From Spinellus fusiger (lineage: Eukaryota > Mucoromycota > Mucoromycetes > Mucorales > Phycomycetaceae), in NCBI GenBank assembly GCA_025094145.1, contig JALLLS010000102.1, positions 1 to 64,000 on the forward strand: 64,000 bases of DNA. Direction: 5' to 3'. The position numbers were made by a program, and so were the translations under genes. The notes below the pieces were generated by a model that worked only from the letters and a program-made list of their open reading frames with translations, made no database searches and was not told the DNA's origin. Position 1 is the first letter of the stretch. Each line of letters begins with the position of its first letter. This document shows positions 1 through 64,000 of this stretch, in pieces.

Positions 1-2335
1 ACACTTGGTATATTCCCTCCTTCCTGGCAATCGACGTGTTTGACACTTCTGCCAAAGAAAGGGGATCTGACCTCTCTAAAGAACTGGAGGCCCATTGCCT
101 TGATCAACACAGATGCCAAAGTATTCACTCGTCTTCTGAACGCTCGCTTGATCCATGCTGCCAGTAGCCTTGTTTCGCCTTACCAGACAGGTTTTGTGCG
201 AGGAAGGTTCATTGCTGACAATGGCATGCTCACAAAGATTGCCATGGAGCAGGCTAAATAGAAACTCTTCTGCTGTGGGTCTCTTGTTGGATCAAGAAAA
301 GGCCTATGACAGAGTTCATCCAGAGTACCTTAAGAAGGTTATGCTACACTTCAGGTTTCCTCTTTCTCTGGTGAATAGCATATGTAATCTCTTCTTTTCT
401 ACACAGATACAGGTCAATGTGAATGGGCATATCTCTCGTTCACTCACCCAATCTCGTGGTCTTCGCCAGGGAGATCCTCTCTCTCTGTGCTGTTCAATCT
501 TGCTTTTGAGCCTCTGTTGCGTCGTTTGCTCCATGATACGACATTCAAGGGTCTCTCTCCTCTACACCCAAATATCTCTCCGCCTCCTGCTCTCAAGTCT
601 CTAGCCTATGCAGACGATCTCTTAGTCTTTCTACCCAACCATGCTCATTTACATCGCTTACAAGAGCATCTTAATGCGAACTCTGCAGCATCCAATGCTC
701 GCATTAATATGTACAAAACACAAGCCTTTTCTCTTTAGGGTGCTTCCCAGCCCTTATGGACTCCAATCCTTCAGCAGTACAATATCACAGACTGGCATGA
801 CCGTCATTCACCAGAACCTCTTAAGCATCTTGGGTTTCCCTTGATGACTTCTCTACCACAGAGAGATGTCTTTTGCACGTCCCTTTTGTCAAAGATAGAA
901 GCCACCTGCAATATACATCTTTCTCGTTCTTTGTCTGTTCGTGGCCGTGCAACAGTGCTCAACACTCTTGTTCTCTCGACTCTTTGGCATGTTCTTCGTG
1001 TAGTGTCTCTTCCCTCTGTGTTCTTCCAGAAGGTACGGTCACTTATGGGTCGTTTCCTCCAGCACCACATGTTCCCTCCCATAAAGCTTGCTACTTTATG
1101 CTCTCGGACTAGCCATGGTGGATTAGGTGTCTTGGATCCCAGTATCCAACAAAGTGCTCTCCAATTGCGTTGGCTTGTTCCTTTTTGTTTGTCCCCTCGT
1201 TCTCCTGGTTTAGTTCTTCCGTGGTTCTCATATCTTCTGCAAGTGGCTGCCCCTTCATTGGATCCTCTCCATTGTCTTTTGTTTCCCGATCTTCGTCCTT
1301 CTGTCTATTGTTCTCTGAGTAGTGCATTCCACTCGATCTTTAGTGCAATAGACCGATTGCCACACTCCTTTGAAAAGATTGCAGTGAATCTTCCCACTTG
1401 TCTTGAGTTTCCGCTTTCTTCTGCTTGTTTTGTTGCTTCTGGCTCTCCAGCTTTCCCTCGCTCCTGGCGTGCTCTCCGAGTCAGTGATGCTTTTGAGGTG
1501 AATCAAGAGCTTGACGTTCTGGAGCGCCGTCTCCCTGGTGGCCTTACCAATTATCCACGCATTGTTCGCAAGTTTTCTCGTAGAATTGATAGCCAATCCT
1601 TACTCTTACAGCCCTTCCTCCTCAGAGCGTCGTTACCTGTCCAATGGGTACAGACTCTCTTTTCTTTGCTTTCTCCTAGGACTGGATCTACAGTAGACAT
1701 CTCTCCTTTCCTTTCTGCTTTGGTACCCTCCAAGCCATGGTCTCGTCTCTCTCCACGTCTTTATCGAAACATATGCATGCGAGTATCTTCACCAGCACCT
1801 TCCTTTAACCCTCCTCTTCGTCCTTCCCACTGGAAAGAGCTCTGGTCTTTTCCATTACAGCATATTACTCGCAATGTAGGGTACCGGGCTCTTCACAGCA
1901 AGCTTTCATGCCGCTCTCTCCTACACAAGCTTGTTCCCTCTTCCTTTCCCTCCGGCATTTGTCTTGTTTGTTTGGCCGCTGAAGATACACAAGAGCACCT
2001 TCTTTTTACTTGTCCAAAGAAATGGTCTTTTTGGTCCTCCTTTTGGCACAAACATTTTGGCCTCTCTCCCCAGCCCTCCGACCTTGTTGCAGCTCTTCTC
2101 TCTTTTGTTTTTCCCAAGACCAGTGTCTCTAATACTCCCAACGTCTCTATCTTTGGCTGTGCTCTTTTGGCTATACGGCGCCACCATTGGATGTTCCTAT
2201 TCGATAATGTACCTGTTACCTCGTCTGCTGTTCTCTCGTCTGCCACTCGTCTCTTGGACCGTCTCCAGTCAGAACTTGATATGGACATTGAGTAACACAG
2301 TGCTCTCTCCCTGTTAAAAATTATTACTTAATTAG
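1..2335 (+). mobile_element. Non-LTR (LINE-type) retrotransposon, 5'-truncated by the window edge, decayed
   Basis: The segment holds the reverse transcriptase and C-terminal part of a LINE. Conserved RT blocks occur in order along the plus strand, and a CCHC-like C-terminal knuckle follows. Downstream of the stop at 2293-2295 the sequence becomes A-rich (about 2318-2360), as expected for a LINE 3' tail, but the exact 3' end and any target-site duplication cannot be set. The 5' part, including any endonuclease domain, lies outside the window. Frameshifts and a stop show that it is not active. Confidence 0.85.
40..2295 (+). pseudogene. LINE reverse transcriptase pseudogene (two frameshifts, one in-frame stop)
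   Basis: RT fingers motifs (LPKKGD, NWRPIALINTDAKVF, RLL) lie in the frame at 40-261. Motif A (LLLDQEKAYDRV) and motif B (SRGLRQGDP) follow in a second frame, about 275-480. From about 487 a third frame carries LFNLAFEPLL and the catalytic YADD box (about 607-618), then runs to 2295 with one TAG stop at 736-738. The C-terminal part ends with a Cys-x2-Cys-x7-His-x4-Cys knuckle (GICLVCLAAEDTQEHLLFTC), as in other LINE C-termini. At least two frameshifts (near 262 and 483) and one stop separate it from a working gene. The protein would have copied its RNA into a nicked chromosomal target. The LINE assignment is confident; the clade is not resolved. Confidence 0.85.
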
Positions 2336-2576
2336 AAAAACAATAGAAAATTAAAAAAGCCAAAAACAAGTTGTGACTCTTTTCCTCCCTAAAAAAAAAG
2401 ATTATCACCGAATAAACTCAGAGCCAGAGGCTCCATACAAAAAAAAACAGAGTAAAAAGTAAAGCAAATCCCAAAAAAAACCCTACCCATGTTTCTAAAA
2501 AGGTACTCTTTGATATTGAAATAAACTGATGATGATGATTCTTAAGCAAAGAAACAAAGAAATCTTGTTTTTTTTA

Positions 2577-2607
<31 letters not shown>

Positions 2608-5600
2608 TGTTGAATATTATGTTAATAAGTTTTTTTCTTTCTCTTTTCTATACTTGAAATGAAGAAAGAAAAAAAAAAAAAAAAAAGCCATTGCCAAAGT
2701 ACTTTGCTGGCCAGTACAAAGTCTAATCTTTCACTTTACTTTTTATATCTATATATTTTTCTCAAAGAAAAGAATTTAATAGCTAGAGAAATTACACTTT
2801 TAATGATCCATGGGCATGTATCTCAGACTAAGATTGGGATGGGATATCCCAAGTGTAGACTTGTCCTCTTAATACCAGTATAAATTCAAGAGGGTGTACT
2901 ACCATAAATGCCAAAAACATAGCCAAATACAGGCAGTCTGACAATAGAATCACATCTCTATCCTCAGGGTATTTTTAGCTTCAAGTAGTATACGATTGAC
3001 AGTTTTATCAAAATAATTTAGAGTAAAAAGAAAAGGGTAAATCACAACATATAAACTGAATTGACTATTGAACAATAGAACGGGTGGCCCTTTCTATAGC
3101 TGAATGGATGTATAAGACCATACTACTTTATACACTTGTAAAGAAAATAAAAAGTACTCGACTTTCATTTATAACCAATATAAGCCTTGTACGTACTAGT
3201 GTCTACTTTTTAAGTAAAGGCACGAGAAGCTATATTTTTATTTTAATTAGCTTGGAAGCAAACAAACAAAAAGGGATCGTCAAGACAGATGTTTTTGCCG
3301 GATAATAGTTTCGATCCCCTCGATCTATAAAACGATCTTATCTGTCATCTTTTTTTTTCCATGATGGTACACAATAAGGCTGAGGAACTCTTACTAAAGT
3401 TACGGATATACTCAGTATTTAGTAAGTTAAGAGAACAAGGCTGCTTTATTGAGTGTAAATACATTACTTGGGTCTTTTTTCTGTCATAGTTTTTATTGTG
3501 TATCGATAAAACTATAGACAGTGGCCGAAACTTAACCGTAAGAGAGAAAGGGAAGCTATAGCAAGACACCCATTTATCCATAGGAATATACATCTATAGA
3601 AATAGGAAGCATTTAATAAAAATAAAAGAAGTGGTAAAAGGTGTTTAGTGTGTTTATCTAGCAGATGAGTTGTTCCAGGCGTTGATGGATCCATAGAATA
3701 AACTTTAGACAGAGGTTTGTAGAAGACCTTGAAATATTATCAATAAACCTGCTTATTCCCAAGGTATGACTTGTACTCATAGAAATGTTTGACAGCTGAG
3801 CAGCGTGTATGCCACTTGAAACGATAAAGAGTCAAGAGGGTATATATTTCATTTGTGCCCTGATTTATTCAGACTTACGTGAATGATTGGCAGTTCTCTT
3901 TCAACAAAACAAAAGATAATTGTCTTCTCCAGATGAGGTAGTCGTACAAAACTGACAAGATAAAAGTAAACCATAGGCGAGAATAGGTTCATCACGATAG
4001 TGTTGAAATAAAGTAGTTGCCATTTATGAATATCAGTGGTGGCTAGGATAACGAGTGTGATGATCAGAGACTGTGTATATTTTATGCTATTTTCCAGCTG
4101 TCATTTCTGTCTGTATCCACTTGTACTGTGATCAGGTGCTCGTAGAGGCCAATAGATAGAGTCTCGTCTATCTTTCTCCATAGATGACTACATGTCTACA
4201 AAGATCTTTCTGATCCTTGTCATGTCACATTTAAAAGAGGACACCATTAAAAAACTCATGTGCAAGTGAATGAACAAAGAAAAAAGAGTAACTTGAGTAA
4301 TGATAAGGACTGGAGAAGCCTTTTGATGAAGGCTACTTACAATCTTGGTTACAACCTATTGATAGAGTGTCTTATTCTACAAAATGCTGCTTATTGATGA
4401 ATATTTATTAAATAGACACTCAGTTTCTTGATATCATATCAATAGAGCCAAAGGAATTCTTTGTAGGTATCATTTCAATGGCCTCGTAATTGTAAAATGG
4501 ATTGCTTTATTACTGTAATTTATTAAGTTGAACTGTCCAAGCCAAAATGCTTTATTCATTCCAGGTGTTCATACTTGATGTTTTCTTATACAAGAGCAAT
4601 AGAACACTGTTTCTCATCTGCCATCAATGCCTGCATCGATGCTTTGCTAGCCTATTTTGTCTTGAATAAACAGTGGACTGATCAACATATCAGAAACCTA
4701 TGATAGTGTTCATGTACTCCAAACACAAAAAAAAAGACTAAACTATATTACAGTCTATCATTGGTTTGTTTCGGTAAAGCAAATTCAGATTGAAGGCTTT
4801 TTGTTTGCTTGTCCACTGTGTTCTTGTGTTCTTGTGTTCTTGTGTTCTTGTGCCATTTCTTTTCTCTCTCTTTCTTTTGATTCCGAAACAAACAACTAAG
4901 CCTGTCTATCTATGCAAATGCCACGAGAAGATGAGAAACTGTCGCTTTATGACCTAGACTTAAAGGAACTAGTCTTATTTTCTGTTCTACGTGCCTGTTA
5001 CCATGAGAAAGAAAGAAGGGGCAGATAAGGTTACAAATGCCTGCTTGTTGAAGAAAGCCAGCACGTGCATGTCTACTCATGGAGTCTTTCTTTCTATAAT
5101 AATGATACAGTAGTGAGTTGATTTTTAGAATGATGGGTCCAATGATAACAGACAACAAACTAAATTACTCTGGCTACTGCCTTTAGACGTAATGCACTGC
5201 ATATAATGTTACATCCTTAACAGTACTGCAGTATGACATTTTGATCAAATCGTATTTTTACACTATGAAAACAGCCTATCAGTAGCCCTAACATGTTTAC
5301 AGCCATGAAAGCTCATCTACACCAAGCTTACTTTACTAGGGCCTTGAGGAACCATTGAAAGGAAATAGTCTATAGCTTCTTATATTCTATAATATTTCTA
5401 ATTCAAGCAACATGCATGGGAATGTTAACAATGGCTTTGGGTTATCCTTTTTCTTTTCTTTTTAGAAAACAGAAATTGCTCTGTACTTGGATTTGCCCTC
5501 CTGTGTATCTCTACCCTTCAACAGAGGGAAAGTCATAAATCAATTTCTTTTGTCAGTGGCAATTCATTTTAAATATCAGAAGTATGATGTTTGGGATGCA

Positions 5601-8219
5601 GTGCTTTCATTTAAAATGACATGATTTAACGGACGAACAAATTAAACACTTTACTATTTTATTTTATTTTATTTTAAAGAAAAAAAAGTGGTGGACAGCT
5701 GCTAGTGGATGAAGAGTCCTTTCTTTTATCTCCAGTGGAGAGAGTCTTTGTCTACTTTCAGAAATAGTCTGATCTCCTACTTTTTTCATGCAAGTTTAAA
5801 AGAGCATATCTAAAATTCAATGTAGCAGCCAGGTCACAACTCCAAAAACGACAGAGATGAACTTTAGCAGTAGTTTCAGTAGGATTGCTTACAGTCTATG
5901 AACCTTGCTGGTTCTTTCGCCTGAACATAAATAATGTAAACCTGTAGATGAGTGTTTTTATTATCATTGTCTTTTATGTGCCATGGGTGGATGTCAATAG
6001 GAGATACTACATTTGTTGTGAAATACACCAAGACAGAATGAACAATCATCACAAAGCTAAAACCACTCTATAGAAGCTCTACCAGTAGCTCAATTGTACA
6101 TTAATAGACTATGCTCTACAAAAAAAATGGTAAGATGCTGGCAAAACAATTGTCTATTGCCTTTATTAAAGTGTCTAATTTATTTATTTATTTTTAAAAT
6201 CGACTTATTTTATATTAAAACACTGTATAAAGCAAGTTTGAGTGTCTTGACTTTAAACAACAAAAATAACTCTCAGTGTGCCTATAATGTAGATGAGTTT
6301 TTTATTCTAATGGCACTAGAATAGCACATTTGAGTTTTCCTTGTAAAATGGTGAGGCCCATGAGGAGGAATAGTTGGGTAGCTTTTCTTTTATCTGATGA
6401 ATTCAAGTGAGGAGTCTGATCTTTCTGCATTTCTTTTTATTGTAAATGTTTGTCCTGTTCATTTTACATTCATGGGTATTTCATAAAAACATGAGTCTTG
6501 TTGCTTTCATTGATACTGTGGAACTTTAAAGAGAGATTGGCTGGACAACTAGATCAGGGTCAAGAGAGCTTTGTTTTATTTTCCTTGATGGCTAATCCAT
6601 GCTACCTACTCTTCCCTTTGAGGCTATCCACAGTGCCTGTTTATTTATCTATTATGATTATGAAATGTCATAGAGTTCTTTAGATAGGTAGACAATGCTT
6701 TGAACTGTTCTGAATGTAAACAGATGGTCTTTGATTCCTTTATTCTCTTATCATTTCTTAATATAGTAAGATGAAAGATAAACAAATGCCATTCATTATA
6801 TTTAACAAGGGGGAAAGAATACAAAAAATAGAGATATAAAATAGAGATCTATCTATCTAATGATCAGTATTGTTTTACTATTGGTTTCAATAACAGAGAT
6901 GCTATTTTAAATATTAATTTGCTTTGTAAACACCATCAGATGTATTGTTTTTAAGCCCTCTATTGTTTTAAATTTCTTTTGAGAATAATTGAATTTCCGA
7001 TACGAAATAACAATCCTGCTTTTGGATAGAATATAATTTCCGACCTATAGTTTTCTATCCCTACTTTCCTCACGAGAAAGCACAGACACTAAAGTGATAT
7101 CTATCAACTGATACAGAAATGATGAAAAGGTATTTCCTGTTGTTATTGTTGAACAATGACTTACTTTCCTAGCCATCTATTTATTCTCATTTGATAGTGG
7201 AGGACAGACCGATTCTGCCAGATGGTTGATAATGAGTGTGAAACGGTGAACAAAAAGTACTGAAGCTGTTGGATGGGTTTTGTCCAGTGACAGGTTATAG
7301 AACAGTGATGAATGTTTTGTTTTTGTTTTGAATAGATACAAGGCAGAGAGGTGATCATGGACACTAATGAATACAGGCTAGACATGCTCTCTACATAAGA
7401 GACAGAACATACATACCATAATAAGCAAAAGAAGGCAGTGATGAGCTCCATTGTACTCATTCATACCATCTCCTCAGTGATACCTGAGTTCAACCTATCC
7501 AAACTTTCTTTCTTTCTATTTATTTATTTATTTCTATTTACTCTTGGCACCCATTCTACTGTCATTCTACTGTCTATGACCATCTCTCTGCTTGGTATTC
7601 TCAAGAGATGATCTGTTGAGAGAGAGAGAGAATAAATGGCATGTTATTAAGTGCAAGTATTATTCTGTAGATGAGACAATAAAGACATCTCTTGGAAAAC
7701 TGTACTGCAGCTTAATAGAGAGAAAGGCATAGATCAGTTTTGAACCCATGTGTGACATGTGTGCTTTGAATGTCAATTCACAGTGGTTGAAGGGTCTATT
7801 TCTTTAGTTATTCACTTTGATGGCTTGTGACTTAATGTATAGATGTTATGTTGGTATTCTCCATCTGGGTCTCTTTCTTCTCCATGATGACAGAGACACC
7901 TCATAGATAGATGGGATAGTTATGGAGGGAGCTACAGAACAAAACAATAGAAATCATGAGAGAGAAGAAGAAAAAGAGAGGCCACTGAAGTTTAGATTAC
8001 TGTCTATTGTCCAGTGTCTATTGTCCAGTGTCTATTGTCTACTGTTCACTGTTCACTGTCTATTGGTCATTGAATAGCCACTGAAGTTTCAAAACTCCTT
8101 TTTCCATCCCACTATGAGATACCATTTCTTTAGTGGAATACTAAAAGATGGGTAATATTTTGGTGCTGTCTCTGTTCATCTCTTCTCATTCTGGTACTTG
8201 TTACTGCAGTGTCAGTCTC
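2336..8219. other. AT-rich gene-poor stretch
   Basis: I see no supported gene here. Short open frames are AT-rich, unlike known families and without consistent splice structure. It holds an (AAT)n microsatellite at 2576-2607, four copies of the 8-mer ttcttgtg at 4821-4852, and homopolymer A/T runs. No rRNA or convincing tRNA was found by eye. Confidence 0.6.
4821..4852. repeat. Tandem 8-mer (ttcttgtg) x4
   Basis: Four perfect consecutive copies of ttcttgtg in otherwise unique AT-rich sequence. Confidence 0.9.
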
Positions 8220-8520
8220 ACTAGACACACCCACCACCTTCCTCTACTCACTGCTCTCACTCACTGCCATGGCTTGTGGACAGCTCTAAAGGGATATTCC
8301 TTGACTTGTGCCACCCATGTCAGCTGAACATCAATACTGACCTGCCCGACATCGTCTCCTTGGCACGGGTAAGAACCACACTCTCCAAGCACATCCACCA
8401 GTGACCTCATCAGTGTAGTCCATCTCACTAGGGTTCTGTCTGTCGGGCAGCGGTATGAATGCTGCTACTGCTACTGTATTTGTAACTCTCGAGGGTCTCT
8501 TTTTACAGCATAACATTTAC
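8220..8520. other. GC-richer island with exon-like structure upstream of the cyclin gene
   Basis: Base composition is closer to the gene islands than to the flanking desert. On the plus strand an open stretch (about 8260-8368) ends at a donor-like CGG|GTAAGA (GT at 8369), and the region ends in a polypyrimidine plus CAG acceptor (TTTTTACAG, to 8509). Joining the two gives a short frame that soon stops, and I recognise no protein family. It may be a 5' leader, a degenerate exon or a non-coding transcript. Unresolved. Confidence 0.25.
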
Positions 8521-8644
8521 CTGCATACTTTTTGATGGATAGAAAAAGAAAAGCCACATGGTAGTATTGCATTGGTAGTGCTGTGTGACTTTGCATAGTA
8601 CGCATAGCAATCCCCTTTATGGAAGATGGCTGTTGGATTGCCCA

Positions 8645-8677
8645 CTTGCTCTCTTTTCTCTTTTCTCTTTTTTTTTC

Positions 8678-8709
<32 letters not shown>

Positions 8710-8833
8710 TTCCTCATTTCTCATTTCTCATTTCTCATTTCTCATTTCTCATTTCTCTTTTCCTTATATCTCCTTCACAGCCTCACTTTTTCTGTGTCTG
8801 TGCCTGTGTCTGTGCCTGTGTCTGTGCCTGTGT
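8645..8833. repeat. Polypyrimidine tract, 7-mer tcatttc repeats, then tgtgtctgtgcc repeats
   Basis: A T/C-only tract (about 8645-8715) is followed by about six copies of tcatttc (about 8714-8755), and then by a 12-nt unit tgtgtctgtgcc repeated about 3.5 times (8793-8833). It lies 190-370 bp upstream of the cyclin start codon, so it may be promoter or 5'UTR. Confidence 0.8.
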
Positions 8834-9017
8834 GCATTTGTTGGTTGATTTGACTTGCTTTCTCTTTTCCCCTTCTCTTTTCTCTTTTTCTTCTGCCGAG
8901 AATAGTCGCTACTCACCTGCCATTTGTGGGATTTTGATTTCCAACCTCATCCCTTGCCTGCCATTTGTCCTATTCCACCCGCCCCACCAGCAATAGAAGA
9001 GAAGAAAAGAGAGAAGA

Positions 9018-10704
9018 ATGATACCTCCTGCCTTTGATCTCTCTCTTTACCCTACAACAGAGACCATTCGTCTACTGGCCTCTCTTCTTGAGCGCATGAC
9101 AGTAGCCAACGACCAACTCAATGCCACTTCTGCTACAGGCCGCAAGAGTGATATTCGTCGCACTGTCTCGGCCTCACCCTTAAATGCCTACAGCAAGACA
9201 GGCCCACCACTGGCAGCAGTCACCCATGCCTATACTCGCTTCCATGCTCACTCTATTCCCTCTATTAACATCTACTCTTATCTCTCACGTATCCTCAAAT
9301 ACTGTCCCTGCTCCAACGAGTGTTTTCTCAGTCTACTGGTCTATTTTGATCGCATGTCCAAACAGGCACTGGCTTCTACAGGCCGACCCTTTGCTATTGA
9401 CTCGTACAACATCCACCGCCTTGTGATTGCAGGTGTAATGGTCTCTAGCAAATTCTTCAGTGATGTCTTTTATACCAACATACGCTATGCCAGGGTAAGC
9501 TTTCTTTCCTTCTTCTTTCCTTCTTCTTGCCTCCTTTTTGCCTCTGCTCTTTGTACTAAATGTGCATTAGGTGGGAGGTCTGCCTGTATCAGAACTCAAC
9601 AGTCTTGAGCTTGAGTTTTTAAAGTTAAATGACTTTAATCTCTCTGTCTCCACTGCGGATCTCCAGCGCTACGGTGACCAACTCATTAAAGTAGGATTTA
9701 TGGAACAGGAGCTGCGTAAAACACTTCAGGAAGTGCCCTATTCAGCAACACAACAACCACGTCATAACAGATCCACCTCACTTGGTTCCATGGCCCACCC
9801 ACTGCTCTATGGACCAGGAGAAGCCCATGTCCATGATGCCACTACAGTAGACCGACTGTGTGATCTTACTGCACGCATCTCCATGGATGGACAGAGTCTT
9901 GCCAAACACCCCTCGAGTGATGCAATGGCGATGCACTACCGACACCCGCCTGCATATACGGCACCCTACCACCCAACGTCCTCCTCCTATCTGCCGAGAA
10001 CACCCTCCAGTAGCAATCTAAGACTGGACGTACGACGCATGACAAGCTTTGGCAATCTAAGACAGCAGCTACAACAGCCCTCTCCGGGTGTTTATGGCTA
10101 CCCCACCCCAGGAGAGTGTCAGTACAGTCCAGTGGCCTTGGAGGCACAGGAAGCACAGGAAGTACAGGAGGATTGCGGAGAAGGTAGATCATCAGCATGG
10201 ACACGGCCTGCTTCGGAGTACTACCGCCTCAACAGACACTCTTTGATGGGGGAATGGACCCACGCGTCACCTAAAAACACTCGATCACGTCATGGAAGTA
10301 TGGGCGTACAACAGAGCCGTGGTGAGGGTTGGCATAGAACACCACGACACACTCAATCCAGCGTGAATATGCAGGCGGATTACTGCAGGTCATCTGTGTA
10401 TGGATCTGTGTATGGGAGTGAGCGTGACTCTTCTCATTCTAGTACTACCTCTATTGCCTCTTCTACAGCAGGCACATCGCGTCGTCTCTCACTGACTTCC
10501 ATCCATGCCCCTCCCTTTATCCCCACTGGCATCCCTACTGGCTCATATCACTCACACTACCCATCCCTTGGGATTCCCACTCCGCCTCCTTCTTCTTCTC
10601 CTGTGCATCAACATCACTCACATCTCCCTCAGAACCCAAGCACACCACCTCACTACCACCATTACCCGACAAAACAGCCGAATTACCCTGTGGTGTATCT
10701 CTAA
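9018..10704 (+). CDS. Pho80/Pcl-type cyclin (CDK regulatory subunit)
   Basis: Predicted exons are 9018-9494 and 9571-10704 (536 aa). The 76-nt intron has donor GTAAGC, branch-like TACTAA (9554-9559) and acceptor CATTAG, and is phase 0. The cyclin box covers roughly residues 65-220. Blocks typical of Pho80 cyclins are visible: ILKYCPCSNECFLSLLVYFDR, SYNIHRLVIAGVMVSSKFFSDVFYTN, then across the junction YAR|VGGLPVSELNSLELEFL. The remaining 300 residues are Ser/Pro/Tyr/His-rich and low complexity, with many SP/TP sites, longer than yeast Pho80. Family role: binds a Pho85-like CDK and directs it to substrates in phosphate, glycogen or polarity control. Which Pcl subtype it belongs to is not decided. 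The ATG at 9018 opens the conserved frame. Confidence 0.9.
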
Positions 10705-10758
10705 GGAACAGTGAGGCGTTGGCAAGGATGATGATTTAAAAGAAGAGAGAGAGAGAAG

Positions 10759-10789
<31 letters not shown>

Positions 10790-10941
10790 TAGGCGGGTCT
10801 TGGGGCGGACCTTTTGTCTGTGCTCTTGTGGGGTGGACAAAGTAGGCCTGTGCTTGACCTGATATTTTCCATTTCTCTATTTTATATTTTATATTTTATT
10901 TATATACCAAGACATACATAGCAATTTTCTTCTTTTTTCTC

Positions 10942-11164
10942 TTTATTATTATTATTATTAGTCTAGTTTATATAGTATCTGTGTATATAGTATCCATGTT
11001 ATTATTATCTTTATTATTATTATTATTATTATTATTACTGTTATTATTATTATTATTATCATTATTATCATTATCATTATTATCATTATCATTACCATTA
11101 CCATTATCATTATCATTATTATTATTATTACTGTTATGGTTGTTATGGTTGTTACGGTTGTTAC
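10942..11164. repeat. Long (TTA)n/(TTATCA)n microsatellite
   Basis: Imperfect trinucleotide and hexanucleotide repeat of TTA, ATC and ACC units, starting about 240 bp after the cyclin stop codon. Frames through it encode only poly-Asn or poly-Leu and are not genes. The interval 11165-11745 up to the septin start holds CTT/CAC-rich sequence that looks like 5'UTR. Confidence 0.9.
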
Positions 11165-11745
11165 AATGAAGTATAGATGGAGAAAACACACATCCCTCTC
11201 TTCTCTCTTCTCTCTTCTCTACAATAAGACTCTTATTATCTGAGTTTTGTTTATGTGACTTGTGATAGGAGAAAGAGCCCAAGGATTCTTCAAGAGAGAA
11301 AGAAACACTCTGCTTATTGAGATCACTTGTGGTGTGTTGGTGACTCTTTTTATTTATTTACCTACTTACAGTAGTAGCAGTGACAGCACCCGTAGCAGTA
11401 GAAGACAGTCCCCTTTTCTTGTAGAAGTGGGGACTGCCTATTCATAAAGAAGAATGAGTGGTTTGTGACGGGCAAGAAAGAGAACAAGTACGATGGTACA
11501 CAAAACAATTGAATGGGACAACAGAGCACGCCCAAGAAAGAAACAAAAAGAAAGTCGTCCTTTTCCTTTTCTTTCTTTTCTCTTTCTTGTTATTGCTGTT
11601 GTTGGCTGGCTGGCTGGCTTATTCTTGCTCCTTCCTTTCCTTTTTTTATTACTGCTATTGTTGCTGCTGCTACTACCAACACCACCAACACCACCACCAA
11701 CACCACTATTAGGCAGGCACAGTCTTTCTCCTTCTCCTTCTCCTC

Positions 11746-12836
11746 ATGGCACCTCGCTCAAGAAAACATACAACCTCCAACCTCAATGTCATGGTCGTTG
11801 GCTTCAGTGGTGTAGGCAAGACTGCTTTTATAAAAACACTTGTCGAGGCACTCAAATACGAACACCCCAATAGCAACTGGAGTGCTATGGAAGAACACCC
11901 TCACCTCCAAGGACTGTTGACAAAAACAACAGAGCCTTATACTGTCTCAGTAGATCTTGAGCTTCAAGGAGAAAAGGTGGTTCTGACCTTGATTGATACA
12001 CCAGGATTCAAGGAAACCTATCTTGCTGATCAACATCTGCATGATCTTGTGTCTTACATTGAACACCAATTTGACTTAACATTGGAAGAGGTAGAAACAA
12101 TGACTCAACCATGATAGACTTATCACAGTCTCCATAGGAATCCAAAGTAAAGCGCAATCCAAAGGCAGTGGATACACAGGTGCATGCCTGTCTTTATTTT
12201 ATAGATCCTACAAAGACAAGTCTTGATGAGGATGATTTGAAAATCCTCACTCATTTGTCAAGGCGTGTCAATGTCATTCCTGTAGTGGCCAAAGCAGATA
12301 CACTGACAAAGGCCCAACGACAGCGTCTGAAGCCTATGATCATGCAGAGTATTTATAATACAAATATCAAGATACCATTTTATGGCCTGCCTGAAGAAGA
12401 CAGTGACAGTGACAGTGAAGAGGATACCAAAGAAGATACGACGACTGGATCGTCACTCGAGGATTTCCTTGGTCAATTTGATTATGAGAATGAAGACGAA
12501 GAAACACGCACTCTCATGGACTACATTCGTATGCTTCCCTTTACTGTGATTGCCTATGAGGACAACCCAGAAACAGGCCGACCCTTGGCTATCAAGGACA
12601 CTCCTCTTGGACGTGACTATGGGTGGGGGACGATTGACTGTTTGAGTGAAGTGTTTAGCGACTTTAGTCAGCTGAAATCTATGCTCCTTATCACCCACCG
12701 TGTCTATTTAAAATCATCCACCTTGGAAGACTACTATGAGCGATACCGTACAGAGAGACTCACCATGAAAAGACAGACGAAACTCAAGAGTATGAATTTT
12801 AATAAGAAGATCCTGGAGGACTTTACAAAGGCCTGA
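11746..12836 (+). CDS. Septin-like GTPase with an acidic insertion
   Basis: Exons 11746-12090 and 12138-12836 (347 aa). The 47-nt intron (GTAGAA...CATAG) is phase 0, and the junction restores the septin block LEE|ESKVKRN. The P-loop GFSGVGKT is at residues 19-26, G3 DTPG at 84-87 and G4 AKAD at 166-169. The septin pattern HACLYFIDPT precedes G4, and the septin-unique C-terminal part (GWGTIDCLSEVFSDFSQLKSMLL) is present. Between G4 and that element lies an insert very rich in D, E and S (about residues 195-235), longer than in core septins. There is no obvious C-terminal coiled coil. Septins form filaments at the cortex and at sites of polarity and sporulation. This one looks divergent, perhaps an accessory septin. 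The gene follows the cyclin gene in tandem. Confidence 0.92.
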
Positions 12837-14676
12837 GAATAGTGTTTATACTACTACCATCAATAATATTAATATTACCATTACTATCTATATCTACATA
12901 TCTACATATCTACAATAACTTATTATACTACTGTCTATCATGATACCAGCAGAAACACAACAGGAAAAATAAGTGTTGTTTGATATCTATCTATCTATAT
13001 ATCTATCTATATCTATATATCTATCTATATCTATAAAGAGATCATTTTATAGGACTATTCCTATTACTGCTACTATTCCTGCTAGTTCTCTATCTGTTGT
13101 TTTGTAGTGGATACTGTATCAGAGAGAATGCATAGCATGTGATGTAGAGCCCTATTGTTTATTGGGATACGCTAGGCAGTTAGTGTGAAAATATTAAACA
13201 CGAGGCTCAATAACAGGGTAAGATGATATAATAATAATAAATAAATAAACAAGCGATAAACAAGTAGTACCAATACAGGAAAAAAAAGGTGTAGTACAGC
13301 TCTTCTCATGTTACGCCAATCTATCAGTAGCGTGCCATTATTACCCTCAACAGAAATAGCCTATTTATCATCTCAATTGATTTGTATTCCATGGACAAAT
13401 GAGCCATAGTGTCTATTTTAGTACAAGACGGTAGTTATTGTTTACTATGAAGAATGGAGGATAGGAGAATACCAGGTTTCTTCTGTTGATAAGAATAAGT
13501 TTATTTATAGGAAGACCCTTATCACTTGGTCAACCGGTGTCCATTGGCCATTCAAAGAAAACAGGTACAGGATCATATACATGTGATAATCCTGCATAAA
13601 GCATCAGCCAATGTCTCTATTTAAAGTGTGTACCATGGCATGGCGCTGGATATGCACAGATGTAAGGGTGGCAAAAGAGTGTGTCACCTGTACTTCAAAA
13701 TGAACCCCTCATTCTTATTGTTGGTTATCTGAACCATGGCTCACTAGGCTCTCTGTAGGTATACTCTGGTGTGTTCATTGAGTCGAACCAAGAGAAGCTA
13801 TGTCTCGAGTGAATTTAATATCCGTCTTTATTTTCTTATGTCTTTATATCCCTCACTATTTATTGTGAGGGAGTATTATTTTATCAGGGTCATATCTAAT
13901 CGACAAATAACACAGTCGTCTTGCAAAAAGAAAAGGCCTGTCTTCCTATTATAGTAAATAAATATAAATAAAAAAGGGTGTTCTTATAGTTTCATCTGTA
14001 AAGTGGGTCGATAATCTAAGACTAGCTTACGATAACTCATAACAATAAGTACACCAAAACAATTGAGAGGATGGGGATGTGAATTATTATTATTATTATT
14101 ATTATTATTATCATTATCATTACTACACTCTTTGTCATTCTATTTTAGGCGGCTCCCACTCTAAAATTAATCATAAATAAACAAAATGTAAAACGGGGTA
14201 ACATTTGGATAGATGTAGCTGGTCCGAACGCTAATACTATCTTGACATTCTTCCTTCATCTATCCTTCAATGACCAGTGTAAAAGCAAGTGAGCACTGAG
14301 AATAGATCATGACCCCATAGGATTCCTTCTTCTTTTTCTTATTCTTTAAAAGAGAGGGGCTGGTCTATTCCACAGTTCCTAGAACGACTAAAAGATAAAA
14401 ACCTTTTACAAGAAACATTGTTTTACATTTATTTCCAGGTAAAATACTTTGTTCAGGTTATGGAATAGAACCGAGTTTTGATATCTCTGGTGTGTACCAT
14501 TAATAATAACAATGGTATGATACTAATAAACTGTCTTTTCTTACTGATATTTATTTGTAAAGAATCTCTAATCAACAGACACAAAGATAGTCTTTACATA
14601 TCCATAAAGATCATAAACCATACATCATTTAAACACTTTGCTCCATAAGTATATGTTTTTTGTTTCTTTTGACATG
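12837..14676. other. AT-rich intergenic sequence
   Basis: No gene is supported. It contains (tatc/tctata)n at about 12981-13036 and a short (TTA)n near 14083-14120. Confidence 0.6.
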
Positions 14677-15944
14677 CACACCATGCGATTTTTCTGTTCT
14701 CTAAATGTGCAATAATATCTTCTTGTTACGGAGAAATATCATTTATTTTTTATAAAGCCATTTAAAATCAAAGGCTTGAGGATGTCTGATTCTCATTTCC
14801 TTTTGTAGAATATCTCACTATCAGAGTGTAGTATTTACAAACTAGTGTTGATGAATAGAATTGTTTATTATAATCATATAGCCAATAATATACTGCTAGT
14901 ATAGATGCCGCTGTTCCAAGTGAATGTATTATAGAAATAGAATCTACGCCCTAGAAGTCTAATACTTTGTTCTATAGAGATAGATAGCATTAAAGACTAC
15001 ATCCTAGACACTATGAACAGTATAGAATACCGCCTGGGACTGATTTGAGAAGAGCGTATTAGTCATAATTCAATCAAGAGAGATGGGGTGATTATCTCAT
15101 ACTTAATACTTGTCTTGAGAATAATAAGCCATATGTCATCTATTAAAATAAGTCAGTACTGTCTTGTATATTGTAATGAACTCAAGCCCAGATGAAGACA
15201 CTGCTTACCTTTTTTATCTCTAAAATAGTCCCTGGTAGTGTCTATCACTTCCTCATTTTGCTTCATTTGTTAACAATAAAACATTAACGTGTTCATTTAT
15301 TCTTATCTTGACAAGTGCTCAAGTATTAAGCAATTGACTTCCATGGGAAATAACAAAAAGAGAGGAATGTCTATACAAATCATTTCTCTCTATTCTAGAG
15401 ATGTATTACACTTTAGCCTCCTCCCCCCCCCTTTTTTTTTCTTTCGATTTACCAAGTCAAACGACCCATTTATTTTTGCCTTGGCCAAAAGGATAGTGTT
15501 GGAAACAACACCTTGTTCCCATTGAACACTATTGTTGAGGTAGACTTCAATGATGTGGTTGTTGAAGAGACAGTTGATATTTAGCCAATAAATGGCTATA
15601 CTGTTCTTAATGTAAATAGATATAGTTTCTATCATCAGTACACTTTAAACACTGTTCTACACCCTTATTGTAAGCTTAAAAATAACACATTATGTTAAGA
15701 GAAGAATAGCAGTGACTGTGTTTAAATACTTAAGTTATTCTGGTTTTATTTATTCTTTTTATGGACAATTTTATACTTTTTAAATTGTAAAGTCAATATT
15801 TTCTTGGCTAGAATAGACAATTAAACTATTAAATATCTTATTTAGACAGCGAAAAAGGTCTTTTCAGACACCTTAGCTCATCAGAACAAAATGACAATTT
15901 GATATCCCGTTCCTTTCTTTTTATATCCTAGAGATAGCTGGGTG
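14677..15944. mobile_element. Decayed Tc1/mariner-like copy, left arm of a giant palindrome
   Basis: This arm is an imperfect reverse complement of 15947-17164 along most of its length. For example, 15182-15270 pairs with 16670-16745, 15655-15710 with 16190-16225, 15790-15870 with 16010-16120, and 14745-14870 with 16990-17110. Its outer end reads cacacc and its inner end gggtgt, which are the same termini as the complete copy at 59988-61539. The expected TA at the outer end has become TG. No intact transposase frame remains. The Tc1/mariner call rests on the related copy near 60 kb. Confidence 0.7.
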
Positions 15945-15946
15945 TA

Positions 15947-17164
15947 CACACCAGGAGATTTTCGGGATATATAAGGAAATCAATATATTCATATGATTGG
16001 CTAAGGTGTTTGAAAAGGCCTTTTTCGCTGTCTAAATAAGATATTTAATAGTTTAATTGTCTAAATAAGATATTTAATAGTTTAATTGTCTATTCTAGCC
16101 AAGAAAATATTGACTTTTGCAATGAAACGCTATAAATTTAGATATAAAAGGAAGAAATGAAGCCACGATTGAAATCCAGACAATGATATTCTTCTCTTAA
16201 CATAATGTGTTATCCATAAGCCTACAGTATTTGCAGTATGATACTGCTTAAGAAAGATGTATTACAGAACACACTGAATTAACTCTAGTGGTCATTGTCC
16301 ATAAAATAGAACCAAACTTACTTGTGTTGAGAACAGTATAGCCATTCATTGACTCAATATTCATAATCACTTCAATTATCTTATTGTAACTGGTATTAAC
16401 AGTGGTGCTTAATGATTACAAAGTATTGTTTTTAATACTGTCTTTTAGGCTCAAGGCAAATAGAGTGTGAATTGTTTGACTTGTGAATATTATGAGTGAA
16501 GGCTATGGTGTAGTAGATTACCAGAATAATAGATGAAGTATTATTTGTTTTGATAATCCCGTCCTTTTGTTATTTCCCACACTGCACATACAACTTAACA
16601 CTCAAGTACTCGTCAAGATGAGCATAGCTGAGCAAGGTAATGTACTATTATTAACAATGCAAAACAATAGGTGATAGACACTACCAAGGACTATTCCTGA
16701 GATAAAAAGGTAAGCAGTGTCTTTATCTGGGCTTGAGCTCATTGTATTCCACAAGACACTCATTGTATTTTTAATAAATAAAGACTCTTCTCAAGTCAGT
16801 CTTAGGTGGTCATCTACAAGTTCAATTCTGTCTAGAGTATACTCCTGAGAACAGTTATCTATCTCCTAAGGATAAAGAACAAGGCCTTTAGGGTGTATAA
16901 TCTATTGCTATGAAGTGAATGTACTTAGGCAGTGGCTATAGTCATACTATAGTATTAGCTATAATATCATAATAAACAATATTATTCATAAACAATTTTT
17001 TATTGATAATACAATTTGACATTGAGGTATCCATAGAAGGAAACAAATATTTGGATACTTGCAAACCTTTTGATTTTAAATACAGTTCCATAAAAGGAGC
17101 GTTTTTTTGGACGTAAAAGGAAGGAGATATCACCGCCTAAAGGCCAGAAAAACCTTTGGGTGTG
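15947..17164. mobile_element. Decayed Tc1/mariner-like copy, right arm of a giant palindrome
   Basis: It starts cacacc directly after TA (15945-15946) and ends gggtgtg directly before TA (17165-17166). Its distal half (16785-17164) is a direct-orientation relative of 61160-61539, sharing among others the block around 16880-16990, and its proximal end matches 59988-60110. An internal 29-nt segment (taaataagatatttaatagt unit) is duplicated at about 16031-16092. It is about 330 bp shorter than the 60-kb copy and I see no transposase motif in it, so it looks like an internal-deletion derivative. Confidence 0.72.
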
Positions 17165-17166
17165 TA

Positions 17167-19480
17167 GTAAGAAATCCAGTGGAATAGGAATATGAAAATA
17201 ATCTACTTTACCTCACATCGTCTGATCCATGTCGCATGGCTGGCACGTGTTGTTATCTGGCAGTAGACAGAAATAGTAAGGACGTAATATTATACTATTA
17301 TTAAATGAATGGTATTTTATTATTATTATTATTATTTTGGGGGAGGGGAGGATTCAATTGACTCTTATCATTGAGATTTGAACTTAAGAAATAGACTAGC
17401 AATGGAAAATAGGAATCAAGCATAAAGGTTGATTAAGATGAATGAATCAAGAGATCAACAGTAACAGTTATAGATAAATGGCATTTGGAGCGATAGAACT
17501 CTACAACCCTACAACCATAGATCAAGATCCAATGGAGTGTACCTTTTTCTTTTATCGGGTGTAGCACAAGTTGTCATTCTTCCTTTTATAAAGAGACTTC
17601 CATTTTTGTGTTTATGCAAGGAACGCCAAATGTTGCTTATGTGTGGGCATATTTCTATATTTACATAATAAAATGACAGAATATAATGAAGTATGTAAAA
17701 CGGTGCTAGTGACAGTCATAGAAGACTGTACTACAAATATGAAAAGGCTCTATTCTGAATTGAACAGATTTCTTTCTTTTTAGTACTGGGAATTACAGTC
17801 ATTTATTATTTAGACTAAACCCATTCTCTATCCAACAGGAGATATTTCACTATAGAATAAATATAACAGGAAAAGAACAGTGGGCCTGTTTTTTAGTCTA
17901 ATTACTCTTTCTTTTAGTAATGGTCATAGCATCCCACTTTTTATCTGTGCCTGTGGGCTTATCGATGTATTATTATAGCCAATTAGCATCGACTCTCTTT
18001 ATATAATAAGATAGGACAGAGTAGGACATTGTTTTGAGAACATTGAGAGATAGAATAAACAGAGAGTTATTGAGTCAATGCATAAGTTCATTCCATACGT
18101 TAATATCAAGAGTTCAAGGTAGATAAGAAGATAGAGGGTCACCTGCAGACAGGATATCCTCTGACCATTGTATTGATTCACTCTATCTGCCAGACACACT
18201 AACAGCAATCGTCAAATAAAAGGAGTAATGCGTTGAGTCCAACTCATTAGTAGTCATAGTCCCGAAGCAAAAGTCCCGAAGCAAAAGTCCCGAAGCAAGA
18301 GTCCCGAAGCAAGAGGCTCAAGCAAGAGTCCCAAGCAAAAGACCCAAAAGGTCTGTGCTTCAGGTTAGACTCAGCAGTCAGATAGCCTGTATTTGATGTG
18401 TCAATATATTTCTTTTTAAAACTTTTTTCTTCTCCTTTGGTGGGTTTAGTATAGACAGGCTATTTATAATATCTATGTGAGTTACATTTTATTGACACCT
18501 TTTGCATTGGCATGAGCCAGTTTTCCATCTCAAATGTACTGTTCATACTATAATTGGATCACCAATGACAGCAACCACAAAGATTTGCTTTATGCGGATA
18601 TCTCCAAGCCATAAGATATCTCCATGGTATAAGGTATCTCCGCGGTATAAGATACAGTGCAGCATAGTATAGTTATCTTGGCAGTAAATATCAGTCATCT
18701 TCAATCAGCATCTCTTTGTTGCCTATTTAAAAGTAAACTTTGTTTTTTTATGCTCCAAAGCAAATGGAAACCTACATATACTTCAATAGCTGATCATATA
18801 TTTCTTGTACTCACCATTGTACTCATTCGTTGTGCGATGTATTACTATGTTATCAGTATAAACTACCTTTTTATCATTGATGAGTCCACAGTATGCACCT
18901 TATGAACTGTAGATGTAGTGTATCTATTGGCTAGTTGACTTGCATTGAGCAGTTAATCTATTATCCATACCTGACTAATATAATTCTATTCTATTCTATT
19001 TCTTTATTTGTAAGTGTAATTTTATCACATATTGCACATACTTCATTCTTTATCTTTTCTGTAGCGTCTTTATGCATCCCTCTTTGTTCTACCAAGTAGA
19101 CTGTTTTAAATCCTTTTCTTTATGAGTAAAAAAGTACATGACTAAATAGTACCCAATACAGTCTATACAATATTAACAGTAGAAAGAGAAGAGTCACTCC
19201 TATACCAGGTCCCTGCCATAAGAAGAAGCTACATATTCTTATCCACACACCTACTATATATTCTTAACTGCCTATAAACAAACAGACAAACAAACATAAA
19301 CAAACAGACAAACGACACTGGATTCCAACGACGTCATAGGCTCTTTTGGCTGCGGCTTTACAAATCAAATGCCCTCCTCTCTTTCTCTTTCGTTAGCTTC
19401 AATAGAAGCACAAGAGGAATCGCAACCCCACAGTATCTCTTTGTAAAAAAAAACAATAATAGAACCTCCAAACTATAGTC
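17167..19480. other. AT-rich intergenic sequence
   Basis: No gene is supported. It contains a short (TTA)n near 17320-17335 and the 14-nt tandem repeat at 18258-18350. The 5' flank of the Laa2-like gene begins somewhere after about 19300, where composition changes. Confidence 0.55.
18258..18350. repeat. 14-nt tandem repeat (agtcccgaagcaaa), about 6 copies
   Basis: Units agtcccgaagcaaa/g follow one another, the first four nearly perfect and the last two shortened and mutated. The unit is GC-richer than its surroundings. Not CRISPR: the units are directly adjacent, without spacers. Confidence 0.88.
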
Positions 19481-21587
19481 ATGTCAAAAGATCTTTTGGA
19501 TTTAGGCTCTTCTTCAGACACAGACACACCGCAAGTGCCTCCACTACTCACTCACAACGATACAAGTGTACGCATGGGGCTAGTACCGACACAGCAAGAT
19601 ACACCTAATCTTATTGACATGGATTTTCCTTCATCTCAAGACAATGATTTTCTAAGCTCTGGTCCTAAACAGTCCATGATGGTAGAGACACCTTTTCCTA
19701 TTGGACCTGTTGTACCTACAGAACAGCAGCAACAGCAACAGCAACAGGGTGTGTTTGAGTCATTAGAGGAAGTTGAGTCTTCCAATACGTTTGAACCACT
19801 GGATGAACTCGAACAGTCGACTGTCTATAATCAGAGAAACTCTTTTGACTTTAATGATGAGTCCAATGATAAGTTCCAGCAACCAGCCTCCTATAATCAG
19901 AGAAACTCTTTTGACTTTAATGATGAGTCCAATGATGAGTTCCAGCAACCAGCCTCCTATAATCAGAGAAACTCTTTTGACTTTAATGATGAGTTCAATG
20001 ATGAGTTCAATGAAGACTTTGTCCAAAACAATGCCTTCTCAAGCCGTGGATTCGACCAAGATGAATTTGGAGATTTTGATGATGATTTTGACCAAAACAG
20101 TACCTTTTTCAATGATTTTGAGGCAGACATTCCTTCTCCACCTCCTTCTGTTCCTATACCAGAAGAAACCACCCAGCCCACAGGACCCACAGGACCCACA
20201 GGACCCACAGGACCCACGGGACCCACAGAGGCAGAGACTTATGTACGCATGTCATTCATAGTGTTGGAGGAGAAGGAAGAGGGGGGAGGGGGCATTTCTA
20301 ATAGTCTATTATTAATATGGACTCCATTCTAGGTGAAGTTATTAGAATGTGCGGATGGACCTGCAGAAATAGCAAGCCATATTGAACAGAGACTCAGTCA
20401 TTTCTGGACGCTCTCCTCTTCAACACCACCATTAGACATTGTCACTGTCCCTTGGGTACTGCCCCATCCCTTACCAAAGAACAGAGAGAGTCTTCTTCCC
20501 CGGTCTATTCTGTCCACACCCTGCAGGTAAATGACGATTGCGTAGTCATTAAGAAAGAAAGAAAGAAAGAAAGAAATGTATTCAAACATACTCTCAAGCG
20601 ATGACTTGTGGACAAAACTATCACAGGATTCTGTCTTTTATAATCCACTGACAGGGGCTATTGGACAGTTCCAATGGACACGTTCAGAAACCAACAGAGC
20701 CTACTTATGTGCACTTGGTGTCAAGATCAACTATGAAGAGGTGAGTTGGACTAGCACAGAGAAATGTTGGTAGACCTCTTCTTGACAAATACTCTACCTG
20801 TCCTAGAGAACACTGTCGTCTTCAAGAGCCTTGTTTTCTGACGCCACACAAGAACAGCACCTTGCACTCTCTCCTACCTCTCTCAAGAACACTATCTCGC
20901 ATTATCCTATCACCACCAACAACAACAACGATACCACCACCAACACCGCCAACACTACCTCCAACACTATTATCAGTCGTGCTGAAAAACACTTTTTACA
21001 ACCCCACGCACGGTCCAACTCCATGTCGAGTGTAGCTGCGTATAAAGAAAGGGCAATAGATGAGAAGAAACAAGTAGAAAAAGAGCCAGAGCTAGACATT
21101 GACATTGCCAAGGCGTATTGTGAATTAACTCAAGGTAAGGCTTTCTCTTTCTCTTTAAACGATGTCTCTCTTTTTCTCTCCTAATGTGCATCCAATGACA
21201 GACACCATCCGTGTGTTCCCCAACCAAAAGTTAGAAGCCATGGTGGGTGAACTCACACGACTCCAACGACAGGCCTCTGAATACCTTGGCTATCTTCTGG
21301 ACCAGCGAGAACAGCTCATGATGGACGCAGAGACTTACAACGACCTCATCAGCTGCATTGTAGGACATGCACAAAGACTCCGAGAACAGCATGTAGGCAA
21401 AGATGCCAGTCCCGCCATGGTCAAGAAGAAAAAGACAGGTCTTACCATGTCCCTCCGAAGAAGCAAACCCACCAACAGCAGTGGTGCGTATGGTGTGTCT
21501 ATGGGAGGAGGGGTGGTGGGTGTCCAGGTGTCTGGGGCTGCTCAGAAGAAGCCCGTGCCTGTCTCTGAAGGACGGCGTTCCATGTAA
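19481..21587 (+). CDS. Aftiphilin/Laa2-like clathrin-AP-1 accessory protein
   Basis: Five exons: 19481-20242, 20333-20526, 20599-20740, 20807-21134, 21202-21587 (603 aa). All junctions keep phase, with donors GTACGC, GTAAAT, GTGAGT, GTAAGG. The N-terminus has clathrin-box-like DLLDLG (residues 4-9), then acidic-Phe motifs of the type that bind AP-1/GGA ear domains (EFGDFDDDF, NDFEAD). A middle block (FYNPLTGAIGQFQW, then RAYLCALGVKINYEE) resembles the clathrin-binding region of aftiphilin and yeast Laa2. A helical region follows (VFPNQKLEAMVGELTRLQRQ). The family helps AP-1/clathrin carriers at the trans-Golgi and endosomes. Odd: three tandem 22-residue repeats (SYNQRNSFDFNDESND...) and a Gly-Pro-Thr run ending exon 1. 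The family call is by motif, not by search. Confidence 0.8.
19826..20024 (+). repeat. 66-bp coding tandem repeat x3 in the Laa2-like gene
   Basis: Three nearly identical 66-bp units encode YNQRNSFDFNDESND[K/E]FQQPAS. The third diverges at its 3' side (EFNDEFNEDF). Each unit carries a DF-containing acidic motif, so copy number may set the number of ear-binding sites. That functional link is inference. Confidence 0.9.
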
Positions 21588-21690
21588 AAACAAAAACAAA
21601 AACAAATATCACAGATACACATCTACACAGATACATTTCTTTTCTTTTTCTTTCTTTATATATCTCTATGTACACAATGATACTCCACTG

Positions 21691-21890
<200 letters not shown>

Positions 21891-21908
21891 AAAAAGAGAA
21901 AGATAGAA

Positions 21909-22953
21909 TCAGGGCTTGATAGAATGGCCCTCCTGTTCCATAGCCACCATGCGTTGTTTAAGAGTGGCTGTCTGTGATTGCACCTCCCGTTGAGCAGCAT
22001 TGAGTCTATCAAGCTCTTCGTGTTCTAACTGTACACTGAACTGAGGTACATTGATGTCCTTTGATTTCTTGACAGGAAGATTGGGTGAGAGTGCATTGTG
22101 CTCAGATAGTACTTGGTAAAAGACCTCTGTGGGTTCATTGAAGACCTTTTTTTTTTTAATATAGATATATGTAGGCATGTATTTGTTAAATAACACTTCT
22201 CATGCTGCTACTGCTGCTACTGCTGCTGCTACTAGTGTGACTCTATGTGTTCTGTAGCAGTAGCCACAGCAGTCATGGTGTGTGGGTTTTTTTTTATTTT
22301 TTAAATAAAATAAAATAAATAAAAGGGTACTTACTAATTCATCATAAGCATAGCTTGTTACTGGTCTGTCTTTTGGCCAAGGCTGTCCTGATATATCGTC
22401 TTCGTAAGGATGAAGACGTAGGTGGTGGTAGAGTGAGACTGGTTTTTCATTTGCAGCAGAATGGAAATGGATTTTAATGAGGATCTCAAATTCACCCCAG
22501 CCAGTTTCTTGGAGTTCAAAGGGAGGTTGTTCGACAGCTGACAGAATGGTAGCGTGGTGGTGATAACGTGGTTGTTAGTGTGGTTGTTAGCGTGGTAACG
22601 ATAACGTGGTTGTTAGTGTGGTTGTTAGCGTGGTAACGATAACGTGGTTGTTAGTGTATGTTTGGTGTGAGTCCAATATACGTCCAATGAGTTATCCAGT
22701 GAAATAGAATAGACCGTGCTACCTTATTTCACTTACTTCGGAGGGAATTGGGATAGGTCTCGTGTAGCTTAAAGGTCACTTTTTTGATGTAGTAGCCAAG
22801 GTCGTCATTACCAAACCCTTTGACAGCCACCGTCCATTTGTGAGTATGGTCTGAGTCATTGGCTTTTTTTCCTGTCAACAAAAGAGCATTGTTTCCATAA
22901 TAAATAGGACGGGTAATGCTGATGCCTTTGATACGCTTTGTGCCTGTAGCCAT
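21909..22953 (-). CDS. YAF9: YEATS-domain protein, YAF9/GAS41-like
   Basis: Minus-strand exons are 22953-22737, 22537-22335 and 22145-21909 (218 aa). Donors GTAAGT and acceptors keep phase. The YEATS domain fills about residues 10-135: RPIYYGNNA, HTHKWTVAVKG, GYYIKKVTFKLHETYPNSLR|TVEQPPFEL, ETGWGEFEILIKIHF, then KPVSLYHHLRLHPYE. The Yaf9 signature YDEL|VFNEPTEVFYQVL and a C-terminal coiled coil (ELDRLNAAQREVQSQTATL) follow. Yaf9 is shared by the SWR1 and NuA4 complexes and reads acylated histone lysines. Size matches Yaf9 (about 225 aa). Start ATG at 22953: it opens the conserved frame and lies 150 bp from the divergent DAD1 start. Intron 1 contains a 38-bp tandem repeat. Confidence 0.93.
22563..22656 (-). 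repeat. 38-bp tandem repeat inside YAF9 intron 1
   Basis: The unit ataacgtggttgttagtgtg plus gttgttagcgtggtaacg repeats about 2.4 times. Read on the gene's strand, each unit contains two CTAAC motifs, which match the branch-point consensus. Confidence 0.88.
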
Positions 22954-23017
22954 AACACTAAGGAAGAGGAGAGAAAAGAAGAGGAGGGAGAAAGAGATGG
23001 AGACAGTCCCATCGACA

Positions 23018-23037
23018 CACGTGATAATAGTCACGTG
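23018..23037. promoter_or_regulatory. Paired CACGTG boxes in the YAF9/DAD1 divergent promoter
   Basis: Two CACGTG palindromes (23018-23023 and 23032-23037) are separated by 8 bp in the 150-bp gap between the two start codons. The flanks are also near-symmetrical (gacac...gtgtc). CACGTG is the target of bHLH factors such as Pho4 or Cbf1. Function here is inference. Confidence 0.55.
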
Positions 23038-23103
23038 TCTCTTCTGAGGAGGGAGAAAGAGAGAAACAGTCCCCCTTTTTTTTCTTGTCAAGACACTACC
23101 CTC

Positions 23104-23352
23104 ATGGAGAATCGCACCCCCTTTGAGATGGAGCACGGTGCACTTATGCAGCAGGTGTACCAGGGTTTTGATCAACTGCTGAGCAATATCAAGCTACTGA
23201 ATAAAAGCCTCGATACATTGAATGATATTGGACACGAATTTGAAAAGCCTGCTAGGGTATGGCATGATTTTCATAGTGCCATTGCTACAGCACCCGCCCT
23301 TACCACCCACCCCACTCCACCACAACCTTCTTCTGAGAACACTGCAGCCTGA
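23104..23352 (+). CDS. DAD1: DASH complex subunit Dad1
   Basis: Single exon, 82 aa. The conserved Dad1 block fills residues 5-55: FEMEHGALMQQVYQGF, LLSNIKLLNKSLDTL, then IGHEFEKPARVWHDF. The family pattern is FE-x5-LI...NLN-x-LNRSLE...VG-x-EFE...LW. DASH/Dam1 encircles or decorates kinetochore microtubules and is specific to fungi and a few relatives. The tail (about residues 58-82) is Pro/Thr-rich and low complexity. An in-frame non-ATG extension upstream is ignored because the ATG at 23104 directly precedes the conserved domain and sits 60-80 bp from the CACGTG pair shared with YAF9. Confidence 0.88.
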   Translation: MENRTPFEMEHGALMQQVYQGFDQLLSNIKLLNKSLDTLNDIGHEFEKPARVWHDFHSAIATAPALTTHPTPPQPSSENTAA

Positions 23353-24089
23353 AGTGTCATTCTACAGCAGAACCAGTGTGGGTGGCTTGTATTTTTGAAG
23401 GTGTAACAAGAACCAGAAAAGAGAAGAAGAAGGTGGGGAGGAGTCCACTTGTCAATGCTATTGTAGTATAGAACAGCATTATTTTGTGAATAAAAAGAAG
23501 AGGCTCTACTTGTCCACTGAATTCCTCTTCTGTTCAAGTAGCACGAAGCAAGTATAAAACAAGAAAGAGACGCTCTCCTTCTAGAGTTCAATGTGTCAAA
23601 AGAACAGCCATTGTACGCATAAAAACAAGAAGAAAATAAAAAAAAAAAAAGACCAGCACAGTATCGATCCAGTCTCCTCTAATTCTTTTTTCTTTTTTCT
23701 TCTTTCTTTCCCTCTGTCTGTAGTGTGTGTGACTGTGCAAGTGTTGAACTCTATTTTATGGCATTAGAGTTCGAAGCCTCTGTGTAGCAAAGACCATTCT
23801 TCGGCAAGCTACTTCTTCTGTGAATCTTCTTACTAATTTTGACAGCCGACAGACGGAGAATTAGTGTACAAGTCAAATGGTATTAAAACGCGACAAAAAT
23901 ACTGGTCTGTGTCTCGCTTTATGTCTCGCTTTATGTCTCGTTGTGTCTCGTTGTGTCTTGCTTTGTGTTCCTGAGGGCGTATTTGGCTCTGTCTTGGCTC
24001 TGTCTTGTAGATGGATCTTCTATTACTCTTTCCAACAAAGACAGAGTACCATGCCGCCCTCGATGAATGCCTTTATGAATCCTTCTCAT
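23353..24089. other. Intergenic sequence with repeated cgctttatgtct/cgttgtgtct
   Basis: No gene is supported. An open frame from 23877 encodes repetitive LCLALCLA-type sequence produced by short tandem repeats (23911-23965). It then reads through MPPSMNAFMNPSHLVEYHQ (from 24050), which is antisense to the last exon of the minus-strand gene below. Confidence 0.45.
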
Positions 24090-24631
24090 CTAGTTGAATA
24101 CCACCAGATACCACTGAATGGAGATCACAATGAGTGTGTGCTGGTGGGTAAAAGAAAAGAGAAACACTCTACAGTCACAATAGAAATGTTCCAGAATAAA
24201 GTGAGTGTCCAAACAGTAGGAAGAAACAGACAATGATGGACAGATGGACAGACACTAGTGAGAAAAGGAATAAACATTAAAAACAATAAAAATGATAAGT
24301 CAGTTTTAGAGCATAGGACGGATAATAAAATAATAAAATAATAAAATACGTTGAACTGTACTGACATGTAGTTCGACAGGACAGACCCGCTAATTGAGAT
24401 GAACAAGAACACGCATCCTCCTGGATGAATAAGACAGGTCAAGAACAGTCCAAAGAAAAGGAGAGGAGATCCCATGAGAAGGAAAAGACCATCCAAGAAA
24501 TCTAAAATAAAGAATAAAAATAAAGAACAAAATATAAAGGGTTTAGTAGTGTCTTTTGTGTGTGTTTCAGTAGAAAAGTAGCCTCTATAAAGGCGGAAAT
24601 TACGAAGAAACAAGGTAGCCCCGATAAGCTT
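24090..24631 (-). CDS. Unrecognised multi-pass membrane protein, 3' exons (5' end not resolved)
   Basis: Three minus-strand exons fit splice consensus and phase: 24631-24604, 24501-24350 and 24140-24090. Together they read KLIGATLFLHFLDGLFLLMG, then SPLLFFGLFLTCLIHPGG, CVFLFISISGSVLSNYMSVQ, and end HTLIVISIQWYLVVFN with a stop. That gives two to three strongly hydrophobic segments, suggesting a small ER/Golgi-type membrane protein, but I do not recognise the family. A further upstream exon ending SSYPAGRFKIA (about 24935-24842, donor GTGAAA) would join in phase and is also hydrophobic, but its own start is unclear. The plus strand of the last exon is open too, so strand choice rests on the phase-consistent junctions. 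Confidence 0.4.
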
Positions 24632-25272
24632 CTATTATTTTCAGGACAATGAAAAGTCAAAGGACAGCACAGGAAATGTCTGAATAGTGTGTAGGTGTGT
24701 TTGTGTTTGATGGATGGTAGAATGTCACTTCCAAAATGGTGATTTATCCATTGATCTATTGATCTATTTATTATTTATTATTTATTATTTATTATTTCCT
24801 ATTTATCATTTCCTATTTATCATTTCCTATTTATCATTTCACGGCGATCTTAAAGCGCCCAGCAGGATAGGAAGAAATAAGAAGGTATAAAAAAGTACAA
24901 GTATATTTTCAACCCATCTATAATAGGGGGGAGGCGTGCCTTGTAGAAACGAGAAGAGAAGATATCGTACGACATGCAACGACCACTGTGGAGCACTGCG
25001 TTGAACAAGACAAGGTGAGAAATAGCAGAGGACAATGAATGTGGCCCTGTTTTAATCCCTCGACATTTCCTTGTTTATTCTGTCTAGACCACAGCAAATG
25101 CCCCTCTTCTTTTGCAGGTGTCTCTTTTGGACCAAAATATCAAGGGCCTTTTTCTTCTGTTTCTTCTCCCCCCTTCTATTCATCAACCCCTCCATAAATA
25201 ACTGTACTTTTCTGTTTATCCGGATGTCTTTTGAGACTATTCATGAGCACGCTACGGTTTCAAAGGGAGCTC

Positions 25273-25870
25273 CTATGGGGCGATCCTAGACAGGCCTTTA
25301 TAACGAATCACCTTGACGACGACCTTTGAGTGGGATACAACTCCACTGGCGGGGTTGCTCAAGGCGTGCAGATCGCCTGTACAGACAGTGAAATTGTTCA
25401 TCAAGAAACTTGATTGATTCTCAGACAAGCTAAGGTATGAAAATGAGACTTGGATGATTTCTTGTAGTAAGAAACCAAATGTAAAACCAATGTTTAATGA
25501 CTCGTCAAATGGTAAATTTACACCAGCATTTGTTGCAGCTTTTGTTTGAGGTAGATGATAGGGCAATGTCTACCATCTTGTGATAGAACCTCATTGTCTA
25601 CTCACCAGGTCTACTGTCTTGTGTAACTCGGTGAAGAAGAACCCATCTTCATGGTAATGTCCTGTAGATCTCTTTAAGAAGAAGAGCACTTTTTTTTTGT
25701 TTCTTTCTACAGAGGGAAAAAAGAAGGGATAAAATTGGATGGGTGGCAAAATATATCTCCATGGTAATGCATGAGATGAAATGAGGAGATTATTACCAAA
25801 TGAAGGTTTGGTAATACTTTTTGAGTGGAAATAGCCTTCTATGTGACGTGGTAAATCAACAGTGACACTA
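25273..25870 (-). CDS. Unrecognised conserved-looking gene, divergent from LAMTOR3
   Basis: Minus-strand stretches with protein-like composition are separated by splice-like signals. About 25870-25800 reads ITPSSVTVDLPRHIEGYFHS then KSITKPSF. About 25720-25610 reads KKKVLFFLKRSTGHYHEDGF then FFTELHKTVDL, ending at GTGAGT. The last exon (from about 25385, after CTGTACAG) reads GDLHALSNPASGVVSHSKVV then VKVIRYKGLSRIAP, with the stop at 25273-25275. Codon use matches neighbouring genes. The start codon and the exon between 25385 and 25560 are not resolved: frames there are open but phases do not join cleanly. Function unknown. The start would lie close to the LAMTOR3 start (25921), implying a shared divergent promoter. 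Confidence 0.4.
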
Positions 25871-25920
25871 CTAGGTGTAATAATGGTGTCCTCACCTCAT
25901 CTCCCTCTAGGCCACTTGCG

Positions 25921-26427
25921 ATGACACTCGAAACCACCTTTGAAAAGACTGTCAGTCGATATTTCCATGATGGACTCAAGGCTGCCATGGTGACAGACAG
26001 AGATGGTGTAGTGATATTGCAATGTAAGGAAATAAAAGCAGCATGTCAAAGGCAGCTCATCAAGAAAAAACAACAACAAACAGATGTATCTCCAGACGCC
26101 CCTCCCAAAGTACTAGAACCAGCCATCCCCACGAGCTATGCTATTGCTAGTAGTCAGGCAAGCCATTGACTGTGGAAGACATTGTGCTGACCTACACTGA
26201 CCTACGCTCACCTACGTTGACCTACGTAGGCCTCCAAGCTTGGTCTACAGCGCAATAAATGCATTGTCAGCGTGTACAATCTCTTTCAAGTAGTACAGAT
26301 GGACCAAAATCCACTGCTTATTACACTGGTTGGAGATGCTGATGCCAACACTGGCCTTTTCATGCATCTTGGTCAGCGTATTATTGATATGACGCAATCA
26401 CTTGTTTTTTTACTGCAAGAGAAATAA
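25921..26427 (+). CDS. LAMTOR3: LAMTOR3 (Ragulator subunit, MP1-like roadblock protein)
   Basis: Two exons, 25921-26157 and 26230-26427 (144 aa). The N-terminus GLKAAMVTDRDGVVILQ matches the LAMTOR3 pattern LHAIVVSDRDGVPVI. Exon 2 gives ASKLGLQRNKCIVSVYNLFQ, then VVQMDQNPLLITLVGDADAN and TGLFMHLGQ, again the family pattern (SKLGLSKNK, QVVQFNRLPL, SANTGL). The join needs a GC-AG intron (CAG|GCAAGC...CTACGTAG), phase 0, 72 nt. No GT donor fits before the in-frame stop at 26167. A Lys/Gln-rich linker (about residues 38-58) is longer than in animals. Ragulator anchors Rag GTPases on the lysosome or vacuole for TORC1 signalling. Confidence 0.9.
26187..26226 (+). repeat. 10-nt tandem repeat (ctgacctacg) x4 ending at the LAMTOR3 3' splice site
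   Basis: Four units ctgacctaca, ctgacctacg, ctcacctacg, ttgacctacg run directly into the acceptor TAG at 26227-26229. Each carries a branch-point-like YTNAC. Confidence 0.9.
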
Positions 26428-26826
26428 GGTGGCGTGACAAGGGCATTGTCTCTTTAGCATACTTCTTAGGCATATTTTTATTGTTTCTTTTTTGATATTT
26501 TTTAGCCAACCAAAATAAACATCTTATTGGAGCAATGAGTCGATATAGAATGGATATAACTATCTATACTTATCTATACCTATCTATACTTATCTATACC
26601 TATCTATACCTATCTATCTATACATGTCCATCTTTATAAATAAAAGGTGTAAGAAAATTAACAGATGTAGAAATGCAAGCGGAATAGGTGGGTGTGTGCA
26701 CAGGCACAAAAAGACCACTAGTCCCTGCGCCTATTGTTTCTGACCAATCAGTGATAAGCAGAAAACAGTGGATGGACGGTTGGCATGTTGGTTCCTAGTT
26801 CAAACAAACGAGTGAGGATGATTGGT

Positions 26827-26857
26827 GGGAAGGGCAGGTGAGGGGGGGAGTGGGGGG
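26827..26857 (+). other. Candidate G-quadruplex motif
   Basis: G runs of 3, 3, 7 and 6 with loops of 2, 7 and 3 bases fit the canonical intramolecular G4 pattern on the plus strand, about 320 bp upstream of the beta-trefoil ATG. Rare in this AT-rich window. Confidence 0.6.
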
Positions 26858-27103
26858 TGAAAGAAGAAAAGACAGAGCAAAAAGAGACAAGAGGAAGACT
26901 ACTATTTTTGGACACTCCCTATTTGGGCAGGTAATACCCAAAGACAGGCATGAAAGTTAAAAAAAATAAAGGTAGTAATAGGTTCTCGATCGCTGACCAT
27001 TCTAAATCCGGAGCAGCAGCGAATTCAAGCGTAGAACGAGACTTTATCGAGCGGCGAATGCTACTCACTGTAAAAGGAAATGGATTTTATTTATCCAAAA
27101 GCA

Positions 27104-27110
27104 TATAAAA
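27104..27110 (+). promoter_or_regulatory. TATA box (TATAAAA) of the beta-trefoil gene
   Basis: TATAAAA lies 65-71 bp upstream of the ATG at 27175, at a spacing typical of fungal TATA promoters. Confidence 0.5.
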
Positions 27111-27174
27111 GAGAGGCAACCTTCTGCATCTGCCGTCCCTTATATATCTTCTTACTATTCCTATATCTTTACAA

Positions 27175-28170
27175 ATGTCTTTTCTCAGCACAAATACATG
27201 GTTCTATATCCAGTCAACTGCCACTGGACATGTTGTATCAGCCAGCACATCAGAAGAACCATTAAGATCGCAAGTGTATGTCTGTCAACCCAAGCAAATC
27301 GATGAAGAGTTATGGCAGTGGGACGGACGGTTTATTGTGAACAAGGCCACTGACATGTCCTTGATATCCGCAAAGGTAAAATGAATGAATCACCGTAATA
27401 AAGTCAGTAAAACTTACACTGATTTGATAGGACGCCTCCGATTAATAGAAGATACTGAAGTCTGTTTATACACCAAAAAGGCTGTAGACGAAGCCCACAA
27501 TCAGATGTGGGGTGTCAAAGAAGATGAAGTGGATCTCTTTGGACGCAAACAAGAGGGCACCTTTATCTATTCACACTGCAACGATGACTGGGTGCTTGAC
27601 ATTCAGCCAAATGCCGACGGAGCTACCAAATTAATTTTACTACCCTTACAATCCATCGACAATGATAACCAGCGATGGTCCTTTATACCTCACAACGAGA
27701 GTGAACACCCTCTTTCTCCTCCTTCTCTTCTCTTCTCTACCTCTGCCAGTTCTGTCACACCCTGCAACTCTCTTCCCTCTACACCTGTGTTTGAACTGTC
27801 CCTCAATGAATATGCCAATGCACTCTCACCATGCAAGCGAGGCTCCCAAAGCTCAGTGACCTCGATCTCCCTGGAGTTTTACAAAGAGTGCCATCAGATG
27901 GTCTATCTGGAAGGCAACCCTCGTCTCAGTGACAAGGCAATTGCTATGGCAGCTGCCTATCAAACATGGCAACACTGGAGACACGAACACCTTGTTACTT
28001 CTCAGCCAATAGCCCCTGATTATGCCCGCTCACAACTTCAGCTACTTGTCCAGGAAGAAGCCTCCATTGTTTATGCAAAATGTGACCAGTTGAGCAATCA
28101 CAAGGAAACTGCACTTTCACTTGCTAGCAGGCTTGTACTTCAACTCTATGACAACCCCACCTCCCCTTAA
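27175..28170 (+). CDS. Beta-trefoil (ricin-B-lectin-fold) protein with helical C-terminal domain
   Basis: Exon 1 is 27175-27375 and exon 2 ends at 28170 (about 313 aa). A beta-trefoil with its QxW-type repeats is visible: FYIQSTATGHVVSAS, ELWQWDGRFIVNKATDMSLI, RLRLIEDTEVCLY ... NQMWGVKEDE, and WVLDIQPNADGAT ... NQRWSFIPHN. A Ser/Pro/Thr linker follows, then a helical domain (YKECHQMVYLEGNPRLSDKA, AAYQTWQHW, LQLLVQEEASIVY). The fold binds carbohydrates in many proteins; the ligand here is unknown. There is no signal peptide, so it is probably cytosolic. Odd: the donor AAG|GTAAAA (phase 0) and the acceptor GATAG|GAC (27430) leave the conserved K|GRLRL frame one base out. Either one base is miscalled or lost, or splicing is non-canonical. 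Confidence 0.8.
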
Positions 28171-31100
28171 ACATCTCTCCTTACATGTCCCTCTCCTTTC
28201 CTTTTTTATTTTATTTTATTTTATTTTTACTTTTTGTTTATTTTATTTTTTATATCTTCTGCTGTACACTCTCTCCTTTCTCGCCCTCACTCTTTCTACT
28301 CTGGCGTCACTCGTGTTATTTTCTTGTAAATTCGCTCTCTTCTTTTTGATCTGTTCTGCTGTCTATTATTGCTTTTATATTCTTTTTATATTTTAGTATC
28401 CATTCCTTTTGTACACTCTTCTACTCTATGCATACTCAAGCCTCTTCCAAAATCAAAAAGGTTCCCAACCACACTTCCTGTCTTTTTCCACCCTTGTATT
28501 TTTCTGTTTTCTTAAGTTCCTTTATGTAAATATACCACCTGTTTATTATTTATATCAGTCTATCTATCTATCTCTTTCTCTATCTATCTATCTCTTTCTC
28601 TATCATCTCTTTCTCTTTATTTAATGTCAAGAAAATAAAGAAATAAAAATACCAATGTGCTCCAGTATAAAATCAGAAAAATGTCTTTTGTCTTTTTGAA
28701 TGGAATCCGTTCTCTTCATCATCGGAATGAACCCCCGTGGAGGAATCTCTTTTTCCATGTTAAGAAAAAGAGCAAAAAGGACTTTTCTATGCCTCCTATT
28801 TATGGGCAGTTTATTAGTGTGTTTGTACACTATTTTAACCTAAAATGAGATCCAAAAAAAAATAAATAAAAAAAAATAAAAAAAAATAAAAAAAAGGAAA
28901 AAAAATAACAAATGAGATACTTCAAATAGATGAATAAGGCACTACAGAACAAAAAGACAATGCAAATCCATTCTTGTGGACACTTCAAAAACAACCAAAC
29001 AACCAACCAAACAACCAACCAAACAACCAACCAAACAAACAAACAAAGGGTGGTGAACAATAAATACAATGGTGTGGAATGCACTAGAACAAGATGAAGA
29101 ATAATGAGTCAGTGTTTCCTTGTCAGTGTGGATAAGAGGTTCTTTTACAATGAGTCATTCACAAGCCATCTTTATGCGAATAGGATGGACTGGCTATGTA
29201 TCGTCTTGTCACTATGACTACACTATGAATACACTATGAATACACTAATAACTGCTCAACTGTAATGTTGTCTACAAAAAAAAGAAAGGGGTTTGCATTG
29301 TTTTATCTATTGTGACTGTCTCATTTTAGGTTAAAACACTGTATAAAAAGAGTGGTTTATAGATAGATATAGATATAAAAGAGCCCTGAAGCTCGCATTT
29401 ATTGTGAAATCTGTACACTTTAAGGACAGTGTTGAAATGTGTGAGCCAACAGAAAGACCAGACGGAGAACTTAGCCGGGCATAAGAAGAGCAAGTGATAA
29501 GAGTGGGTTTTGTTATTCTGATGACAGAGAAAAAGAAAATAGAGTGGGTAGTCTGTCTTTTTCATTTATTTATTCATTCATTTATTTTTGTCTTTGCTTA
29601 GCATTCGTCAAAATACAGTGCAAAAATGAGAAAAAATGAGAAAAATATGCGTATTTTTAGAATGTGTTTTTACACTTAATGATGTGCATGCATAAAGAAC
29701 GAGGCAAAGAATACAGTCACATATCTCAGTCAATGCAGAGATTCGTCTGTTAAGAAGATGACGTAAATTCAGTGTGACGTCTTTCTTTTCTACAAGCCAC
29801 CCTTCTATAAAAATAAGGACAAAGGGCATTGGGATGTTCTTTGTGTTTGATGGTAAGTTGATTTCTTCTTTAGTAGAAAAGTAGTATTCGTAACCATAAC
29901 GGATGGACTGTTTTCTTGTGGATAGAAAGGAGAGAACTTTGGCAATCCCCTTGAGAAGGACGGAACGAGCTATGGCTCACACTTACAACACTTCGGTGTT
30001 TGAAGGCAATGCTCTTCGGAGCGTCTTGGCATAATGCCACCCATTTTTTAATCAACAAACAAAATGAAAATAATACTCATTTGAGTACATGTGTGCGCAC
30101 TTGCTGTCTATCCTAATGACCTATCCCCACCCCCACCCTTGTATTTAGAAGTATGTCCATGTCTATCAGCAGAGAGTCGGAGGGAGGAGAAGAGATCCTT
30201 GGTGGAGAATAGTATAGACCCTTGTTTTCATTCATAATAAAGAAAAGGTGGCGGCTGTTGGTTTTGTCTATTTAGCATTTGTCTTATGCATTGTTGCATT
30301 GTGAGTACACACAGAAGGTCGGGGAGGAGAAAGAAATAGCAGGTCAATGCAAGACAGTTGTAGAGAGAAGGAGCATAAGCGTCACACGACAGATGGACTC
30401 TTTCTCATCATGACAAATAATAAACAAGTATTTTGTTCTTTTTGTAAGGATATTATAATGTGCAGACAGGGCAAGGGTGAGGGAAGTAAACGATTGAAAT
30501 GCAATCACATGAAAAATGGTCTGTGTAAGAAAGAAGAAAAGGCCTGATACGCATCGATAGTGTCACTTATGATCCGCAAAGATTGGAAAACACGGCAGCC
30601 ATTCCTTGTGCATAATCACCCCATTTGATTTGATGTTCTACTTGGCATAATGAATGCTGGAAACAGAGAACATTCTATATAAAGCATTGTTAACCTATCG
30701 ATAGTCCGAGGGTATTATATGAATCTAGGTAGGATAAGGGCTCGTCGGAACAGCCACCTTGGACATTGGAGAGATGGATTGGCTTGTGCAGTCCTCTCCT
30801 TCTTCCTCATGTCATACAGGATGAATAACAATAAGAAAATAGACAAACATGACTTGGGAAAGGATGACGACATGTGGCTGTTGACTGGGATGTGTTTTAT
30901 TCTGACAAGCCCTTGACCAAAAGCCGTCAAATGAATAAGATCATCTGTCAGTCTGTCGGTTAGTTACTATAGTCAACAAGTTATCAAGACATGACTAACA
31001 CTTCTTCATGGTCTATATTTAAACTTCTATGTAGGCTGCTTATGCCAATTGCGGCATTTATTTATTCTTTTATTGGAGCCATGTCTCTCTAAAGGAACTT

Positions 31101-31199
31101 TAATATCTCTATAAGAATGTTCAGAACACCAGTGCCTCACTAAGATCTAGAAGCAAAAGTGGAACGACATTGTTGTACAATGCCTCAAAAGCTAAAGAA
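28171..31199. other. AT-rich gene-poor stretch
   Basis: No gene is supported. It holds (ATTTT)n and tctatc runs directly after the beta-trefoil gene, an A-rich tract (28851-28910) and the caaacaac repeat at 28988-29046. Short frames do not resemble known proteins. The segment 29930-30030 is GC-richer but unrecognised. Confidence 0.55.
28988..29046. repeat. (aaacaacc)n tandem repeat
   Basis: About seven imperfect copies of caaacaacc/caaccaa units. Confidence 0.85.
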
Positions 31200-32370
31200 T
31201 GGGATATTCGCCGAATGATCTTTTTTTTTTCTTTTCTTGTTATATCCAATTTCTATTTTAATGGAGCTTATTGTTGGGCGTTTAAATACTTTATTACAGT
31301 TTATTAGATACATATTATTCCATAGGATTTAATAGGATATATTTGATCATCAGGGCTTTGGCCCACCTTGATCCTCATATGAAGAAAAAGTCATCTTGAC
31401 GAATGGTTACAATCAAGTTAAACTGAATAAGTAGAATAGGAAGGCTGGTTTATTTGCTATAGATAGATGGCCTATTTATTCTGTTGGTGAGGTTTATTTC
31501 TAATGATCATAGCATCAATAACACCTAGTCTGGCTCTACTTTTGTCCTCAATGTACACAAAGTGCTATTCCAGCCCATGAACCTTGCCATTGTGATCAGG
31601 AGAACACTCTTCTTTAAAGAATCCGTTGATGTCATTGCTATTTGCCTGCTCATGTTTTTTCTTTCTTTTTTTTTCCTTGTTTCCCTTCTTTATCGGAGAA
31701 TTACAGAGTTGGTACAACAGTGGCCGGCTCCATAATGTCGGAATCCCCACCCGTTACATGTTTAGCCCTTGTTATGCCAACAACCAGACTAGAGGTGAAC
31801 CTAGTGTCTGTGTCATTTCATTTCCTATTCATTGTTACAACACAGTCATAAAGAGCCTCCATTCGTTGCTATTGTTACTTGGAATGGGGTGGTTATAACC
31901 ATGGCAATGATAACAATAAGATATAGGATGTAGAATCTACATTTGCTTTAATATGTGTCTTGTTTAATGTATGTATTTACAGTGATAAGAGAAAATAATA
32001 GGATACCATGCACTCAACAGGCTGTACACATGTACTGGATCCTACTATTCATGCACAAATTCAAAGCAATAGACCTTTTTGCTTACAAACATAGATATAC
32101 GCCAAGTATAAGTGCCATGTCATAAGAGTAGGGTACTGATTCGATGTGTTCCCGGCAGCCTATCAAATAGACAATAGAAAAAAGGATATCAAGAACAAGC
32201 AATAGACTTTACTAGAGCAATGAATGCAATGGAGTTCAAAACAATCCATATTAGTTAATGGCCCACTCATGCGTGTATCTCCTACACAGATTCTAACTTG
32301 ATTGTGCTTTCTTACTGTCACCCTTACTGTCACCCATGCAATAGTAAATCAATAGGTTATTTCAGTTAAG
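31200..32370 (+). repeat. Left arm of a large, mostly diverged inverted repeat
   Basis: It aligns in reverse complement with about 37100-38400. Diverged matches lie outside the core, for example ttaataggatatattt (31328-31345) against 38219-38232 reversed. They also lie inside it: gtgtatctcctacacagat (32273-32291) against 37193-37211, and the ggcagcctatcaaa block (about 32155). The core 31432-31955 is almost identical to its partner. Confidence 0.75.
31432..31955 (+). repeat. Near-identical 524-bp core of the inverted repeat, copy A
   Basis: Compared base by base, the reverse complement of 37649-38171 matches this segment except for one base of length in a T run (9 versus 8). No target-site duplication is visible at either end. 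Three protein-like but disconnected stretches read on its minus strand: FTSSLVVGITRAKHVTGGDS, SNDINGFFKEECSPDHNGKV and HFVYIEDKSRARLGVIDAMI. I do not recognise the source protein. Confidence 0.9.
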
Positions 32371-35300
32371 AAATCTGTAGAGTGGAAATGTACTTTATAC
32401 ACTGTCCTCGTTTTAGCTCATGACTCAGCTTTAATCGTTATGCCATGTCTATAGACAAAACCTCTATTTGTTCTGAGATGTGCTATTTTAATTATTCGTA
32501 TTTCCAAATAGTTTTTTATTTTATTTTATTTTATTTTATTTTCATATTAATGTCTAACTGTTCCACTGAATTGACAAAGTGAAGCAAAAGGAGAATAAGC
32601 CTATCCCCTATATTTTCCAGTATTCGACTCACACGAATCACCTTTCTATTTTCAATTCCGCCTGCTTCTGGAGGGTCGGTGGTTCCCCCGTCTCTAGGGA
32701 GGATATTTACTATTTTGTACTTTGGCTTGAGGCGGCCAGCATAAATAGTTTGACGTCCAGACATGTAAAACAATATGAATAATAATAATAAATACCATAT
32801 GAGCGATAAATAACAATTCGATTGGGGAAAAAGGTTAAAAAACAGTCCTCGCCGAATATCTGAGTTAGGGTCTAGAAATTATATTCGATACGAGTTGCCT
32901 GTAAAACTAAAGCACAGTTTCACATTAGTGTATGTGTGAAAGCCATAAGAATTTAGACTAACTTGCTGCTATAAAGATAATTTGGTTCTGATTGAGTTAT
33001 CCACTATTTGAATTTCTAAATAGTATCTTGCTCTATTCTATTATAGTATACAATGCTATATTCTATGTGCAAAATAAGTATCTTTGTAAAGTGGTAAATG
33101 AAACACGAATGTTCATAAAACTATATATTTATTTTTTATTTTTATTCCTTAGATAGGAATAGTATGGTTTTGATGTGGACACTGTTGATGAGCAGAAGAA
33201 ACCTGTTTGACTGTAGGCATTTTCTTTTTGAAGAAAATAGTTTGTGTTTTTCTGGGAATACAAATGTCTTTATCATCAACAACTGTCTTGATAAAATTGA
33301 AAGTATATGACCTTGATCTATTTAAAAGTAAGAAAAAGAAAAAAAGAAAAAAAAGGGGGGGAACTTCATATTCCATAGTTCAAGTGTTTAGAGTCTTTTG
33401 TCAAGTTTCTCTGATATATGTATAGTTGCTAACATTACTATTCTGATAAACTTCAATGCTTTACAATAAAATGATCGATGGCATGCCAAGCATGTGTGAT
33501 GGTGGGCTGTGATAAGCACTATCAGCTCCTCATCTGATACTCTAGAGTATGACCTAAATTGCAATATCTGTTGTTCAACGGATGAAATATCGATTTAAGA
33601 AGAGAATCATAGATCTAGTCACACATTAGAACTATCAAACATCGATCCTTTGGACATTGCAATACGACAGACAACGTTTATTAATATTGATATTGACATT
33701 TATTCCTGATATAATCGTATAGCTGAAGATCGTCTGCTTATTCTTAAAATGCTATGTTCATTTGAACAGTCAGTTCATCTCTATCATCCAAAATAAGAAT
33801 CAAACTGCTAAGATTGCTGTTGAAATGTGCAAACATGAATACACTTTTTTAACTCTTGTCATTCAATGTTTCACTGATGTTCAACTCATCACTACTGTTG
33901 AATAACCTGGATCTATTACCTCTGTAGGTTATCGTTGGACGCTTTATTTAACTTGGTAAACTCAACACGACAGTCTTTTATCATCTTATTGGATCAATGA
34001 GTAGAAATGTCGTCTAATGTTGAATATAAATATGTGTTTATTGACTCTTCAGAAATATAAACCTCCAGGCATAATGAGAAATCAGGAGATAAAATGTCTT
34101 TCTTTCTTTTAGACCTTTTTTTCTTTTAGACCTTCATGTCAAACAATAGCTGACACTGTGAAATTCTATAAAGCCTAAAATAAACATCCAATCATGGAGT
34201 GAGACTATAAATGAAAACAGAGGTAACAATAAGAACACTATAGGAGGGTGAGTTCGGAGATGTACTGTTAAACAACATCAACAGGGCGTATCATTGGAGT
34301 CACCAAGAGGAGTCGAAATGGTTACTGTAGTGATGTCTCACTTAGTGGACCGTTGGGCCACATCTATCAATGGATAGAACATTCTCTAGGTAGTTTATTC
34401 TTACAGTAGACTGACTGCAATAAAACTCAATAGTCAACATCCATTCAGAAGAAAAGCTGTCTCGAAGACGATAAGTTATGTGTCTAACTAGTAAAGTAGA
34501 TAGCAGACTAAGTATATTTTGTCTCATAGGTCGTCTCTGGCTTCCACCAAAGAGAAATCCTGGACAGTTGAGTCAACAAAGTCTGATCTTTATTTACTGT
34601 TTTGCACTTGTTCTATACTTCTCTAATTGATATTATCTACTAATAAAAAGAACCCTCTTGCTAAATAACATCTCCTGGATAGACGCCTTACTATTAACTC
34701 TTCCATCGTGTAGTCCCTCTTAGTGGTCTGTGTTTCTATTGACGGGGAGGATGGAGATCTCTATTTATGGCAAGTGATGATCCAACACATAGCATGGGTC
34801 AAAAAAAATGAATCAAACAGATATAGAAACTCCTAGCCAATCAAGATGACTTGTAATATTCTTAGCCAGGTTTCATCATCAAAATACAGGTAGTTTCAAA
34901 GATGCTCCTCAGAGTGGTTTAAGCTTCTGTTAAGATGGCCTAATGTGAGTGTAATTTGGCTTGCGTGATCTTTTGATCTTTTACATACTCATTTTCTTTT
35001 AGAGGGTGTTGGATGTAGTGTGTGTGTGTGTCTCTACTGTTTTCTTTTTATATTCGTGTACACTGGTCACTCTTTGTGGGTAGTTTAATCCGAAAATCTT
35101 ATTTCTACATACTATTAGGAGCCATAGACATAATAGTAAATAAATGGTATAATTGACATTTGTAGAGTTAACAGTAATGGTTCATTTTAATTGAGAACAG
35201 AAGACTCGTTTGTTTCACGTGACTTTGAGGGAAGGGTCTTATGGGTAGGGCAGTGGCTGTGACTATGAAAAATAATGCCTATTTCCTCAGCAAAAAGCTT

Positions 35301-37099
35301 ATTTCTTATACCAAAGACGGTCATTTAGAATATTAGCACTAGTTTATTACTATCTTTTTAGTTATCACAATCATATATCGTATAGTGTATACTAATTCGA
35401 TATGTATACATTATTTTACTACACTTTTTGTCTTTTATACGTTTAGAAAACATACATTATCACCATGTGGCCATCTAACACCATATTAAATGAATGATCT
35501 CGATATGGCTACCACATGGGATTTATCCGCCAACCACATGCTGCTTCATCCAAATAGCTGTCTTTGCCCTTTATAAATATTGAAAAGGGGGTATTCACTG
35601 ATCAAGATAAGAGTGTTATCACCCTCCATTCTTTTGTTCTGTCATCAGTTCTGTCATTCTGTGGATAGATTGAATACAAGTAGGTTTCCAAGTTATTGCA
35701 TAGAACAGCTCTATCAAAAGCCTATTTTCTTCTGTCTGTGATGTCTTTATAGAAGAAATAGAATGTACCTGTGAAGTATTAAAGTTCAAGAATCAACATT
35801 TACAAACTATACACAGACATACTAACACACAATGCTCTTGACTGATTGTGGGAAGTTGCTCAGTATTAGTGTAATACTCCATTCCGTCTTGGGCATGGGT
35901 CCATCCTTTCCTTTTCTTGTCTATAATTGTGAGTAGAAAACCTATAACAAGTAAGTCTGGTTTAAGGGTTTGTGTTGGCCCATTTCATCCTTGTAGGGTT
36001 ATCATTATCATCAAAATATAGGTAGTTTCTATATCAGTCCATGAATTAAGTTTTAAAAATAAAAAAAAAGTGAGGAGTTTAGATGAGTAATACTACAAGA
36101 GATTTTATTGGTGAGGGTGAAATAGAGGCCAGTCTTTTAGGTTGGTGTGATGAGGTTGGAGGTGAGTGCCTGAGTTGTTCACAAGTTGTGTTGTGTCTTC
36201 AGAGTGTCTTCCCCTTTAGCTTTGTAGGGTGAACTCATTGTTCAATGGAGAATGTGTAATAAATGGATGACTGTGCTCACTGTATGCATAAAAAATTCTT
36301 TAAATGAGTCTTTTGACCGATAAATAGTGTTTATCGTGCACACCATTAGCACATTTTTGTCTTGCTGATTGAATATAAGCTTCCAATACGACAATTGACT
36401 AGCCTCTTTAAATGGTACAGACAAATCCCAAACTCTAGAAAACCTCTTTGACGAACGCCTGCCAGGAAATAGAGGTCGCCTGACACTCTTCCCCCCCCCT
36501 TAACATTGGGTTAGTATTGTGCACAGAAGCCCCTGTCTATAATGGTGATATCCGCTGAGTTACAAATGGTTTCCATGGAGAGCCAACAGAGCCATCAAAT
36601 AGCAGTCGTCTTATGTTTCAGTGTTTTAATAGACCTTATACACTAATAAATGACGGGGTGGTAAAGTAACTCATACCTTGACATGCCATCTATCTTCTTG
36701 CAGTAACATTGACTAGTGTTCATCTTCCTTCAATTGGGCCATCCAATGTCTTTTTATGATCGTATCATTTTTTATCTCACTGAATCAGTCAATCTACCGA
36801 TGGTGGCATGCATAATGTGCAACGACAACTAAGCAAAAAAAAAAAGATCGAAACTTGTATAGCTCCAGTAAATCAAAGTTACATGATTCATTCTCAGTCA
36901 ATAGAGTGACAACCAAGACAGCTAACACAATCAGTGGCACCCTCTCAGTATGTTCTCCAACCAATCATTATGCACACCTTGGCTACCAGACAAATTCAAG
37001 TGTAGGACAAAGTACTGACATTTCCACAATCACATAGCTAGCCTAATCAATGTAAGCCTCCGAGCCTCCGTTCTTTTCAGTTATCTATGGATTAACAAA
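32371..37099. other. AT-rich sequence between the inverted-repeat arms
   Basis: No gene is supported. A minus-strand fragment at 32640-32760 (LPRDGGTTDPPEAGGIENRK) looks protein-like but stops both sides. If the arms were TIRs of one large element, its transposase should be here; none is visible. Confidence 0.5.
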
Positions 37100-38400
37100 T
37101 AGCCCCCATGAGTTCATCATACATTGAGGATTGGAAACAGCAAGCCATTGAGTGAGCGATAATATAAAAGAAAACACAATCTATTTACGATCTGTGTAGG
37201 AGATACACACTTCAATGACTTCATAACTAATATAGAAACTATTTTGAACTCAATTGTATTCGTTGCTCTAGTAGAGGCCACTATGCCATTCACCTTTGCC
37301 AACTGTCACTTTGATAGGCTGTCAATTGTAGTATATACTCAGCACCTTACTTCTATGACATAGTACTTATGACTTGGGGAAGAGGGAAGAGAAGAGTAAG
37401 AAAGTGAGTATGAAAAAAAAAAAAAGAGACGTGCATAGCTCTACATTTATGCATGAATAGCACAACTTTATTCTTGTGTGCTCTTTATTGAGTGCATAAT
37501 TTGCGGCACTACCAAGTCTCTATAGCGCATAGTCCTTGAGCTTACATAAAGAAAGGCTAGACTTTTATCTTGCAAACTTACCCTGCAAAAATGAAATTAG
37601 CAAGTAGTAGTCTTCTGTCATTATTATTCTCAACACTATTCACTCATTCATATTAAAGCAAATGTAGATTCTACATCCTATATCTTATTGTTATCATTGC
37701 CATGGTTATAACCACCCCATTCCAAGTAACAATAGCAACGAATGGAGGCTCTTTATGACTGTGTTGTAACAATGAATAGGAAATGAAATGACACAGACAC
37801 TAGGTTCACCTCTAGTCTGGTTGTTGGCATAACAAGGGCTAAACATGTAACGGGTGGGGATTCCGACATTATGGAGCCGGCCACTGTTGTACCAACTCTG
37901 TAATTCTCCGATAAAGAAGGGAAACAAGGAAAAAAAAGAAAGAAAAAACATGAGCAGGCAAATAGCAATGACATCAACGGATTCTTTAAAGAAGAGTGTT
38001 CTCCTGATCACAATGGCAAGGTTCATGGGCTGGAATAGCACTTTGTGTACATTGAGGACAAAAGTAGAGCCAGACTAGGTGTTATTGATGCTATGATCAT
38101 TAGAAATAAACCTCACCAACAGAATAAATAGGCCATCTATCTATAGCAAATAAACCAGCCTTCCTATTCTATTCTTTTTCCGTGTGTAGGTACATATTGA
38201 TGAGCAGTCTTTGTTATTAAATATATCCTATTAGGTAGTATGGTATATTTTGTATTGAATAAGGTCTAATGGTGTGATGATACGCCCACCTATAAGATTC
38301 ACCAACAGACGCTTAATGTAACAAAAAATGAAACCATTGACAGAGACCCTATTGTTTTGCTTTACAGTTTCACAGATTATCACTGCACTACCCTTTTTTT
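37100..38400 (-). repeat. Right arm of the large inverted repeat
   Basis: Partner of 31200-32370 in reverse orientation, diverged except for the core 37649-38171. The arm also holds a poly-A insertion (37414-37427) absent from the left arm. Confidence 0.75.
37649..38171 (-). repeat. Near-identical 523-bp core of the inverted repeat, copy B
   Basis: Reverse complement of 31432-31955 with one homopolymer length difference. Sequence identity drops sharply on both sides of this tract. Confidence 0.9.
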
Positions 38401-39132
38401 ATTTTGTTTTTACTTTAGCAGCTGCATATCTCGACAAAATATATGTTTAATCTTTTTTATTTTATTTTTATTTTTATGAAATATACCTATTGGAGTTGAT
38501 TCAATATATTTATATTTTATCGCTGATTATCTCCTGCTAAATGTGTAAATGACTAATCACTTTAGCCAGTCTTTCATTAACATACGGTCAGTCATCCACC
38601 TCCAATAGTCTCTCATTTATCTTGTGTTTGCATAAAAGAGCTCACACCTCATTGGGTTTAGATTTTCCTTTTCTCTTTTTGATAAAAGCAGAGAATCATT
38701 CTTATGAATTAAAGTCAACATCATTTAGGTTTCATCTTAGCTTGTTCATTTGTTTACCTCTTCATTTCATCGGGGGGTTTGGTGCACAAGCCGTGTGTTA
38801 CAATCTACTGAGTGTTTACAAAATAATTTATAGGCGATCTTTTTCTTTCTTTCAGTAGGCAGGTGATGAATTCGGTCTACCCACACAAATGTCCTGTCAA
38901 TGTTTACCAAATGTCTCCATATATTTCCTGGAGTATAATCTTTATAGGTTAGACTACTCCGAGGTAATCCTATTTTTAATATACTTACAATCCATTTCTC
39001 ATCAGCCTCTATAGACATTATTTTAGCTATTCAAAGACTCATGACTTTATTTATTTATCTAATATAGCTTCATTAACATACTCTTCAATATATGAAAAGA
39101 TGAATAATAGTGAGTGTTTATATATCCAAATA

Positions 39133-39230
39133 CACTACTTCCAAAAATTAATGTCGCGTTTCATAAATATTCATAATACAATATATACGCAGATATGACA
39201 AGTGAATGCGACATTACTTTTCGGAAATGG
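39133..39230. mobile_element. 98-bp TIR element (MITE-like) with TA flanks
   Basis: The ends are inverted repeats of about 24 bp: cactacttccaaaaattaat at the left against ccatttccgaaaagtaatgt reading in from the right, both followed by gtcgc. TA stands directly outside each end (39131-39132, 39231-39232), which is the Tc1/mariner-type target duplication. The middle is AT-rich and non-coding. Confidence 0.7.
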
Positions 39231-41314
39231 TATATATCCATTCTAATTCAGTGTTGATAGCAGCTGGAATGGTTTGTTTTATTAGCTGACAAAAACTTAA
39301 ATGAAAGGGAGAAATTGAATTAGTTATACATACTATTACCATAGTAACAAAGAGTAGTATTGATCGATCTTCACACTGTCAACGGTAGCGTTGTCCTGCT
39401 TTTATTTTCTCACTTTAATTCCTACCCAATGCTCAGTCCATCTACCCATAGATAGTAGACTCCAAAGCCCTCACCCATTTCTTCTTCTAATGAATAAAGA
39501 ATGTCAACCATTAAGCTTTTCATTTTCACCTCAATACTAAAGAAATATCAGAAAATGTACAACAAAGTCTCATCATTTAATATTCACTTTGTGTGTGTAT
39601 GTGGAAATAGAGTGTTATCAAAATAAAAATAGAAAACTGATAGGAGTAATTGATTTTCTCTCTCTCTATCTCTCTCTATCCTATGGGTAAAAGTTCTACT
39701 TCATCAACCACAGTATCCGCAGTAGTGAATTGTGAGCATGATCAGGGCAAATAAATCCATCTGAGAGAGAAACTGGCGGCGATAGTAGAGAGCATACAAG
39801 GAAAATAAGGGCCAACGATAATGCCAATTCTGCTTAGTCTGTCACTATATTTATAAATAAGACTAGACCTAAGCTGTAAGAACCCTTTCTACCGGGCTTA
39901 GGAATATACTTTCTTTAGTAAAAGAGAATATTTAATATACTAATAGAAAGGAATAAGAAAAGGCATAATCGTGATAAAAGCCTGGACTTTGCAAAGCCAC
40001 AGTCCAAGTTCTATAGATCTTTACTGTAGTTTGAATCACGAGATGAACATGTATGTGATCAATCTACAAGTATTTGCAAATGATTGTAGATTATTCTTTT
40101 ATGAATTTAGAAAGAGATGCCAAGCAATGTTAATTACTAGAGGTGACAATGCATTTACTAATTCATTCTTATTCAAGTAGACTCGATGTATTATGCTCTT
40201 GTTCTTTTTTATACAAGTATCTTGATTTCAGAATGTTTGCTATGTGATAACTATGAATTTATAAGAAAAATTAGATAAGATTTACAACAGTACATTCACA
40301 CTAGATGAATCCTTAGCTTAACTATTTTATCAATGAAAAATGATAAGATTCTGACGATAGTGATAAGCCGAACACTATAAATGCATCTTATGATACTATC
40401 CATCTGTGAACATCTTTGAGAAAAGCTGTAGTGGTACCTTGAACTCTATAGTCATGGAGCTCACTGATATATGAAAGTAATATAAAGTCCTGGTGACATA
40501 TACTAAATTGAATGCACAGGCCAAAGTAATAATAACAAGTCTCAGACACATTTATAAAATAATATTCTTATCAAATTTCATAAATGACAATATTTGATAT
40601 TTCAGATACTGTGATTTTCTTCTTGTTTACACATAAAATAGCTGTAAAGAAAGCAACAAGTTATATCGTAATTTCATCTATTACTTTGCAAGAAGCTCTT
40701 TCCCTCAAGAGGAAGAAAGTTTATTTTAAAAAGACCATAAGAATACGCTGTTTTATACCACCTACTCATGCCCAAGAGTTGAGTTGTTCTATTGCATATT
40801 TTTTTTATATTTGTAAATATATCCATTTACCATTGGTTCATTTTCTTTTAATAAAGATCAATTTTCATTTCAAAATAAACTATGTTGGTTCCATCGCTTA
40901 TATAAAAAGTAGAATTTCTATTATAACCTCTTTCTTTTTCTTCCTACAGCCTATATCGGGCTGATATTCTTTCTAGTACGTTTAACTTTTAGTAGCTTTG
41001 TAGTGTATAATGTCTGTCTTGTCTGAAGCACTCGTTCCGATTTTAATAGGACAATTACAATTAAAACATTTCACCATAAATAGACTGCTATGAAAACTTT
41101 TTATTGTTCATAGAGATAATGATATGGTTTTATTAAAAGAAAGTGCCAACGTTTTAATAGTTTCGGTAACTTAGCAACCTAGAAAAAATGCAAAAAAATG
41201 CAAAAAAAAAAGAGGAGAAAAATTCACTTTGTTTAAAGTGTGTGTGTGTGAGAGAAAACAAAGATATACAAGTAGTCAATTGTGAAATTATCAACCTACA
41301 CTCTTCTCTCAAAG

Positions 41315-41320
41315 CACGTG
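41315..41320 (+). promoter_or_regulatory. CACGTG box upstream of the SPX phosphate transporter
   Basis: A single CACGTG lies about 230 bp before the ATG at 41547. In yeast, Pho4 binds this core in PHO promoters. Use of the same logic here is inference. Confidence 0.4.
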
Positions 41321-41546
41321 AGGAGGCATTTCTTATAGCTTTCTAATCACAGGGGAAAATATAGGGGACAGTTAGGAAGTTGTATGCATGCGTGTATTTA
41401 ATATTCATTTTCTCAAAAAGAGCATAGAGAAAAGAAAAAGAGAAATCTTATTTAAAATTTGGCTTTTTCTTTCTTTCAGGTTATTAGTCAAGGTTCTTTT
41501 TATATATTAATATATATCATTTTTACTTTATAAAAATTGTTGATCA

Positions 41547-43926
41547 ATGAAATTTTCTTATACACTTCAGTTCAACACAATTCCTGAATGGGCTGATCAT
41601 TATATGGCGTGAGTGGATGGAATATTAATAACACCTGTTTAGACTTTTCTAAATTTTATTTCTTAGTTACTCTTGTGCCAAAAAATTGATCTTTCAATTG
41701 GAGAAAGAAAGAGTCCAGTGTACAAACAAAGTCAATGACATTGAGCATGGGTCTTCAGCCAATCGCCAGCGCAAAGAGGAGGATCGTTTTATTCAGTTTC
41801 TGGAACAACAACTAAAGAGAATAAATGACTTTTACATCATGGAAGAGAAAAGGATATTTTCTAATATCAAAGAAGTGACCTCAGCAGTGAATGAACTTGC
41901 TGATATAACACAAACACACTATCAGAAAGAAGAGCGCAGTGTGGTGTGTTCTGATTTTCCACTTGTAGAGGTTGATCTATCGCATCATGAGATACAGCCC
42001 ACAGAAATAGATCACACAATGGCCCGTCAAACTTCACAAAGGTCTGTGGAGTCACAGTCTTCTCTTGAGTCCTCCACCAACACGTCCTCTTTACAACACA
42101 TGGTTGATCTAAGAAGTTCTATTCTTGATGTCTTTGTGGATCTATCAAAATTGATTTCTTTTGTGGACACAAATAGACTTGCATTTCATAAACTATTGAA
42201 ACATTACAAAAAGATTTTGGCACCACAATCATGCCAACATTCTATGGAAAATAAAATAGACACAGAGTACATATTTCTAAAAGGCTCTCTAGAACACCTT
42301 GATCATCAATTACATCATTTAGAGAACATATACGCAGCAGCGTTTTACAATGGAGATAGTGTCACAGCTCTTCAGTACATGAAAAGCCATCTACGCCAAC
42401 ATACCACCACTACCTGGAGCAACACGACAGATAAACCACAGAAACCCACCTCTCTTCATGGAAAATTAAATCAAGCCTCCTCTCATCTCCAAATTCCATT
42501 CTTTCATCAAACCCTTCACCGTGAAGCCCTCCGTAGTGCAGGCTGTTTCCTGTTATCTATTGTGTCCCTGATTGTCCTGCTGAACGTAGACTGTTTCAAT
42601 GATCGTCAAGAAAACCACTGTTTTGCTCTCCTTGTATTCTCAGCCATCATGTGGGCAACCGAAGCAGTACCTCTGTATGCAACGTCCCTTATGATTCCCT
42701 TTCTAGTCGTCCTTTTATCTATTCTCAAGGACGATCAAGGCCACGCGATGCACGCCAAACCTGCAGCCAAAGCAGTCTTCAGCTCCATGTTCAGTGGAAC
42801 CATTATGATGCTACTAGGAGGGTTTTCACTTGCTACTGCCTTGTCCAAGTACCGTATTGCCAAAGCATTTGCCTCGCATATTCTCTCCTATGCAGGCACA
42901 CGTCCAAGATGGGTGCTGCTGGTCAACATGCTGGTGGCTGCATTTCTCAGTATGTGGATCTCCAATGTAGCCACACCTGTTCTATGCTTTTCTCTTGTGG
43001 GGCCCATCTTGCGCACACTGCCTCATCATTCAAGAGTGGCTCCTTGTCTGTTACTGGGCATTGCTTTAGCAAGTTGCATTGGTGGTATGACATCACCCAT
43101 CTCTTCTCCACAGAACATTGTGACCCTCCAGTACTTGGAAGCAAGCCCTGGATGGGGAACCTGGTTTATTGTTGCCCTGCCTGTTTCCTTCTTGTCGTTA
43201 CTGGTGGCATGGGGTATTCTTTTGCTGGTCTACAGACCTGACCAAGACACCCCCTGTCTTGCTACCATTCAACCCATCAGAGGATCCCCTAACCAACAGC
43301 AGTGTCTTGTTCTCTTTGTGACACTTGTGACCATTGGTCTCTGGTGTGCTGAGAGTGTCATAGCAGACTATGTAGGGGATCCTGGTATTGTGGCTGCCTT
43401 GCCCCTGTTCTTCTTCTTTGGCACTCGTCTCCTTGGCAAGGAGGATCTGAATGCCTTTCTATGGTCAGTCGTTGTTTTGGCCCAGGGAGGCATGGCCCTT
43501 GGGTATGCAGTCACTTCTTCTGGCTTGTTAAAAGACATTGCCCTTCATATCAAGACCCATGTCCAGTCATTGAGTGTGGGGCTGATTCTTTCTCTGTTCT
43601 GCGTCCTTGTGCTGGTTGTCAGTACGTTTGTCTCCCATACTGTGGCAGCTCTTATTATTCTTCCTATTGTGAAGGAAGTAGGAAGCCAGCTGCCTGTTCC
43701 TCATGCCAATCTATTAGTGATGGGGGCTGGTCTGGCGTGTTCTGCTGGTATGGGACTGCCTGTGTCTGGATTTCCAAATATGTCAGCCATTATGCAAGAA
43801 AATGCATTAGGAAAGCCCTACTTGTCCACCCGAGATTTTGTTATGGCGGGTGTTCCTACGAGTATTGTCTGTACGCTCTTTGTCTGTACCCTTGGCTATT
43901 TGATTATGCAAGGAGTTGGTTATTAG
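41547..43926 (+). CDS. SPX-domain phosphate transporter (Pho87/Pho90/Pho91-like, DASS family)
   Basis: Exons are 41547-41608 and 41667-43926 (773 aa). The 58-nt intron (GTGAGT...TTCTTAG) splits the first SPX helix: MKFSYTLQFNTIPEWADHYM|AYSCAKKLIFQLEKE. The SPX domain spans about residues 1-215 and keeps the inositol-pyrophosphate pocket residues Tyr22 and Lys26 and a later Lys cluster (KLLKHYKK, residues 196-203). From about residue 310 there are some 11-12 membrane segments of the divalent-anion/Na+ symporter fold, with WATEAVPLYATSLMIP, WISNVATPVLCFSL, GGMTSPISSPQN and GMGLPVSGFPNMSAIMQ. It imports or releases phosphate at the plasma membrane or vacuole; SPX couples this to phosphate status. 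Which subtype is not decided. PDK1 follows in tandem. Confidence 0.94.
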
Positions 43927-43950
43927 TGAGTGCCGTTTAGTCTTTATCAT

Positions 43951-44097
43951 TATTGTTGTTATTGTTGTTATTGTTGTTATTGTTGTTATTGTTGTTATTG
44001 TTGTTATTGTTGTTATTGTTGTTATTGTTGTTATTGTTGTTATTGTTGTTATTGTTGTTATTGTTGTTATTGTTGTTATTGTTGTTATTGTTGTTAT
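43951..44097. repeat. (attgttgtt)n 9-mer repeat, about 16 copies
   Basis: Nearly perfect run of the 9-mer starting 25 bp after the transporter stop codon, followed by a looser TTA/ATC repeat to about 44155. The rest, to 44621, is the PDK1 upstream region. Confidence 0.97.
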
Positions 44098-44621
44098 AAT
44101 TACTATTACTGGTATTATTACTGATATTATTACTATCACTATCACTATCATCATCATTTTTTCCAAATGTAATATGAAATACCAAGAAAAGCACCACTGA
44201 CAATAGGATAGAATGGGTAAAATTCGTAAGTCCATCCACTTACAGATTCCCTTTTTTGGAAGAAGATCGCCCTTGCCTCTCTTTCTCTCTTTCTGGTGCA
44301 TTTCATGTTATTTGCTTGTTCTTTTTTATTTTATATTTATATTTATTTTATATTTATAAATAGGAACACAGACCAAGTTCCATGACAACCATGTCTCACT
44401 CATAGCACACCATACAATAGCACAGGATGACTGCTAATATGACTGTCACTGTCTGTTGTAGGAGACACTGCCTGACTCAGAAATACCTCCTCACTCATAA
44501 GACATTGGGTCTCATGTCTTGTACGGAACACTCGCTGTCGGTGTATCACGTGCTCCTATTGGCAGTAAGATTTCATCTATTGAATTAAAATACAAGTCCA
44601 ATGAATTGACAATGGTGTGTG

Positions 44622-46943
44622 ATGCCATCCGACACTTCATCTCTCTCTCCACCCACCACCACCACCACCACAACAACAACAATAACCGATCCTGTGACTG
44701 TGACAGATGTAGACGACCCTTCTCATCCTCTCTTTCACCACAGACGCACTGTAACTGACTTTCACTATGGCAGTGTTCTAGGCGAAGGCAGCTATTCGAC
44801 GGTACATTAGACTTGCTGTTTGAGCATGGAGACACCTTCCCTCTGACCCTTTTTATTTTATATTATTCTATGTATTATTTTATATTTATATTTTCCTTTC
44901 CTTTCTGGTTAGGTGCTGGTGGGCCGTGATAAGAGAAGCAACAAGTTCTATGCTATTAAGAAACTAGACAAAGCCCACATTGTCAAGAATGATAAAGTCA
45001 AATATGTTATGATTGAGAGAGATGCTCTTAGTAAAATGAACCATCCCGGCATTATTAAGCTGTATTGGACGTTCAAGGACCACCGCAGTCTGTGTAAGTA
45101 GCTTACAACTGCTCCATGACTAAGAAGGAAAATAGACTTTGTATTGGACTTGGCGAAGAATGGAGAGCTCTACAGCTACATTCGAAGGGTAACCACTGAT
45201 CTAAACTCATTTATTCACTTCTTCTTATCTGTTTGTTTATCATGAGACCTTAGTTGGCACCCTTTGATATTGATACGGCGCGTTTCTATGCAGCAGAAAT
45301 CATATCTGCCTTGGAACATATCCACTCCAAGGACGTCATTCATCGGTAAGTGCCCTCGTAAGCCGACATGCAACAATGCAGCAATGCAACAATGTAACCA
45401 TCCACTCACCGCTTGTTCTTTACAGTGACATTAAGCCAGAAAAGTAAGCTGTTGTGTTGTGTGTCCTTGCCATTGACAATTAGTATTCTACTGGATGAAC
45501 GCATGCATATCAAGATCACAGACTTTGGGTCTGCAAAAATAGGCACAGATGCCACTGAGCCAGCCAAAGGTACACTTTACTTTACGCCTGTCTCTAGTAT
45601 TTAAAGACACCCTTTTCCATTTTTGCAGCCAATGCACGTTCTTTTGTAGGAACAGCAGAATATGTCTCGCCTGAACTATTGTGTAGTGATCCTGTCGCAA
45701 AAGAGTAAGTTGAAAGGGGCCCTGTTGACGGCAGAGATCTCTTTACTGTTTTCTTATGCAACATATCCTCCTCCTCCTCACCACCACCACCACCACCACC
45801 ACCAACAACAGAGCCGATCTTTGGGCTTTTGCCTGTGTTCTTTTCCAGATGCTGTCTGGCCGCTCTCCCTTCAAGGCACCTACAGACTACCTCATCTTCC
45901 AGAACATCAAGGGTCTCGACTATACCTTCCCTCCCGACTTTCCTCAAAGTGCCTGTGATCTCATCCAAAAGTTGTTGGTGCTAGATCCTACACAGCGACT
46001 CGGCTCTGCTGCTACAGGCGGCATGGAGGCCATTCGACAGCATCCCTTTTTCAATGGCATAGAGTGGGATCGTCTGTTTGATATGCCAGCACCCCCGCTC
46101 AAAGAGAGAATGGAGAAGGAGATGACACGGCAAGAAACAGCTCAGGCCTCAAAACCCTCAGAGGACTGGTTTGGAGAGACCGGCGATCCCTTTGAGGACA
46201 CTGCCTGTTTGGATCTCGAGAGGGACCGATCTCTTGCTGTCAGCAGAAAAGAGGGAGTCACGACGAGGGAGGATGGAGAAGAGACGTTTTACCGTCCTCC
46301 CTCTTCTCCTCCATTGGTGGTCATTTCAGTGTCGCGACATGAAGAAACACGGCGAGGCAGGCCCAGTGCTCGGTCGTCGTCGTCGGGCAGTCATAGTCCA
46401 GAGCGTATTGGTGGTCAATCCCACCCACCATGGTAAATAAAAAAGAAACGAAAAACAAAAGAAAGTTCTACCAACACACTCTACCTACTCCTTTACCCAA
46501 TCTCTTGTTCTCTCTTATTCTCTCTCTCTTTTGTCTTGTCTTAGGATTCCTCATCTCTATCCTAATGAATCCATCCTACGTGCGGGCAAAATCATTCGCC
46601 GTCCTGGGTTCTTTTCAAAGAAGCGGTATTTGATACTGACCAACCGACCACGGCTTCTTTACATGGATGAAGGCAAAGAGCCCGATGGGTCGGGAGGCAA
46701 TCTACGCTGTGAGATTGGATGGACATGTCAACTTCTCCCTGAACTCAAGGGAAAGACAGTATTCTGCATCCACACAGTAAGTGGTTTGTTTATTCATACG
46801 TGTTTGTTTGTGTGCTGCATTGCTAAGGTGGATGTGACTAGCCACACAAGTCCTATACATTTGAAGATCCAGAAGGACAGGCCCAGGAGTGGGTGCATAC
46901 AATCAACTCTATGCTGGTGGATAGTTTTGGCCTGGCTTCCTAG
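44622..46943 (+). CDS. 3-phosphoinositide-dependent protein kinase 1 (PDK1/Pkh-like) with PH domain
   Basis: Ten exons: 44622-44801, 44913-45093, 45136-45188, 45254-45345, 45426-45443, 45484-45569, 45629-45704, 45812-46432, 46545-46776, 46842-46943 (546 aa, all phases consistent). Gly loop LGEGSYST at 53-60, AIK Lys76, catalytic HRDIKPEN with Asp170, DFG 188-190. Activation loop ANARSFVGTAEYVSPE has Ser208 at the place of human Ser241. The C-terminal PH domain (about 440-540) includes GKIIRRPGFFSKKRYLILT and ends EDPEGQAQEWVHTINSML. PDK1 phosphorylates activation loops of AGC kinases; yeast Pkh kinases act in sphingolipid and cell-wall signalling but lack the classic PH domain. Exon 5 is an 18-nt microexon holding the catalytic Asp. 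The ATG at 44622 is the first in frame but is not proven. Confidence 0.94.
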
Positions 46944-47021
46944 ACACCGTGCTTGCTGATGTGTTGGACTCTCTTCTCTCCTCTCTTCTACACTAGTTGT
47001 TTGTTGTATGTCTTTGGACAC

Positions 47022-47735
47022 TCATTTCCTGCCTTTAGGCTTCTTTTTATTCATTGAAACAACTTCTCCCTTATAAGTGACAATGGGCACACCCTTGCCT
47101 GTCTTATCAAAACGTGTCGTCACCACCACATCTTCTAGTATATCCTGTGCTGCAGCATTAAACACAATGGATTTCAATGATGCCTCTGTTACCATGGCCA
47201 ATCCCAAGGGCACATGTGTGGATGAGAAATGTCCAATCAGCTCCTTTGTAAAGTGGCGATGGCCAAAAGTAGAGAGAATGCCAATAGTGGCATAGGTGCT
47301 GGGCATGGACACCACAGTGCCAATCAGAGCACGGATGTGATCAGGCGTGCATCCCTTTTGCAGGCCTTTGCACTGGACAATCACATAGGGGTCAAACTCA
47401 CTTCTGACATGAGACAGGGGCCAATGACCTCGCAAATCAACGCCGCGGTCATTCTTTCCACCGACATGAGACAGTTCGATGCCTATGGACTCAAGAGCAG
47501 CCAGTGTCTGCATTTCAAAGAGCGTGCCTCTGTACACAGTTGACTCGGGGTCTTTGTGCACAGACTCCTTGATATACGATGCAAGGGCTTCGTTTGATCT
47601 GTCTGTGGTGAGGGTGCATATCTGTGGGTGGGTGGGGTGGGTGAGGCTCGGTCGAGGGGCCGTCCAGCCGTAGGGTGTGGCGGATAACAGGGCGGGTCGG
47701 AACAGGGCACGGCGTGGGGCAGACCGCAGAATCAT
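47022..47735 (-). CDS. RRG7: RRG7-like mitochondrial protein, Mrr-type PD-(D/E)xK fold
   Basis: Single minus-strand exon, 237 aa from the ATG at 47735. The frame stays open upstream but without an ATG. The N-terminus MILRSAPRRALFRPALLS is Arg-rich and amphipathic, as expected of a mitochondrial presequence. The core reads YRGTLFEMQTLAAL, GGKNDRGVDLRGHW and YVIVQCKG: Glu74, Asp100 and Gln121-x-Lys123 form the E-D-QxK set of the Mrr/restriction-endonuclease fold. This matches RRG7/DUF2034, needed for respiratory growth in yeast, whose enzymatic activity is, to my knowledge, unproven. It is convergent with PDK1 (78 bp between stops) and divergent from the uridine phosphorylase gene. Confidence 0.85.
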   Translation of the reverse strand: MILRSAPRRALFRPALLSATPYGWTAPRPSLTHPTHPQICTLTTDRSNEALASYIKESVHKDPESTVYRGTLFEMQTLAALESIGIELSHVGGKNDRGVDLRGHWPLSHVRSEFDPYVIVQCKGLQKGCTPDHIRALIGTVVSMPSTYATIGILSTFGHRHFTKELIGHFSSTHVPLGLAMVTEASLKSIVFNAAAQDILEDVVVTTRFDKTGKGVPIVTYKGEVVSMNKKKPKGRK

Positions 47736-48068
47736 AATAACAAGACAGTAAAGAAGAAAGAAGAGGAAAAGAGAGGAGACCGAGAAAATACAAGTCACAC
47801 TGTCTGTCGGATAAGAGTCAACAATAGACTCCCTCCCTCCCTCCTTTCTTTTTTATTTATATTTTTATTTATTTATATTTATTTATATTTTTATATTTAT
47901 TTATATTTTTATATTTATATTTATATTTTTATATTTATATTTTTATATTTATATTTTTTCTAATCCCAAAATATTAATATTATTCCCTTTTTTATTCTTT
48001 TCTTTTTATAGTCTCTTTCTCTCTCTCTCACTTTCAATTCTTTACTCTCTTTCTATTTCTATTTCTCT
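47736..48068. other. Divergent promoter region with (tatattttt/tatttat)n tract
   Basis: The region between the RRG7-like and uridine phosphorylase starts. A long T/A tract of tatatttttatatttat units covers 47850-47955, followed by a T/C tract up to the ATG. Confidence 0.8.
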
Positions 48069-49082
48069 ATGAAAGAAACCCTCCACAATGCCAATTTCCC
48101 CCAAGACACTGAGGGTCACGTGTACCATCTGGGAGTCAAACAGGGTCAGGTTGCTAACCGCATTCTCACTGTAGGGGACTCTGTGCGTGCCAAGGCCATT
48201 GCCCAATTACTGGACACAGAAGAACAGAGCGGCCATCCTACGTTCATCCGCCTGAGCCAGCGTGGCTTCCTCACCATCACTGGACGCTACAAGGGTGTTC
48301 CTGTGACCATTATGGCGATTGGCATGGGGAACTGCATGATGGATTTCTTTGTGAGAGAGACAAGAGCAGTCACAAGAGGGCCGATGGCCATTCTCCGCTT
48401 TGGCTCCTGTGGCAGTGTGGCCGCACAAGCACCTCCTGGATCAGTGATTGTGCCCAAGGCAGGCTACTGCATCCGACGCAACCTCAACTACTTTAGCTCG
48501 ATGCCCCCGCCTGCTGTGGAAGACCAGACACCCTCCAAGCGTATACCCACTGAGACTGAGAATGAGACGAGGGCTGAGACGAGGGCTGAGAATGAAAAGC
48601 CGTACACAATCTCTGGCCTGTTTGCTGCTGACAAGGAGCTCACGCATCTCCTGGAGACAGCTCTCCAGACAACCGTGGCTCCCCTGGGCCTGGGTGCCAT
48701 TGTGACAGGGGGTCTGAATGCAGATGGGTGCTCCTTCTACTCATCCCAAGGACGGCTGGACCCTCTTTTCTGGGACGACAATGAGACTGTGATTGCCGAT
48801 GCATTGGCCATGTACCCCACCACAGACTCTCTTGAAATGGAAACCTCCATGCTCTTTCATTTGGCCGCCTGTGCACGTGATCCCAAGCGGCCCATTCGTG
48901 CTGCTGGGTGCATGCAGGTGTTTGCCGACAGAGTGACGAACCAGTTCATTGAGCCCCATGTGGTGGCTGTTCTGGAGCCTGCTGTAGGAAAAGCAGTCCT
49001 GGATGTGTTGGTCCAGGTGTCGTTGGATGTCACTGAGCCATTGGAGGAGGCAGGCACAGTATGGGAGAGACGTCCTTTTTAG
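48069..49082 (+). CDS. Uridine phosphorylase (PNP/UDP phosphorylase family)
   Basis: Single exon, 337 aa. Family blocks: TVGDSVRAKAIAQLL at about residues 35-49 (phosphate loop, usually GDPxR), then IGMGNCMMDFFVRETRAV and GPMAILRFGSCGSV (about 90-120), GAIVTGGLNADGCSFYSSQG, SLEMETSMLFHLA (ribose-binding EME) and RAAGCMQVFADR. The reaction is uridine + phosphate to uracil + ribose-1-phosphate, in cytosolic pyrimidine salvage. Odd: Ser replaces Pro in GDPxR, and a charged low-complexity insert of TETENETRAETRAENE type (about residues 160-178) interrupts the domain. It has no intron, unlike most neighbours. Substrate choice (uridine or other nucleoside) cannot be fixed from sequence. Confidence 0.9.
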   Translation: MKETLHNANFPQDTEGHVYHLGVKQGQVANRILTVGDSVRAKAIAQLLDTEEQSGHPTFIRLSQRGFLTITGRYKGVPVTIMAIGMGNCMMDFFVRETRAVTRGPMAILRFGSCGSVAAQAPPGSVIVPKAGYCIRRNLNYFSSMPPPAVEDQTPSKRIPTETENETRAETRAENEKPYTISGLFAADKELTHLLETALQTTVAPLGLGAIVTGGLNADGCSFYSSQGRLDPLFWDDNETVIADALAMYPTTDSLEMETSMLFHLAACARDPKRPIRAAGCMQVFADRVTNQFIEPHVVAVLEPAVGKAVLDVLVQVSLDVTEPLEEAGTVWERRPF

Positions 49083-49330
49083 TTTTCAATCTTTTTATTA
49101 TTTTATTATTTTATTATTTTATTATAATAAATAAATAACAAATAACAAATAACAAATAACAAATGACAAATAATAACAACTCTTTGGGTATGTAGAGGGG
49201 GTAAGAGAAATAATGAAATTCAAATAATTAAATAAAATAAAAAAGACGTGACTCTTTTTTCAAATTTTATTCATCTTTCTACGTATCTGTGTCTCTGTGT
49301 TTCTTTTATAGACGTGCATCTACTCCCACC

Positions 49331-51094
49331 ATGGCATCTTCTCCTTTAGTGTCTCGCTCATTGAAACGTACGCCCCTGTTGTATAGTTGACCTTTTTACT
49401 GACGAGAGTTAGATATCAGTCCTCGCTCTGTTGCTGTGACTGCCGCTCGTGTACAAACAGTAAGCAACCAGACAACCCACAGTGCTACTATGCCCCCCCT
49501 GTCTCATACTGTTATTGTTTACTAGCGTTCTCTGCATGACTTGATGTTGAGAAAAAAGACTGGCCAGCCCATTGTATCTTACGGCAAGGGTGGACGGTAA
49601 GCACAACAGAGGAACCAACCCACTCACCCTCCCCTTCCCTTCCCTAAAAAAAAAAAGGTCATCTACCAATGGACATATTGCCACTGTGTTTGGCTGCACT
49701 GGTTTCCTGGGTCGTTATGTTGTTAGCAAGTTGGGTAAGTCCACTTGGAGGAGGTTGGCCGCGGGATTGACCCAAAAGAACAGCCAAGCAGGGCACGCAG
49801 GTGGTGGTGGCCTACCGTGATCCTGACGAGACCCGACACCTCAAGGTCACTGGTGATTTGGGACAGATCATTCCAATGGTAAATGAGACAGTGTCCATGG
49901 CAACACCCCCCTTGTCCATCGGGAGCGACTGACTCTCTTTGTGTCTAGGAATTCGACTTGAAGAACAAACAGACATTGGAGGAGTGTGTGCGTCACTCTG
50001 ATATTGTCTACAACCTGGTGGGCCGTGACTATGAGACAAAGTAAATACAGGAGAGCCATTGGGTTTTTTGTTACTGACCCATGCATGTCTTGTAACAGAA
50101 ACTACTCGTTTGAGGATGTCCATGTCCATGGCTCTCGTGCTATTGCAGAGGCCAGTGCAGAGGCAGGTGTGGCTCGCTTTGTGCAGGTGTCTGCCTTGAA
50201 TGCCAACGAGGACTCTGTCTCAAAGTTCCTTCGAACAAAGGCATTGGGTGAAAAGGCAGTGCGTCAAGTCATTCCTGAAGCCACCATTGTGCGTCCTGGC
50301 ACTCTCTGGGGCCACGAAGATCGCTTCTTGACAAGAATTGGTAGTAAGTCTACAGGACCCACTTCCTGTCCTCCCTACAAAAGAAAAAAGAAAAAAGAAA
50401 AAAGAAACCCCTCTCTTGTCTCTGATGTGTCTCTGATGTGTCTCTTGCTGTGTAGGCGGCAGTGGCTGGCAATACTGGGTGAATGGCGGACAGACCAAAA
50501 TCCGTCCTGTAGAAGTAAGTCTAAAAGCACACACACTGTTGACTCACACAGAAAAGGTGTTGGATGTAGCCCAGGCCCTGACAGTGATGCTGACTGCAGA
50601 ATCCACCATGGGAAAGACCTATGAACTCTACGGGTAACAAAAACCAATGCTGCTGTTTCTAGCCAACTCACCAGAGTATAGCCCCAAACAGTATACAGTG
50701 GAGCAAGTGTTTATGCTTGCACGCGAGATTTCCATGAAGCCCCTGCCCATTCGCTACTTCCCCACTGTGTTCACCAAGATGGTGGCTGCCTTCTTGGACA
50801 CACTCCCCTACAACCAGATGGTCAGCCCTGATCTGATTCAGAGAGTAGGTGGAAGAATAGACAGGAGGGTGTTCTTTATCTGATCCCTCGCCTCGTTTTC
50901 TTCAATAGATGTTGATGGACGATACCATTACACCTGGTGCATTGACCTTTAAGGATCTTTACATTGAACCCACGTCTTTGGAGAACGTAGCCATCCAGTA
51001 TCTCCGTCACTTCCGTAGCAATGCTGTGTTTGATTTGCCCTTTGAAAAGGGAGATGGTCAGATCCGAAAGGGTGTTTACCACATTATTGATTAG
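49331..51094 (+). CDS. NDUFA9: NADH:ubiquinone oxidoreductase 40 kDa subunit (NDUFA9-like)
   Basis: Eleven exons: 49331-49367, 49413-49459, 49526-49596, 49658-49734, 49784-49878, 49949-50040, 50099-50343, 50456-50514, 50557-50633, 50682-50844, 50909-51094 (382 aa). The N-terminus is a presequence (MASSPLVSRSLK...PRSVAVTAARVQT). The atypical SDR fold shows GCTGFLG (residues 64-70), QGTQVVVAYRD, LKVTGDLGQIIPM|EFDLKNK, VYNLVGRDYETKN, FVQVSALNANEDSVSKF, ATIVRPGTLWGHEDRFL and ELYGPKQYTVEQVF. The protein binds NADPH structurally at the matrix side of complex I. The first intron is ambiguous: 49381-49419 also keeps frame. Several introns are only 42-49 nt. Confidence 0.94.
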
Positions 51095-51795
51095 AAGAAG
51101 AGGGACTCTCTGTAAAGCAGGATTCAGTAACACATCAGTAACACATCAGTGCAAAGACACCTCATCCACTGAAGGAGGTTGGATAGTAGAAGTGGGTGGG
51201 ATTTATTTGCAGTATTTACACAACAGAGCAGAGCTAGTCCTTTTTTTTCTTCTTCCTTTCTACTATTTGTCTTTCTTCCAGGGCAATATAAAAGAAAAAG
51301 AAAAAGGCAGGTTCTGTGCGTCGGTAGTGAAGGAGGGGGGGAAGGCTATGAAGTGTTGAGTGTGTTACGGTTGGATTGTCAGTACCAGTGTCAGCCTTCT
51401 GTGATGGTGTCTGTCTCAGCTTAGCATGAGAGGGGGTGTGTGGGATATGTGAGGAGAAGGAGGAGGAGGAGGACTGCTTCCACACACACACAAGACAGTG
51501 GCGTGGTTGCTATGGACTACATAAAATATTAAGTCAAGAGGACAAAGGGCGACTTACTTTCTTCCCATCAGCCAATAGACTTCATGTGAAATGGAATAAG
51601 AAAGACAGAAGCATTCCCAAATAAGGGAGGACGAATGCGGCTCAGTCATTCCGCTTTGGAGTGTGAACCAAAATAAATATGGGTGCATTCAGTAGAGTGG
51701 CAGTTCTTTTTTATTATTGTTAAGAAAGAAGAAATGTAAAATTCATTGAGAATCAAGGCAGACTCAGCGCTTGAAATCTGCACGGAGCATTTGGA
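51095..51795. other. Intergenic region between convergent genes
   Basis: 3' flanks of NDUFA9 and the A20/AN1 gene. No gene is supported. Short purine- and pyrimidine-rich runs only (for example ggaggaggagga at 51459-51472). Confidence 0.6.
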
Positions 51796-52606
51796 CTAGA
51801 GGCTGTCGAGTCGTTGGAAAGACCGTCCTCCACGGGGTTTATCATTGAGTCTGGGGTTGTTCTTGGCGAGAATGCCTGCAATAGAAGAATAGGGTGAGAC
51901 AAGATTCATTGGATTCAAACACTCTTTACAGGAGAAACAAGCCTACCTTTGTCCATAGTGGCATGATCAAAGTCACACTGGTGCTTATCAGGATATCGAT
52001 GGGAGTCGCAAAACACATAGTCACAACGGCACTTGTTGCTGAGTTGTTTAGCAAGTGGAATCTGTAGGGAGAGAAGGGAGTCTTATCGTGAGTGACTTGA
52101 CAGATGAGAAGGATCTCTTCTAGAACAAGAAAAGACTGCAGTCCTTCTCAACGGCTGCTCATGAGAGAGAAAGAGAGAAAGAGAAAGAAGGAGCTCACCT
52201 TTAAATGACATGTAAAACAGCGGCCTTTGCTCTTTTGAGTAGGTCTTTTGTTCTCTTCTTCTTGCTCCACCTGCTCTATTAGCTCTGTAGGGTGGGTGGT
52301 GTGGATAGGCTCAATAGCATCATGCTCACTAGGGTCGACATGTTCTATATGCTCTACTTTTGCACTCGGGACATCCAGTACTTGTGCTCCCAACAGCTGA
52401 GTCATGGTAGAGGCAGGCAATTCTGTCGTCATACTAAGGACACTCTTCTTTTCACCATGTCTTTTTTTTTCTTGCTTACCTTGCTTAGAATGCTGCTCTT
52501 GCTCTTTGAAGCATTTCGAACACATCTGGTTGTATATTTTACTACCATAAAAACCACATCCAGCTGTACAGGGTGTAGGTCCGTTGACTGTGTTATTGTC
52601 TTCCAT
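51796..52606 (-). CDS. A20/AN1 zinc-finger (stress-associated) protein
   Basis: Minus-strand exons are 52606-52199, 52061-51947 and 51875-51796 (200 aa), phases 0 and 1, donors GTGAGC and GTAGGC. The A20 finger at the N-terminus has Cys13, Cys17, Cys29 and Cys32 (CTAGCGFYGSKIYNQMCSKC). The AN1 finger begins CFTCHLK at 130-136 and continues KCRCDYVFC, then HRYPDKHQCDFDH (to His169). The linker is acidic and His/Thr/Glu-rich, and the tail is basic (PRLNDKPRGGRSFQRL). A20 fingers bind ubiquitin; SAP and ZFAND5/6 relatives act in stress responses and proteasome delivery. The ATG at 52606 is chosen because the A20 finger follows at once; the open frame upstream is only a repeat-derived extension. 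Confidence 0.93.
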
Positions 52607-55600
52607 GGGTGTGAGTTGAGAGAAAGAGAGGCAAAAGAGAACAATGGAAGGAGCTGCAAATACGATGCTGACGTTGAGTAAGAATGAACTCTCCAACCAA
52701 TGATGACGTCTACCTTTGAAGGAAGTAAAATTAAGAGCGAGGAAGAAAGTGGATAAAATGGAAATAAGTAACGTGACTTGTCGAGACTGCATGAATAGCT
52801 CAGCCTGCAAGTCCAATGAAAGATGGGAGGGTGGTTGGAAGCATGGCCTTTTTACTGTAAATGGTTCTTTATTGATAGAGATGGGCAGACCCATTCTAGG
52901 TTGACTCTTTTTTCTTTTATTAAAAAATACAAAATATAGAATATAAAATACAAAATATAAAATATAAAATACAAAATACAAAATACAAGATACAAAATAC
53001 AAAATACAAGATACAAAATACAAAATACAAAATACAAAAATAAAGCAAAATGCGGGTTTTTAATATAGATGGGGCAATGGAGGGGTTGCTCATAGATACA
53101 TGCATAAAATAGTTCATAGTTCTATGCACAGACATACTCATGAAAATAGCCCATCCATTGATACTTTCTATCTCTATTTTCTATCATGGTGCTGTTTCTA
53201 TTTCTAGAGTAAGAATACACACTGTCTTGTTTTCATAGCCACTCTTCTTGTCTGGCCATTTCCTTCTTATTAGTGTTTGTAGAGTGTGAATAACACATTG
53301 AGATATTTCTGGGAGCAGTAGATCCAATCAAGTGACATTTCTATAGGAGTCCTCTCCCTTTTATATCTATAAATCTATATTAAATATTAGTATAAATCCA
53401 ACTCTTTGGCTTGTAACAATCACACTACGGAGAAGGCCATTTATCTACTCTATCTACTCTATCTACTCTACTTGCTATTGATCAGAAAATAAATCATATA
53501 GATTAAAATCAACTTTATTGATAAAACCATAACAAAGAAAGAAAGAAAAGGTGAAGATTTTATCCAATCTGATGACAAGACAGAGGCGATGATAAAACTA
53601 TAACAAACGAACCAGTATAATAAATAGCACACTAAACAATAATGTAAACATTGGAGAGGCATTTGATTCTACCCCTACTCATTATTCACAAAAGATAAAG
53701 AAAAGACAGCGTGCACTCTAAAGTACTACAATGACAGCTAGAACATGTCAATATTTACCCAAAGAAGTGGTATGTTTTTACAGTCAACACATCTCACTTA
53801 CCCGTACTACCCCAGTAGGACACGTGATAAGAATGCCTTGTCATCCGCATGATAGAATTTGTCTTTTCACGATAGAGTTTGTCCACAAAAAGAGATTCTC
53901 TTTCTCTTTGCATACAACAACAATGCCACTCAAGGATGATTATGCCTTTATTAATAGATAGATAAAGAATAGAAGGCATATCACCACTCGTAGATAATAG
54001 ACAAACCATCTACCTTATTCTACTTTGTGTGCCTGTCGTGCTGTTAGTGTTGCAATGTATCAATGGGATCATCTTGTTTATCAGGTAATAAGCCATCTAC
54101 TTGACTTTCTAAGGGTGCAAAAGAAACATGGCGTGGTAAAGACCTTTTTTTTTCTCTCTCTTCATAGTACATGGTACATAAATACATGTAAAAGTATTTA
54201 TAACAAGGCCTTTTTATAGTACTCTCCTCGTGCCATCGTACATCAAGGACTTGTCTGGCTTAATTTCTTATTCTTTTTCTTAGAATGCATTCATGGCAAG
54301 AACTATGCCACACATTTGATACACCCATCCCCTTATTTACCTGTCCTCTCCAAAAAAAAATATATACACTTCTATGTAACATTGAACAGGGAGACTCCAA
54401 GGCCAAAAAGAATAAAACAAGGAGAGAGTGAATACGTCTTGTTTAAAATAGACAGGGAGAGAATAAGTAGTCCAACAGAAAACAGAACTGGAAGGACATG
54501 TATGTGTGGAGTCTTTTTTTTCTTTTCTTTAAGGAAAACATTGAAAAAGAAAAAAGAAAAAGAAAAAGTGCCATACCAGCAAGTCAAGCCAATGTCTTTT
54601 CTTTTTGTACAGGGACTCTTTCTTATAAGTAATAATGATTTCCAAAAGATAGTTGAAGAAAAGACATTTGAAGAAAAGGTGCATATGTAGATGTTTGTTT
54701 GTTTGTTTTTGGTAGAAATACACTTTGCTTTTTATTGCCCTGCTCCATTGCTATTGATATCTTTCCTCCATTCACAGTACACCTTACTTGCTCCTATATT
54801 TCAACCCACAGATAAATAAGGATGAGTCATATGGCGTAATGCCAAGTGGTATAGTAGAAGCAGTGATTGTTTAAGAAACACTACAAATCATTATAACTCT
54901 TGCTGTTGCTGTAAAATACTCTCACAAATACATTAGTGCCTTTGGAGACGATAGCATAAACTACACCTATCCTCCCAATAGATATATTTGGCAGAAATAG
55001 AAATAGAAGGTTCTTTCATTATTATTTGCACTGAATTATTAAACAATGCTAAGACGTTCTTTGTTCGAGATTATTTCAAGATAAGAAGCTCCGAAATACA
55101 CGCCCTATCCATTGTATCGTAAGCTTGGTGGCTGAGATGGAATAACACTCTTAAAGTATTATCATTCTCTATACTGTCCTTGCATTAAAATAAAAGCAGC
55201 AATGTACTTTATAGATAAAGACATAAGAAGTTCATTGAAAAGTAATATTATTATTTCATTTTCTATAATTAAATATATTAAGCTTTGTTGAGCTTAAGTG
55301 TGAAGCTTCTAAATCATATGTAAAGTGTTTTATTTAATGTTGAACATGTCTTATCTATTTCGTCCTGATATTTATTTTCAAAATTATTCAACTCAATCGA
55401 GTGTGGCTGTATTAACACTTTCTTGAATAAGTATGTTAATCCAAATTATATACCTAATAACTTTTCTTTAGTAAACCATTGTCAAAATAGATATAAAAGC
55501 TGTTGTAAGTATGGCTATCTGCGCAAAAGTCATTAAGATTGTCCAAATAATGATAGATACCAAACAGAAAGTAGAGACATTATGATATGACCAAGAAATG

Positions 55601-56436
55601 GCAGCTTACTGTAAAGAATGAGTGAGATGAATCAGTTATACAATCCTATGAGCTAAATACTTTTTTTATACAGGACAGTTAGGTTGGAATATAAATACAT
55701 ACTTATTCAATGACCAAAATGTCAAGAGAAGCACACTAAAACACTACTGCTTCAGATTGATGTACAGAAATGATTCCAATCACTTGCATGTATTTGGAAA
55801 GCTCTCTTTATCAGTATAGAGTATATACTAACATTGAACAAGGTTGTCTGAATTATATACGGCACAACCAAGACACATTGAGAAGAGATATATTGAGTGG
55901 TGTACAGGATGCTGTTACCTCAGACCCCATTTATTAAAGAAACGAGAGGTGAACATTTAACAGTTTATAAATAAATAAATAAAACAGCTACAGAATTAAT
56001 GGTATTGAATAAAGCATCCAAGTCGTAGCGTATTTAATACAGTTGATGGATCTTTTAGAGATAATATAAAAGTACAACAGCCTGTATTAGAATGTATGTC
56101 TTTTGGTGGTGATTTCCTTGAAGTTCTTCTATCTGTAATAATCATCAAAGTATAAAAGAAGTATAAAAGAATAAAAAACAAGTTGAATAAATAAGAGCAG
56201 AGTTAATTGTACGTTAACTAAACCAATACCTTTGGACCTAAGAAGCTATTGACAACACCATCACATCAATGGATGATAAATAATAGCTGATACTATTCAG
56301 TGTTGCTAATAAAATAAATATTTATTTCCTCTTTTTCACTGCATTTCTATCTATTCTTTCTGAACTAAAGATTTTAATGAAGTAAAGAAGATACAATATG
56401 CTTATAGATTCAATCTAGGATTCTTGCATGTATTTG
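52607..56436. other. AT-rich gene-poor stretch
   Basis: No gene is supported. It holds the tacaaaa repeat at 52921-53040. The interval 56330-56436 may contain further remnants of the Fanzor relic (KDFNEVKKIQYAYRFNLG reads open at about 56370-56423), but this is weak. Confidence 0.5.
52921..53040. repeat. (aaaataca/aaatata)n tandem repeat
   Basis: About 15-17 imperfect 7-nt units of aaaatac, aaatata and aagatac. It makes an artificial Tyr/Leu/Cys/Ile-rich frame on the minus strand. Confidence 0.93.
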
Positions 56437-56839
56437 ATTTCTGTAGGAGCCTATAGCAAGTTATCCAGGTGCTAATACTACCAGAGTAATGACAATAAAG
56501 GGAAAAGGCGTGCGGAGGATGTTGACTAAAGAAAGATTCAGACTCTATCTTATCAATGAATTCAAAACATCGAGCCTGTGTCCTGAGTGCAAGTACTCAC
56601 CTTTGGAAACATTTAAACGTGTCAAGAACCCCACGCCCTATCAACGAACAAAAATGCCCAAAGTTAAATGTCATGGTCTTCTCAGGTCATTTCTTCTTAA
56701 TTTTATATTAAAAAAGAAACTCATTTCTCTCGTTTCAAATAGGTGTTCAAACTAAAATTGTATGAAAGACAAGACATTGAGGCTTTGGAGTCGTGATCTA
56801 GCTGCTACATTGAACTTTAGACATAGTCTAATGTCTTAA
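56437..56839 (+). pseudogene. Fanzor (eukaryotic TnpB homologue) C-terminal relic
   Basis: The plus strand reads ISVGAYSK, then after a frameshift GKGVRRMLTKERFRLYLINE, FKTSSLCPEC and TPYQRTKMPKVKCHGLLR. An intron (GTCATT...CAAATAG, 56687-56742) can be removed to give LLRCSN, one TAA stop, NC, and finally LWSRDLAATLNFRH before the terminal TAA (56837-56839). The zinc ribbon (CPEC ... RCSNxNC) sits before an xRDxAAxxNF block, which is the arrangement of TnpB/Fanzor: OrfB-type zinc ribbon plus last RuvC motif. Fanzors are RNA-guided nucleases carried by eukaryotic mobile elements. Here the N-terminal part and first RuvC motif are not recognisable. The stop and the frameshift near 56455 show that it is dead. 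The family call is by pattern memory. Confidence 0.7.
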
Positions 56840-59800
56840 AGGGAAGATGGTACCCTCTCATAGTGTTTTTGTAGATAGAACAAAAGAAAGCATGACTCCA
56901 TAGATACACCTAGAACCAATAAAAGGTCCCAAGCCTTCTGGTTCATCTCCATCCTTCTCCCTCATTATCACTGGAGCCTCGGTTGACTAACTGACGGAAA
57001 CCCATGATACAGGTAAACTACCTAAAAAGTGATAATGAAGTGTATCTTATTCGATTTTGTCATGCAAAAAGATATTATAATATTTAGTAAATTAGAACAG
57101 AAACAACAATGAATAAAAAACTTTTTTTCCTTTTTCAGCCAATTAAAAGTGTCTGTTCTCTCCGGGTTCTTAAATTGGACCTTTTTAAATTAAAACTGTT
57201 GCAATTCTTATGGCAAATGTCGACAGTAAAATATGTTGTAATTTTACTGTAGACATAATTCATAATGATGTGTAGATGAAGGCAGATTAAAAGGGCATCA
57301 TGTCGTTCTTATGATGGATGTAGATATTAATTCTAATAGTGACACCACCCAGTTGAATACAATGCATTGACCATCTTCCTCTATACAAGACATAGATCCA
57401 AGGCTATTCTTCATAAGACCTGTATTTTTCAGAGACATAGTGTTGGTATACAACTTTATTCTCTTAGCATGTCTGCTAATAATGCTCTACTCCATGTACT
57501 ATCTCTTTATCTGTGAAGACATCTGATAAATTTATGTTGAGTAGAGATATGTGCTATACCCTTATAAAACATTAGAAGCAAGTCAATAGAATAGATTAAC
57601 AACTACATACTATAGTGTTCTTGCCTATCTTTTGATTCTATAGGGAGATGAAAAGATTTCCTCTTTGTCAAATATTAACCAAGTAATGCCTGTCAAAGTG
57701 TTAGTGTCTACTCTTGGATGGATAAAACACTAGAGGCCCCTACTAAAAGAGCTAGTTCATAATAGAAACAATCTTTTCACACTTAAACACACACAATTGA
57801 CTCAATTAATAAAAAACTATTCTTCCGAAAAGCCTTGACTGTCCCTTGTTGACAGATAGACCAGAGATGGAAGTGCAACTAGCAAAGATATACTTTGAGC
57901 TAAAAATGTGTCAGACAAAAGAGAAAATGAACACCTATAATAAGAAATATCGTCTATTTGCTTCCTATTGAGAAAAGGCTTTATCCATTGTTACATGACA
58001 CTAGATACCAATATGTTGAACTATTATCTATTGAAAAACAAGAAACTCGACTGAAAACAAATTCAACCTTTGGGACAGTGTCTTTGATCTAAACTATTAA
58101 AAGTCAATAGGTCAAGACAATGATGTTTGAATGAACCATTGAATCAAAAGCAAAACACATTCTAGAAGCCTCCTTAGAGACAAGCACTGGAAGATAGTCT
58201 TAGTACAGTAAATACCTCATAGTAAGAGCTAGTATTTCAAAAGAACTAAAAGGCTATTATTGTAATACAAAATAGTATGTCTATGGAGGAGAACAATGAA
58301 TTTCTGCTATTGAATGAGCATAAAACATAGGTTGATTGTTTACACATCATTATGGCTTGTATCAACAATGAAATTAGACGTTATAACTAATGTTGACATC
58401 TGCCATGGGAATTGCAGCACTTTTTTTTATTTTTTATTTAAAAAAAGGTCCAATTTGATTATTTTAACCGTATAATTTTGGTGAAAAACCTGGATCTGTA
58501 TTGTTCCGGCTTTATCTCAATAGCGCCCATACCTACTTCCCCTCTGGATGGCGATTACCCGAGTAAATACCATTACCATACTTTCCTTTCCGATACATTG
58601 TCTATTTTGAAATAAAATACTATGAAAATAAGAACGATGATAATAATAATAATAATAATAATAAAGATCATTGACTCTCCTGAGAGTATAGTCTTATTTA
58701 ACATATCTTACATAGACAATATCTTACTGCGCCTATGGCTGCTGTTTATTCTATTTCATCTCATTACTATTACTATTCTTGTTATTAATACGACTGAGTG
58801 GTGTCTTAAATCCATTAGGTGTAAACATAATATTGGCTGAAAATGACTATCTTTATTTAACCATTTTTATCAGTCATCATTTAGGTAAGCAAATCAAGTT
58901 GATGCTAGACCGATGATTCATAATAGAGAGAATTACTTTGATTTTTAAGTGCCCATTACTCATATTTTCTGAGATAGATATAAAGATAGATATAAAGATA
59001 GATATAAAGATAGATGCAAAGATAGATGCAAAGATTACAGATAGTCTATCACTTGTATTCTTATTATTCCTACTATCTTTGAATCTAGTCTTATTGAGGA
59101 ATTCCCAATGTTTTGATTATTTCTTATTTTTCCATTCACAATTCACAATTCAAATGAACATGATACATGTCTGACATTTCATTCATTTAAACACTTGAAA
59201 CTACTTACAAATGATAATTAGCAGAGCAGCCTATCATATCATCAGTGTTCTATAGCTCATTTACTGTAGACTAATGCTTAAAATAGTGCATAGAATTCTC
59301 TTTCTTGACACCTTTACACTCTTCTTTATAAATATAGGAAAAAGAAAAAAGATAGAATGAGACTCCTTCCTTCTCTCAAGTGTAAGATCAGAAATAAAAT
59401 AGTGTTTGTTATCAATACAGTTTCCTATATTGAATATTTTTTTAGGATTTTCTTTCTTTACTCAAATGTTTTGCAAGTCCACTATCTCAGAACGTCAATG
59501 ACTCGGTTATTGGTATTAAAATAGGAGGTCATTAGACTCACTGGGATGTGTAAGACTAACTCATTCACCAAAAACACAGAAAAGAGAGTAGAATAGCTGT
59601 GCCATTCTCTTTGGAATGGGTTGTTTATTTGGAATGTAGGTTCTGCTCACACCCTTTCCTTCTTTCTACCTCAACAAGGTCGCATGATAGACTTAAATGT
59701 TTAGCAAGTCTAATCATATTTTCAGTTTGTACATCCTACACTTCTCTATTACGTTTATGGTGATAATTTCTGTATTTATTGAAGAAAGTAGTGGAGGGCT

Positions 59801-59985
59801 ACCACTTATAATAGGACCGTCCACAACACACAATTAATGACCCGCAGCTTAGAACACTCAGAAAGTAATACGAATTTCCATTTAAAGGTTTGCCTACCGA
59901 CCAAGACTATTTGTTTGTACTTTAGAATAAAATTTCCTAATCCTCTTCCAATCAAGCACAATTGACTTTTTAGTGTTACTTTACC
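56840..59985. other. AT-rich gene-poor stretch
   Basis: No gene is supported. Short (ATA)n at 58638-58663 and agatagatataa repeats at 58972-59034. Confidence 0.55.
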
Positions 59986-59987
59986 TA

Positions 59988-61539
59988 CACATCTAAAGAT
60001 TGTTGGGATATAAAAGTAAATTCACGGACAATACAATCACACTATCATTTTTATTGGCTAATGTGTTTAAAAGAGATGTTTTTGCTATCTAAATAAACAA
60101 TTTCAAACTTTATTTGCCTATTTTAGCACTCAATACACCGGATTCTTTTTTTTGATGTTTTGGTGAATTGGTTACTACTAGCTAGATGTTTGTCTGATTG
60201 TTGTTGATGAATAAGACTCGAAAGCTTCATTTTTCGAAATGAGATTAAGCTATTGACATTTTGGTTTTTCCACAACAGAAGTATCTTCATTTGAATAATT
60301 AGTTATGCAACACTGGAGTGATTCTGGCCCTCTCCTCGAGGTATCTTGCAAACCTTCCACAATTGACTGTTGAAGATGTATGTCCTGACAAAGACAACCC
60401 GGTTTTCATCCAATACCACTGATTGAGCCTCTCATTGCTACAATCTTTAGACCAGGTTCCATGAAGAAAAGAAAGACGAGTTGACCTTTTTCTTTTTCTT
60501 TTCTTTTTCTTTTTATATTATTTCTGTTTTATAATTGGGTTTCATATGCCATTCATTCAATCCATGATCTGCAAAACCAAGAAGTTGTGTTAAAGCATAA
60601 TGTTTGTATTTCTATCAATGGAGACTGTGAATTCCACGGGTTTTCTATGCATATATACAGTCCCATACAATAAGTGAGTAGACAGCAAATTTATTTTATA
60701 TTTATATTTTATTTTGAAAAATAAAGGCATATCCGTCAGTCAAAGATGTTCATAATAAGATGTTCATAGAATAACACAGTATTTTGAGAAGTTGTTCTTT
60801 AGATGATTGTCTACATTCTTATTATAAAAATATTGCTCAGTGCTTTGTAACAGAGTCTTTGTTTTTATATAATAAGATGATCCTGCCCACTGTGCTCTTT
60901 GGGATGTCAAGAGTGTCAACAATCTCCTGGTGTGTAGCATGTCTTTTCCATTGTCCTATGATTTGGCCTCTAATGAACATAACATGCTCTCACATTTTAG
61001 TGGGACTATCTTTATGTTCTTGGATAAAAGTCTACTTATTTCTATTGCTTAAGGTCATTTTCTGGATAATTTATAAAAGAAAAAGACCTCTATTCTATTT
61101 TTGAAGAATAAAAAATAAAAATTGGTTCACTGTCTACTCATTGGATTGTTATTAGGCAAGTAAAGACTCTTAAGTCGGTCCCAAGTGGTCTTCTATATTT
61201 TCTAGGGTGTCTAGGGTATGTTCTTTACTGGTATCTATCTTAAAAGAACAAAGCACAAGGCCTTTAGGGTGTATAATCTATTGCTATGAAGGGAATGCAC
61301 TTGGGCAGTATCTATAGTCATACTATACTATTAGCTATACTATTATAATAAACAATGCTATTCATAAACAATACCTTATTGATAATATAATTTGATAGTG
61401 ATATATACTACAAAAGGAAATAATAGTTTGGATATCCGCAGACCTTTTTGATTTTAGACAGTATTCTATAAAAAGTGAGGGATTTTAACGTAGCAGGAAA
61501 GAGATATTACTGTTTAAAGGCCAAGAAAGTCTTTGGGTG
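59988..61539 (-). mobile_element. Decayed full-length Tc1/mariner-like element with TA flanks
   Basis: The element starts cacatctaaag right after TA (59986-59987) and ends ctttgggtgt right before TA (61540-61541): 1552 bp with mariner-type target duplication. Both ends are related to the copies at 14.7-17.2 kb. The long block 61160-61539 matches 16785-17164 closely. A transposase helix-turn-helix remnant lies inside on the minus strand. Confidence 0.75.
60837..60980 (-). pseudogene. Tc1/mariner transposase N-terminal HTH fragment
   Basis: The minus strand reads MFIRGQIIGQWKRHATHQEI, then VDTLDIPKSTVGRIILLYKN, then soon stops. This is the Tc1-type helix-turn-helix pattern (RGQIIGxW...I...L.IPKSTVxRII) that binds the terminal repeats. 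The catalytic DDE part is not recognisable in any frame, and a stop lies just upstream. Confidence 0.75.
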
Positions 61540-63370
61540 TATCGTCATTGATAGGTTGTCGCTCACTCTGCATTATTATTCATGCCCTGACCAAGAAATA
61601 GCATGAAAAGAGCAGCAACATTGAAGCGCCCAACCTCTTTCCTCTTTCTCTCTGTTTCTTTTTCTCTCTCTTTCATACCCATGAAATTTGGTAGAGAATA
61701 GAAAGACAGTCAAGGGCGCTTTCTTCATTATTGAAATTCATACAGGGTTTAGTTACTATTTATTAGAAGGATGTACACTCTAGCTATGATAGCACATCGG
61801 AGAGGACTGATTTCGAATATGGAGTGCTTTCATAAGGTTGACACCTTTTATTCGTTCACTTATTTGTTGAATCATCTATTGATTCATCACCAATGGTGCT
61901 GCTACAAAGTAGTAAACACAAATACTCATCAAAATAAAATAAAATAAAATTTAAAAAAAGACATGGTCTGTAAGATACACGTAAAATTACGCCTTGAACA
62001 AGTCTTTTTTTTTTTTGTAAAAGAGCGGTGCTCATTTTAATTGTGAGTTTGCTATACAAGGAAATATCACAACTTGTTTTTGTATTTTTATATTTTTTTA
62101 GTTGTTTTTGGGGTGTTTTGTGTTTTATATTTTTTTTTTAAAAAAATAAAGTTAGTTTTCCAAGTCCAACTCATCTTGCAGATTGAAGACCAAGCGATCC
62201 GCTGTTGTCGAAACATGAAGAGTTGAAAGGAGTGGCATCGTCCTTGAACAAGTCAAAATGAGTCTTTCTTAATTTTGGCTCTTTCCTGCCGGGTTGATTG
62301 GTGGATTCGAAAGGTCCGCACAAGGTCTCAAATAAAGACATATCAGTGTATTCCCACTATGGACATTGGCTCCGTTACAAAAAGAGTCAGCCGTTGTTGG
62401 ATCTATCCATACAACATGTAACAAAAACATTCTTAGCGATTTGTCCTCAAAGATGCAAGACAAAAAGACATTTATTTCTACCCATACACAAGTGACTCTT
62501 TATTATTATTATGACTATTATTATTAACAGTATTAGTATAGGTATCACTGTTGTTATGACTCTTATTATTATGACTCTTATTATTATGACACCTGTTTTT
62601 GTTATGAGCAGTAGAATCAGGCACAGAAGAGATAAAAATATGGGCAAATGTGAAAACTAAAAAAGAGTCACCATGACTACAAACCACAAATAAAGTGGAC
62701 ATGATTTATTAAGAAAGTCACTATGACTACAGACTACAGACTACAGCATAGTAGGTATGATTCAAAAGGATATAACAATCACCATGACTACAAACACAGC
62801 CTCCAGACTCTCTTGATGAGGACCCCTGAAGCCTACTATAACATAAAAGAATACCCATAGAAGAAAGAACTTTATACCAGCAAAAAGATGGGCTGGTTGT
62901 TTTCATTTTCTTATTCCTATTGACACATACGGCGAGATTAGGCTTAGTAAAAATAGCACAAAGAAAAACAGCGTATAATAAAATGGCTGACGGTTGTTTT
63001 TCATGTTTGAAAGTCAATACACAGCTCAGTGGCTCATTTGAAAATAGAATCATGACAATGTGCTTGATTCTCCTTTCTAGGTTCCACTAGGATGAGCCAT
63101 AATGCATGTTGAGTAAGAAACACCTCTTCTCCAAAGAAGAGATTCCTTAGTGGAGAAGAGGTGTGGGCGTTGGTTGCGTCACTCACTCTCTAGGCATGGA
63201 GCCAACGAATAGAAAGAAGGAACAGGCCCAACCCTCAATGACTCACTCTGTTGTTCCTTGCCCTCCGTTGTTACTATTCCGACGCCACACCCTTGTTGGA
63301 TTATTTTGCTCTTCCCTTATTTAACCATTGAACTTTCTTATTGATTGTTGAACTTGCTTGTCTTTCTGTT

Positions 63371-63426
63371 GATTTCTTTTTATTTCTTTTTATTTCTTTT
63401 TATTTCTTTTTATTTCTTTTTATTTT
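63371..63426. repeat. 10-nt tandem repeat (tatttctttt), about 5 copies
   Basis: Consecutive copies of tatttctttt, ending in a T-rich tract. Confidence 0.9.
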
Positions 63427-63797
63427 TTAATTCTTTTTATTTTTCACCTCTTCTATTATCCACTGCCTGCCTTTTTCATCATGTCCTACATTTTTGTCTG
63501 AAAGAATTCTGGACATTTGTGGGCCAACTATTTTCCACCGTTATTTTAAATATTTATATCTTCTGTTTTATTCTACTGCGTCTTTTTATTATTTTTACTA
63601 TTATTTTTACTATTACTATCTTTTGATACGAGCACTCCAAAAAAGCATCAATAGGAAAAGACGATTTTTATTATTTTATTTTCCATCTTCTCTTGCCATT
63701 TCTAGTCTCGCTTCCGATTTGAAAAAATAATAATCAAAAAATGGTTTTTTACTCATCAGCTGCGCCAGTAGTCACACTACCAGGCGCTGCGCATCCT

Positions 63798-63823
63798 ATT
63801 GGTGCCAGGCTTTCCCATAAATA
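63798..63823 (+). promoter_or_regulatory. CCAAT-type and TATA-type boxes of the last gene
   Basis: ATTGG (63798-63802, CCAAT on the minus strand) and ATAAATA (63817-63823) precede the ATG at 63897 by about 95 and 75 bp. Confidence 0.4.
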
Positions 63824-63896
63824 CCCTGCCAACCCACACTTGCCCTCCCTTTTGATTCATCTACCCACCACCCACACCCACACCCACTCTACCACT

Positions 63897-63984
63897 ATGC
63901 AACCGCCCACCCTTCAGATAACAGAGAAAGAGAAACTACGAGAATATCAAGAGCACCAAAGGATCTATGTGAACGCACTTGTCG
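63897..63984 (+). CDS. First exon of an unrecognised gene, cut by the window end
   Basis: The ATG at 63897 opens MQPPTLQITEKEKLREYQEH then QRIYVNALV, a charged, probably helical N-terminus. The exon ends in phase 1 at G|GTAAAT (GT at 63985), a normal donor for this window. The frame is also open upstream to an ATG at 63741, but that part overlaps the putative promoter boxes and is His/Thr/Pro low complexity, so I prefer 63897. The family cannot be told from 29 residues. Confidence 0.5.
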
Positions 63985-64000
63985 GTAAATAAACAGTGAT

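Follow-up and report, generated by a model that had tools for sequence, protein, structure and literature searches.

A probable Helitron2-like element with an internally deleted Fanzor1 gene in Spinellus fusiger

Non-autonomous Helitron2 elements that carry Fanzor1 have been described in Chlamydomonas under the names CRe-1, -2 and -3 (Bao and Jurka 2013, PMC3627910). From Rhizopus, Phycomyces and Mucor the same source reports Fanzor1 elements of Mutator-like type that have 9-bp duplications, and it reports a partial Crypton transposase in one Mucor family. In Spizellomyces punctatus, 134 'Ghost Spu-1' copies stand beside 42 loci with full or partial genes, according to PMC10432273.

We analysed a stretch of 64,000 nucleotides of DNA from S. 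fusiger, a member of Phycomycetaceae in Mucorales (assembly GCA_025094145.1, contig JALLLS010000102.1), called the window throughout, and compared one of its segments with these systems. The element found there belongs to a known kind, that of Fanzor1 in Helitron2 and of 'ghost' Fanzor elements. We give a probability of about 0.78 to the reading that the segment represents the 3′ portion of a Helitron2-like element with Fanzor1 that is non-autonomous, 5′-truncated and internally deleted, and the deletion of which has been amplified and exchanged between lineages. By their description in PMC3627910, the CRe elements share with it an intact 3′ end, 5′ truncation, internal deletions, variable duplications and, with candidate counterparts in Spinellus, two end types with asymmetric inverted repeats. 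Unlike them, the Spinellus element has one dominant deletion, a Rep fragment, and RepHel in one unit at two loci. As with Ghost Spu-1, copies without a working Fanzor outnumber those with Fanzor; in contrast, terminal inverted repeats and small RNA from Fanzor loci are reported for Ghost Spu-1 in PMC10432273, and Spinellus keeps part of the frame. The elements PBl-3, ROr-4 and MCi-4 are similar in being Fanzor1 elements of Mucorales with no transposase gene of their own, as PMC3627910 describes them. However, they have terminal inverted repeats and 9-bp duplications, whereas the Spinellus ends are unlike and duplications are rare. Literature on Fanzor with Helitron, on ghosts and on Mucoromycota, covered at the level of titles and abstract openings and with few subscription papers, contained no report of this element, and we found no literature on the S. 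fusiger genome.

A preliminary description, made from the letters alone, had called the segment a relic of a Fanzor RNA-guided nuclease gene and had proposed a profile search of it. That search answered weakly: the window piece alone reached E = 0.028 on PF07282, under the cut-off, its frame had no match in NCBIfam, and the read-through of the frame matched guided_TnpB in NCBIfam at E = 0.031. Because the piece scores so weakly on its own, its Fanzor identity rests on relatives, and these bear it out clearly. Two long frames of the genome, L009 (641 aa) and L010 (663 aa), matched the Fanzor1 of Parasitella parasitica (9cf0) with E = 2.8e-164 and 4.1e-159, and the Spizellomyces Fanzor1 SpuFz1 (8gkh) with E = 8e-48 and 7.1e-43. 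Scoring the 7991 candidates that share most words, we obtained 81 database proteins matching L009, many of them named as proteins from Mucorales. The Parasitella protein PpFz1 (PDB 9cf0-9cf3), of the same family as L009, has the same order of Glu and zinc ribbon; it also has a cyclophilin-binding insertion in RuvC, as PMC11423790 reports, while the window copy is without the part bearing the first RuvC Asp and what precedes it.

In an alignment of 24 sequences, D397 of L009 is invariant and E591 (NEFKTSS) nearly so. The two line up with SpuFz1 residues 158 apart, and the published SpuFz1 positions D383 and E541 are likewise 158 apart. All three RuvC acidic residues occur together in one frame of L014 (IDP, NEF and NRD). 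The expectation of relatives with RuvC Asp/Glu/Asp is thus upheld by L014, and for the first Asp and the Glu by L009; an intact, active copy may, as further suggested, exist; L009 for its part has a changed intron donor. The likeness of the window piece to Fanzor is not a chance one, since it has 150 scored matches in its own genome and the long copies among them are clearly Fanzor1; with 150 of 242 candidates scored, the match counts are lower bounds. A full-length Fanzor query gave at least 73 matches (69 of 657 candidates scored). By hand count, 10 of the 150 scored matches to the window piece start at residue 5-10 with 49-58% identity and represent a second Fanzor subfamily.

The zinc ribbon and the last RuvC block of Fanzor1 are encoded at 56447-56839 (Table 1). 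The frame 56447-56755 includes GKGVRRMLTKERFRLYLINEFKTSSLCPECKYSPLETFKRVKNPTPYQRTKMPKVKCHGLLR, and splicing out the GT-AG intron carries it on to CSN*NCMKDKTLRLWSRDLAATLNFRHSLMS. The resulting intron-free reading, CHGLLR-CSN*NC...WSRDLAATLNF, has one stop and no frameshift; with its 57 nt, the intron leaves the reading frame unchanged. A removable intron had been proposed from the start and is confirmed here: a Rhizopus azygosporus gene model (P0023, residues 763-809) aligns past the same intron in long copy L017, and the intron position agrees. The preliminary description had also counted one stop and one frameshift. The stop is there (TAA, 56753-56755), but no frameshift is present between 56501 and 56839.

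Table 1. Features of the Spinellus element copy, in order of their first position in the window.
Feature	Position	Strand	Basis
Whole element copy: 5′-truncated, internally deleted Fanzor1 element, 1848 bp	55242..57089	+	blastn against other copies (starts 55242-55246, ends 57089)
Degraded Helitron Rep N-terminal domain fragment, two overlapping frames	55652..55937	+	PF14214 on frame 55761-55937
Patch differing from long copy L013 (widest limits of a putative exchange tract, set after seeing the data)	56342..56575	+	Difference counts
Damaged first exon of the Fanzor gene (small deletion took the ATG region), probable limits	56369..56381	+	By-eye alignment with L013, L017, L009, L022
Putative first intron, GTAAAG...TGTAG	56382..56446	+	Sequence, and where the annotated S. 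fusiger protein P0007 begins
Second exon remnant: N-terminal stub fused in frame to Fanzor C-terminal part	56447..56685	+	Sequence
Deletion junction, 8-bp microhomology CAATAAAG	56493..56500	+	blastn against long copies
Second intron, 57 nt, GT-AG	56686..56742	+	Sequence; P0023 alignment via L017
Third exon, with the second zinc-ribbon half and the RuvC-III Asp (WSRDLAATLNF); premature TAA 56753-56755, end TAA 56837-56839	56743..56839	+	Sequence
TAAAAAGTGAT, matching in inverted orientation the left end that complete copies have; candidate for the 3′ asymmetric terminal inverted repeat of Helitron2	57023..57033	+	11-bp match in L013
Right end: palindromic hairpin GATATTATAATAT(C/T), then TAGTA	57071..57089	+	blastn matches of other copies stop here

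The four-Cys zinc ribbon of the window copy, CPEC before the intron and CHGLLR-C..NC across it, requires both splicing and read-through of the stop. Besides CPEC, the second exon remnant retains the catalytic-type Glu (LINEFKTSS). The RuvC Asp-Glu-Asp triad is incomplete, the Glu and the third Asp being kept and the first Asp deleted; judging from the extent of the deletion, REC and WED would be gone as well. The probable first exon is without the ATG-bearing piece of other copies (AAAGATTTTAATGAAG against AAAGATGCTACACACTCAACAAGATGTTAATGAAG in L013, by eye), a loss found also in L025 and, with small differences, in L031, and absent in L013. Eight database proteins match the window piece, all from S. 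fusiger, and at least some small Spinellus 'hypothetical proteins' are pieces of a deleted transposon gene.

The feature, initially drawn at 56437-56839, proved too small, as homology to other copies spans 55242/55246 to 57089. Left ends vary and many copies are 5′-truncated, the window copy at 55242-55246; it is without the conserved left end that other copies have farther left. This left end, at which AAAAATCACTTTTT is by eye a candidate 5′ hairpin, gave 78 genome matches when searched as a pattern, against 0 in the control, and TATATAATT is retained in most flanks of 33 left ends. The right-end hairpin GATATTATAATATC with TAGTA gave 240 genome matches on both strands at up to 2 mismatches (control, 12), some sites being counted twice because the pattern is palindromic. 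One pair of the 3′ terminal hairpin covaries, as T-A in 14, T-G in 6, C-G in 3 and other combinations in 2 of 25 copies.

Placed 56 bp from the 3′ end, the 11-bp inverted repeat can be recognised, when up to 1 mismatch is allowed, in 17 of the 26 short copies and in 10 of the 12 long ones. It was sought after reading the Helitron2 description, and 10 of 5000 mononucleotide shuffles reach it; it also sits farther from the 3′ hairpin than in the published description. Direct repeats of 9-11 bp abut both sides in 3 of 40 copies and 37 have none, some left ends being outside the piece compared. A constant 9-bp duplication was rejected as the rule, as a script found abutting repeats in 2 of 30 copies (L022, L035) and inspection by eye in 1 of 10 pairs (L065/L066); in L046 the 13-bp match at the sides is the left end itself. 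By eye, we saw no long terminal inverted repeats, the ends being unlike beyond TACT. An ACT motif recurs about 7-9 bp beyond the right ends, in jittered positions, and a plain Helitron does not predict it.

Inside the element there is a weak, probable remnant of a Helitron Rep gene. The window frame 55761-55937 scores 16.1 bits on PF14214 (E = 0.013; cut-off 28.9), and the frame 55652-55819 and the matching L013 frame gave no match to this profile; the PF14214 matches seen in two sister copies correspond to window 55748-55963 (L046) and 55766-55998 (L043). Genome-wide, 27 Helitron_like_N matches were obtained, 20 of them over the cut-off. By their coordinates, eight of the 27 are found, in the same orientation, either a short way upstream of a Fanzor match or immediately within a left end. 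These eight are weak (23.7-28.9 bits), and one of them, C124:141687, has a left end and no listed Fanzor match.

A broken RepHel gene is found at two loci, L089 (on C101) and L090+L033 (on C2), upstream of a short Fanzor module on the same strand. Its profiles are PF14214 at E = 5.9e-62, Pif1_2B at 4.8e-14 and 1e-17, and PIF1 at 4.2e-4, the last under its cut-off. From Rep through the shared right end, the two loci are 90-95% alike in the aligned pieces, and the homology stops 14-15 bp past that end. The C2 copy holds about 0.57 kb extra within the RepHel unit, and the left end of this unit was unseen. The Rep fragment of the window is a different and more decayed piece than these genes. No working mobiliser was seen, the RepHel frames being broken at both loci. 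With its constant 3′ hairpin end, variable 5′ ends, weak Rep remnant and RepHel in one unit at two loci, the element looks Helitron2-like. We infer movement by Helitron from the Rep remnants, from RepHel loci with the same right end, and from the likeness to the Chlamydomonas Helitron2 elements with Fanzor1. The element adds a fungal example of Fanzor1 and Helitron genes combined in a single unit that has a common end.

A tyrosine recombinase (Crypton-like) or a Mutator-type transposase might instead move the element. In related Mucorales, Mutator-like Fanzor1 elements and a partial Crypton transposase have been described (PMC3627910), and the constant left flank TATATAATT together with a variable right flank resembles coupling sequences. 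The genome also has 27 MULE (PF10551) matches. However, by eye none of the 27 lies within a few kb of a listed Fanzor match, left end or right end (among the right ends listed), and a Mutator origin was rejected on this ground. Long terminal inverted repeats were unseen, and Rep remnants and RepHel do adjoin copies of the element. With MULE transposases as the alternative searched for, we regard a mobiliser other than Helitron as unlikely.

Comparing the window copy with the long copies by blastn, we find 1662 bp missing relative to L009, L010 and L027. The size is 1658-1663 bp against five further long copies, and shorter against L011 and L015, both of which are themselves gapped. At CAATAAAG the start of the Fanzor frame is fused in frame to its last sixth. 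The 3′ match begins at 56493-56500 in 12 of 12 long copies and the 5′ match ends there in 10; L014 and L020 are without the 5′ half and so have no 5′ match end at the junction. Taking as short copies the matches that run across the joint, with two fragments set aside, we found the same joint in 26 of 26 fetched. By hand count, 112 of the 150 scored genome matches begin at residue 1-3 and run across the junction; another 28 begin at residue 12-18, which makes them long-type. The main lesion therefore belongs to an amplified deletion derivative. Removal of the piece by splicing was rejected, as on inspection the missing 1662 bp has no GT-AG ends. Long and deleted Fanzor elements coexist in numbers in this genome, which allows one to ask of what use Fanzor is to the element.

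Outside a patch of at most 234 bp, the window copy is 97-98.5% identical to long copy L013. The patch holds 31 differences from L013 and the other 1614 bp hold 42 (Fisher p = 7.3e-11); when the 73 differences were placed at random, 0 of 20000 placements put 31 in any 234 bp. Over 56455-56540 the window copy equals short copy L021 without a difference. We also built trees, which cover up to 39 of the at least 150 copies. On the 3′ side (589 bp, 39 copies) short and long copies are mixed, with 12 changes, at least 4 of them forced by starred branches, and the window copy stands beside L013; a single clade of short copies is rejected (p-AU 2.5e-5). On the 5′ side (228 bp, 37 copies, excluding two long copies that have no 5′ side) the short copies stand largely apart, with 2 changes, and 0 of 500 shuffles are as low; here one short-copy clade is not rejected (p = 0.43), its bootstrap being 14%. 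From these patterns, the deletion probably had a single origin and then passed among the copies through homologous exchange. If a homologous patch brought the deletion in, this explains together the L013-like backbone, the short-type sequence at the junction and the first-exon loss of the window copy. L013 may equally well have been refilled instead of the window copy being patched. For other short copies an L013-like partner is less clear than for the window copy. The mosaic suggests that no new transposition is needed for a deletion to pass from one copy to another.

Many separate losses would be another reading of the mixed short and long copies on the 3′ side: the deletion might have recurred between the two CAATAAAG repeats, with replication slippage in the course of transposition as one possible way. 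The 12 changes, at least 4 of them forced, would fit this, and an 8-bp repeat favours recurrence. However, the short copies group on the 5′ side, and short-type sequence that flanks the junction on either side, set in an L013-like backbone, is not what a fresh deletion would produce. We hold recurrence to be quite unlikely. Within the exchange reading, one could further imagine that Fanzor, with guides from the element ends, breaks long elements that are then repaired from short copies. In this way the nuclease would cause its own gene to be replaced by a ghost that has only the zinc ribbon and lives on Helitron mobility. This is a long shot, which we put forward as speculation of very low probability.

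The short copies may alternatively be kept as functional 'ghosts', expressing a guide RNA, or a small protein with the zinc ribbon, that would work together with the Fanzor of long copies or counter it. The in-frame fusion and several open frames are in its favour, as is dN/dS, which is 0.74 (0.56-0.96) in short copies; in PMC10432273, the Spizellomyces ghosts are reported to keep a guide-RNA region. Against this, the short copies look less constrained than the long ones (0.53, 0.39-0.71), with ranges that overlap, and have more stops, which occur within the 93 codons compared in 11 of the 27 short copies and in 2 of the 12 long ones. At a dN/dS of 0.74 any constraint on the short frame is weak at most, and it could stem from exchange with long copies. 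A functional mini-protein was rejected, dN/dS being only weakly below 1 and stops occurring in 11 of the 27.

A guide RNA from the right end was looked for in three ways. The 3′ non-coding part is more diverged pairwise than the intron, both in short copies (0.120 vs 0.086) and in long copies (0.093 vs 0.080). Among 44 predicted pairs one is compensatory; it lies within the terminal hairpin, and the Helitron reading explains it equally well. Rfam gave no match in window 55000-57400. Conservation, covariation and Rfam thus lend no support to a guide RNA, and the guide-RNA region anticipated for the relatives finds none here; the genome search for paralogues proposed with it did yield long-type copies, without a specially conserved 3′ flank. 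A retained function of the short copies appears very unlikely to us.

Decay in place of a formerly intact, spliced Fanzor gene, to which the stop at 56753, the lost ATG region and the 97-98.5% identity to L013 outside the patch would point, stands little chance, since for the main lesion it is contradicted by a central deletion that all 26 fetched short copies have and that 112 of the 150 scored matches span, and the junction-side sequence is of short-copy type, not that of L013. The view of the locus as a relic decayed from a spliced copy accordingly holds for intron, stop and ATG loss, but the main event is an in-frame 1662-bp deletion common to short copies.

Under the preferred reading, of an amplified and exchanged deletion derivative of a Helitron2-like element, the following course may be proposed. 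The complete element would have a left end TATATAATTACTGAAAAATCAC..., the Fanzor gene, and a right end with the terminal hairpin and CTAGTA. Its gene would consist of a short first exon, probable from the copies compared, a second, long one (some 640 codons), a 54-63 nt intron and a third exon. One deletion between the two CAATAAAG repeats would have taken out residues ~18-571 (numbered as in L009) of the long exon; the short frame that was left has the zinc ribbon, the catalytic-type Glu and the RuvC-III Asp and is without the first RuvC Asp. Going by these sequence features, the derivative should be unable to act as an RNA-guided nuclease. It would have been amplified, most likely by a Helitron Rep/helicase recognising the shared 3′ end. 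The deletion may then have passed between element lineages by gene conversion or other homologous exchange, the mosaic being the part of this that is seen. The window copy would finally have lost the ATG region, in common with L025 and L031, and acquired the stop.

Several other repeats were noticed. A 5′ module of 170 bp, at window 55243-55414, recurs at 77-85% in the otherwise different L014 (6654-6822), L015 (1944-2113) and L028 (4784-4612), and the L028 copy adjoins a Fanzor of the second subfamily. On the minus strand, window 60178-60462 matches at 87-88% a sequence beside the second-subfamily Fanzor at L018. Two short elements at L026 3586-5462 and 7866-9742 form a 1877-bp inverted repeat of 100% identity, 2403 nt apart, with the right ends as outer edges. 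At L091, 1-1543 and 5863-7405 form another 100% inverted repeat, which has an element copy and extends past it, and several further inverted copy pairs of equal score occur on single contigs; these may be real duplications or assembly products. Directly adjoining the Fanzor element, window 57172-57274 and 58341-58456 are diverged inverted ends of another repeat family, to which a stretch at C27:46733-47362, with 93% identity, is related. Elsewhere in the window, 31422-31955 and 37649-38183 form a 536-bp inverted repeat (99%, 5.7 kb apart), and the region 31400-38200 has two frames of at least 110 aa, the longest of 122 aa. A 518-aa open frame at 739-2295 resembles, by eye, the C-terminal part of a LINE-type reverse transcriptase protein.
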